Assembly (NCBI GenBank): GCA_019241525.1
Contig: JAFAWY010000033.1
Span: forward strand, 1-43,348
Source of the DNA: Pseudonocardiales bacterium
GTDB taxonomy: Bacteria; Actinomycetota; Actinomycetes; Mycobacteriales; Pseudonocardiaceae
Length of the DNA stretch: 43,348 nt
Direction: 5' to 3'
Shown piece by piece: positions 1 through 43,348 of the stretch. Within the stretch, counting starts at the first letter, position 1. Every line of letters starts with the position of its first letter. Under the pieces are notes generated by a model. It was not told where the DNA came from and did no database searches. It worked only from the letters and a program-made list of their open reading frames with translations. The position numbers and the translations under genes were made by a program.

Positions 1-696
1 ACACGGTGAAGCTCCCCGACTCAAGCCACAATTGCGTTGGTCTACCGCTGCGGGAAGCAGCCGCGGCTGTTGTGGCCCTGATCTAACAGAGTCGCCGCCG
101 GGCTGCGGGCCTGCAACGCTGAGGCTTAATGAGGCAGAGCCTCAGAATGTTCTTGGCTGGCCACAGGGTCACCGGTACGGCGCAGATGCACCCGCGCTCC
201 ATCGAGCCTGATCTGCTCGTTGTTGCAGGTCATTAAGTCCAAGTGTGCCGGCTCGGACGTTGTCCTCGACGTCATCGATTGACTCAGCGTCCATCGGTGG
301 GACTGTGTGAGACGAATGTGTAGGAACGCGGCAGAGACGCTGAGGGGCTGTGCCCGATAGGTGCCCAAGTCGGATGCGCGCCATTTTTTCATAGGCCAAA
401 CTGTCTGGCCTTCAGCAGTAGCGTGGGGGCACGCTGCGGACGGCGCGGCGCGGTGATACACCTGACGTTGATCTTTGCTGCTGCAAAGCGGGGGCAACGA
501 TCGTTGTTGTCACCATAGTTAACAAAAGTCTTATCTCTTGGTCACTATGAGTGTTGATCAGATTATTTTGCGTAGCGACATTACTCCGACCGTGTGGTCA
601 CACTTGGCATTTATCCTCGCTAAGGGTAACGATCTTTTGGTATAGGTAGCGTAGAGTCTTCTCTTTGCTCCTGCGAATTAGATTCTGGGGACAGCT
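1..696. other. Non-coding, AT-richer leader stretch
   Basis: No convincing complete gene. On the plus strand an open frame from base 3 to a TAA at 84-86 could be the last 27 residues of a gene entering from the left, ending in LREAAAAVVALI. It is too short to name. The minus-strand open frames at 126-497 and 169-399 lack recognisable domains. Bases 505-690 are clearly more AT-rich than the rest of the window and probably hold the promoter for the small ORF at 697 and the oxidoreductase at 831; no -10/-35 pair is clear enough to call. Confidence 0.4.
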
Positions 697-816
697 ATGC
701 AGCGACGTCGAATGATCGTTTCGGCTGGGTCGATCGCGGTGAGTGATTATGCCATCACGGCTTGCATCATTCCCTGGTCGGTGGGTTTGGCAGTCGGACT
801 GCCATGCCGCGGGTGA
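697..816 (+). pseudogene. Truncated lipoprotein signal sequence (39 codons)
   Basis: The ATG is preceded by a GGGGA ribosome-binding site five to six bases upstream. The 39-residue product begins MQRRRMIVSAGSIAVSDYAI and reaches TAC, so it has a basic n-region, a hydrophobic segment and a lipobox-like AITAC. It then runs into unrelated sequence (IIPWSVGLAVG) and a TGA. I read this as the surviving 5' end of a lipoprotein gene whose mature part has been lost by deletion or frameshift. It sits 14 bp before the ferric-reductase-like gene, where actinobacteria often carry an exported redox lipoprotein (recalled context, not tested). It could instead be a genuine short membrane peptide or a translated leader for 831-2510. 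Confidence 0.35.
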
Positions 817-830
817 TGTAAGCGGCTGCG

Positions 831-2510
831 GTGACTGATCCGTTGGTTCGGGTGGCCGGACCGCGTATATGGGCGGGCACTCTCAGTGCCGGAATCACAG
901 CAGTCCTCGTGGTGCTCATGGCTTCGGGGAACGCTTCTTCCGTCTCCGGAGCTCAGATCGATTTGGTGATGTGGTGGTATGTAGCTCGGGCGTCGGGTCT
1001 TATAGCATGGGCTTTGCTTGGCGTTACGGTGCTGGGTGGCTTATTGTTGACCACTCGGTTCATGCGGGGACGTAGTCACACATGGATCCGGGAGGCTCAC
1101 GAGTTCGGCGGGGTGCTCGCCGTGGCCTTCACAGTGATTCACCTGGTTTCCGTGTTCGCCGACGATCAGCTGCGAATCGGCTTGCGAGAATTGTTCGTTC
1201 CGTTTACCAGGCAGGGCAATCTGGTGGCCCAGGGCTGCGGGGTACTGGCCTTTTATCTGCTCGCCGCGGTAGTGGTGACGTCATGGGCACGGGCTCAGCT
1301 GCCCTGGCGGTGGTGGCGCCGCCTTCACCTCCTGGCATTTCCTTTATTTGGTCTTGCCTGTGCCCATTCTATATTGGCCGGAAGTGACACCACGCGGCCC
1401 ATTCTGCATTGGGCATGCCTTGTGGTAGGGGAGGTAATCCTCATTCTGGCGGTCCTTCGGCTGCTCCCCACGTACCGTGCCGGCTCATCCACAATTGCAC
1501 AGACCGATCTGCCGACAACGACAACACCGCTGTCAATTCCACAGCCTCGTACAACGGGCTCCTCTGCCGCTCCGACGCAAACTGGGATGCGGCTGCTGAT
1601 CAGTCAAACAACGTGGGAGGCGGATAACGTCCTGTCTTTACGCCTGCGTTCCCCTGACGGCGCGCTGCTCCCAGCCTGGGAACCCGGTGCCCACATTGAA
1701 TTGGCGTTGCCCTCGGGTCGACGGCGGCGTTACTCACTGTGCGGTGACCCAGGCGATGCTCGTTCTTACCGGATTGCGGTCTTGCAGGTACCAGTGGGCC
1801 GCGGTGGGTCGGTGGAGATTCATAACGACACTCGAGCCGGCCAGCTGATCACCGTAGAAGGACCGTGGAACTACTTTCCTCTGGTTCCCAGCCCAGCGTA
1901 TCTGTTCATTGTCGGCGGAATTGGGATCACCGCCGTGCTGGCGATGGCGGCCCGGGTTGCGTCAACGGATAGTGAGTGGAAGCTGGTGTATATCGGGCGA
2001 TCTCGGGCCAGCATGGGATTCCTTAACGAAGTATGCGCGTTGGGCTCTGATCGGGTCGATGTCATACCCAGCGATGAGCGCGGTCGACCTGACGTGGATG
2101 CGATCATTGCTGCCGCATCCCCAGGAACTGCGGTCTACTGCTGCGGTCCCGACCGCCTGATGCGTGCCGTAGAGGAGGGAATCTCCCGTCGATCAGACCT
2201 GACCCTCCACATCGAGCGCTTCACCGGGATCGCCGCCAGCGGTGGCGATCCGTTTCACGTAGAATTGCGCCGAACCGGACAAATCATCGAAGTGCCCGCC
2301 GACCAGACCGTTTTACAAGCCATTCGTGCCGTTGTCCCCGCCATCTCAGCGGGCTGCGAGCAGGGTATTTGCGGGAGCTGCCGAACCGTGGTCCTCGCCG
2401 GCGAACCCGACCACCGCGACGACTTACTCAGCGACTCCGAGCGCGACGCCGGTGCGATGCTGCTCTGCGTTTCTCGCTCCCACAGCGATTGGCTGGTCCT
2501 CGACCTGTAA
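831..2510 (+). CDS. Ferric reductase-like membrane / 2Fe-2S oxidoreductase fusion
   Basis: 559 residues from a GTG start. The N-terminal half (about 15-215) has five or six hydrophobic segments of the ferric-reductase-like transmembrane type, with candidate haem-ligand histidines H90, H104, H166 and H179. A Thr/Pro-rich linker (about 215-250) leads to a flavodoxin-reductase-like module: an FAD motif RRRYSLCGD near residue 300, the nucleotide-binding loop GGIGITA near 360, and CCGPD near 435. A plant-type ferredoxin closes the protein with C509, C514, C517 and C546 (Cx4Cx2C then 28 residues to C). The architecture is that of a phthalate-dioxygenase-reductase-type electron transfer chain fused to a membrane haem domain, so electrons probably pass from NAD(P)H through FAD to the iron-sulfur centre and/or membrane haem. 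The substrate is unknown. The gene is convergent with fdhD. No strong ribosome-binding site is visible, so the start is the weakest part of the call. Confidence 0.8.
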   Translation: MTDPLVRVAGPRIWAGTLSAGITAVLVVLMASGNASSVSGAQIDLVMWWYVARASGLIAWALLGVTVLGGLLLTTRFMRGRSHTWIREAHEFGGVLAVAFTVIHLVSVFADDQLRIGLRELFVPFTRQGNLVAQGCGVLAFYLLAAVVVTSWARAQLPWRWWRRLHLLAFPLFGLACAHSILAGSDTTRPILHWACLVVGEVILILAVLRLLPTYRAGSSTIAQTDLPTTTTPLSIPQPRTTGSSAAPTQTGMRLLISQTTWEADNVLSLRLRSPDGALLPAWEPGAHIELALPSGRRRRYSLCGDPGDARSYRIAVLQVPVGRGGSVEIHNDTRAGQLITVEGPWNYFPLVPSPAYLFIVGGIGITAVLAMAARVASTDSEWKLVYIGRSRASMGFLNEVCALGSDRVDVIPSDERGRPDVDAIIAAASPGTAVYCCGPDRLMRAVEEGISRRSDLTLHIERFTGIAASGGDPFHVELRRTGQIIEVPADQTVLQAIRAVVPAISAGCEQGICGSCRTVVLAGEPDHRDDLLSDSERDAGAMLLCVSRSHSDWLVLDL

Positions 2511-2541
2511 GCAGGAACCGACCGACCGCACCGGGCAGGGA

Positions 2542-3384
2542 TCAGCCCGCCGCAGTGGACGTCGCCAGGATCCGCTCGGCACCCGCATACACGTTCATCG
2601 TGGTGCCACGCAGGAAACCGACCAGCGTCAGCCCGGATTCGGCAGCCAGCTCGACAGCCAGTGATGAGGGCGCGGAGACGGCCGCCAGCATGGGAACGCC
2701 GGCCATGACTGCCTTCTGGGCGAGTTCGAAGGATGCCCGGCCAGACACCATCAGCAGGCAGCCACGGGCCGGGATGCGGTCGTTGAGCAGTGCCCAGCCG
2801 AGCACCTTGTCCACGGCGTTGTGCCTGCCCACGTCTTCCCGCGCAACCAGCAAGCGGCCTTCGGCAGTGAACAGCCCGGCTGCGTGTAGACCTCCGGTGG
2901 AGTCGAACAACCGCTGGCTGGCCCGCAGCATTTCAGGAAGCGCGAACAGAGTCTGCAGCGAGATCCGGAACGGATCGTCTGCCGGGGAGAACCGGCTGCG
3001 CAGGCGCACCGCATCTAGCGAGGCCTTGCCGCACACGCCGCAGGACGAGGTGGTGTAGAAGTTGCGGTCCACACTGCTGGGTGGAGTTGCGACGCCGGGA
3101 GAAAGCGCCACGTCCAGCACGTTGTAGGTGTTGCGCCCGCGTTCATCGACGGAATCGCAGTACCGCGCGGTGGCGACGTCACTCACTGAGTTGATCACGC
3201 CTTCGGTGAGCAGGAAACCATGCGCCAGCTCGATATCGTGGCCGGGCGTACGCATGGTGACCGCGAGTGCGCGGCCGCCCACCCGCAATTCCATCGGTTC
3301 CTCGACGGCCAGCCGGTCGGGCCGCCTGCTGGTGTGGTCAGCGCTCAGCCGCAACACGGAATGGCGCACCATCAGCCGCCCCAT
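2542..3384 (-). CDS. fdhD: Formate dehydrogenase accessory sulfurtransferase FdhD
   Basis: 280 residues from the ATG at 3384; a TTG two codons upstream is possible. FdhD moves sulfur from a cysteine desulfurase to the molybdenum cofactor of formate dehydrogenases, in the cytoplasm. The sulfur-carrier CxxC is present in [13 protein letters not shown] (Cys 115 and 118 from the ATG). The conserved C-terminal block [18 protein letters not shown] and the ending [13 protein letters not shown] are also typical of the family. Length is normal. No formate dehydrogenase gene lies in this window, so its client enzyme must be elsewhere. It is convergent with the oxidoreductase at 831-2510, with 31 bp between the two stops. 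Confidence 0.95.
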
Positions 3385-3662
3385 TGACAACCGCCGTCCA
3401 CGCCTAAGAGGGATACAGTCAATTTCATTCGTTTGCAGTCTGGCACAGCTGGCGGCAGGCTGCTGGGGGCAAGGTCTGCGACGTGTGCGAGCTACAGCTG
3501 CGGACGTCGCATGGAAAAACCGTCAATGTCAACCCCCACCGCTAAGCCATGCATCACTGATAGTCATCTGGGTATCGACGCCTCGATTGAGGTTCCCGCA
3601 GGTCGGGAACCCGTGCATCGACGCGCGGTTTGGTAGCGCGGTCGATGGGTATCTCTGCGTAC

Positions 3663-4454
3663 ATGACCGAAACCAAGCCACTGGCTGTGGTGACCGGTGC
3701 TTCGAGTGGTATCGGCTTCGAACTGGCCAGAGTCTTCGCCGACAACGGCTTTGATATCTTGATCAATGCCGAGAACGGGCGGTTGGGAGCTGCCGCTGAC
3801 CAACTTCGCGCAGCCGGTGCTCGCGTCGAGCCAGTACAGGCTGACCTCAGTACCTATGACGGGGTGGAGCAGCTCTACGCGGCGATTGTCTCGACTGGGC
3901 GTCCGGTGAGCGCTGCGGCGCTGAATGCCGGTGTCGGCCGCGGTGGTGCGTTTATTGACACCGGCCTCGCAGATGACATCAAAATCATCGATTTCAACGT
4001 GACATCGACCGTGCACTTGGCGAAGCGATTGCTCAAAGATATGGTCGCGCGCAATGACGGAAAACTGCTCATCGTCTCTTCTATTGCGGCCACCATGCCG
4101 GGTTCCTTCCAGGCGGTGTATAATGCCTCGAAGTCGTTCTTGCAGTCGTTCGCCGAAGCGCTGCAAAACGAGCTCAAGGACGCTGATGTTACGATCACAT
4201 CGCTAATGCCGGGCCCGACCGATACCGATTTCTTTCACCGTGCCGGCATGGATGGTACGAGAGTTGGCGAAGCCCAGAAGGATGATCCGGCGCAGGTCGC
4301 CAAACAAGGCTTTGATGCTCTCATGAATGGTGAAGGGAAGGTCATTGCTGGGTCGGCGAAGACAAAGGCGCAAGGCATCGCCAGCAAGGTTCTCCCCGAC
4401 CGCCTCAAGGCTGCCGCCCACCGCCGGATGGCGGAGCCGGGGTCGGGGAAGTAG
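3663..4454 (+). CDS. Short-chain dehydrogenase/reductase
   Basis: 263 residues, classical SDR. The Rossmann glycine motif TGASSGIG is at residues 11-18, NAG at 88-90, and the catalytic residues are S140, Y153 and K157 (YNASK). The substrate cannot be read from the sequence; the cofactor is NAD(P)H by family. I chose the ATG at 3663 because the glycine motif then falls at the usual distance from the N-terminus. An ATG at 3645 and a TTG at 3630 are in frame, and none of the three has a strong ribosome-binding site. A small hydrophilic gene with a strong ribosome-binding site starts 37 bp downstream and is probably in the same transcript. The 278 bp upstream to fdhD carry no gene. Confidence 0.88.
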   Translation: MTETKPLAVVTGASSGIGFELARVFADNGFDILINAENGRLGAAADQLRAAGARVEPVQADLSTYDGVEQLYAAIVSTGRPVSAAALNAGVGRGGAFIDTGLADDIKIIDFNVTSTVHLAKRLLKDMVARNDGKLLIVSSIAATMPGSFQAVYNASKSFLQSFAEALQNELKDADVTITSLMPGPTDTDFFHRAGMDGTRVGEAQKDDPAQVAKQGFDALMNGEGKVIAGSAKTKAQGIASKVLPDRLKAAAHRRMAEPGSGK

Positions 4455-4491
4455 TTGGTAGATAGATTCAACCATCAAGAAGGAGGTTGCC

Positions 4492-4668
4492 ATGGACGAG
4501 CGCGATAAAGACACTGCACAGGAAAAGATTGACGAGGCAAGGGGTGGGTCGTTTCCCGCAGGAGTGCCCGAGGACGCGGATGTAGGAACTGGACGCGAAA
4601 AGGGAAAGGGACTGCCGCCGGGGTCGGTTGGCGAGGGCCAGGACACCCCACAGACACCCGCCACCTGA
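4492..4668 (+). CDS. Small hydrophilic Gly/Asp/Glu-rich protein (58 aa)
   Basis: The ATG follows AAGAAGGAGG at an ideal distance, one of the strongest ribosome-binding sites in the window. The product is 58 residues, starts MDERDKDTAQEKIDEARGGS, has no hydrophobic core, and is rich in D, E, K, G and P, suggesting an intrinsically disordered protein. It lies 37 bp after the SDR stop and likely shares its mRNA. I do not recognise the family. The composition resembles small stress-associated hydrophilic proteins, but no motif fixes that. The plausible codon use and the strong initiation site support a real gene. Confidence 0.6.
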   Translation: MDERDKDTAQEKIDEARGGSFPAGVPEDADVGTGREKGKGLPPGSVGEGQDTPQTPAT

Positions 4669-4713
4669 CCCGATATGTTGCACGGGAATTGGCTGCCACC
4701 TTCCGTTTAAAAT

Positions 4714-4778
4714 CATGATCGCTGTTTGGGTTGAGGTGGCGGTATGGATTGTCGCGCTACACCCAAACAGCGATCATG
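4714..4778. terminator. Perfect 18-bp inverted repeat, probable bidirectional terminator
   Basis: The arm catgatcgctgtttgggt (4714-4731) is the exact reverse complement of 4761-4778, separated by a 29-base loop. It lies between the plus-strand SDR/small-gene pair and the remains of the minus-strand cheB-like gene, where a terminator shared by convergent units would sit. There is no clear U-tract. The core CGCTGTTT-GG also occurs at the inner end of the hairpin at 29646-29703. Confidence 0.6.
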
Positions 4779-5034
4779 GGGTGTCCACCAAAAAGCCTAT
4801 GCGGGCGGTCCGTTGGAGGCTGCTATGCGTGGCGCTCAGGTAGGGTCGGTTGCTGTCCGGGTGTCGTGGCCGTCTACCATGGACGTTTCCCCGTCCTGCC
4901 CTCCCGGTTTCTCGGCGCCAACTTCGTCAGATTGCGTAATGCCGTCCTGCTCCATGAGCAAGATAGCGCCCGCGGCGGAGCCATCGGCTCCGCCAAGCGG
5001 GCTGCCTGCTATCCGTACCTTGATTGCTCGTCCG

Positions 5035-5780
5035 CGCCCGGCAGTGATAACGCGGTGCCGGGTCGCCGTTGAGCGCGAACAGCACGCCATGGCAGTTCGG
5101 GCAGGAAATGCCGAAGGTCGCGCTGACTGTATGTCGTCGGTGGTCATCGGCCCCAGCGCGGCAATCTCATTCTCTTCAGGTCGGGGTTGAGAGGGTTGTG
5201 CTCAATGGGTGCAGCCCTCTCACCGCCCAACTCGCCGAGCAAGCTGCCAATCTTTGCCGCCGGTAGGACGTGGGCACTTGGCGCATGTTCCAGCGCGCTG
5301 GCAGGCATCGATGGATGCAACGCTTCATCAGGATCCTGCACCACCGCCTGCCCACCTCGCTTCACAATCTCTGTCAGCCCGGCGGCGCTATCATCCCGGG
5401 CGCCCGATAGCACCACCCCGATCGCACCGGCACCAAAGGCCGTAGCGGTGGAGCGAAATAGCGGATCGATCGCCGGCCGGTGCCCGTTTTCGGTAGGCCT
5501 GACCGATAGCTCCAGCTGTCCGTGGCGAATTGACAGGTGGTGGTCGGCGGGTGCGACATAGATCATGCCCGGCTGCGCTGGGATGCCATGCTCAGCTGCC
5601 ACCGCTGGCAGCTTCCCGGCACGACCCAAGATGCCCGGCAGGGCGCTGAGCGCCTGCCGGGGAATGTGCAAGATAACCAGGACGGTTGCGGGCAGCTTGG
5701 CCGGTAGGCCGGCGACGAGCGCTTGGAGCGCTTCCGCACCTCCAGCAGATGCGCCGATCGCGATGACCCCCCGCGCCCAT
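5035..5780 (-). pseudogene. CheB-like methylesterase, frameshifted remnant
   Basis: Reading the minus strand across frames recovers a CheB-type protein: GASAGGAEALQALVAGLPAK, LVILHIPRQALS, ENGHRPAIDPLF, VIGVVLSGARDDSAAGLTEI, VQDPDEALHPSMP, ALEHAPSAHVLP. The likely catalytic Ser (GASAGG), His (LHIP) and Asp (GARDD) are all still encoded. The intact frame (5144-5762) has no ATG, GTG or TTG before a TTG at 5671, inside the domain. The ATG at 5780 is joined to it only if one base is removed from the six-C run at 5767-5772. Two further shifts (about 5160-5175, and the T-run at 5108-5110) are needed to continue into IAALGPMTTDD and a CPNCHG zinc-ribbon tail. Three breaks make sequencing error alone unlikely. 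Actinobacterial CheB-like proteins of this shape are usually intact at about 330 residues. Confidence 0.75.
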
Positions 5781-6054
5781 TCGCTTTGGCGTTTCCGAGG
5801 GTTGATTCTCCGGCGCGGGTCAGACTGGCCCTGGTCACCCTTGAACTCACGTGGTGGAGGTATGGATTCCCCGCCCGCTCGATGGCTGCGGCCCGCTAGC
5901 CGCAGCCGCCAGCATCGTCCTGTTGCGCACTGAGCACCAGCAGAAACCCGGTTGCGTCAACCTACCTGGCGAAAAGCCTTTCGGCTAAGCGCATTACCTC
6001 ACCTCAATTGCCCGGCAGGCATTTCGAGTTGGATCGTGGTTCACTGGATGGGCT

Positions 6055-6903
6055 ATGCCTACACAGCCAAGCCCAGTAATACCAATGCAGCAGGAGGTTG
6101 TCGTCGAGGTTCCCGACGATCCCGACTGTGTGGTGTTGCAGTTTCGTGGCCGACTCTCGTTGCGCAGTAACACACGGATACGCGAATCGATCGCCAAGTC
6201 CCTAGGCGACACCGGTCGTGTCCTGATCGATTTATCGCACCTGCACTGCCCCCAAACGTCTTCCCTCAGCGTTTTCCCAGCGGCGTTGGCTGCGGCTGGC
6301 GGCTGGCCATCGGCACGGCTGGTTCTTTTCGGCGCCGATGCGACCCTGCGATCGGCGCTAGCCGCTGTGCGAATCACCGAAACGGTGCCGCTTGCCGCGG
6401 ACTTCGCTTCGGCTCGTGCGTTGCTGGACCGACGACCATCGGTGGTGCGGCGGCACCGTGACCTACCCATGCATCCGAGCGCTGCGGCTGGCGGGAGGAT
6501 TCTCGTGCGGGACGCCTGCACCGCCTGGTCACTGCCGCAAGACGTCAGCGAAACCGCCGAGCTGGTGGCGAATGAGCTGGTCGGCAATGCCGTCGAGCAC
6601 GCCCAGACATCCAGTCGGGTTACTGTCACCTACACCGGCGCGGTGTTTCGCGTCGCGGTTCGAGATTACTGTCCAATATCAATCCGCCCGCGACCGATCG
6701 ACATCGGAGCGCGTCGCGGCCGGGGCCTGCACCTGGTGGCCACGCTGGCGCAGACGTGGTGCGTGGATCGGCATCCAGATGGCAAAACGATCTGGGTCAA
6801 CCTTGCAGTAGATCCACCCGAGTTAGGCGGACACGACCGCCGCATAGCCACCCAGACCGATCAGCCGTTGCCCGGCGACGGTGTCCGTCTTGGTGATCAG
6901 TGA
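6055..6903 (+). CDS. STAS domain - HATPase (RsbW-like) regulatory fusion
   Basis: 282 residues. Residues about 15-125 fit a STAS (anti-anti-sigma-like) domain: VVLQFRGRLSLRSN, VLIDLSHLHCPQTSSLSVF, SARLVLFGAD. Residues about 140-255 are a GHKL ATPase of the anti-sigma-factor/serine-kinase type, with N-box ELVANELVGNAVEHA (169-183), G1 aspartate D204 in VRDYCP, and glycine box RGRGLHLV (221-228). The STAS part lacks the usual DSSG phospho-acceptor context, having HCPQTSS instead, so classical partner switching on this domain is doubtful. The fusion suggests a cytoplasmic protein that joins antagonist and kinase functions. The last 81 bases overlap the convergent PRC-barrel gene; the tail after residue 255 is poorly conserved-looking. 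An alternative start is the ATG at 6085. Confidence 0.75.
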   Translation: MPTQPSPVIPMQQEVVVEVPDDPDCVVLQFRGRLSLRSNTRIRESIAKSLGDTGRVLIDLSHLHCPQTSSLSVFPAALAAAGGWPSARLVLFGADATLRSALAAVRITETVPLAADFASARALLDRRPSVVRRHRDLPMHPSAAAGGRILVRDACTAWSLPQDVSETAELVANELVGNAVEHAQTSSRVTVTYTGAVFRVAVRDYCPISIRPRPIDIGARRGRGLHLVATLAQTWCVDRHPDGKTIWVNLAVDPPELGGHDRRIATQTDQPLPGDGVRLGDQ

Positions 6904-7257
6904 GATCACCGCACCCGTTTCGGGATCGAAGTCCACGTCGGTCACGGTGCCGAGTTCGGTGCCCTGCTCGGACAGCAGGCGCTTACCGAGGATCTCCAGG
7001 GTGTTGTCCTCGGCGCGCTGTTCCAGGTCGTCGCGCGGCGGCCGGATCACCGCGTCGGTCGCCACCGTGACCGCATCGGGCCCGAAACCTTGCACGTCTT
7101 CCCACGCGAGCAGGGTGCCGTGGCCACTGACCTTGCCCAATCGCAGCAGCACCACCCTGGCCGGTCCAGGCCGCACCACGAACCCGTCCACCCTGGCTAC
7201 CCGGGTTGCGGTGGCGGTGCTGACAACGGCGCGTTTGCGTGTCCGACTGAACAGCAT
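6823..7257 (-). CDS. PRC-barrel domain protein (second of pair)
   Basis: 144 residues. The C-terminal half (RLLSEQGTELGTVTDVDFDPETGAVISLITKT) is a PRC-barrel, the small beta-barrel also found in the photosynthetic reaction-centre H subunit and in RimM. The N-terminal half (VARVDGFVVRPGPARVVLLRLGK) looks like a degenerate second copy. The start codon overlaps the stop of the upstream PRC gene by one base (TGATG), so the two are translationally coupled. The 3' end overlaps the STAS-HATPase gene in antiparallel by 81 bases. Function is unknown; the family is often linked to membrane or envelope homeostasis. Confidence 0.75.
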   Translation of the reverse strand: MLFSRTRKRAVVSTATATRVARVDGFVVRPGPARVVLLRLGKVSGHGTLLAWEDVQGFGPDAVTVATDAVIRPPRDDLEQRAEDNTLEILGKRLLSEQGTELGTVTDVDFDPETGAVISLITKTDTVAGQRLIGLGGYAAVVSA

Positions 7258-7844
7258 CAGCTCGCTTCCTCCCGCAACCGGCTACGGAAGGCATCCACGG
7301 CTGCGCCGAATCCGGCCAGATCCTCAGACACGAATTCGGTCGCTGCCGCGGGCACGATCAGGTGCTCGCCGGAGACTGCCATCGTGTCCGGCAAGGGAAT
7401 CAATACCCGTTGCCCCGCCGTGCCCAGTGTCTCGCTGGCCTGCACCTCGTACCCCACCACTTCCAAGCTGGTTCCTCCGTGCAGCACCACGTCCACAACG
7501 CGGCCAAGGTCGCGCCCGTTGTCCGTGAGCACCCGGTCCTGCAACACGTCTGCTTTGCGGGCTTGTTTGCGGGGTGCAAGTTCCTTGGCGGGGATGAACA
7601 CTGTCTCATCGGCCACCATCACGGCGTCGCGGCCTACCCCGTGCACTCCTGCCCACGGCAACGCATCCTTGCGGGAGCGGCTGAATAATCCGGGATTCCG
7701 CAGCGTGAATCCCGCGATACGACCGCCAGCGTGTTCGAAGACCACATCCTTGATCTCGGCGACAAGCTCACCACCGAGGGTAACTACCGGGCGGCCGATC
7801 AGTTCGCTCGCCCGCAGCACGAGCGCGGGAGCTGGTGTGATCAC
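7257..7844 (-). CDS. Two-repeat PRC-barrel protein
   Basis: 195 residues from a GTG that overlaps the stop of the small membrane protein by four bases (GTGA). Two PRC-barrel repeats are visible: residues about 9-85 (RASELIGRPVVTLGGELVAEIKDVVFEHAGG) and about 95-175 (ADVLQDRVLTDNGRDLGRVVDVVLHGGT). No signal peptide or membrane segment is present, so it probably acts in the cytoplasm or at the membrane through the small partner upstream. It is the middle gene of a three-gene overlapping cluster, which supports a joint role. The role itself is not known. Confidence 0.78.
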   Translation of the reverse strand: MITPAPALVLRASELIGRPVVTLGGELVAEIKDVVFEHAGGRIAGFTLRNPGLFSRSRKDALPWAGVHGVGRDAVMVADETVFIPAKELAPRKQARKADVLQDRVLTDNGRDLGRVVDVVLHGGTSLEVVGYEVQASETLGTAGQRVLIPLPDTMAVSGEHLIVPAAATEFVSEDLAGFGAAVDAFRSRLREEAS

Positions 7845-7978
7845 CGCCGATCACGGCGGCCTGAACCGCCCAATCCGATCACGCCGCCCCGCCTTCGCCT
7901 GCGTTGCACCACGATGGCGAGTGTGATCAACACGAGTAAGGCGACGAGCGCGAGGATCACCCAGCCCCACCAGTCCAT
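7841..7978 (-). CDS. Small single-pass membrane protein (45 aa)
   Basis: ATG with GGAGGTGGCG just upstream. The 45-residue product starts MDWWGWVILALVALLVLITL, a single transmembrane helix, followed by a very basic tail (QRRRRRGG) expected to face the cytoplasm. Its TGA overlaps the GTG of the next gene by four bases, which is strong evidence that it is translated. It leads the operon with the two PRC-barrel genes and may anchor them to the membrane (inference). Confidence 0.75.
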   Translation of the reverse strand: MDWWGWVILALVALLVLITLAIVVQRRRRRGGVIGLGGSGRRDRR

Positions 7979-8191
7979 CGCCACCTCCGCGCTCGATGTG
8001 AGTCCGGGTGCCTTATCCCTGCACAGTAACGCGCACCGATCGGACCCGCTTGTTCTCTGTCGCCTAACGATCGTGCGTGCTTGTTGGCATGTCCTCTGAC
8101 GGCGGTAAGGTCCGCGTCACTCGACCGGGAACCAGACCTGCCGCTGGCGCGTTGAATACGGTGACGGCCTGCACTGCCCATCAGGAGGGAA

Positions 8192-8971
8192 ATGGTGCGC
8201 TCTACTAGTAACCCCGCATTCCGCAATCTCCCAGTCGGGGTTGGCGGTTATGCGGGTTTCGACTCGGCGCCCGCAGGTTATGGCGGCGCCCTACCGACCA
8301 CGCGACCGATGACGGTCGACGATGTGGTCACCAAGACCAGCATCACGCTGGCGGTGTTGGTTGCGGCCGGCGCGGCCACCTACTTCAGTGGGCTGTGGGG
8401 GCTCACCCTGCCCGCTGCCCTGGTCGGTTTCGTGCTCGCTTTGGTGATCACGTTCAAGAAGGCGATCAGCCCACCTTTGATCCTTGCTTACGCCGCTGTC
8501 GAGGGCGTCTTTCTCGGCGGGATCAGCGGTGTCCTCGGTACCTATGTGGCAAACCGCTGGGGCGCCTCTATCGTGCCGGAAGCAGTGGCCGGCACTGTGC
8601 TGGTGTTCGCCGGAATGCTGGTGGTGTACAAAACCGGCGCGGTGAAAGTAACGCCCCGGTTCACCAAGTGGCTGACCGGCGCCTTGATCGGGGTTGTCGG
8701 CCTGATGCTGGTGAACCTCATCGCAGGTTTCTTCACCCAAGGTGTTGGCCTCGGTCTGCGCAGCGGAGGGGCACTGGCGATCATCTTCAGCCTGGTGTGT
8801 ATCGGGATCGCCGCGTTCAGCTTTCTCCTCGACTTCGACGCCGCCGACCAGGCGATCCGGTCGGGCGCACCGGAGAAGACGGCGTGGTACATCGCGTTTG
8901 GCCTCACGGTCACCCTGGTCTGGCTGTACCTGGAGATCCTTCGCCTGTTGTCTTACTTTCAGAACGACTAG
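8192..8971 (+). CDS. Bax inhibitor-1/YccA family membrane protein
   Basis: 259 residues after an AGGAGGG ribosome-binding site. A soluble, Gly/Pro-rich N-terminus of about 40 residues is followed by seven hydrophobic segments, with the last ending in VTLVWLYLEILRLLSYFQND. The aspartate-containing LLDFDAADQAI and the terminal LYLEILRLL pattern are typical of the bacterial BI-1 (TMBIM) family, which are pH-sensitive calcium-leak channels in characterised members. The bacterial role is unsettled. It is monocistronic, with a good terminator 19 bp downstream, and transcribed divergently from the PRC-barrel cluster. Confidence 0.9.
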   Translation: MVRSTSNPAFRNLPVGVGGYAGFDSAPAGYGGALPTTRPMTVDDVVTKTSITLAVLVAAGAATYFSGLWGLTLPAALVGFVLALVITFKKAISPPLILAYAAVEGVFLGGISGVLGTYVANRWGASIVPEAVAGTVLVFAGMLVVYKTGAVKVTPRFTKWLTGALIGVVGLMLVNLIAGFFTQGVGLGLRSGGALAIIFSLVCIGIAAFSFLLDFDAADQAIRSGAPEKTAWYIAFGLTVTLVWLYLEILRLLSYFQND

Positions 8972-8989
8972 GCACCCTAGCCGCTGCAT

Positions 8990-9030
8990 GGGCCCGGTCT
9001 CCCACAATGGGCGACCGGGCCCGTTTCGTT
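8990..9030 (+). terminator. Rho-independent terminator after the BI-1 family gene
   Basis: A 10-bp perfect GC stem, GGGCCCGGTC (8990-8999) with GACCGGGCCC (9013-9022), loop of 13, followed by GTTTCGTT. It begins 19 bp after the stop codon. Confidence 0.85.
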
Positions 9031-9157
9031 GGGTGCCCGTCAAGTACGGCCAACCACGACCTGTGGTGCTGCTGACCACTACCAACTGCGTGCTGGGGTG
9101 ACCGCGCTAGCCGGGAACCTTGCACCGCGCACGCGGCTGGCCCGACGCTGATAGCGG

Positions 9158-10045
9158 TTATGGACCGTCAGACGGTGGGTTGGCGGTACTTGAAGAACCT
9201 CCATTGCGCAGGGCTGAGCAGATCGCGGGGAGGAGAACCGCGCAGGCAGCGGCGTAGCCGGCGGAAGACGGGTGGTAACGATCCCGGCTGAACAGAGTGT
9301 CGGGATGGGTGCGGAAGTCGTGAGCGAGCAGCTGCGCCAGCGGTACGGCCACACCGCCGGCTCGGCCTACTGCCTCACGCTGGAGGCGGGCCATCGTCAG
9401 GCTGGACGTGTGGGCGAGGGCGCGCAGCGGTTGCGGGATCGATCGGATCGTGCCCAGATCCGGGCAGGTGCCGACGATCACGAGGGTGCCGGCAGCACGC
9501 AGTCTGGCCACCGCGTCGCCGAGCAGCTTTGCCGACTCCCGAGGCGACGTTCGCCGTGTCACATCATTGGCGCCGATCATGATCATCGCTACCTGTGGTG
9601 GATCGAGCAGGACAGCGTCCACCTGGCCACCGAGCCGCCGGCTGGTGCAGCCACAGATCGCGAAGGTGTCCAGCTGGACGGGTTGATTGCGGTCTCGTGC
9701 CAATCCCCGAGCCAGCACCGGCCCGGGTAGCTGCTCGGGTAGGTCCGCGCCGAGGCCGGCCGCCAACGAGTCGCCCAGCATCGCCATCCGGATAACCCCG
9801 GTAAAAGTGGAAGTCGCCGTGGGGTACGGACCGCTGCCGTTCGGTAGGTAAACCCCATCGGCAAGGAACGGACGCCAGCCCGGGATCACGATGTTGCGGC
9901 GCGCCCACCGCCCCTGGTGACTCAGCACGCCGTAGGCGGCGCCGGCCGTTGCGCCGGTAGCGCCGACCACAACGGCGGTCGTGCGCAGCAGATGGTGCAG
10001 TGTGGAGGACCTCCTCGACGCCGCGCCGCGCTGAGTGACGTCCAT
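9158..10045 (-). CDS. SGNH/GDSL-type esterase (Rv1075c-like)
   Basis: 295 residues from the ATG at 10045; an upstream in-frame start at 10075 is possible. A hydrophobic segment near the N-terminus (TTAVVVGATGATAGAAYGVL) suggests a signal anchor or export signal. The SGNH blocks are present: block I MLGDSLAAG with nucleophile S93, block III GANDVT, and block V DRYHPSSAGYA with the catalytic Asp and His. It is expected to hydrolyse ester substrates outside the membrane; the natural substrate is unknown. It is divergent from cbs, as the Rv1075c homologue is near cbs in M. tuberculosis. Confidence 0.85.
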   Translation of the reverse strand: MDVTQRGAASRRSSTLHHLLRTTAVVVGATGATAGAAYGVLSHQGRWARRNIVIPGWRPFLADGVYLPNGSGPYPTATSTFTGVIRMAMLGDSLAAGLGADLPEQLPGPVLARGLARDRNQPVQLDTFAICGCTSRRLGGQVDAVLLDPPQVAMIMIGANDVTRRTSPRESAKLLGDAVARLRAAGTLVIVGTCPDLGTIRSIPQPLRALAHTSSLTMARLQREAVGRAGGVAVPLAQLLAHDFRTHPDTLFSRDRYHPSSAGYAAACAVLLPAICSALRNGGSSSTANPPSDGP

Positions 10046-10122
10046 ACTTCTGATATACGCCTTGACGCTCGGCAACGCGCTGCGGGCCGGCGCTTGCAGC
10101 CTTACCCCGCCAGGAGAGCCTT

Positions 10123-11493
10123 GTGGACTACGCCGAGCACATCATCGAACTGGTCGGCAACACTCCACTAGTGCGGCTTAACGCCGTCGCCCGGGATGTC
10201 GCCCCCCTGGTCTTGGCGAAGGTGGAGTACCTCAACCCCGGGGGCAGCGTGAAGGACCGGATCGCGCTGCGGATGGTGGAAGCGGCGGAGCGATCAGGTC
10301 AATTGCGGCCGGGTGGCACGATCGTCGAGCCCACCTCGGGCAATACCGGCATTGGATTGGCGATGGTCGCCCAACGTAAGGGTTACCGGTGCCTGTTCGT
10401 CTGCCCGGACAAGGTAGGTCAAGACAAGCTCGACGTACTCAGGGCTTACGGGGCAAACGTCGTAGTGTGCCCCACCGCCGTTGCCGCGGATCATCCTGAC
10501 TCGTATTACTCGGTGTCCGACCGGCTCGTCCGGGAGATCGACGGGGCATGGAAGCCCGATCAGTACTCAAACCCAGAGAACCCCGCCAGTCACTATCACA
10601 GCACTGGTCCCGAACTCTGGGCGCAGACTCAGGGCCGGATCACCCATTTCGTCGCCGGGATCGGCACCGGTGGGACCATTTCCGGGGTGGGGCGCTACCT
10701 CAAAGAGGTCAGCAATGGCCGGGTACAGGTTGTCGGTATCGACCCGGAGGGCTCGGTGTACTCCGGTGGCAGCGGCCGGCCTTACCTGGTGGAAGGTGTC
10801 GGAGAGGACTTCTGGCCCCGCACCTACGACGGCGCCGTCTGCGATGAGGTCATCCCGGTCTCCGACGGCGATTCGTTCACCATGACCCGCCGCCTGGCCC
10901 GGGAAGAGGGGCTGCTGCTCGGTGGATCGTGCGGTATGGCAGTGGTCGGCGCGCTGCGGCTCGCGGCCCGGGCCGACCCTGACTCGGTGATTGTCGTGTT
11001 GCTACCTGATGGCGGCCGCGGCTATCTGGGCAAGGTGTTTAACGACTCTTGGATGGCCTCGCACGGTTTCCTGCCTCCAGACTCATCCGGCGCGACCGTC
11101 TCGGAGGTGCTCATGGACAAAGACGGCGCGATCCCCAAGCTGGTGCACACGCATCCGAACGAGACGGTCGCCGAAGTTGTCATGATCATGCGCGAGTTCG
11201 GGGTGTCGCAGCTGCCGGTGGTTGCGGCCGAGCCGCCGGTGATGGCAGCCGAGGTCATCGGCGCGGTTAACGAACGCGCGCTGCTGCAGGCCCTGTTCGC
11301 TGGAGATGCCCAACTCGCCGACCGAATCGAGGGGCACATGGCGCAAGCATTGCCGACGATCGGCGGCGGCGAGTCGATTGGATCGCTTATGCGAGCCCTG
11401 GCTGACGCCGACGGCGCGATGGTGCTCATTGACGGAAAACCGGCAGGGGTGGTTACCCGCCAAGACGTGCTGGGCTTCCTGGCCGGGCGTTGA
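10123..11493 (+). CDS. cbs: Cystathionine beta-synthase
   Basis: 456 residues from a GTG preceded by CAGGAGAG. This is a PLP enzyme condensing L-serine with homocysteine to cystathionine, the first step of reverse transsulfuration. The PLP lysine is K44 in GGSVKDRIA, the phosphate-binding SGNTG is at 72-76, and the glycine loop GIGTGGTISG is near 180. Two CBS regulatory domains fill residues about 335-455 (PNETVAEVVMIMREFGVSQLPVV and IGSLMRALADADGAMVLIDG), so allosteric control is possible. The upstream neighbour diverges; the RDD gene and metB follow on the same strand. Order and strand match Rv1077-Rv1079. Confidence 0.95.
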   Translation: MDYAEHIIELVGNTPLVRLNAVARDVAPLVLAKVEYLNPGGSVKDRIALRMVEAAERSGQLRPGGTIVEPTSGNTGIGLAMVAQRKGYRCLFVCPDKVGQDKLDVLRAYGANVVVCPTAVAADHPDSYYSVSDRLVREIDGAWKPDQYSNPENPASHYHSTGPELWAQTQGRITHFVAGIGTGGTISGVGRYLKEVSNGRVQVVGIDPEGSVYSGGSGRPYLVEGVGEDFWPRTYDGAVCDEVIPVSDGDSFTMTRRLAREEGLLLGGSCGMAVVGALRLAARADPDSVIVVLLPDGGRGYLGKVFNDSWMASHGFLPPDSSGATVSEVLMDKDGAIPKLVHTHPNETVAEVVMIMREFGVSQLPVVAAEPPVMAAEVIGAVNERALLQALFAGDAQLADRIEGHMAQALPTIGGGESIGSLMRALADADGAMVLIDGKPAGVVTRQDVLGFLAGR

Positions 11494-11566
11494 ACACAGG
11501 GTGACCGGATCCGCTAGCGTGACCGCGCAGAACTGCGCCAGGGCGCCGAGTGAGGGGTTCGAACCG

Positions 11567-12385
11567 ATGACGACTTCACAGCAGCGTTATCCGAAACCCT
11601 TCCCGGAGCCGGAGTCGCCTACCTGGCCCGACCGGCCCGCTGACCCGCAGCCGGCCGAGACCTCATCGGCCAGGCCTCCGGCGCCTCCGCCACCGCCGCC
11701 CAATCGCCCCCCTCAGTGGGAACCCCCGGGACAACTCTCAACACCACCGCGGTACCCGGTACCCCCACCGCAGTTCGGCCGAATCTCCCAACAACATGAT
11801 CGATCGGTACGGCGCTCCGATTCGACTCCCTGCGGCCCCGGCAAGCTAGCCATTCCATCGCCGGCCTCACCCACAATCGGGCGCGCCGCGGCACTGCCCA
11901 GACCGCTGGCGAACTTCAGGTCAAGGACTGTCAGTTTTTGCATCGACTGCGTCGCGCCGGTGACCGTGTTGACGGTGCTGCTTTCTGTTGCTGCCCACAC
12001 CAACGGCACAGGGTGGCGCCTGGTGATCAGTGCCTCGGCGTATCTGGGGCTGCTGGGCTTCGGCATCTGGAACTGCGGGTACTTGCAAGGCACCACCGGC
12101 CGCAGCCTCGGTCGCCGGTTGGCGGGCACCGAACTGATCTCAATTGAGACGGGTCAACCAGTGGGCTTCGGTTGGGCGGTTGCTCGCCAAATCTGGCACG
12201 TCGTGGACTTCGGCATCGGTTTCCTGTGGCCATTGCACGACGGCAAGCGGCAGACTTTCGCAGACAAGATCGTCGGAACCGTGGTGATCAACGTCGGCAA
12301 GCCGATGACTGGTCACGTCGGCGGGTTGACAGATCAGGCCAGCGGCGAGGTCGGTGGCACAGAGGATCGGAGGCTGGGGAAGTGA
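11567..12385 (+). CDS. Proline-rich RDD-family membrane protein (Rv1078/Pra-like)
   Basis: 272 residues. The first 110 residues are disordered and proline-rich, including PAPPPPPPNRPP. The C-terminal part is an RDD domain: SFCIDCVAPVTVLTVLL, YLGLLGFGIWNCGYLQGTTGRSLGRRLAGTELI, and WPLHDGKRQTFADKIVGTVV, with three or so membrane helices. Position between cbs and metB, and the Pro-rich plus RDD layout, match Rv1078, the proline-rich antigen homologue. The start at 11567 follows GTGAGGGG. The end overlaps metB by four bases (GTGA), so the two are co-translated. Its function is unknown. Confidence 0.85.
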   Translation: MTTSQQRYPKPFPEPESPTWPDRPADPQPAETSSARPPAPPPPPPNRPPQWEPPGQLSTPPRYPVPPPQFGRISQQHDRSVRRSDSTPCGPGKLAIPSPASPTIGRAAALPRPLANFRSRTVSFCIDCVAPVTVLTVLLSVAAHTNGTGWRLVISASAYLGLLGFGIWNCGYLQGTTGRSLGRRLAGTELISIETGQPVGFGWAVARQIWHVVDFGIGFLWPLHDGKRQTFADKIVGTVVINVGKPMTGHVGGLTDQASGEVGGTEDRRLGK

Positions 12386-13518
12386 CCGGATTCGCCACCC
12401 GCGCCATCCACGCCGGCCAGGATCCAGATCCGCACAGCGGGTCGGTGATCGTGCCGATCCACGCCACCTCGACTTTCGTTCAAGACGGCGTGGGTGAGCT
12501 CCGTAACGGATACGAGTACTCCCGCGGCGCCAACCCGACCCGCACCGCGTTGGAAACCTGCCTGGCCGCGCTGGAGGGTGGCCGTTTCGGGCGTGCCTTC
12601 GCATCCGGGATGGCCGCCACGGACGTGCTGCTTCGGGCGATCTGCCGGCCAGGTGATCACCTCGTCATTCCTGACGACGCCTATGGTGGCACTTTCCGCT
12701 TGATCGACAAGGTGCTGCGGAGCTGGGGGATCGAGTACACCGCTGTGTCGCAGTCCGATCTTCCTGCCGTACGGGCCGCGATGCGCCCGACCACCCGGGT
12801 GTTGTGGTGCGAGACGCCGAGCAACCCGCTACTGGCTATCGCGGATATCGCGGCCCTGGCTGGTATCGCCCACGAGTCTGGAGCCCGCCTGGTGGTGGAC
12901 AACACCTTCGCCACCCCCTACCTGCAGGCGCCGCTGGGGCTGGGCGCCGATGTGGTGCTGCACTCGACCACCAAATACCTCGGGGGCCACTCGGATGTGA
13001 TCGGTGGTGCGCTGATCACTGATGACGCCGAGGTGGACGAGCAGGTGGCCTTCCTGCAGAAAAGCGCCGGAGCGGTGCCCGGCCCCTTCGATGCGTGGCT
13101 CACCCTGCGCGGGATCAAGACGCTGGCGGTGCGCATGGAACGGCACTGCGACAACGCCGAGCGGGTGGTCGCGGCGCTGCAGACGCATCCGACGGTCGGT
13201 GATGTGCACTATCCCGGATCGGAGACACATCCCGGCCACGAGGTGGCTGCCAAGCAGATGCGCCGGTTCGGCGGGATGGTGTCGTTCACGGTGCGCGGTG
13301 GCGCTGAGGCGGCGCTGGCGGTGTGCGCCCGAGCTCAGTTGTTCACCTTGGCCGAATCACTGGGTGGCGTGGAGTCGCTCATCGAGCATCCGGGACGCAT
13401 GACGCACGCCTCCACGGCGGGGACCCAGCTTGAGGTTCCCCCCGACCTGATCCGCCTTTCCGTGGGCATCGAGGATGCTGAAGACCTCATCGACGACCTG
13501 CGCACCGCGCTCGGCTAG
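12382..13518 (+). CDS. metB: Cystathionine gamma-synthase
   Basis: 378 residues from the GTG at 12382, overlapping the previous stop. It is a fold-type I PLP enzyme of methionine biosynthesis that makes cystathionine from cysteine and an activated homoserine; related enzymes catalyse cystathionine gamma-lyase chemistry, and these cannot be fully separated by eye. The start gives the family N-terminus TRAIHAGQDPDPHSGSVIVP. YEYSRGANPTR, the aspartate in VVDNTFATPYLQ, and K198 in HSTTKYLGGHSD are the PLP site. With cbs just upstream, forward and reverse transsulfuration enzymes sit together, as in M. tuberculosis. Confidence 0.93.
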   Translation: MTGFATRAIHAGQDPDPHSGSVIVPIHATSTFVQDGVGELRNGYEYSRGANPTRTALETCLAALEGGRFGRAFASGMAATDVLLRAICRPGDHLVIPDDAYGGTFRLIDKVLRSWGIEYTAVSQSDLPAVRAAMRPTTRVLWCETPSNPLLAIADIAALAGIAHESGARLVVDNTFATPYLQAPLGLGADVVLHSTTKYLGGHSDVIGGALITDDAEVDEQVAFLQKSAGAVPGPFDAWLTLRGIKTLAVRMERHCDNAERVVAALQTHPTVGDVHYPGSETHPGHEVAAKQMRRFGGMVSFTVRGGAEAALAVCARAQLFTLAESLGGVESLIEHPGRMTHASTAGTQLEVPPDLIRLSVGIEDAEDLIDDLRTALG

Positions 13519-13545
13519 CGCCTCGATATCAGCTGGTGGTCGGGA

Positions 13546-13779
13546 CTAGTCGCCTGAGGGCGGTTTGGTGGGAGGTGCCAGGTGGTGGACTGGCTGGGGA
13601 GGTGCCACGGGGAGGTCAGCGGTGTTCAGGCACCCGCCCACGAGCTGGACACCACCTGGTGTCCGCACGTAGCTACCCGGTTCGGCGCACCCCGCTCGGT
13701 CAGCGGTGAGTACGGCAGCGACCGCGAGTAACGCAGCCACTCCCGCGGTGACCACGACCGGCAGCCAGCGGCGCTCCAT
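13546..13779 (-). CDS. Small exported or membrane-anchored protein (77 aa)
   Basis: ATG preceded by GAGGAGG. The product has one hydrophobic helix right after the start (LPVVVTAGVAALLAVAAVLT), then a short outside part with two cysteines (DRAGC..., GGC) and a proline-rich end. It is probably a signal-anchored protein whose cysteines could form a disulfide outside the membrane. The family is not recognised. It is convergent with metB. Confidence 0.6.
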   Translation of the reverse strand: MERRWLPVVVTAGVAALLAVAAVLTADRAGCAEPGSYVRTPGGVQLVGGCLNTADLPVAPPQPVHHLAPPTKPPSGD

Positions 13780-13892
13780 CCAACCTCCTCGCGTACTTAC
13801 CTGGACCTTACTCCGGCGCTACCTGGCGTGTGCAGCTGTCACACGGTGAACAATTGTCACATCGCACCGATCAGCTGGCAGGATCGCCGATT

Positions 13893-15098
13893 ATGGAACT
13901 GGTCGGCATCGACAAGATCAGGATCGCCCGGGAGACCCTGCACGGTGTCGTCCGGCGCACGCCGCTGCGCCATTGCGAGGTGCTTGCACACCGCTGCGCC
14001 GTCCCGGTCCATCTTAAATGCGAAAATTTGCAGCGCACCGGTTCTTTCAAGATTCGCGGCGCCTATGTCCGGATTCATGCCCTCTCTGCGGATGAGCGGG
14101 CCCGTGGGGTGGTGGCGGCCAGCGCCGGCAACCATGGGCAAGGGGTGGCTCTGGCGGCGGCGATGCTGGGCACCGCCGCAACAGTGTATATGCCGGTGAG
14201 TGCGTCGCTTCCCAAGGTCGCGGCCACCCGGGGATACGGCGCGCAGGTTCACCTCGTCGGTGACGTAGTGGAGGAGTCCCTGGCTGGGGCCCGAGCCTTC
14301 GCGGAGGAAACCGGAGCGGTGTTCATCCACCCTTTCGATCACCCTGACGTACTGGCCGGTCAGGGCACGGTTGGCCTGGAGGTACTAGAGCAGCTACCCG
14401 ACGTTGCCACCGTGCTAGTGCCCGCCGGTGGTGGTGGGCTTGTCGGGGGGATCGCCGCCGCGGTGAAGGGCGTCAAGCCCGAAGTCCAGGTGATCGGAGT
14501 GCAGGCTGAGGCAGCCGCCGTTTGGCCGGCATCGCTGGCCGCCGGGTCGCCGGTGCGGTTGCGCTGCGGGCACACCATGGCTGACGGAATCGCCGTGTCC
14601 GAAGTAGGCGCGGTCACCTTCGCCCACGTGTCCGCCCTGGTCGACCAGGTGATCACGGTGGGGGAGGAGGCGCTGTCCCAGGCGTTGCTGCTGTGTTTGG
14701 AGCGCACCAAGATGCTGGTCGAGCCAGCCGGCGCGGCAGCGGTGGCAGCGCTGCTGGAATCACCTGCACACTTCCCCAGCCCCGTGTGCGCCGTGCTGTC
14801 CGGCGGCAACGTCGACCCTCTACTGCTGATGCACATCATCCGGCGTGGGCTGACCGTGGACGGCCGGTTCCTGGCGCTGCGCGTGACCGTGCCCGACCGG
14901 CCCGGGGAGCTAGCCAGGTTACTGGCGCGAATAGGCGCCTCGGGCGCCAACGTGGTCGATGTGGCGCACACGCGCATCGCCGGCCGGCTCCCGGTCGGCG
15001 ATGCGGTGGTCGCGTTGAGCTTGGAGACACGGGGCTCAGAACACTGCACAGCTCTGATCACCGACCTCGGTGCAGCGGGTTACCAGGTGGTCCAGTGA
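13893..15098 (+). CDS. ilvA: Threonine ammonia-lyase (biodegradative-type with ACT domain)
   Basis: 401 residues from the ATG at 13893. It deaminates L-threonine to 2-oxobutanoate, feeding isoleucine synthesis or catabolism, and is PLP dependent. The PLP lysine is K53 in TGSFKIRGAY; SAGNHGQG is at 77-84, and the glycine-rich loop PAGGGGLVGG near 185. The C-terminal 75 residues (LRVTVPDRPGELARLLARIG) are an ACT-like domain, the single-ACT layout of the shorter threonine dehydratases, pointing to ligand control. An upstream in-frame start at 13830 would add 21 unlikely residues. Confidence 0.93.
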   Translation: MELVGIDKIRIARETLHGVVRRTPLRHCEVLAHRCAVPVHLKCENLQRTGSFKIRGAYVRIHALSADERARGVVAASAGNHGQGVALAAAMLGTAATVYMPVSASLPKVAATRGYGAQVHLVGDVVEESLAGARAFAEETGAVFIHPFDHPDVLAGQGTVGLEVLEQLPDVATVLVPAGGGGLVGGIAAAVKGVKPEVQVIGVQAEAAAVWPASLAAGSPVRLRCGHTMADGIAVSEVGAVTFAHVSALVDQVITVGEEALSQALLLCLERTKMLVEPAGAAAVAALLESPAHFPSPVCAVLSGGNVDPLLLMHIIRRGLTVDGRFLALRVTVPDRPGELARLLARIGASGANVVDVAHTRIAGRLPVGDAVVALSLETRGSEHCTALITDLGAAGYQVVQ

Positions 15099-15155
15099 GA
15101 TTAGTGCGGTGATGTCAGTGTCAGCCCGATGTCAGCCGATGCTGGCCCAGGTGCG

Positions 15156-15650
15156 TCAGCCGCGGAAGGGCTCCGCCTTGACGACGGCGACGGTCATCAA
15201 ACCGCCGTTAGGCAGCTCGTAGTGGCGATCCTCGCCTTCATGTGCACCGATGATCGCCTTACCCAGAGGTGAGTTCGGCGAGTAGACCTCAAGGTCACCG
15301 TGGGCTACTTCCTCCAGCGAGCCGAGTAGGAATGTCTCGGTCTCGTCGTCATCCTGGAACCGCACCGTGACGACCATTCCAGGCGCCGCGACGCCCGACT
15401 CAGTCGGGGCACCACCAACTTTGGCGACCCGTAACAGCTCCTGCAGCTGGCGGATCCGTGCCTCGAGTTGCGCTTGCTCTTCGCGGGCGGCGTGGTAGCC
15501 GCCGTTCTCTTTGAGGTCGCCCTCCTCGCGGGCGTCGTTGATCTTCGCGGCAATGACTGGGCGGTTCGCAACCAGCTCGTCGAGTTCCTGCTTAAGCCGG
15601 TCGTAGGCTTCCTGGGTCAACCAGGTCACCTGGGTCTCGCTCACGGTCAT
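15156..15650 (-). CDS. greA: Transcription elongation factor GreA
   Basis: 164 residues, ATG at 15650 right after AGGAGGAGTG. GreA rescues backtracked RNA polymerase by stimulating transcript cleavage. The N-terminal coiled coil (res. 13-80) carries the loop-tip acidic pair in [22 protein letters not shown]; the C-terminal FKBP-like domain includes [28 protein letters not shown]. Length is normal. Strand and neighbours match Rv1080c. Confidence 0.96.
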
Positions 15651-15730
15651 CACTCCTCCTCAGATCCGACGTCCGCTGATGCGGGGCGGACCGAACCACA
15701 CCGCTGACGCGACAGCCAGCGGCCGGAACG

Positions 15731-15760
15731 GAAAAACACGGCCCTGCCCCGGGGCCGTGC
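15731..15760 (-). terminator. Rho-independent terminator of the DUF4307 gene
   Basis: CACGGCCC (15737-15744) pairs with GGGCCGTG (15752-15759). On the minus strand the stem is followed by TTTTTCC, a proper U-tract. It lies downstream of the DUF4307 stop (15875) and upstream of greA, so greA most likely has its own promoter. Confidence 0.85.
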
Positions 15761-15874
15761 GTACCCTCCACGGTAACACGATGTGTCCGGTTCGGCCTCA
15801 GCCTAATGGGTGACGGATTTTGGAAAGTCCCTGCTCAGCAGGGCTATAAAAATCTCAGTAGTGCGGCTGGTGAA

Positions 15875-16294
15875 CTAGGTAGGAATGAGGTAGGCGGGGA
15901 CCTGGAAGGAGCACCCGTAGACATCAGCGACTACCGGGGGTCGGGACGTCTGCACCACAGTGGACAGCACAACCGGCCCCACCGTCGGCGGCACGTAAAC
16001 CTCCTTACGCCCGGTCTCCTCGCCATCGCGCGAGCGGGCTCGCACGATGCACACTGCCGCCCGTCTCGGGTCGTCGCGGACTACGCTGAATCGCAGTTGC
16101 ACGGCATTGCCTGGGAGCAAGGTGAAGCTCACCGTCTCGGCCTGGATCGGTGTCCTGCCCAGATTGCGGTAGCCGATCACGGCCACTGCCAGTCCGAGGA
16201 GGACCGCAACTACCAGCCCAAACGCTATGGTCCAGCGGTGGCTGGTGGCGGCGCGGCGCCCGTAGCGGCCTTCGGGAAGCTGGCCAGCGGTCAC
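15875..16294 (-). CDS. DUF4307 family membrane protein (Rv1081c-like)
   Basis: 139 residues. A short cytoplasmic N-terminus, one transmembrane helix (about 22-42, TIAFGLVVAVLLGLAVAVIGY), and an outside domain of about 95 residues with two cysteines (AVCIVRAR and YGCSFQVP). The pattern TVSFTLLPGNAVQLRFSVVRDDPRRAAVCIVRARSRDG fits DUF4307, with an Ig-like extracellular fold likely. It is divergent from mca, as Rv1081c is from Rv1082. Function unknown. Confidence 0.85.
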   Translation of the reverse strand: MTAGQLPEGRYGRRAATSHRWTIAFGLVVAVLLGLAVAVIGYRNLGRTPIQAETVSFTLLPGNAVQLRFSVVRDDPRRAAVCIVRARSRDGEETGRKEVYVPPTVGPVVLSTVVQTSRPPVVADVYGCSFQVPAYLIPT

Positions 16295-16444
16295 AGCGTT
16301 GTACCTCCTTGACGGCCACTTCCCGGATGCCAGCTACTCGACGGGCCACCGAGGCAACTGTCAGTTCGGGCGGTAACAATGGTTCACCAATGGAGCATTC
16401 CATCGCTGGGGTAGCCGGCGTGGAGAAGGGATGAGCAGTCATCC

Positions 16445-17335
16445 ATGGTTGAACAGCTGCGAATGATGGCGGTGCATGCGCATCCCGATGACGAGTCGAG
16501 CAAGGGCGCGGCCACGATGGCTCGATACGTTGCTGAGGGCCACCAGGTGATGGTCGTCACCTGCACTGGCGGGGAACGAGGCAGCATCCTCAACCCCTCG
16601 TTCGAACCCGCTGACCTCGCGGAGCATCCGGCGCAGATGCGCGCAACCCGGCGCCAGGAGATGGCGCGTGCAGCGCAGATCCTGGGCGTGCAACACCACT
16701 GGTTGGGCTACATCGACTCCGGGTTGCCCGAAGGTGACCCGCCTCCGCCGCTGCCGGAAGGATGTTTTGCGGTGGTGCCGCTGGAGGGCCCCACCCGCGA
16801 TCTGGTCCAGGTGATGCGCGAGTTCCGGCCACATGTGGTGGTGACCTACGACGAGAAGGGTGGCTATCCCCATCCTGACCACATCCGCTGCCACGAGGTA
16901 TCGGTGGCCGCGTTCGAGGCCGCGGGTGACCCCGAGCGCTTCGGAGATGCGGGACCACCATGGCAGCCGCTGAAGCTTTATTACTCGCACGGTTTCAGCC
17001 GCAAGCGGATGCAGGTTTTTCACGACGCACTGCTCGCCGCCGGTCAGGAGTCGCCATTCGGCGAATGGTTGGACAAGTGGGATGCGTCGAAGCCGGACGT
17101 CCTGGAGCGGGTGACCACCCAAATCGAGTGCGCCGAGTACTTCCCGGTACGCGACGATGCGCTGCGAGCGCACGCAACTCAGATCGATCCGGCGAGCCGG
17201 TGGTTTGCGCTGCCGCATGCGATGCAGGCACAGCTGTGGCCAACGGAGGAATACGAGCTGGCCCGTTCGCTGGTGGATACCACGTTGCCAGAAGATGATC
17301 TGTTCTCCGGTGTTCGGGAGCGGGTGCTCGCGTGA
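16445..17335 (+). CDS. mca: Mycothiol S-conjugate amidase
   Basis: 296 residues. Mca cleaves mycothiol S-conjugates, releasing the mercapturic acid for export; it is a cytoplasmic zinc enzyme of the MshB/PIG-L deacetylase family. Zinc ligands are expected at H13, D16 (AHPDDES) and H146 (HPDHIRCHE), with D15 as general base. The Mca-specific [11 protein letters not shown] and the full length near 290 favour Mca over MshB. Presence of this gene implies a mycothiol-making actinobacterium. The ribosome-binding site is weak. The stop overlaps the next gene by four bases. Confidence 0.93.
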
Positions 17336-17622
17336 ACCTGTTGTTGCCAGCGGAATTTTCGGCGGTCACCGAGTTCTCGGTGGTGAGCGGAGTCGAGACG
17401 CTCGCCCAACCATCGACACCGGATCCTGGTGGCCAGGGTCAGGACTACGGAAAGGCTGCGCCGGAGGCATTGGTGGTGCTGCTGCTGTTTTTCGTCGCGG
17501 TGGCCCTGCTGGTGCGTTCGATGAACAAGCACTTGCGCCGGGTGCCGGAGTCCTTCGACAAGGATCCCGACGCTGATACCGGTGACCTTGGCGCTCGTGA
17601 TGTTGGTATTCGTGAGGAGTAA
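17332..17622 (+). CDS. Small membrane protein (Rv1083-like)
   Basis: 96 residues from a GTG overlapping the mca stop (GTGA). One transmembrane segment (about 46-62, [18 protein letters not shown]) is followed by [15 protein letters not shown], a basic juxtamembrane stretch typical of this small family, then an acidic tail. Conserved placement directly after mca suggests co-expression with mycothiol detoxification, but a role is not known. Confidence 0.8.
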
Positions 17623-17660
17623 CGGTTCCGCCCCGCCAGCCGGCCAGGGAGGATAGCCAT

Positions 17661-19670
<2,010 letters not shown>

Positions 19671-19684
19671 CCCCTTTTCCTCAA

Positions 19685-19712
19685 CACCCCGACTTGGAGA
19701 CATGTCGGGGTG
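19685..19712 (+). terminator. Possible terminator hairpin after the DUF255 gene
   Basis: CACCCCGAC (19685-19693) pairs perfectly with GTCGGGGTG (19704-19712), 15 bp after the stop. No U-tract follows, so its strength is uncertain. Confidence 0.55.
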
Positions 19713-19809
19713 GGCGGCGTCCCTCTGTACAGCTGGGATTCCTCGACACTGCAACGTAGTAATGATGTAATTCTAGTGAGCGTGTAGGTCGAGCGAGAGG
19801 ATATGCGCC

Positions 19810-20397
19810 ATGGTGGGACGGGGACGGCCGCATGGGATGCGATCCGGCGGCCAAGGGCATGGGAGAGGTGGCTGGCAACAGGCCGATCTCCCGGCAGCCG
19901 ACGATGCCAAGGCCTGGTTCACGGGACGGTTGCCGGATGGCTGGTTTTCCGGCGAGCCGGACATCAGTGTGGACCGCGAAGAGATCATCGTGGTCGGGAA
20001 GCTACCCGCGCTGGACGGGGAGTTCACCGACGACGCCGAGCGTGCCGCCGCTGAGGCCGGCCGGATCAGCCGGTTCCGGGAGGCCACCCGCGACGAGCGG
20101 ATCGAGATTGCCCGCCAGGCCGAGCACCGGTACCGCCGCAAGGTGGCCTGGGGTGCGCGATTGGGCGGCACCGAGGAGATGTTCACCACCCTGTCGGTGC
20201 CGGTGATGACCCGGCTTCGGCAGCCCGAGCGCCTGGTGCTCGACACCCTGGTTGATGCGGGCGTGGCGCGGTCCCGTTCGGAGGCACTGGCCTGGGCGGT
20301 GCGATTGGTGGGCAAGCACGCCCAGCAGTGGCTGGGTGAGCTCAAGCAAGCCATGGCCACTGTCGACGACCTGCGAGCCCGTGGCCCCGAGCTCTAG
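19810..20397 (+). CDS. Conserved hypothetical protein with RHH-like C-terminus
   Basis: 195 residues, start ATG with GAGAGGAT upstream. The first 30 residues are Gly/Arg rich and probably disordered. Residues 32-70 (AKAWFTGRLPDGWFSGEPDISVDREEIIVVGKL) look like a small beta domain; the C-terminal half (ARLGGTEEMFTTLSVPVMTRLRQPERLVLDTLVDAGVARSRSEALAWAVRLV) has the shape of a ribbon-helix-helix-like unit (SRSEALAWAV). I recall similar actinobacterial proteins without assigned role. It may bind nucleic acid (inference). The methyltransferase follows after 11 bp and is likely co-transcribed. Confidence 0.7.
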   Translation: MVGRGRPHGMRSGGQGHGRGGWQQADLPAADDAKAWFTGRLPDGWFSGEPDISVDREEIIVVGKLPALDGEFTDDAERAAAEAGRISRFREATRDERIEIARQAEHRYRRKVAWGARLGGTEEMFTTLSVPVMTRLRQPERLVLDTLVDAGVARSRSEALAWAVRLVGKHAQQWLGELKQAMATVDDLRARGPEL

Positions 20398-20408
20398 TCT
20401 GGGTCGTT

Positions 20409-21116
20409 ATGAGCCAGCGGCAGTGGATAGCGGTCGACGAGTACTTCACCGGTGCTCTGATTGATACTGATACTGATGGTGACACGGACACCGACAACGC
20501 GTTGCATGCTGCTCTTGCGGCCAGTGATGCGGCCGGCCTGCCAGCGATCGCAGTGTCGCCCGCGCAGGGCAAGTTGTTGAATCTGCTCGCCTCTCTGATC
20601 AATGCGCGCCACATTCTGGAGATCGGCACGCTGGCGGGATACAGCGCCATCTGGCTGGCCCGGGCGTTGCCACCGGACGGCCGCTTGATCACGTTGGAAA
20701 GCGAGTTACGGCATGCCGAGGTGGCACGCACCAACATCGCCAAAGCCGGTCTCGCCGACCTGGTGGAGGTCAGGCTCGGTCCGGCCTTGGATACCTTGCC
20801 GCAACTGGAGCAAGAGCGCAGCAGCGGCCGGGCCCAGCCCTTCGATCTGGTGTTCATCGACGCAGACAAGGAGCACAACGCCGACTACTTCGCCGCAGGG
20901 GTCCGCCTTACCCGGCCTGGAGGTCTGATCATCGTGGATAACGTGGTGCGAGGAGGTGCCGTGCTCGACGCCGGCAGCGACAATTCCACAGTGCAGGGCA
21001 CCCGCCGGTTGATCGACACCATCTCCGCTGACCCCTCGGTGAGCGCAACGGCCATCCAGACGGTGGGCGTCAAGGGCTACGACGGTTTCGTGATGGCGTT
21101 GGTCAAGGCTCCCTGA
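20409..21116 (+). CDS. O-methyltransferase family 3 (SAM-dependent)
   Basis: 235 residues. SAM-binding motif I is HILEIGTLAGYSAIWLA (68-84), the metal/substrate segment is FDLVFIDADKEHNADYF, and VDNVVRGG completes the divalent-metal site of the catechol/caffeoyl-CoA O-methyltransferase family. The substrate is unknown. An odd acidic repeat, DTDTDGDTDTD (19-29), sits in the N-terminal arm and is encoded by near-repeats of GAT-ACT/GAC-ACG; it looks like a local slippage expansion. A small hairpin (CCCGC/GCGGG) follows the stop. Confidence 0.88.
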   Translation: MSQRQWIAVDEYFTGALIDTDTDGDTDTDNALHAALAASDAAGLPAIAVSPAQGKLLNLLASLINARHILEIGTLAGYSAIWLARALPPDGRLITLESELRHAEVARTNIAKAGLADLVEVRLGPALDTLPQLEQERSSGRAQPFDLVFIDADKEHNADYFAAGVRLTRPGGLIIVDNVVRGGAVLDAGSDNSTVQGTRRLIDTISADPSVSATAIQTVGVKGYDGFVMALVKAP

Positions 21117-21214
21117 CCCGCACTCAGCGGGCTTAGCAGCGGTGATGCAACGCATGGCTACCTCGGTGAGGCTGCTGAATGCGGGTCCGGCGCCGGGCGT
21201 AGCCTTCCGGCCTT

Positions 21215-21985
21215 GTGAGGCTGCAAGACCTCGTCTATGCGCTGTACGAGCGGCGGCTCGCTCGCCAGCTTGGGATCGGAAACCTTCCCCGTCATGTCGC
21301 GGTCATCATGGATGGCAACCGGCGCTGGGCCAAGGAGGCAGGGTTCGCCGACGTCAGTGACGGCCACCGAGTCGGTGCCGCGAAACTGGTCGAGCTGCTG
21401 GGCTGGTGCGGGGAAACCGGCGTCGAGATCGCGACGTTCTGGTTGCTGTCTCCGGACAACTTGCGCAACCGGCCACCAGACGAGCTGGCGCCGCTGCTGG
21501 AGATCATCGCCGATGTCGTGGACAAGCTATGCGCCCCGGACACGAGCTGGCGGGTGCGGGTGGTCGGAGCGCTGGATTTGTTGCCATCGGAGATGGCGCA
21601 GCGGCTGACCAGTGCTGCGGCTCGGACCCGGGACCGACCGGGCCTGACGGTCAACGTCGCGGTCGGTTATGGCGGGCGCCAGGAGATCGCCGACGCGTTG
21701 CGCAAGTTGCTGCTCAAACACGCTGAGGCTGGGACCACCATGGAAGAACTCGCCGAAGTGCTCGACGTTGAGCACATTGCCGAGCACCTGTACACGTCGG
21801 GGCAACCCGATCCGGATCTGGTTATCCGTACCTCGGGCGAGCAGCGGCTATCGGGTTTCCTGCTGTGGCAGTCGGCGCACTCGGAATTCTGGTTCTGCGA
21901 TGCTTACTGGCCGGCCTTCCGCAAGGTCGACTTCCTTCGCGCGCTGCGCGACTACACCGCCCGGCACCGGCGGTTCGGGTCATGA
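21215..21985 (+). CDS. Short-chain cis-prenyl diphosphate synthase (Rv1086-like)
   Basis: 256 residues from a GTG. A UppS-family enzyme, with the catalytic D33 in HVAVIMDGNRRWAKE and the C-terminal RTSGEQRLSGFLLWQSAHSEF signature. Position in the Rv1075c-Rv1112 order identifies it with Rv1086, which makes the C15 Z,E-farnesyl diphosphate from geranyl diphosphate and IPP. The long-chain enzyme (uppS) is normally encoded elsewhere. Product length cannot be proved from the sequence; the substitution LSGFLLWQ for the typical LSNFLLWQ is noted. It feeds decaprenyl phosphate and cell-wall assembly. Confidence 0.88.
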   Translation: MRLQDLVYALYERRLARQLGIGNLPRHVAVIMDGNRRWAKEAGFADVSDGHRVGAAKLVELLGWCGETGVEIATFWLLSPDNLRNRPPDELAPLLEIIADVVDKLCAPDTSWRVRVVGALDLLPSEMAQRLTSAAARTRDRPGLTVNVAVGYGGRQEIADALRKLLLKHAEAGTTMEELAEVLDVEHIAEHLYTSGQPDPDLVIRTSGEQRLSGFLLWQSAHSEFWFCDAYWPAFRKVDFLRALRDYTARHRRFGS

Positions 21986-22048
21986 AGCCCCTCCAGGTGC
22001 GAGGCGAGTCAACGTGGTAGCGCCGCCGGCGGGGGATACTCCCCACCC

Positions 22049-23254
22049 ATGGACGTGGTTCGGGAGTACTTGCTGCTTGGTTTGCGGTTCGATCGCCTCG
22101 TTGAGGGTTTCGTCGATTCCTACACCGGCGATCCGGCACTGCGCCGGCAAGTGGACAACGAACCGGTACCCGGTTCCGCGGCGCTGGCCCGGCGGGCAGG
22201 CGAGCTGCGCGCCGAGTTGTCTTCCTCTGACCTGTCCGAACCACGGGCGCAGTTCCTGTCGGCCCACCTGACCGCACTGGAGTGCAGCGGGCGGGTGCTG
22301 GCCGGGCAGCATGTCGGGTTCGTTGACGAGGTGGCGGCGTACTTTGATGTCGCCATCGGGCCGGGTGATCCCGACACTTACCGCCAGGCGCATAGCCAGA
22401 TCGACCAGTTACTGCCGGGTGGCGATCCGCTGACTGATCGATTGGCCAGCTACCGCAACCGCGACGAAATCCCGCCGGAGCGGCTGGAGGCCGCCGTGCA
22501 GGCACTGTCCAGTGCCTTGCGCGACCGGGTGCGGACCGCTTACGGGTTGCCCCCGGAGGAGACCGTGCACTACGAGGTTGTCACCGACAAGCCGTGGAGC
22601 GGGTTCAACTATTACCTTGGTGACTTCCACTCCCGGGTAGCGATCAATGCCGATCTCGGGCATCGGATGGGGCAACTACCGCACCTGGTCGCGCACGAGT
22701 CATATCCAGGGCACCACACCGAGCATTGCCGCAAGGAGGCCGGCCTGGTGCGCCGGCAGCTTCAGGCCGAGCACACCATCTTCCTGGTCAATACGCCACA
22801 ATGCCTGATGGCCGAGGGGCTGGCCGACCTGGGGTTACCGGCCAGCGTCGGCACCGGGTGGGGGCTCTGGGCCGAGGAAATCCTGCGCGATCTGGGACTG
22901 CGCATGGATGGCGAGCTCGCCGAGCGGCTTGAGGCGGCGTCGGCGGGCCTGCTCGGCGTCCGCCAGGATGCCGCGCTGATGTTGCACGATCGGGGCGCCG
23001 ACCAGGCGGAAGTGCAGACCTACCTGCAGCGCTGGCTCCTGGTGCCCGAGCCCCGCGCCCGGCAAATGGTGCGCTTCCTGTCCGACCCGCTGTGGCGGGC
23101 GTACACGACCACCTATGTCGAGGGATACCGGCTGCTGCATGCTTGGTTGGACGCTCGCCCAGCGGGGCAGTCACTGAGCCGGCGGTACCTACGGTTGCTC
23201 GACGAGCCGCTGATTCCCTCGACGCTGCGTGCTGAGAGAGTCGACGGTTCGTGA
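22049..23254 (+). CDS. DUF885 family putative metallo-hydrolase
   Basis: 401 residues. The zinc-peptidase-like motif HESYPGHH (H216, E217, H222, H223) is the hallmark of DUF885 proteins, which resemble the helical M2/M3/M32 metallopeptidases. Other conserved blocks are NYYLGDFHSRVAIN and WGLWAEEILRDLG. It has no signal peptide and is probably cytoplasmic. It is shorter than many DUF885 members (about 550 aa), lacking an N-terminal extension. It lies 63 bp downstream of the prenyltransferase. Confidence 0.8.
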   Translation: MDVVREYLLLGLRFDRLVEGFVDSYTGDPALRRQVDNEPVPGSAALARRAGELRAELSSSDLSEPRAQFLSAHLTALECSGRVLAGQHVGFVDEVAAYFDVAIGPGDPDTYRQAHSQIDQLLPGGDPLTDRLASYRNRDEIPPERLEAAVQALSSALRDRVRTAYGLPPEETVHYEVVTDKPWSGFNYYLGDFHSRVAINADLGHRMGQLPHLVAHESYPGHHTEHCRKEAGLVRRQLQAEHTIFLVNTPQCLMAEGLADLGLPASVGTGWGLWAEEILRDLGLRMDGELAERLEAASAGLLGVRQDAALMLHDRGADQAEVQTYLQRWLLVPEPRARQMVRFLSDPLWRAYTTTYVEGYRLLHAWLDARPAGQSLSRRYLRLLDEPLIPSTLRAERVDGS

Positions 23255-23323
23255 CCGGCGTAACAGTCTACTAACAGTCTTACGCGGTGAGGAGCCTTTT
23301 CCCAGCCCGTTCTGGGCGGTAGC

Positions 23324-23554
23324 GTGCGGTGGCAGTGGGACGTGCTCGACGCGTTTCACTACGGGAGGCCCTGGTCGTGGCTGATGTCGATCGGGCGGGC
23401 AAACCGCTCACGGCAAGCACGGGAGGGTCGGCACCCGGCCCTCGTGGTCGGTTCCGCTAGGCGCTCCAGAGCGCTGCGGAGGCGATCAACCAGAGGCCGG
23501 CCGGCCCACCGATACGCGGGCGCGGGTGCCGCGCACGCCAGGGAGCTGCCGTGA
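23324..23554 (+). CDS. Basic small ORF overlapping phoH2 (PhoAT-like candidate antitoxin)
   Basis: 76 residues from a GTG, ending in a TGA that overlaps the GTG of phoH2 by four bases. The product is strongly basic (many R), starts [20 protein letters not shown], and has no domain I recognise. In mycobacteria, phoH2 is preceded by a short overlapping ORF, phoAT, described as an antitoxin for the PhoH2 RNase/helicase. Position, size and overlap fit that arrangement; sequence identity was not tested. An alternative ATG is at 23384. The upstream 69 bp after the DUF885 stop probably hold the promoter. Confidence 0.55.
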
Positions 23555-24885
23555 TTGCCTCTCGCTCGCCACACTCCACTGCCCCCGGTATCCGCACCTA
23601 TGTGCTGGACACGTCGGTCCTGCTGTCTGACCCGTGGGCGCTCAGCCGATTCGACGAACACGAAGTGGTGCTGCCACTAGTGGTCATTGGGGAACTGGAA
23701 GGCAAGCGGCATCACTCTGAACTCGGCTGGTTCGCCCGCGAAGCGCTGCGGCTATTGGATGATCTACGCCGGACGTACGGACGGTTGGACGCGCCGGTTT
23801 CGATCGGTGATCTGGGTGGCACGCTGCGCGTCGAGCTCAACCACTGCGATCCGTCCGTGCTGCCCTCTGGGTTCCGCACCGACAGCAACGACTCCCGCAT
23901 CCTGGCCTGCGCGTTGAACCTGGTTGCCGACGGTCGCAAGGTCACGCTGGTTACCAAGGACATGCCGCTGCGAGTCAAGGCGGGCGCGGTGGGATTGGCC
24001 GCTGAGGAGTACCGCGCGCAAGACGTGGTGCCGTCGGGATGGACCGGCATGACCGATGTCGATGTTGACCCTTCGGTGCTTGATGAGATCTACAAGGAGG
24101 GCATTGCCGATCTCAGTGACCATCTGGAAGCCGCTGGATTGCCCTGCAACACCGGGGTGCGGCTGCTTGCGGGGACGGCGACCGCATTGGGCCGGATCAC
24201 CCCCGACAAGCGGGTCCGGCTGGTCCGCGGGGACCGTGAGGCGTTCGGCTTGCGTGGCCGCTCGGCTGAGCAGCGCATCGCGCTGGATCTGCTATTGGAC
24301 CCCGACGTCGGCATCGTCTCCCTTGGTGGCCGGGCGGGAACCGGCAAGTCGGCGCTCGCGCTGTGCGCGGGCCTGGAAGCCGTGATGGAGCGCGGCGCAC
24401 ACCGCCGGGTCATCGTCTTCCGGCCGCTGTATGCCGTCGGCGGCCAGGAGCTGGGGTACCTGCCCGGTAGCGAGAACGAGAAGATGCAGCCCTGGGCGCA
24501 GGCGGTGTTCGACACGTTAGGCGCGATCGCCTCGCCCAACGTGATCGACGAAGTGCTCGATCGCGGGATGCTCGAGGTCATGCCGCTGACCCACATCCGG
24601 GGGCGGTCCCTGCACGATGCCTTCGTCATCGTCGACGAGGCGCAGTCCCTGGAGCGCAACGTGCTGCTCACGGTGCTGTCCCGGCTAGGCACGGGGTCGC
24701 GAGTCGTGCTCACCCACGACGTTGCGCAACGGGACAACCTCCGGGTTGGCCGGCATGACGGGATAGCCGCAGTGATCGAGAAGCTGAAGGGGCACCCGTT
24801 GTTCGCACACGTCACCCTTACCCGCTCGGAGCGCTCGCCGATCGCAGCACTGGTCACCGAGATGCTGGAGGGTTACGCGCACTGA
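23551..24885 (+). CDS. phoH2: PhoH2: PIN domain - PhoH ATPase
   Basis: 444 residues from a GTG overlapping the preceding small ORF. N-terminal PIN nuclease (about 14-165) with acidic residues D20 (YVLDTSVLL), E48/E50 (IGELEGKR), D114 (DSNDSRILA) and D137 (TKDMPL). C-terminal PhoH ATPase with Walker A GRAGTGKS (260-267), Walker B FVIVDEAQ and a conserved TLTRSERSP end. In mycobacteria PhoH2 is an ATP-dependent RNA unwinding and cleaving enzyme. All key PIN and Walker residues are present, so the protein should be active. Confidence 0.93.
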
Positions 24886-24921
24886 CCGGGTTGGCTGCTC
24901 TTGAAGAGCTACCAACCCCGG
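24886..24921. terminator. Convergent terminator between phoH2 and the SARP regulator
   Basis: CCGGGTTGG (24886-24894) pairs with CCAACCCCGG (24912-24921, one bulged C), with an inner GCTC/GAGC pair around TTGAA. It starts at the first base after the phoH2 stop and contains the stop codon of the minus-strand regulator, so it can serve both. No U-tract. Confidence 0.6.
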
Positions 24922-27491
24922 GGAGGGCTGCCTTGAACAGCAGCCAACGTGACGGTCCTGGTCGGTGCGGACGGCACCGGCCTGGACGGCACCAGGGCCA
25001 CCTCCCGAAGGGGATCGGAGAAGACGTCGAGTACCTCGAGCACTTGCTGGAAGCATCGCGCCGCCTTTTCATAACACCGTTGCAGCCGATGCGCGGCGCG
25101 ATTCCGGCGGACTGCGCAGGCATCGGTATGGCGGTCGACTAAGTCAGCCAGATGGGCCAGCGAGTGCTCCAGGTCTACCAGGGCCTTATCGAAACGACCC
25201 TCATCACCATGACCGATGATGCGTTCGGCGACCAGCGGCGTAACTGCACGGCCGCGTGGGGCCCCGCAGGTGGCAAGGATCTGTTCGAAGCCGGTGAGCG
25301 CCTCTTCGAGGCGGCGCTGTAGCCGGTACAGCGCACCTGCACTGTGCTGTGGCATGGTGTCCTGCCCGCTGATCACCGCACGCCGAGCACAGGCCAGTAT
25401 CAGCTCGCAAGCCGCCCGCCAGTCGTCGTAGTGTCCCCGAATGAGGAAGATCCTGCCCAGCCGCACGCCCAGGGCCCACCCGAGCTGATCAGACCCGATT
25501 GCGTAGGCCTGCTCGACGGCGCCGATCAGGGCCATGCGTTCCCCGGTAAACCAGCCGACCGCATCAACGGTCACCGAGGCAACCACTGACTCGGCAGGAC
25601 GCCAGCAAGTCCCGGGGTCACCAGCCCGGGTGAAGGCAGAACTGGTTATGGTCCGGCCTGCTTCGTCGGCCAGTGCCAGCCATCCTGCGAACACGCGATC
25701 CAGCGCCGCGAACCGACTGGCGGGCGGCTCCTGGGCGGCAACTACTTCACGGGCGTAAACCCGCAGCAGGTCATGGAAGCGGTAACGCAATCGTCCCGAC
25801 GCATCCCGCCCCGCCACCTCAAGAAGGTGCTGGTCAACCAGCGTGTCCATGAGATCCTCAGCCTGGACCTGCGGCACATCCAGCAAGGCTGCGGTGACCC
25901 AGGGGGCAAAGTCTCGGCTCTCGAGCAGTCCGAGCAGGCGGAAGGCGCGTCGGGCCATCACGTCGAGAGTGTCGTAGCTGCGCGCCAGGCTGGCGCGTAC
26001 CTCCAGATCTCCCAGCTGCAGCCGGTTCAGGCGAGTGGCCTCGTCGGTCAGATCAGCCTCGAGCCGGGACAGCGGCCAGTGCGGCCGGGCACCCAGCCGA
26101 GCGCCAGCGACGCGGATGGCCAGGGGCAGGAAGCCGCAGAGCCGAACAATCTCCCGCGCCGCCCCCGGCTCTGCGGCTACCCGTTGAGGGCCGGCGACTC
26201 GGGCGAGTAGCTCGGCGGCCTGATCGGGTGCGAAAATGTCTAGATCGATCAGCTGGGCACCGCCCAGGCCGGATAGCCGCGCCCGGCTGGTGACCAGTAC
26301 TGCGCAGCCAGCGGTGCCCGGCAGCAGCGCTCGCACCTGGGCTTCACAGGCCGCATCGTCGAGCAGGATGAGCAGCCGGCGATCGGCCAGGCGGCTGCGG
26401 TACAGCGCGGCGCGCTCCTCTGCGTCGTCAGGGATTGCTGCACGGTCCACTCCGAGCGCGCGCAGGAAGCGAGCCAGCACGTCGGACGCCGCCAGTGGAT
26501 TGGCCTGCATCCCCCGGAGGTTCACAAACAGCTGGCCGTCGGGGTAGTGGGCACGTAACCGGTGTGCGGCGTGCACGGCCAGGGTGGTCTTACCGATGCC
26601 TGCTTTACCGGAGATGGTGATAAGCGGCATGGCTGATCGAATGGTCGCGGCGGCCAGATGAGTGATCATGGCGAGCTGTGTGGTGCGCCCGGTGAAATCG
26701 GTGATGTCCGCGGGGAGCTGAGCTGGCGCGATGGAGGGTGTCAGCGGTGCCTCCAGCAGCGGGTCACCGTTGAGGATGGCGCGCTCCAGCCGTTGTAGCT
26801 CGTTGCTGGGTTCCAACCCGAGCTGCTCGACCAAGGCGCCCCGGGTGCGCTGGTAGACCTCCAGCGCCTCGGCTTGGCGACCCGCTTGGTACAGCGCGGT
26901 CATCAGCAATCCTTGGAGCTGTTCCCGCATCGGATGCCGCGCCGCCAACTCGGCGAGTTCGCCGACGATCGCGCCGGCGTTACCGCAGGCTAGTTCGGCG
27001 GTGTACAGCTGGGCTAGACCGGCTATCCGGCGCTCGGCTAACCGGTCAGCCTCGGCACGCAGCAGCGGCAGGTCGATGAGATCGCTGAAGGCGTCCCCGC
27101 GCCACAGCCGTAGCGCACTGCGCAGCAGCTGCACCGCGCGAGCCGGCTGGGCGGCGTCAGCACTGTCCGCAAGCGCGGACTCGAATCGTTCGGCGTCAAG
27201 TTCGCCGGGATGAACTTGCAGCGTGTAGCCGCCGTTCTCGTACTGGATCCGGGCCGGGTCGCCCAATGCCCGGCGCAGCCGATGCACATGGAGCTGCAAC
27301 TTCTTGGCCGCGCGAGGGTCGCGCTGTCCCGCCCACAACGCGTCAACCAGAACGTCCACGCCCACCGGCGTGTTCGGGCGAGTGAGCAGGACGCCGAGTA
27401 CCATCCGGGGCATCGGAGCGGAAAGCTGGACTGGCGCCTCGCCGAGTCGCACCCGCAGCGGGCCGAGCACATCGAACTCCACTGAAGTCAC
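24909..27491 (-). CDS. AfsR/SARP-type regulator (wHTH - BTAD - NB-ARC)
   Basis: 860 residues. Residues 1-95 are an OmpR-like winged helix (VEFDVLGPLRVRLGEAPVQL, KKLQLHVHRLRRALGD), 100-240 the bacterial transcriptional activation domain (ELDAERFESAL, YQAGRQAEALEVYQRTRGAL), 265-560 an NB-ARC STAND ATPase with Walker A GKAGIGKTT (295-303) and Walker B LLILLDD. The remainder is helical but shorter than the TPR array of full-size AfsR-like proteins, ending in a Pro/Arg tail after one recognisable TPR (RCYEKAARCFQQVLEVL). Such proteins activate specialised-metabolite genes or other responses. No biosynthetic cluster lies next to it; the only close neighbour on the other side is the divergent secreted protein at 27782. 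Confidence 0.9.
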   Translation of the reverse strand: MTSVEFDVLGPLRVRLGEAPVQLSAPMPRMVLGVLLTRPNTPVGVDVLVDALWAGQRDPRAAKKLQLHVHRLRRALGDPARIQYENGGYTLQVHPGELDAERFESALADSADAAQPARAVQLLRSALRLWRGDAFSDLIDLPLLRAEADRLAERRIAGLAQLYTAELACGNAGAIVGELAELAARHPMREQLQGLLMTALYQAGRQAEALEVYQRTRGALVEQLGLEPSNELQRLERAILNGDPLLEAPLTPSIAPAQLPADITDFTGRTTQLAMITHLAAATIRSAMPLITISGKAGIGKTTLAVHAAHRLRAHYPDGQLFVNLRGMQANPLAASDVLARFLRALGVDRAAIPDDAEERAALYRSRLADRRLLILLDDAACEAQVRALLPGTAGCAVLVTSRARLSGLGGAQLIDLDIFAPDQAAELLARVAGPQRVAAEPGAAREIVRLCGFLPLAIRVAGARLGARPHWPLSRLEADLTDEATRLNRLQLGDLEVRASLARSYDTLDVMARRAFRLLGLLESRDFAPWVTAALLDVPQVQAEDLMDTLVDQHLLEVAGRDASGRLRYRFHDLLRVYAREVVAAQEPPASRFAALDRVFAGWLALADEAGRTITSSAFTRAGDPGTCWRPAESVVASVTVDAVGWFTGERMALIGAVEQAYAIGSDQLGWALGVRLGRIFLIRGHYDDWRAACELILACARRAVISGQDTMPQHSAGALYRLQRRLEEALTGFEQILATCGAPRGRAVTPLVAERIIGHGDEGRFDKALVDLEHSLAHLADLVDRHTDACAVRRNRAAHRLQRCYEKAARCFQQVLEVLDVFSDPLREVALVPSRPVPSAPTRTVTLAAVQGSPPRGW

Positions 27492-27546
27492 CCCCGCTCA
27501 GCTGTCGCCTAGCTGGTCAGTACCGAGTGTAGCCACATGATGTCAG

Positions 27547-27557
27547 TTGGTAACCAA
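27547..27557. promoter_or_regulatory. Palindrome upstream of the SARP regulator
   Basis: TTGGTAACCAA, a perfect 5+1+5 palindrome 56 bp upstream of the regulator start, in the 290-bp divergent intergenic region. Possible autoregulatory operator. The same half-site TTGGT/ACCAA recurs at 38929-38943. The region also carries an 8-bp inverted repeat (ATCCCAGG 27712-27719 with 27739-27746) in the leader of the secreted protein gene. Confidence 0.3.
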
Positions 27558-27781
27558 GCTTTCCCCCAATCGGGACGAACGGCAGCATCACTCCCGCTAT
27601 CGGTTCCGGGCAGTCACGCGGCGAGACTGGTGATGCAATCGTGGGTGACAGCCGGCAACCGGGCAGAAAGTGGACGGAAAGCGGCGAGACCTAGCGTGGG
27701 CGGCGCAACGTATCCCAGGAGACAGGTAGCGCGGGGGACCTGGGATGGCCAATGACGACGATCGGGAGAGGGGACTTTCTG

Positions 27782-28210
27782 ATGTCTTGGACCTCCGCAC
27801 GGATGGCCGGTCCGGTACTTGCCGCCGCCACCGCGACGCTTGCCATGACGGTGCCGGCTAGCGCATCAGTATCAGCATCAATAGCAAAGGACGCGCCTGG
27901 GCCCGGATCCTCCACAATGGTGTCGTGCGGGTTGAGTTACCCGGCGAAGGACAATCAGTGGGTCAATTTCCCGGCCAACACGGTGACTTTGCGTAGCGGC
28001 CCCAGCGATTCCTGCATCGGGACCGGGCAGGGTATGCATGACCAGCGTGCCCAATACATGTGTTACACCCCGGGAGACGGTGGCACGTGGACCTTCTTGC
28101 GCAATACCGCTACTGGAAACCAGGGCTGGGTACGTGACGATCTGCTGCCTGGTTACGGCAGCAAGGAGCCTTGTGAGAACAACCCCCCACCAGCGTTCAC
28201 CCGGTCGTGA
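27782..28210 (+). CDS. Secreted four-cysteine protein, SH3-like
   Basis: 142 residues from the ATG at 27782, preceded by GAGAGGGG. A Sec signal peptide covers about residues 1-30 (MAGPVLAAATATLAMTVPASAS). The mature part has four cysteines (VSCGLS, DSCIGTG, YMCYTPG, EPCENN), likely two disulfides, and the segment NTVTLRSGPSDSCIGTGQGM ... TWTFLRNTATGNQGWVRDDLL matches the layout of a bacterial SH3-like domain. It is probably extracellular. An upstream ATG at 27752 would spoil the signal peptide. It ends five bp from the fumC stop (convergent). Confidence 0.7.
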   Translation: MSWTSARMAGPVLAAATATLAMTVPASASVSASIAKDAPGPGSSTMVSCGLSYPAKDNQWVNFPANTVTLRSGPSDSCIGTGQGMHDQRAQYMCYTPGDGGTWTFLRNTATGNQGWVRDDLLPGYGSKEPCENNPPPAFTRS

Positions 28211-28215
28211 ATGGC

Positions 28216-29619
28216 TTAGTGGCGTTCCGGCTGGGCCATGTTGAGAACGTCGAGAGCGGCGTCTAGTTGGTCGGGGCTAAGTGTTCCGGTGTTGAGGTGG
28301 CCGCGGGCGCGGACCACGTCAGAAATGGTGCGCTTTTCGAGCAGCGCCTGTTTGGCGATGGAAGCGGCCTCCTCGTATCCGACGTAGCTGTTGAGCGCGG
28401 TGATAATCGCAGGTGACGATTCGGCGTACTCGCGGCAGCGGGCGGTGTCGGCCTGAGCACCCTCGACGACCTTGTCAGCGAGCAACCGCGCGGCTGCGGC
28501 AAGCAACCGGGCCGACTCCAAGAGATTGCGGGCCATCACCGGCATCATCACGTTGATCTCAAAATTGCCCTGGGATCCGGCGAATGCCACGCACGCGTCA
28601 TTACCGATCACTTGCGCGACCACCATCATCGCGGCCTCGCAGATCACCGGATTCACCTTGCCGGGCATGATCGACGACCCGGGCTGCAGGTCGGGTAGCC
28701 GCAGCTCGGCCAGACCGGTGCGGGGGCCCGAACCCAGCCATCGCAGATCATTGGCGATCTTGAACACTGACACGGCGACAGTGCGCAGCGCACCCGAGCA
28801 CTCGACCAAACCGTCTCGCGCGGCCTGCGCCTCGATATGATCGCGCGCCTCGGTGAGGACATCCAGGCCGGTAGCGTGGCGTAGCTGTTCGACGACGGCG
28901 GCGCCGAACCCCGGCGGTGCGTTCAACCCGGTGCCCACCGCGGTCCCCCCGATCGGCAGTTCCGCCAACCGGGGTAGGCAGCTACCCAGCCGCTCAACAC
29001 CGTAGCGGGCTTGGCTGGCCCAGCCACCTGCCTCCTGACCGAGCGTGACGGGGACCGCGTCCATCAGGTGGGTGCGACCCGCCTTGACCACCTCGGCCCA
29101 GTCAAGTGCCCGGCGGGCCAGCGCCGAAGCGAGATGCACCAGCGCCGGCATCACGTCGTGTGCGACAGCCTCGGTAGCGGCCAGGTGGATCGTGGTCGGG
29201 AACACGTCGTTGGACGACTGCGAGGCGTTGACGTGGTCATTGGGGTGCACGTCAACGCCGGTCGCCCGGCTGGCCAGCGTGGCGATCACCTCATTGGCGT
29301 TCATGTTGGAGCTGGTGCCCGAGCCGGTCTGGAACACGTCGACGGGGAACTGCGCGTCGTGCTCACCGGCTGCCACCTCATCGGCTGCAGCGGCGATCGC
29401 CTCAGCGAGCTTCTCCTCGAGCACGCCGAGTTGCCCATTTACCCGCGCACAGGCCGACTTGACCAGACCCAACGCCCGGATTTGCGCTCGTTCCAGGCTT
29501 CGCCCCGAGATCGGGAAGTTCTGCACGGCGCGTTGAGTCTGGGCGCGGTACAAGGCCTCGGCTGGCACCTGCACCTCGCCCATGGTGTCGCGTTCGGTCC
29601 GGTAATCCCGGCTGGCCAT
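28216..29619 (-). CDS. fumC: Fumarate hydratase class II
   Basis: 467 residues from the ATG at 29619, which has GGAGG upstream; a longer frame reaching 29832 lies inside glpX and is not used. It hydrates fumarate to malate in the TCA cycle. The superfamily signature [15 protein letters not shown] carries the catalytic serine region, and [34 protein letters not shown] and [10 protein letters not shown] are the substrate-site blocks. Matches Rv1098c in order and strand. Confidence 0.96.
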
Positions 29620-29645
29620 ATCCTGTCGCCTCCATAAACCCCCGC

Positions 29646-29703
29646 AGTCTGGATGCAGACCGCTGTTTTTGGGGCCTCCAAAACAGCAGTCTGCATCCAG
29701 ACT
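29646..29703 (-). terminator. Long stem-loop between glpX and fumC
   Basis: AGTCTGGATGCAGAC (29646-29660) pairs perfectly with 29689-29703, and inside it GCTGTTTTTGG pairs with CCAAAACAGC with one bulge. The tip is GGCCT. It starts two bases after the glpX stop, so it should terminate or attenuate glpX transcripts, or stabilise their 3' end. No U-run. Confidence 0.7.
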
Positions 29704-29705
29704 GG

Positions 29706-30740
29706 TCAGGTGCGGGGGATTTGGTCGAAGTCCACCGCGGCGTACTGACGTAGCTTGGTCAGCCGGTGCTCGCTGTCGATCATCCGCACGGTGCCCGACT
29801 TGGAGCGCATCACGATGGAATGGGTGCGGCATCCACCGGCGTGGTACGTCACCCCACGCAGCAACTCTCCGTCGGTGATGCCGGTGGCGCAGAAGAATAC
29901 GTTTTCTCCGCAGACCAGATCCTCGGTGGTGAGGATCCGGTCCAGATCATGCCCGGCGTCCAGCGCGGCTTGCCGCTCGGCGTCGTCCCGGGGCCACAAC
30001 CGGCCTTGGATCGCACCGCCCATGCAGCGCAACGCGGCCGCGCTGATGATGCCTTCCGGGGTGCCGCCGATGCCAATAAGCAGGTCCACACCGGTGTCCG
30101 GCCGGGCGGCGGCGATCGCCCCCGCGACGTCACCATCGGTGATGAACGTGATGCGGCAACCGGCTTCGCGGATCTGGCGGACCAGGTCGTTGTGCCGTGG
30201 CCGGTCCAGGATGCAGACCGTGATGTCGGAGAGATCCATTCGCTTGGCTCTGGCGACGCGCTTGAGGTTTTCGGTCACCGGTGCGGACAGATCGATAGCG
30301 TCGGCCGCTTCTGGTCCAGTGGCAATTTTCTCCATGTAGAAGACCGCAGAAGGATCGAACATCGTGCCTCGCTCCGATACTGCAAGCACAGCGAGCGCAT
30401 TTGGCATGCCCTTGCTCATCAGCGTCGTGCCGTCGATCGGATCGACAGCGACATCGCATTCCGGGCCCTGCCCGTTGCCGACCTCTTCTCCGTTGAACAG
30501 CATCGGTGCTTCGTCTTTTTCGCCCTCACCGATCACCACGACACCGCGCATCGAGACAGAGCCAACCAGCTTGCGCATCGCGTCCACAGCGGCTTGATCA
30601 CCGCCGTTCTTATCACCACGACCCACCCACCGGCCGGCGGCCATCGCGGCGGCTTCAGTCACCCGCACCAGTTCCAGGGCGAGGTTGCGGTCGGGTTCCT
30701 CCTGCTGTGGGTGCTGGCGTGGAGCCGGCAAAGTACTCAT
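29706..30740 (-). CDS. glpX: Fructose-1,6-bisphosphatase class II
   Basis: 344 residues. GlpX hydrolyses fructose 1,6-bisphosphate in gluconeogenesis. The metal-site blocks [47 protein letters not shown] and [20 protein letters not shown] are intact. This is the class II enzyme used by mycobacteria, matching Rv1099c. Likely transcribed ahead of fumC, separated by the hairpin at 29646. Confidence 0.96.
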
Positions 30741-30812
30741 AAACCCTCCAGAATGCGCGCCGCACCGATAATCACCACTATTTTGGAAGCCCTTGCCATC
30801 CTCCCAGACTTG

Positions 30813-31085
30813 TTACTTTGCGGACGGATGGGCATCAGCTTGCTGTTCCCGAGCGGCGATCACCGACTCGATCCGCTGCCGCGCGCCCGTGAGGTGGCGC
30901 TGGCAAGTCTCGGCAAGCTGTTCTCCGCGCTCCCACAACGTCAGGGATTCCTCAAGGCTTAACCCACCGGCTTCCAGCCGGCGCACCACTTCGGCTAGCT
31001 CGTCGCGGGCAGCTTCGTAACCCAGCGTCGCTGGATCGGCCGGGGAGCTGCCGGCCCTGGTGGTGCCGTTGCGGTCATCGCTCAC
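30813..31085 (-). CDS. xseB: Exodeoxyribonuclease VII small subunit
   Basis: 90 residues. The two-helix hairpin signature is [37 protein letters not shown]. It forms the ssDNA exonuclease VII with XseA. The start overlaps the end of xseA by 11 bases, showing translational coupling. Confidence 0.94.
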
Positions 31086-32340
31086 TGGTCACCACCGCGC
31101 CCAGGGCCCCATCGCATAACCGGATGCGCAGTTCGGTGCCTGCTGGCGCCTCGGTCACCGACCGCAGCACGGGCGCCAGCCCGGCTGCGCCCGTGCCAGC
31201 CCCCCTACCATCGCTGACCCGCTGCACGACTGCGTACCCGCGAGCCAGCGTGGCTGCTGGTCCCAACGCCGCCAAGCGTGCTGCCGTGTGCGTCAGTCCC
31301 TCCTGAGCAGTTCGTATCCCACCGAGTAACGCCCGGTCGGAGCGGCTGCGCAGGTCGGCCACCATCCGGCCGTGCTCGGTCAGCGGGCGCAGGGGATTGG
31401 CCAACACCGGGCGACTGCACAGCGCGTCGAGCAGCCGGCGCTCTCGATCGACCCAACCATGTAGCGCCCGCCGGCAGCGGTTACGTAATTGCTGGAGGGC
31501 GGCGGTCTCCTCGGCCACGTCTGGTACCACGCACTTGCCGGCGTCAGTGGGGGTGGAGCAGCGCTTGTCCGCGACGTGGTCGACCAGCGGGGTGTCCGGC
31601 TCGTGTCCGATCGCCGAGACCACCGGGGTGACACAGCGTGAGACTGCGCGGCACAGCGCCTCGTCAGAAAATGGCAACAGATCCTCCACGCTGCCGCCGC
31701 CCCGGGCCAGCACGATCACCTCTACTGCAGGATCCGCGTCCAGCGTGCCGAGAGCGTCGATGATCTGGCTCACCGCCAACGGCCCTTGCACGGCCACGTT
31801 GCACACCCGGAAACGAACCGCGGGCCAGCGGGCGGTGGCGTTGCTCAGCACGTCACGCTCGGCTGCACTGCCCCGCCCAGTGACCAACCCGACGCAACCG
31901 GGCAGCAGGGGCAGCGCACGCTTGCGCCGCGGATCGAACAGGCCTTCGGCGTCCAGGACGCGGCGAATCCGCTCGATGCGGGCCAATAACTCGCCGATCC
32001 CGACGGCGCGGATCTCATCCACCCGCAGGCTCAACGTGCTGCGACCCAGGTGCAATGACGGTTTGCCGTGCACCACTACCCGGCAACCGTCCACCAGCGG
32101 CGGTTGCCGATCCCGCACCAGCGCAGTCGCGCAAGTGAGCGTCACCGACACATCGGCCACCGGGTCGCGCAGGGTGATAAACGCGGTGCCCGTGCCCGAT
32201 TTGGCGCTGATTTGGGTGATCTGCCCCTCGACCCAGACCGCGCCCAACCGGTCGATCCAGGCCGCGATCTTGCGCGCGACAGTGCGGACGGGCCACGGCG
32301 CCTCCGGCGTCGTGGCGGCTTGAGTGTGGGTTTCAGTCAC
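31075..32340 (-). CDS. xseA: Exodeoxyribonuclease VII large subunit
   Basis: 421 residues from a GTG. N-terminal OB fold ([25 protein letters not shown]) binds ssDNA; the catalytic domain includes [39 protein letters not shown], and [27 protein letters not shown]. The family normally reads DxRAxTPTxA; here it is [11 protein letters not shown]. It is exonuclease VII's catalytic subunit, for repair. GTGA overlap with the upstream gene. Confidence 0.95.
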
Positions 32341-32966
32341 TGTGACCGAACTGTGGAGATCCGGTTGGACAGCAGCGTGATGAACGCCGGCCGGTCCTGG
32401 TGAGTCCGCTCATAGTCCAGCAGCGCCTCAAGCTGGGGCAGGGACAACTCGCGCAATGTGGTCCGCAACTCGGCCACCGACATCTCGCCGTATCCGGGCA
32501 ACGGTTCCGACGGCTCGCTGGTCGGGGCGGGCCGGGTGCCATTGGCATTGCCGTGCGAAGGCGTCAGGGCTTGCGCGACGTCGCCTTCGTCCACTTCGCC
32601 GCCCTCGGTGTCGGGCTGGTTGCCGGACCGGGCACTGGGACTAACCGGCACGTCCTTCGTGGACCAGCCCGTGCCAGCCTGAGGCCGGCCCTGGGGTCCG
32701 GATTCAGGGCTGGATTGTGGCGCCTCGTCCTCATCGAATCTGGCCCACGGTGGGGTGTCCTCAACCGGGCGAAGTAACGAAAACACCTGGTCACCCTTGA
32801 TCGCCAGCTCAGTGACCCGTTGCTGTACCCGCATGCCGGCCTGGACGGCACGGCTGACGGCAGTAACGGGGAGATCCGCGAGCTGATCGGGCAGCTCGCG
32901 AGCCTGCTCCAGGGCGGTGACCACCAAACCGGCGGCGATGCGCAAGGGCAAGGGTACGTCGCTCAT
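32337..32966 (-). CDS. Lipid-droplet-associated-type protein (Rv1109c-like)
   Basis: 209 residues from the ATG at 32966; an ATG at 32996 is also in frame. The N-terminal 75 residues ([52 protein letters not shown]) are an amphipathic helical region typical of these proteins. A long disordered acidic middle follows, then a conserved C-terminal helix pair ([47 protein letters not shown]). The assignment to lipid droplets is recalled annotation of Rv1109c homologues. Translationally coupled to xseA. Divergent from ispH. Confidence 0.75.
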
Positions 32967-33077
32967 GGTGGTCAAGCCTGCCCCAGCTAACCGCATTATG
33001 CCTACTCGGGCCCGCAAGGCCGGCGCATCACGGGCCATTGCCGCGGGGCTGGCGAGGCTCACCCGTAGGGTAGCGAT

Positions 33078-34151
33078 ATGACCAAGCGCGTGCTGCTTGC
33101 CAGGCCCCGCGGTTACTGTGCCGGTGTTGACCGAGCGGTGGCGACGGTGGAAAAGGCGCTTGAGGCGCACGGAGCCCCGGTGTACGTGCGTAAGCAAATC
33201 GTGCACAACAGGCATGTGGTGGACACCCTGGAAAGCCGCGGCGTGGTCTTCGTCGACGACACCGACGAAGTGCCTGCAGGCGCCATCGTGGTCTTCTCTG
33301 CCCACGGGGTCTCCCCGGCGGTGCACGAGCAGGCTGCGGCGCGCGGGCTACGCACAATTGACGCCACCTGCCCGCTGGTCACCAAGGTGCATCAGGAGGT
33401 CAAGCGATTCGCCCGGGACGGCTACGACATCTTGCTGATCGGTCACCAAGGCCACGAGGAGGTCGAGGGCACTGCGGGGGAAGCGCCCCAGCATGTCCAG
33501 CTCGTCGACGGGCCGGAGGCGGTGGATTCGGTTGCCGTGCGTGATCCTTCGCGAGTGGTGTGGCTGTCTCAAACGACCCTGTCAGTCGACGAGACTCTGC
33601 ATACGGTGGCCCGCCTGCGGCAACGCTTCCCGGAACTGGCTGACCCGCCCAGTGACGACATCTGCTATGCCACCCAGAACCGCCAGGTAGCGGTGAAAGC
33701 GATGGCCGCCGAGTGCGATCTGGTGCTTGTCGTCGGGTCGCGGAATTCGTCGAACTCGGTGCGGCTGGTCGAGGTGGCGCTGGATGCGGGCGCGCGCAGC
33801 GCGCACCTGGTGGACTACCCGCAGGAAATCGATCCACGCTGGCTGGACGGGGTGCAAACGGTCGGCCTCAGCAGCGGCGCCTCGGTGCCCGAGCTGCTGG
33901 TCCAGCAGATTCTCGACTACCTGGCCGGCCGTGGGTTCGCCGAGGTCCAGGAAATTGTCACGGCGGAGGAGAAACTGGTGTTCTCGTTGCCTCGGGAACT
34001 CAAGCGCTCATTCGGTGGTGTGTCGAGCGCTCGGCCGTCGCTGGATGCACAGCCGCAACAACCCGATGGCGAGCGTGAAACCGGTGGTAATCGCCATGGT
34101 GGGAAATCCATTGATCAAAGGGGTGCCAACGGCGAGCGCGGTGGCGACTAA
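33078..34151 (+). CDS. ispH: 4-hydroxy-3-methylbut-2-enyl diphosphate reductase
   Basis: 357 residues. IspH makes IPP and DMAPP in the last step of the MEP pathway, using a 4Fe-4S cluster held by C14 (RGYCAGV), C98 (DATCPLV) and C196 (DICYATQN). H43 and H76 are the conserved substrate histidines. The core ends near residue 310 (FSLPRELKR). The final 47 residues are a Gln/Gly/Arg-rich tail that overlaps the convergent membrane-protein gene by 144 bases, perhaps gained by loss of an earlier stop. Matches Rv1110. Confidence 0.95.
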
Positions 34152-34475
34152 CCCCCCGCCAGTGGGAGTTGATCCGGTTGCCAACACGACGCCCGGCACT
34201 GCCACCGCCAGGATCAGTGGAGGCGCAACCATCGGCGCGAACAATCCCCGGCGTTGCACCACCACCACTGCAAAGAGGCAACCCAGGAAATAGCACACCT
34301 GGAATACGATGCTCAGCCGGTTGATCCGCTCCAGGTCAGCGAAAACACCGGTCGCCGCGAGGGCGAGGGTGCATAACACCGCGGCCCACCAGGGCATCCC
34401 CGGACCATCCGGCACCAGCGCGTAGTCATCCCACGACCCACGCGCACCGGCGCTGCGGGTTCGGGTTGCCGTCAC
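34008..34475 (-). CDS. DUF6542-like membrane protein (Rv1111c-like)
   Basis: 155 residues from a GTG overlapping the rmuC stop (GTGA); an upstream frame to 34538 lies in rmuC. Four hydrophobic helices are visible: [60 protein letters not shown], and [21 protein letters not shown]. The gene 3' end lies under the ispH tail. Order and strand match Rv1111c. Function unknown. Confidence 0.78.
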
Positions 34476-36082
34476 TCGTTCACCGTAGACCGTTGCGGAT
34501 CGTCGCCCGGTGCCTGGTGCAACGTATCGATGACCCACGCCCAGCTCTCCTCAGAGTTCGGCTCACCGTCGGCGTTCGTCTCAGCCGGTGCGCACTGGGC
34601 GGCCTCCAGTGCCACCAGTGAGTCCGTTGCCGACGCCACCAATTCCACCGCTTGCACCGTGCGTGGGCTGCGCTCTACCTGCTCGGGCGTGTCGAGCTGC
34701 TCGGTGACCACGGCGAACTCGCTGAACCGGCGCGCAGTGACCAGTACCCGCGACTCCAGCGAGCTGACTGTGCGGTTGTAAGCGTCAACCGCGCCACCGA
34801 GTTGCTTGCCCAGTTTGGCCACATGACCACCCATCGTGGCCAGCCGGGCGTGTAGCTCCCGGCCCAGCTCGTGCACTCGCGCGGCGTTGCTGGCCAGCGC
34901 TTCCTGCCGCCAGGTGTATGCCACCGTGCGCAGCAGCGCAATGAGCGTGGTCGGGGTTGAGATCACGATGTGGCGCTCGAAGGCGTACTCGAGCAGGGCG
35001 GGATCGACCTGCAACGCGGCCTCAAGGAACGGATCGCCGGGCACGAACAGCACTACGAACTCCGGCGTGGTGTCGAAGCGCTGCCAGTACGACTTGTGCG
35101 CCAGCCCATCAACGTGCGCCCGCAAGTGGCGGGCATGCGCGGACAACCGGTCGGCCCGGCGGTCTGCGTCGGTGGCCTCCACCGCCTCCAGGTAGGCGCC
35201 GAAGGGCACCTTGGCGTCGAGCACGATGTGCTTGCCGCCCGCGAGATGGACCACCAGATCCGGGCGCACGACGGCGTCGTCGTCGCCGCTGCCGTCGGTG
35301 GCGCTGACCTGCCGGGAGAAGTCGCAGTGTTCGACCATGCCGGCCAGCTCCACGATCCGCTCCAGCTGGAGTTCCCCCCACCGGCCGCGGACCTGCGGCG
35401 CCCGTAGCGCGGTAACTAGCTGGCGGGTCTCGAGCTGTAATTGCTCGGACGTGCGATGCATCGCGCCGACCTGCTCACGTAGCCCGGCGTAGGCGGCCTC
35501 CCGCTCTTTTTCCACGGTGCGCAGCTGACCGTCGAGCCGGTGCAGGCTCTGCGTGATCGGACCCAGCAACGCCTCGATGGCCTGCTGGCGTTGGGTGGCA
35601 TCCCCGTCTGATTTAGCCGAGAGTGCCGCGGTCACCTTGGCCAGCCGCGCTTCGGCGAGCTGGACGAACGCCTCGTTGTTGCGTGACAGCGCCTCGGCTG
35701 ACAGCGCCTGAAAGCTATCCCGCAGCTCCGTTTCCCGCTGGGTGAGCAGCCGTTCCCGGCCAGCCGCAGCGGTCCGCTCGGCCTCGAGCGCGGCGCGGAC
35801 ACCGGACAGTTCAGCCTGCGCCGCCGCAGCTTTTGTGCTGGCCTCCTCCGCACGCCGGTGGTATTGCTCGGCCCGGGTTGTCTCAGCATCCCTGGCTGCG
35901 CGCGCACTGTCGGTGTCCCGGCGGGCGGCGGCCAACTCGGCCTCGACCGCGACCCGGGCCGCGTCCGCTGCCCGACCAGCCTCCGCGACTGCCGCCCGCC
36001 GGCATGCCCCAGCGACTATCCAGCTGACCACGCTGCCGACCACAAGGCCAACCACTATGGCGATCAACGCAACGTAGTCCAC
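34472..36082 (-). CDS. rmuC: DNA recombination protein RmuC
   Basis: 536 residues. One N-terminal transmembrane helix (VALIAIVVGLVVGSVVSWIVAG), then a long coiled coil rich in A, E and R (about 25-190), then the RmuC nuclease-like domain (VRGRWGELQLERIVELAGMVEHCDF, VVRPDLVVHLAGGKHIVLDAKVPF, FVPGDPFLEAAL). RmuC limits inversion recombination at short repeats. Not in the immediate M. tuberculosis order I recall, so its presence here is a local difference. Confidence 0.92.
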   Translation of the reverse strand: MDYVALIAIVVGLVVGSVVSWIVAGACRRAAVAEAGRAADAARVAVEAELAAARRDTDSARAARDAETTRAEQYHRRAEEASTKAAAAQAELSGVRAALEAERTAAAGRERLLTQRETELRDSFQALSAEALSRNNEAFVQLAEARLAKVTAALSAKSDGDATQRQQAIEALLGPITQSLHRLDGQLRTVEKEREAAYAGLREQVGAMHRTSEQLQLETRQLVTALRAPQVRGRWGELQLERIVELAGMVEHCDFSRQVSATDGSGDDDAVVRPDLVVHLAGGKHIVLDAKVPFGAYLEAVEATDADRRADRLSAHARHLRAHVDGLAHKSYWQRFDTTPEFVVLFVPGDPFLEAALQVDPALLEYAFERHIVISTPTTLIALLRTVAYTWRQEALASNAARVHELGRELHARLATMGGHVAKLGKQLGGAVDAYNRTVSSLESRVLVTARRFSEFAVVTEQLDTPEQVERSPRTVQAVELVASATDSLVALEAAQCAPAETNADGEPNSEESWAWVIDTLHQAPGDDPQRSTVNE

Positions 36083-36254
36083 GCGTCACACCCTGCAACA
36101 CCACACCGACAATCTCGCCGAGGCGCGCCGCCTCGCCGGCATCGTGAGCGCTCAGCGGGGCCAAGACTTAGCGGGCCGAGCTGGCGCACGGTCACCGCGT
36201 GAGTGATGGTGCCATCCGCCGGGGCCGGCCGAGGGCGCCTAGACTTGAGGGCTC

Positions 36255-37355
36255 GTGAGCCTGACCCTCGGGATCGTCGGGTTGCCCAATGTGGGCAAGT
36301 CGACCTTATTCAACGCGCTGACCAGGAACGACGTTCTTGCCGCGAACTACGCGTTCGCCACCATCGAACCCAACGTTGGTGTGGTGCCGCTGCCTGATGA
36401 GCGGTTGACGGTGCTCGCTGAGATGTTCGGCAGTGCCAGGGTGGTGCCGGCGACCGTGTCGTTCGTCGACATCGCCGGAATCGTTTCCGGTGCTTCGGAA
36501 GGCGCAGGATTGGGCAACAAGTTCCTCGCCCACATCCGCGAAGCCAATGCCATCTGCCAGGTCGTGCGGGTCTTCGACGATCCAGACGTGCTGCACGTTG
36601 AGGGCCGGGTCGATCCAGCCGACGACATCGCCACCGTCGAGACCGAACTGGTACTGGCAGATCTGCAGACCCTGGACCGTGCGCTGACCCGGTTGGAGAA
36701 AGAGGCTCGTACCAACCCTAGGCAACGTCGTGCCGCGCTGATCGCTGCTCAGGCCGCCAGGCAGGTGCTCGACAGTGGACGCACCTTGTTCGCGGCCCGT
36801 GCGGAGCTGGACCTCACCCCGCTAGCCGAACTCAGCTTGCTGACCAGTAAACCATTCTTGTATGTCTTCAACGCAGACGAGGGCGTGCTCACCGACCCGG
36901 AACGGCAGGCCGAATTGTGCAAGCTGGTCGATCCGGCCGATGCGGTGTTCTTGGACGCCAAGGTCGAGGCTGAGCTGCTCGAACTGGACCCCGCATCGGC
37001 TCGCGAGTTGTTGGACTCGATCGGCCAGCCCGAACCAGGCCTGCACGCCCTGGCCCGTGCCGGGTTCCACACCTTGGGACTGCAGAGCTTCCTCACCGCC
37101 GGGCCGAAGGAGGCGCGAGCATGGACGATCCGGGCCGGTGCTACGGCCGTCGAAGCTGCCGGAGTAATTCACAGCGATTTCCAGCGGGGCTTTATCAAGG
37201 CTGAAATCGTGTCCTATGACGATCTCGTCGCCGCCGGTTCGATGGCCGCCGCTCGGGCCGCAGGCAAGATCCGGATGGAGGGTAGGGACTACATTATGGC
37301 CGATGGGGACATAGTCGAGTTCCGTACTGGACTAACCTCTAGCTCCAACAAGTAG
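36255..37355 (+). CDS. ychF: Redox-regulated ATPase YchF
   Basis: 366 residues from a GTG with GAGGG upstream. An Obg-related P-loop protein: G1 GLPNVGKST (9-17), FVDIAGIVSGASEGAGLGNKFL (G3), YVFNADEGV in place of NKxD, which is the hallmark of ATP preference, and a C-terminal TGS domain (AWTIRAGATAVEAAGVIHSDFQRGFIKAEIVSYDDL). It binds ribosomes and responds to oxidative state. Matches Rv1112 and marks the end of the conserved block. Confidence 0.96.
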   Translation: MSLTLGIVGLPNVGKSTLFNALTRNDVLAANYAFATIEPNVGVVPLPDERLTVLAEMFGSARVVPATVSFVDIAGIVSGASEGAGLGNKFLAHIREANAICQVVRVFDDPDVLHVEGRVDPADDIATVETELVLADLQTLDRALTRLEKEARTNPRQRRAALIAAQAARQVLDSGRTLFAARAELDLTPLAELSLLTSKPFLYVFNADEGVLTDPERQAELCKLVDPADAVFLDAKVEAELLELDPASARELLDSIGQPEPGLHALARAGFHTLGLQSFLTAGPKEARAWTIRAGATAVEAAGVIHSDFQRGFIKAEIVSYDDLVAAGSMAAARAAGKIRMEGRDYIMADGDIVEFRTGLTSSSNK

Positions 37356-37789
37356 CTGGGTACTGGAAAGCGGCAAGTTCGGGCTGTCAGTGCTCATCGA
37401 GCTGCGCAACCGGGGGACAGCGCGACATCCTGATCTGCTGCTGTGACGGGTTGTCCGGGCTCCCGGATGCGATCACGTACGGATGGCAGGTGCCCGGTGC
37501 GCAGCCGCAACTCCTCGTCAGAGGTAGTAATGCTCCGCCTGTGATCGAGCGCCGGTCGGACATGCTCATACGAGCAGCCTGCTGCACGGTAAGGGCTGAC
37601 ACGGCCACTGTGGAGTGGGCAGGGCGGGGGATCTGGGTGGGCGTGGTGGGCTCAACGGGCTAGCTGTGGGGGTTCAAGTCCGAGGGGGACTTGCGAACTA
37701 ACCACCCGCCTCGCGCTCGATGACGCGGCATGATTGTGCACCCACCGTGATGGCTGTAGGGACTACTGAGCTGGGACTCCGGCCGCCGC
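37356..37789. other. No supported gene
   Basis: This is the junction between conserved core and accessory region. The plus-strand frame 37451-37663 and the minus-strand frame 37387-37608 have no motifs and uneven codon use. The bases around 37665-37690 contain GGTTCAAGTCC, which looks like a tRNA T-loop, but neither the T stem nor an acceptor stem closes around it. It could be an old tRNA fragment left at an integration site. Confidence 0.4.
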
Positions 37790-37819
37790 TACAAAGTATG
37801 TCATCATTTGTATGACAAT
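37790..37819 (+). promoter_or_regulatory. Promoter with overlapping palindromic operator
   Basis: TGTCATCATTTGTATGACA (37799-37817) has 6-bp arms TGTCAT/ATGACA around seven bases. It covers the spacer and the first part of a -10-like GACAAT (37814-37819), with TACAAA (37790-37795) 18 bases upstream. Six bases after the -10 lies the GTG at 37826, so that gene could be transcribed from its own start codon (leaderless). Binding there would block the promoter. Confidence 0.45.
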
Positions 37820-37825
37820 GTAGTC

Positions 37826-37993
37826 GTGGCCGGCTTGTGGTGGGACGAGGAAGATGCCGACTACATCCGTCGTCGCTCGTCGGTGTTGATCCGACGGATT
37901 TTGACCCGCGCGGTACGGGAGGGTACGGAACCAGTTCTCACCGTGGAGCAGGTGGAAGAGATAGCACGACGAGTCGTGCGCGAGTCGGCCTAA
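37826..37993 (+). CDS. Small basic/acidic helical protein (55 aa), leaderless candidate
   Basis: 55 residues from a GTG at 37826. It starts with AGLWWDEEDADYIRRRSSVL and ends in a helix EPVLTVEQVEEIARRVVRES. Tryptophan pair, acidic patch and RRRS run make it plausible as a small DNA-binding or antitoxin-like protein, and the palindrome overlapping its promoter would suit autoregulation. I do not recognise a family. The plus-one frame over the second half (GVDPTDFDPRG) also looks partly protein-like, so an old frameshift is possible. No toxin-like partner follows. Confidence 0.45.
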   Translation: MAGLWWDEEDADYIRRRSSVLIRRILTRAVREGTEPVLTVEQVEEIARRVVRESA

Positions 37994-38648
37994 CGATTGG
38001 TCGAGTATTCTTTCATACCGATTCAGACCTTTGGGTTGGTCTAGTTGTGTCTCGACCTGATCTTACGTCCCACGGCCCGGCCACAGCATGATGTTGCTCG
38101 CCGGGTTTCAACAACCAGATTCACTGATCTAAACAAATTTTGCGATCAAGATCCTGCGGTTAACAGGTGCGGGCAGACGCCTGGTCACATCGGGTGACGT
38201 GGGTATGTGGCGTTCGCTGGGTGGTGTTGGAGTGCAGCGTGGTGTTGCTGGTTTGCGGTCACAACTGCGGTCGACGCCCTTGCCGCTTACTGCCTACGGG
38301 TTAGCGACTCAGGACAGTAGCAGTCGACAAGCACTAGACAGCAAATGCCCTAAGCGGCGACGAGTCGGTGGGTCACGGCAAAAGCATCGACGAGGATGAG
38401 GACGGCAGAGGGTTGCCACCACCTACCGGTCCACATTCGTTGAATTCGCAAGCGGATCGAAAGTGATACTGACAGCCAACTCGCAGTCGAACGGTCTGTC
38501 AAGCTGCGGCATCCTTCGGGTTCCGACGCGCTTCGTAGCCACCTGTGTGACAAAGACTCGGAAGCTTCGTGTCCACCGACGCAATTCGGGGAGTGGGTAA
38601 TGTCTCGCCGCCCGCGACGGTGGCTGGGCGCCTTGGTCAGAGTTAGAG
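37994..38648. other. No supported gene; possible transposase remnant
   Basis: AT-richer sequence with no complete frame of good codon use. The minus-strand frame 38350-38553 (ending WWQPSAVLILVDAFAVTHRLVAA) has a faint resemblance to the end of an IS transposase, too weak to name. The plus-strand frame 38199-38399 has no motif. An inverted copy of the ACTGTCC motif occurs at 38312-38318. Confidence 0.4.
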
Positions 38649-38728
38649 ACTGTCCAGCAGAGGCTGATACTGTCCGAAGTTAGTCAGTATTCTTTGCGTC
38701 ACGAGTTAGCTTAATCCAATTACTGTCC
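38649..38728. repeat. Three ACTGTCC direct repeats
   Basis: ACTGTCC occurs at 38649-38655, 38669-38675 and 38722-38728. The spacings, 20 and 53 bp, are near two and five helical turns, so a protein would meet them on one face of the DNA. They lie 50-130 bp upstream of the promoter at 38780. The second and third copies share a longer context (ACTGTCCGA-GTT). Possible activator sites. Confidence 0.4.
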
Positions 38729-38779
38729 GAGTTCGGTCGGCGCCGAATCGCTATGGGCTGAAAGCTATCCCTGATCGAC

Positions 38780-38807
38780 TTGACAGTAGTAATCGTCGCA
38801 CTACGAT
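38780..38807 (+). promoter_or_regulatory. Sigma-70-type promoter toward the peptide gene
   Basis: TTGACA (38780-38785), 16-base spacer, TACGAT (38802-38807). The -35 is perfect and the -10 keeps the TAxxxT frame, making it the best housekeeping-type promoter in the window. It points to the precursor gene at 39045, giving a leader of about 230 bases that includes a 16-codon open frame from 38830 (MAFARFLSERRKSRPR) and the palindrome at 38929. Confidence 0.55.
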
Positions 38808-38928
38808 CGACCACGCAGGTGGCATCCGGATGGCATTCGCTCGTTTTCTCTCCGAGAGGAGGAAATCGCGTCCGCGCTGAATTGATGACCCATCCGCGGA
38901 GTTTTCTGGTTGGTTAGCACCATCGGCA

Positions 38929-38943
38929 GTTGGTTATACCAAC
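38929..38943. promoter_or_regulatory. 15-bp palindrome in the precursor leader
   Basis: GTTGGTTATACCAAC: 6-bp perfect arms around TAT, 102 bases upstream of the precursor start. TGGTTGG at 38907-38913 can also pair with CCAACCA at 38939-38945. It could be an operator or an RNA hairpin. Confidence 0.4.
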
Positions 38944-39044
38944 CAAGCCGACTGCTTCGGTCACAATAAGTGATCCCCAAGTGGGAGACAGACCTCAAAG
39001 AAGCTCCACCCGCTACGGGATCGTGCTTCGAGAAAGGAGAAAGA

Positions 39045-39242
39045 ATGATGTCTGACGCATTGAGTTTCTCCGAGATCGACGGCCAGCAGGCGGAGCTGCT
39101 GCCCGACCGTGCCGTCATGCAGACAAGTTTGCTTGACTCCATCTTCAGCTTGGTTAACAGCATCTTTGGGCTCGTCGGCCTCCCTGTCACCATCGGCTCC
39201 ACCACCACCAGCACAACCACCACCGGCACCGGCACCGGCTAA
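39045..39242 (+). CDS. Putative ribosomal peptide precursor, ELLPDR-type leader
   Basis: 65 residues; ATG-ATG after AAAGGAGAAAGA, a strong ribosome-binding site. Three parts are visible: an acidic leader-like stretch (LSFSEIDGQQAELLPDRAVM, residues 6-25), a hydrophobic helix (LLDSIFSLVNSIFGLVGLPV, 29-48), and a low-complexity tail of only Ser, Thr and Gly (GSTTTSTTTTGTGTG, 51-65). No signal peptide or cysteine. I recall short actinobacterial peptides with an ExxELLPxR motif encoded next to membrane metalloproteases and modification enzymes; this match is from memory. The next gene is an M50-type protease. The natural reading is a leader recognised by a partner protein and a cleaved or modified C-terminal part. 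It could also be a small membrane peptide. An upstream frame start at 38970 lacks a ribosome-binding site. Confidence 0.65.
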   Translation: MMSDALSFSEIDGQQAELLPDRAVMQTSLLDSIFSLVNSIFGLVGLPVTIGSTTTSTTTTGTGTG

Positions 39243-39546
39243 GGCGGCGACAAAAGCCGCAGAAGTCAACGTGCGGGATTGGTCGATCACGCGGTTGCTC
39301 AGTGGTTGGTGCAACCAACGAAACGGCACTGGCGTGGCGGTTGGCAGCCTCCGGCGCGCGGTAATCGAGCGACCGGTCGCTGAGTTGAGCGGTGCCGTAA
39401 AGGGCGATCTCCATGATTGTGCCCTGCGCGAGGGTTGAGCGGGGTGGCTGGCCCGGCGTTGGCCACCCCGGTCACCACATTGCGTATTCCGCTGTGGAAA
39501 ATCTGGCAATCGCCGAGTCAGGGGAGGCGTCATCGATACCGAGTAT
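39243..39546 (+). promoter_or_regulatory. Inter-gene region with attenuator-like hairpin
   Basis: CGGGGTGGC (39440-39448) pairs perfectly with GCCACCCCG (39462-39470), without a U-tract, between the precursor and the protease. It may lower read-through so that the peptide exceeds its protease. A 55-codon frame from the GTG at 39271 to 39438 has fair codon use but no motif and no ribosome-binding site. GGGGAGG at 39521-39527 is the nearest ribosome-binding-like site to the protease and lies 19 bases from its GTG. Confidence 0.45.
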
Positions 39547-40899
39547 GTGGCGGTCGAGCCTGAGTTAGCGGATGCAGTCGCGGGTGTGGTACCGCGGTTG
39601 ACGCCGGGTGTTGAACTGATCGGAGAATATCAGGGATCGGGTTTTCAGCAGCCCCGATTTCTTGTGCGTCGGGCTGACGGCCAGGTTATTCAGTTGTCGC
39701 GGTTGTTGTATCTGTTGACGACCGCGGTGGACGGTCAGCGGGATCTGGTGCAGGTGGCGGCCACAGTCAGCGAACAGTTCGGTCGGGTGGTGTTGGCCCC
39801 GCAGGTGTTGTATCTGATCGACAACCGGCTGCGGCCAGTGGGGCTGGTGGTAGCCGATCCGCAGGCCGGCACCGAGGCACCAGCGAAGATCAAAAAGACG
39901 TCCGATCCGTTGCTGGCATTGAAGTTCCGGGTAGCAGTGATACCCAAGCGGGCGGTCTGGCGGATCGGCGGAGTGTTCGTCCCACTGTTCTGGCCGCCGG
40001 TGATCTTAGCCGCAGTGACCGGATTCATCGGTCTTGACGGGCTGCTACTCGCCCGGGGTGCTCTAGGGCAGACGGCGCCCAGCACGCTGGCGTTGGTGTA
40101 CCAGCCGACGTCGACGCTGTGGGTGCTGGCGATGATTCTGGCTTCTGCGGCGTTTCACGAATGCGGCCATGTCACCGCTTGCCGCTATGGTGGCGCTACC
40201 CCCGGCGTCATGGGTTTCGGTGTGTATCTGGTGTGGCCGACGTTCTATAGCATCGTCACCGACTCCTACCGACTCAATCGGATCGGGCGGCTGCGCACCG
40301 ATCTTGGAGGCGTGTATTTCAACGCGGTGTCCATCGCTGGGATGAGCCTGGTCTATCTGGGCACAAAAGCCCCTTGGCTCCTGGTCGCGATCGTGGCGCT
40401 GCATATCGAGACCGCGATGCAGTTTTTGCCCATCGTTCGTATGGACGGCTACTACATCCTCAGCGACCTGGTCGGCGTGCCCGATTTGTTCAGCCGGATG
40501 GGGCCGGTACTGAAAAGCATGATCCCCGGACAATCGGCCCATCCCCGGGTGACCGAACTTAAACCCTGGGTCCGTCGAACAATCACCCTCTGGGTCGCGA
40601 TCGTGGTACCTACCTTGCTCTACTGGACGATCAGACTCGTGATCGGCGTACCTCGGGTATTACCGGTGGCATACACCAAACTGCTCGAATTAAGCCACGC
40701 AACCAGCGCAGCGGCAGCAGCCGGAAACATCCCCAAGACCACCGTGGACATAGTCCAAGTCGTCTTGTTATTACTACCCTGGACCGGGCTGCTACTGCTA
40801 CTGGGCAGACTAGCGCAAAGACCAGCGCGGCTAATACTGGCTCACTGGAGTACGGCCCAATCACAGGCTAAACGACCCTTATCACCAACCCGATCCTGA
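39547..40899 (+). CDS. M50-type zinc membrane protease with PqqD-like N-terminus
   Basis: 450 residues. Residues 15-100 ([46 protein letters not shown] ... [13 protein letters not shown]) have the order of a PqqD-like winged-helix peptide recognition element: small beta wing, 'hLL..hDG..s..eia..h' helix pair. From 140 on are six or so membrane helices. The zinc site is H204-E205-C-G-H208 in [18 protein letters not shown], with third ligand D300 in [18 protein letters not shown], as in site-2-protease-like putative peptide zinc metalloproteases. It should cut within or near the membrane; the peptide encoded just upstream is the obvious substrate. The only canonical start is GTG 39547, with a poorly placed ribosome-binding site; a rare start closer to GGGGAGG is conceivable. 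No transporter or other modifying enzyme is adjacent. Confidence 0.75.
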
Positions 40900-40994
40900 C
40901 ATATCGCTTATGGTCCGTTCCTAGCTCATCGCCACGCCGTCGGCGGGTCGTATCAAAGCCCGCGTTCGGCACGACAGGTCAAGCGAGGTCCACC

Positions 40995-42107
40995 ATGGCT
41001 TCGGACATGGACTCGGCTGACCAGGATGTCCCGGGGGGCACGGATCTGATCGCCGATGAGGTTGACAAGCTTGGGATCGAGGCGCAGGAGCCAGACGGTG
41101 TCAGCGACTCCGACCCGCAGCACCTCGTCTGGAATCGACAGCAGTCCCCGGCGTCGCGCCACCACCACCACAACGCCGAACATGGCGGCTCGGCAGACGC
41201 GGTCAGTGTCTATTTCCGGCGGATCGGCCGGGTCGCGTTGCTCAGAGCCCAGCACGAGGTGGAGTTGGCCCAGCGCATCGAGGCCGGGTTGTATGCCGCT
41301 GAGTTGCTGCGTCGGGCCCAGCAGTCCACCCACAACGTGTCCCCGCAGCGGTGTCGGGATCTGCGCTGGATTGTCCGCGAGGGCCAGCAGGCCAAAACCC
41401 ACCTGGTGGAGGCCAACCTGCGCCTGGTGGTGGCGATCGCCAAACGCTATACCGGTCTGGGCCTTCCCTTGTCCGACCTCATTCAGGAAGGCAATCTCGG
41501 CCTCATCCACGCGGTGGAAAAGTTCGACTACGCCAAGGGCTACAAGTTGTCCACTTACGCTACGTGGTGGATCCGCCAAGCCATCGCTCGGGCGCTGGCC
41601 GAGCAGGTCCGCACCATCCACATCCCCGTGCACGTCATCGAGGTGATCAACAAACTGGGTCGCGTCCAGCGCGAGTTGCTCCAAGATCTCGGGCGCGAGC
41701 CCACCCCTGACGAACTCGCCAAGGAAATGGACCTCCCCCCAGACAAGGTGGTCGAACTCCAGCACTACGCCCAGGAACCTCTCTCCCTGGATCAGATCAT
41801 CGGCAACGAAGATGACCTCACACTCGGCGACCTGATCGAAGACCCCCACGCCACGGCGGCCATCGACACCGTCACGTATATACAGCTGCAAGATCAATTG
41901 AAGTCTGTGCTGGCCACGTTGTCCGAGCTCGAAGCCAGCGTCGTGCGGCTGCGCTTTGGGCTCACCGACGGCCATCCCCACAGCCTGGAGGAAATCAGCC
42001 AAATCCACGCCGTCACCCGCGAACACATCCGACAAATCCATATCAAGACCATGGCCAAGCTACGCCGCCACTTCCGATCCCAACTTCTCCGAGACTACCT
42101 CGACTGA
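40995..42107 (+). CDS. Sigma-70 family RNA polymerase sigma factor (group 2-like)
   Basis: 370 residues. Region 1.1 is replaced by a 65-residue Asp/His-rich N-terminus with HHHHN (56-60). Region 1.2 ([30 protein letters not shown]), region 2 ([30 protein letters not shown] ... [10 protein letters not shown]), region 3 ([30 protein letters not shown]) and region 4 are complete. In region 4.2 the -35 recognition helix reads [18 protein letters not shown] instead of TRERIRQIESKT; the R, E and Q that contact the -35 box in E. coli sigma-70 remain. It is related to HrdB/SigB-type factors, is unlikely to be the principal one because of the short N-terminus, and may direct the neighbouring genes. 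An anti-sigma-like gene lies downstream. Confidence 0.9.
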
Positions 42108-42165
42108 TCAACAGCCACGCAGAAAATGTTTCCCGCTCGAAGACGACAAGGACCCATAGCGTAGG

Positions 42166-42473
42166 GGTAGTGGCAAGCGCACTTGCCGTGGGCTTAAAGC
42201 TACCGGCGTTAAGCCATGCCATTGGCTACCAGTTTAGTGACCAAGGCTCGATCATGCTACCACCGATGATCTCAGCTTCCCATCACTGGTCAGCTGTCGC
42301 GAACTTGACATTGCGAGGAAGCGTATTAACGCCACCGTCATAACAGCTGAATTGTTCCTAGCCGCCGGTTTGAGCATCCAGCGGCTAGGCGACCAGACAT
42401 GCAGCGGACATGTGTAAGACGTTGCGCAGCCGGGTATGTCTTACTCGTCCGCGCGACGGTTAAAAAAGGACGA
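42166..42473 (+). ncRNA. Palindrome-dense intergenic region, possible structured RNA
   Basis: Six inverted repeats in 310 bases between the sigma and anti-sigma genes: GGCAAG/CTTGCC (42172-42187), GGCTTAA/TTAAGCC (42191-42215), both enclosed by GGTAG/CTACC (42166-42170 with 42226-42230) as a three-way junction; GATCAT/ATGATC (42250-42271); CCTAGCCGC/GCGGCTAGG (42357-42389); GTAAGAC/GTCTTAC (42414-42444); and TCGTCC/GGACGA (42445-42473). No protein frame covers it. It could be a 3' UTR, a small RNA or a leader of the anti-sigma gene. Stability and conservation untested. Confidence 0.4.
42412..42437 (+). promoter_or_regulatory. SigF/SigB-like promoter upstream of the anti-sigma gene
   Basis: GTGT (42412-42415), 16 bases, GGGTAT (42432-42437), resembling the actinobacterial stress-sigma consensus GTTT-N(15-17)-GGGTA. 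It lies 54 bases before the ATG at 42492. It overlaps the GTAAGAC/GTCTTAC inverted repeat. Confidence 0.4.
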
Positions 42474-42491
42474 ACACAGCGGGTGTGAGAG

Positions 42492-43034
42492 ATGCCTACT
42501 CCCAGCGAAACCATCATTTCCCCCTCACGAACAGCCCGCACCCGCGTGCGCGAAACACAGATAACGCCGCTGGATATCAGCGTGCGCGCCGACACCTCCC
42601 ACGCCTGGCAATCGCGGATCGCCTTGCGGCAATGGCTGCATACCACACGAGTGGCTCCCGCACTCGCCGACAACCTGGCATTAGCTGGCTATGAAGCGTT
42701 GGCCAACGTGGTCGAACATGCCTACCCACCCGATCACCCGCATCCGACGATGCGACTCCAGGCTCAAATGTCTGTCCCCATGCTGCGGATCACCATCACC
42801 GACCACGGTCGATGGCGCTCACCCACCCAGAATGCAGATGACCGCAGCCTCGGCCTGGCGATCATGCGTGCGGTGACGACTTTCCCCCACGTGATACGCC
42901 ACACCCACGGCACCACGGTGGTTCTGTTCGCCGGGCTCGCTATCCGGCGCTCCCGCGGCCGCATCATGCTGCCACCAGCATACGCAAGTAGATGTTCGAC
43001 AGATTCGGTATCGCGGCAAGAGAAGCATTATTAG
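42492..43034 (+). CDS. RsbW-like anti-sigma factor / ATPase
   Basis: 180 residues. A GHKL ATPase of the HATPase_c_2 class: N-box EALANVVEHAY (68-78, N72), D104 and G106 (ITDHGRWRS), SLGLAIM (119-125), and HGTTVVLF (139-146). These proteins bind sigma factors or phosphorylate STAS antagonists. The sigma factor gene lies 385 bp upstream, but anti-sigma factors of this class normally target SigF/SigB-type factors rather than HrdB-like ones, so the pairing is only suggested. The last 25 residues are not conserved-looking. A second HATPase, fused to STAS, is at 6055-6903. Confidence 0.8.
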   Translation: MPTPSETIISPSRTARTRVRETQITPLDISVRADTSHAWQSRIALRQWLHTTRVAPALADNLALAGYEALANVVEHAYPPDHPHPTMRLQAQMSVPMLRITITDHGRWRSPTQNADDRSLGLAIMRAVTTFPHVIRHTHGTTVVLFAGLAIRRSRGRIMLPPAYASRCSTDSVSRQEKHY

Positions 43035-43222
43035 CAAGAAGGGGGCTGTTGCTTCCTTCGAGGGCAAGATCAGGCAGGCTTGGTCGATGGGTCATCGTGC
43101 TCGTCAGCTGCCTGCACCGAGGTCCAGCTTCGCGGGGTTTCATTTCCCTCCGAATGTGACACTCACAGATCACGATCGCGGTTCGTTGGTACCTGCGCTG
43201 TGGGTTGATGCCCCTATGGATG

Positions 43223-43348
43223 TCAAGTGGCTGAAGGCTGCTGTGTGTGCTCAGGGATGGGCTTGATGAGCTGGTAGATCTCGCGTGCGACGGAGCGTTT
43301 TAGGCAGCGGATCGCTTCACGGGGAGTCCTGCCTTCGGAGATGCGGCG
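43223..43348 (-). mobile_element. IS110-like transposase, 3' end at the window edge
   Basis: The minus strand encodes the last 41 residues of a protein running off the window: RRISEGRTPREAIRCLKRSV then AREIYQLI and a short tail. The EGxTxREAIRCLKRxxAREIYxLI pattern is the C-terminus of IS110-family transposases (DEDD/Ser type). Just beyond its stop, GATGCCCCTATGGATGTCAA (43207-43226) may be near the element end. The 188 bases between it and the anti-sigma gene (43035-43222) hold no gene and may include the element's right end. Confidence 0.7.

Follow-up and report, generated by a model that had tools for sequence, protein, structure and literature searches.

Does the short peptide gene that precedes a membrane zinc protease gene in this actinobacterial DNA encode a real substrate of that protease, and if so, how general is the pairing and what is released? 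The question is raised by the 43,348-nt stretch analysed here (the window; Pseudonocardiales bacterium, contig JAFAWY010000033.1), for which a preliminary description had proposed a very small processing system: a peptide precursor with an ELLPDR leader and an M50 protease. We favour, with a probability of roughly three in four, the reading that many small, probably extracytoplasmic proteins have a common leader, which an intramembrane protease guided by an RRE takes off. The pair (Table 1) lies between ychF (36255-37355) upstream and a sigma-70 gene (40995-42107) downstream, in a genome of 4.7 Mb; when the list of open reading frames from ychF to the sigma-70 gene was read by eye, no dehydratase, cyclase, radical-SAM enzyme or transporter was recognised, in agreement with the preliminary description.

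Table 1. Features of the precursor and protease locus, in window positions.
Feature	Position	Strand	Detail	Evidence
Promoter-like site TTGACA-16-TACGAT	38780..38807	+	weak evidence	consensus scan
Shine-Dalgarno AAGGAG	39034..39039	+	8 nt 5' of second ATG (39048)	read from sequence
Precursor gene	39045..39242	+	65 codons from first ATG; 64 from likelier ATG 39048	ORF, codon conservation, profile match
Leader, residues 1-25 (inferred end)	39045..39119	+	ends ELLPDRAVM	profile of 130 precursors and 14 own-genome copies
Core, residues 26-65	39120..39239	+	without relative in 10 other genus genomes searched	
Amphipathic-helix-like stretch	39123..39188	+	TSLLDSIFSLVNSIFGLVGLPV	hydrophobic moment
Gly/Ser/Thr-only tail, residues 51-65	39195..39239	+		read from translation
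GC-rich hairpin in gap between the two genes	39441..39469	+		gap fold against shuffles
RRE-M50 intramembrane zinc protease gene	39547..40899	+	GTG, start uncertain	NF041824 partial score; tree
PqqD/RRE-like N-terminal domain	39592..39894	+		hhalign profile-profile comparison
HExxH zinc site	40156..40170	+	HECGH, residues 204-208	H204, E205, H208 invariant in 53/53
MDG, residues 299-301	40441..40449	+	D300, presumed third zinc ligand	D300 invariant in 53/53

The precursor frame translates to MMSDALSFSEIDGQQAELLPDRAVMQTSLLDSIFSLVNSIFGLVGLPVTIGSTTTSTTTTGTGTG (65 residues). Its second ATG, 8 nt after AAGGAG (a good ribosome-binding site, as had been claimed), is the likelier start: of the relatives within this genome, the majority start with MSD or with M, two residues and AL. 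Upstream, the consensus scan returned one promoter-like site against a shuffle mean of 0.2. The leader would end at the point where conservation falls off. Against a leader profile, which contains the window sequence itself, the window precursor scores 61.5 bits (E 4.8e-16), and its core (query residues 25-65) was matched in 0/10 of the other genus genomes at E 1; judged by sequence comparison, the leader is conserved and the core is not. Within the core, the first 18 residues of the helix-like stretch have a hydrophobic moment of 0.45 at 100 degrees, reached by 1 of 5000 shuffles (0.0002), a value to be read in the knowledge that the segment was picked after inspection. The tail is indeed restricted to Ser, Thr and Gly, from residue 51 onward, and the last residue is Gly.

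A peptide frame lacking codon-level conservation was one of the two outcomes that the preliminary description had named as refuting it. Over a set of 62 different precursor genes, drawn from Pseudonocardiales loci and from the genus, the leader has a pN/pS of 0.27, against 1.08 and 2.38 in the shifted frames. Because these genes were chosen via the leader motif itself, the ratio was computed again with the motif's 8 codons removed, giving 0.30 (shifted frames 1.25 and 1.53). The ratio for the core is 0.43 in 33 glycine-rich relatives. The leader frame is conserved at the codon level, contrary to that outcome.

The leader defines a larger family, with the consensus L[ST]xxELxxQxxE.LPx[RK]xx[ML]SL over 130 distinct precursors; P is found in 130 of these, L in 129, R in 112 and K in 18, counts that are partly fixed by the search motif. 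The ELLPDR noted in the preliminary description is one variant of this leader; the forms ELLPAR, ELPDR and LPDKE are commoner. ELLPAR leaders are found in the window clade, ELPDRExMS-like leaders in Rubrobacteraceae, Thermoleophilia and Chloroflexi MAGs, and ALPDKEVMS-like leaders in internally repeated precursors of ~200-335 residues; further types exist. Good ribosome-binding sites (5 or 6) precede 109/130 precursors, a proportion biased upward by the choice of start codons partly on Shine-Dalgarno score. Nine precursors searched in NCBIfam and eight in Pfam gave no match at curated cut-off, the RefSeq records of two Streptomyces plasmids annotate precursor and protease both as 'hypothetical protein', and a literature search, in which subscription journals were thinly covered, found no paper on the LPxR leader or on leader-M50 pairing. 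One plasmid-encoded pair is that of Streptomyces changanensis (WP_058944397.1 with WP_257375597.1).

The other refuting outcome named was a lack of conserved co-occurrence in relatives, and here too the opposite was found: the two genes do co-occur. M50 relatives came from 28 loci in species genomes and from 11/11 genomes of the genus, 45/298 of the order and 25/396 of the phylum, the window's genome included. The resulting 86 loci, all with usable upstream DNA, take in the window, one duplicate (L008 and L011, the same gene on contig C140) and close strains, and their 67 full-length proteases form 53 clusters at 80% identity. An ORF with the motif LPx[RK]xx[hydrophobic] lies upstream on the same strand, within at most 1.65 kb, at 80/86 M50 loci (132 ORFs), against 5 loci for the antisense control placement, 2 for downstream sense and 1 for downstream antisense. 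This motif was widened post hoc, the first version having overlooked K-type and very short leaders; with the stricter first motif the counts over the 86 loci are 56 upstream, 4 antisense, 3 downstream and 0 downstream antisense. Among the six misses, two have their precursors on the opposite strand (L092, L096) and three have motif variants (L098, L108, L113), while at the M50 locus L097 no precursor was seen. The same scan upstream of daptide-type and other M50 genes gave 0/20. Together with the conserved leader frame, the upstream motif ORFs bear out the central claim of the preliminary description, a real precursor with a leader next to an M50 protease.

At the level of whole genomes, leader and M50 occur together in 39 of the 298 genomes of the order, M50 only in 6, leader only in 1 (G052, E 0.006) and neither in 252; the two 298-genome surveys were taken as the same genome set from their equal number and handles. 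The broad leader profile used here matches 40/298 genomes, 39 of them within the 45 M50-bearing ones. Of 50 representative leaders, 49 went into it (a row that looked like a chance match was omitted), partly from genomes later searched, so the informative part of the comparison is the near absence of matches in the 253 M50-negative genomes. In five of the M50-only genomes (G162, G208, G271, G294, G302) short FExQ..LLPARTT precursors are visible; G103 is the sixth.

The two genes are not a closed unit. The window's genome has 18 leader-profile matches over several contigs and 2 proteases, and its second M50, on C140, is 63% identical to the window protease and has five leader ORFs beside it. 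In each of the 11 genus genomes the leader matches (5-26) outnumber the protease matches (1-3), which makes it probable that a single protease serves many precursors. The notion of a very small system survives in so far as no tailoring enzyme or transporter was recognised, mostly by eye, among the neighbour families recurring in 38 loci, but a stand-alone two-gene unit it is not. Another contig, C102 (L012, 6624-12700), carries six leader ORFs on both strands, including ones with hydrophobic and Cys-containing cores; no M50 of the LPxR-type family was found on this contig, and pairing there is at genome level only.

The protease frame encodes 450 residues from its GTG, the nearest AGGGGAGG lying ~19 nt upstream of it, which leaves the exact start uncertain. 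Its score against the Pfam model PF02163 is 14.4 bits, below the cut-off of 27.2, and it has the features of an M50/site-2 protease: HExxH, a distal Asp and multiple transmembrane segments (hydrophobic segments were counted in relatives). The HExxH and MDG sites had been reported intact, and H204, E205, H208 and D300 are invariant in 53/53 aligned family proteases. Among protease relatives with a titled record, the closest belong to Pseudonocardiales and Pseudonocardiaceae MAGs (67-68% identity). The 304-nt gap between precursor and protease folds with a z of -2.72, and 0/100 shuffles are equally stable; the hairpin within it is possibly an attenuator, perhaps setting the ratio of precursor to protease.

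Absent from the preliminary description was an RRE-like domain at the protease N-terminus. When a profile of the RRE stretch (built on 37 of 52 such stretches) was compared by hhalign with a profile of 16 PqqD-family domains chosen from PqqD loci, the match reached 93% (E 3.4e-7, residues ~16-105); none of 30 column-shuffled profiles exceeded 2.8%, and the reversed profile gave 0.12%. Single-sequence support from Pfam is weaker: 4/37 members match PqqD, the best at E 0.023, and one family member (genome G019) is just at the PqqD cut-off (23.4 of 23.4 bits). Against PDB sequences the RRE gave 3g2b at E 0.05, ranked below unrelated TAB1 matches. Over the 11 genus genomes, 20/21 matches of the RRE profile are M50s or M50 fragments. 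Profile comparison thus suggests that the protease N-terminus is PqqD/RRE-like, and with the conserved leader also present, the pair has both elements of an RRE-guided precursor system in the broad sense, leader binding being predicted. A further RRE-profile match, with an internal stop, lies outside any M50 found in its genome (G008:C13:8323-8556) and is perhaps a decayed copy. The window's genome also contains a strong PqqD-family match (L166, G000:C84:66253-66450), which we take to be of the kind seen in lasso-peptide clusters.

What the proteases would release is best judged from the cores. At least four GGx units occur in 49 of the 130 cores, and an Ala/Asn pattern such as AANVL in 62; net charge is negative in 96, neutral in 21 and positive in 13. 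Such a composition is unlike that of the usual cationic antimicrobials and points to extracellular material, and most family cores, being Gly- or Ala/Asn-rich and acidic, would better fit surface or matrix material. Some long precursors upstream of M50 genes (L081, L088, L103 and similar; ~200-335 residues) have fibre-protein-like repeats, with two tandem units of NANVAAPIDAAVxANVxSxxSxAxAxxxQ. Cys is present in 19/130 cores, in even number in 16/19. The C-terminal extension of the protease, absent in the window, varies by lineage: L029 and L119 have many extra hydrophobic segments there, and in L120 and L121 it is a domain with two CxxC motifs. The latter also occurs as a separate nearby ORF in L031 (3085-4011), L034 (5530-6237), L035 and L036, with N-termini that look by eye like secretion signals in L031 and L034; it matched no Pfam or NCBIfam family. 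DUF2807 is likewise either fused to the protease (L025 by Pfam, L018 by resemblance) or encoded next door (L020 and L028 by Pfam, C140 by reading). The even Cys counts and the DUF2807 and CxxC partners are hints of an extracytoplasmic role. In the 38 neighbourhoods (clustered with antisense ORFs included; the top 30 components were read, then all with at least two loci outside the genus set), the clades have a single family in common, that of the protease. In Streptomyces physcomitrii (L041) an ABC-type ORF lies upstream of the precursor, and a transporter may be involved in some species.

From these elements we propose the following mechanism. The first ~25 residues of the precursor would form the leader, L[ST]xxELxxQxxELLPx[RK]xx[LM]S; the PqqD-like RRE domain of the protease would bind it on the cytoplasmic side, and the intramembrane M50 zinc site would cut near its end, around LPxRxx[LM]S, so that the core is freed into the membrane or to its far side. 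Many precursors, scattered over the genome, would share one or a few proteases, the leader being kept while the core diversifies. The core would probably be released unmodified or nearly so, because no tailoring enzyme dedicated to the pair was recognised, and would act outside the cytoplasm; a tailoring enzyme may nevertheless be encoded elsewhere in the genome. For the window core, an alternative to surface material is a helix that inserts into the membrane and bears a Ser/Thr/Gly tail. A membrane-active or signalling peptide, as the preliminary description suggested, may thus be conceivable for the window in view of the helix-like stretch, but would suit most cores of the family less well. 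More tentatively, and at well below even odds, LPxR leaders and RRE-M50 proteases might constitute a general non-Sec route in many actinobacteria and some Chloroflexi that releases, and perhaps assembles, diverse low-complexity surface polymers; DUF2807, the CxxC domain and collagen-like linkers would be its extracytoplasmic partners, fused or separate by lineage, and act as anchors or nucleators. If leader removal proceeds as proposed, it would be a case of RRE-guided maturation that has no tailoring of its own, a single intramembrane protease dealing with up to two dozen scattered substrates whose cores have diversified freely behind a common leader; numerous small 'hypothetical' proteins of actinobacteria, including those of cultured Pseudonocardia and Streptomyces, could then be recognised by sequence, and it would make a new route of release or secretion testable.

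Could the pair instead be the leader-removal part of a daptide-like RiPP pathway, its modifying enzymes lying elsewhere in the genome? We consider this unlikely. The daptide_HExxH model NF041824 does match part of the RRE and the M50 domain of the window protease (residues 37-315), and the daptide leader, ELExMEAP, is loosely similar, while the peptides are described as helical (PMC10036551), as the window core may be. The match, however, is of 89.8 bits, far below the cut-off of 300, whereas the two daptide proteases above that cut-off (L139, L140) score 485 and 407 and group apart: in a tree of 47 rows, 37 LPxR-type proteases are separated from these two and eight other M50s with a branch support of 100/100. 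The 37 were taken from the 67 full-length LPxR-type proteases and include L097; a first tree, in which the LPxR rows needed 2 changes, was disturbed by the truncated L143 and the long-branch L158, and both were dropped afterwards. A C-terminal Thr ends only 5/130 precursors. The daptide peptide model NF041808 recognises the peptide that precedes L139 (31.2 bits, cut-off 25) and none of the 9 of 130 LPxR precursors scanned. The daptide RRE-protein model NF041823 is unmatched in the 11 genus genomes, as it is in the positive control, and no enzyme of DapB/C/D/M type was recognised by eye among the families recurring in the 38 neighbourhoods. Daptide membership was rejected on the protease score, the LPx[RK] leader in place of ELExMEAP and the C-terminal residue. 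Another M50 group (L141, L143, L144, L146, L149, L150) scores ~156-180 bits to NF041824 and has no LPxR peptides in the scan; the upstream ORF of its members often ends in a transmembrane segment followed by SVYxxIxRRM.

Still less probable is that the site-2 protease frees a pheromone or signal peptide, with the downstream sigma and anti-sigma-like genes as targets. In other bacteria there are signals that M50 proteases set free, the sigma gene at 40995 is RpoD/SigB-like and is followed by a weakly RsbA-like ORF at 42492 (23.9 bits, cut-off 210), and a family of LuxR-type AAA regulators, of which Pfam identified one member, occurs in 10/38 neighbourhoods, 7 from the genus set and 3 from one other family. 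The cores, however, are long, very variable and present in many copies per genome, and the window sigma protein is unmatched (E < 1e-15) in the other loci compared. Finally, it is very improbable that the window copy, as a paralogue of the multi-copy clusters, is in decay or has lost its function: its leader is among the two most divergent of the 14 in its genome (mean identity 0.57), it stands alone with an unmatched core and its protease start lacks a close Shine-Dalgarno, but both frames are open, the catalytic residues are kept, the window leader has a pN/pS of 0.44 against the remaining leaders and the precursor has a good ribosome-binding site.

How does guided removal of a shared leader, the reading we prefer, compare with known systems? 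Some cores (L112, L114, L116) contain VPIGIAANVC-like stretches, which are, we presume, reminiscent of chaplins; chaplins and actinomycete surface proteins differ in that the window family has the LPxR leader and, by eye, no evident Sec-type signal. The pearlin proteases TglG and TmoG are likewise membrane M50s that act on a ribosomal peptide, according to PMC10885120, but they free a C-terminal residue from a scaffold peptide, and no PEARL ligase was recognised by eye at the window pair. The epipeptide proteases (EpeP, YydH, LiaK) are M50s as well, EpeP being thought to do both cleavage and export of its peptide (PMC10885120); leaders and cores are unlike those of the window family. Membership by protease was rejected, the match to the LiaK/YydH model NF058609 being weak (37.4 bits, cut-off 225), and no radical-SAM epimerase was recognised by eye among recurring neighbours or beside the pair. 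The daptides share with the window family an N-terminal RRE fused to the intramembrane protease (MpaP/DapP) and short, often multi-copy precursors; MpaP is described as an RRE-dependent intramembrane peptidase that takes off the daptide leader (PMC10036551). The window family departs from them in its LPx[RK]xx[LM]S leader, in following no C-terminal Thr rule, in its separate protease group and in the lack of recognised DapB/C/D/M-type enzymes among recurring neighbours. Daptides and epipeptides are, by these comparisons, the nearest known relatives of the LPxR-RRE-M50 system, which appears distinct in combining an RRE-guided leader protease with many scattered substrates and no recognised dedicated tailoring, and which resembles the leader-removal step of both.
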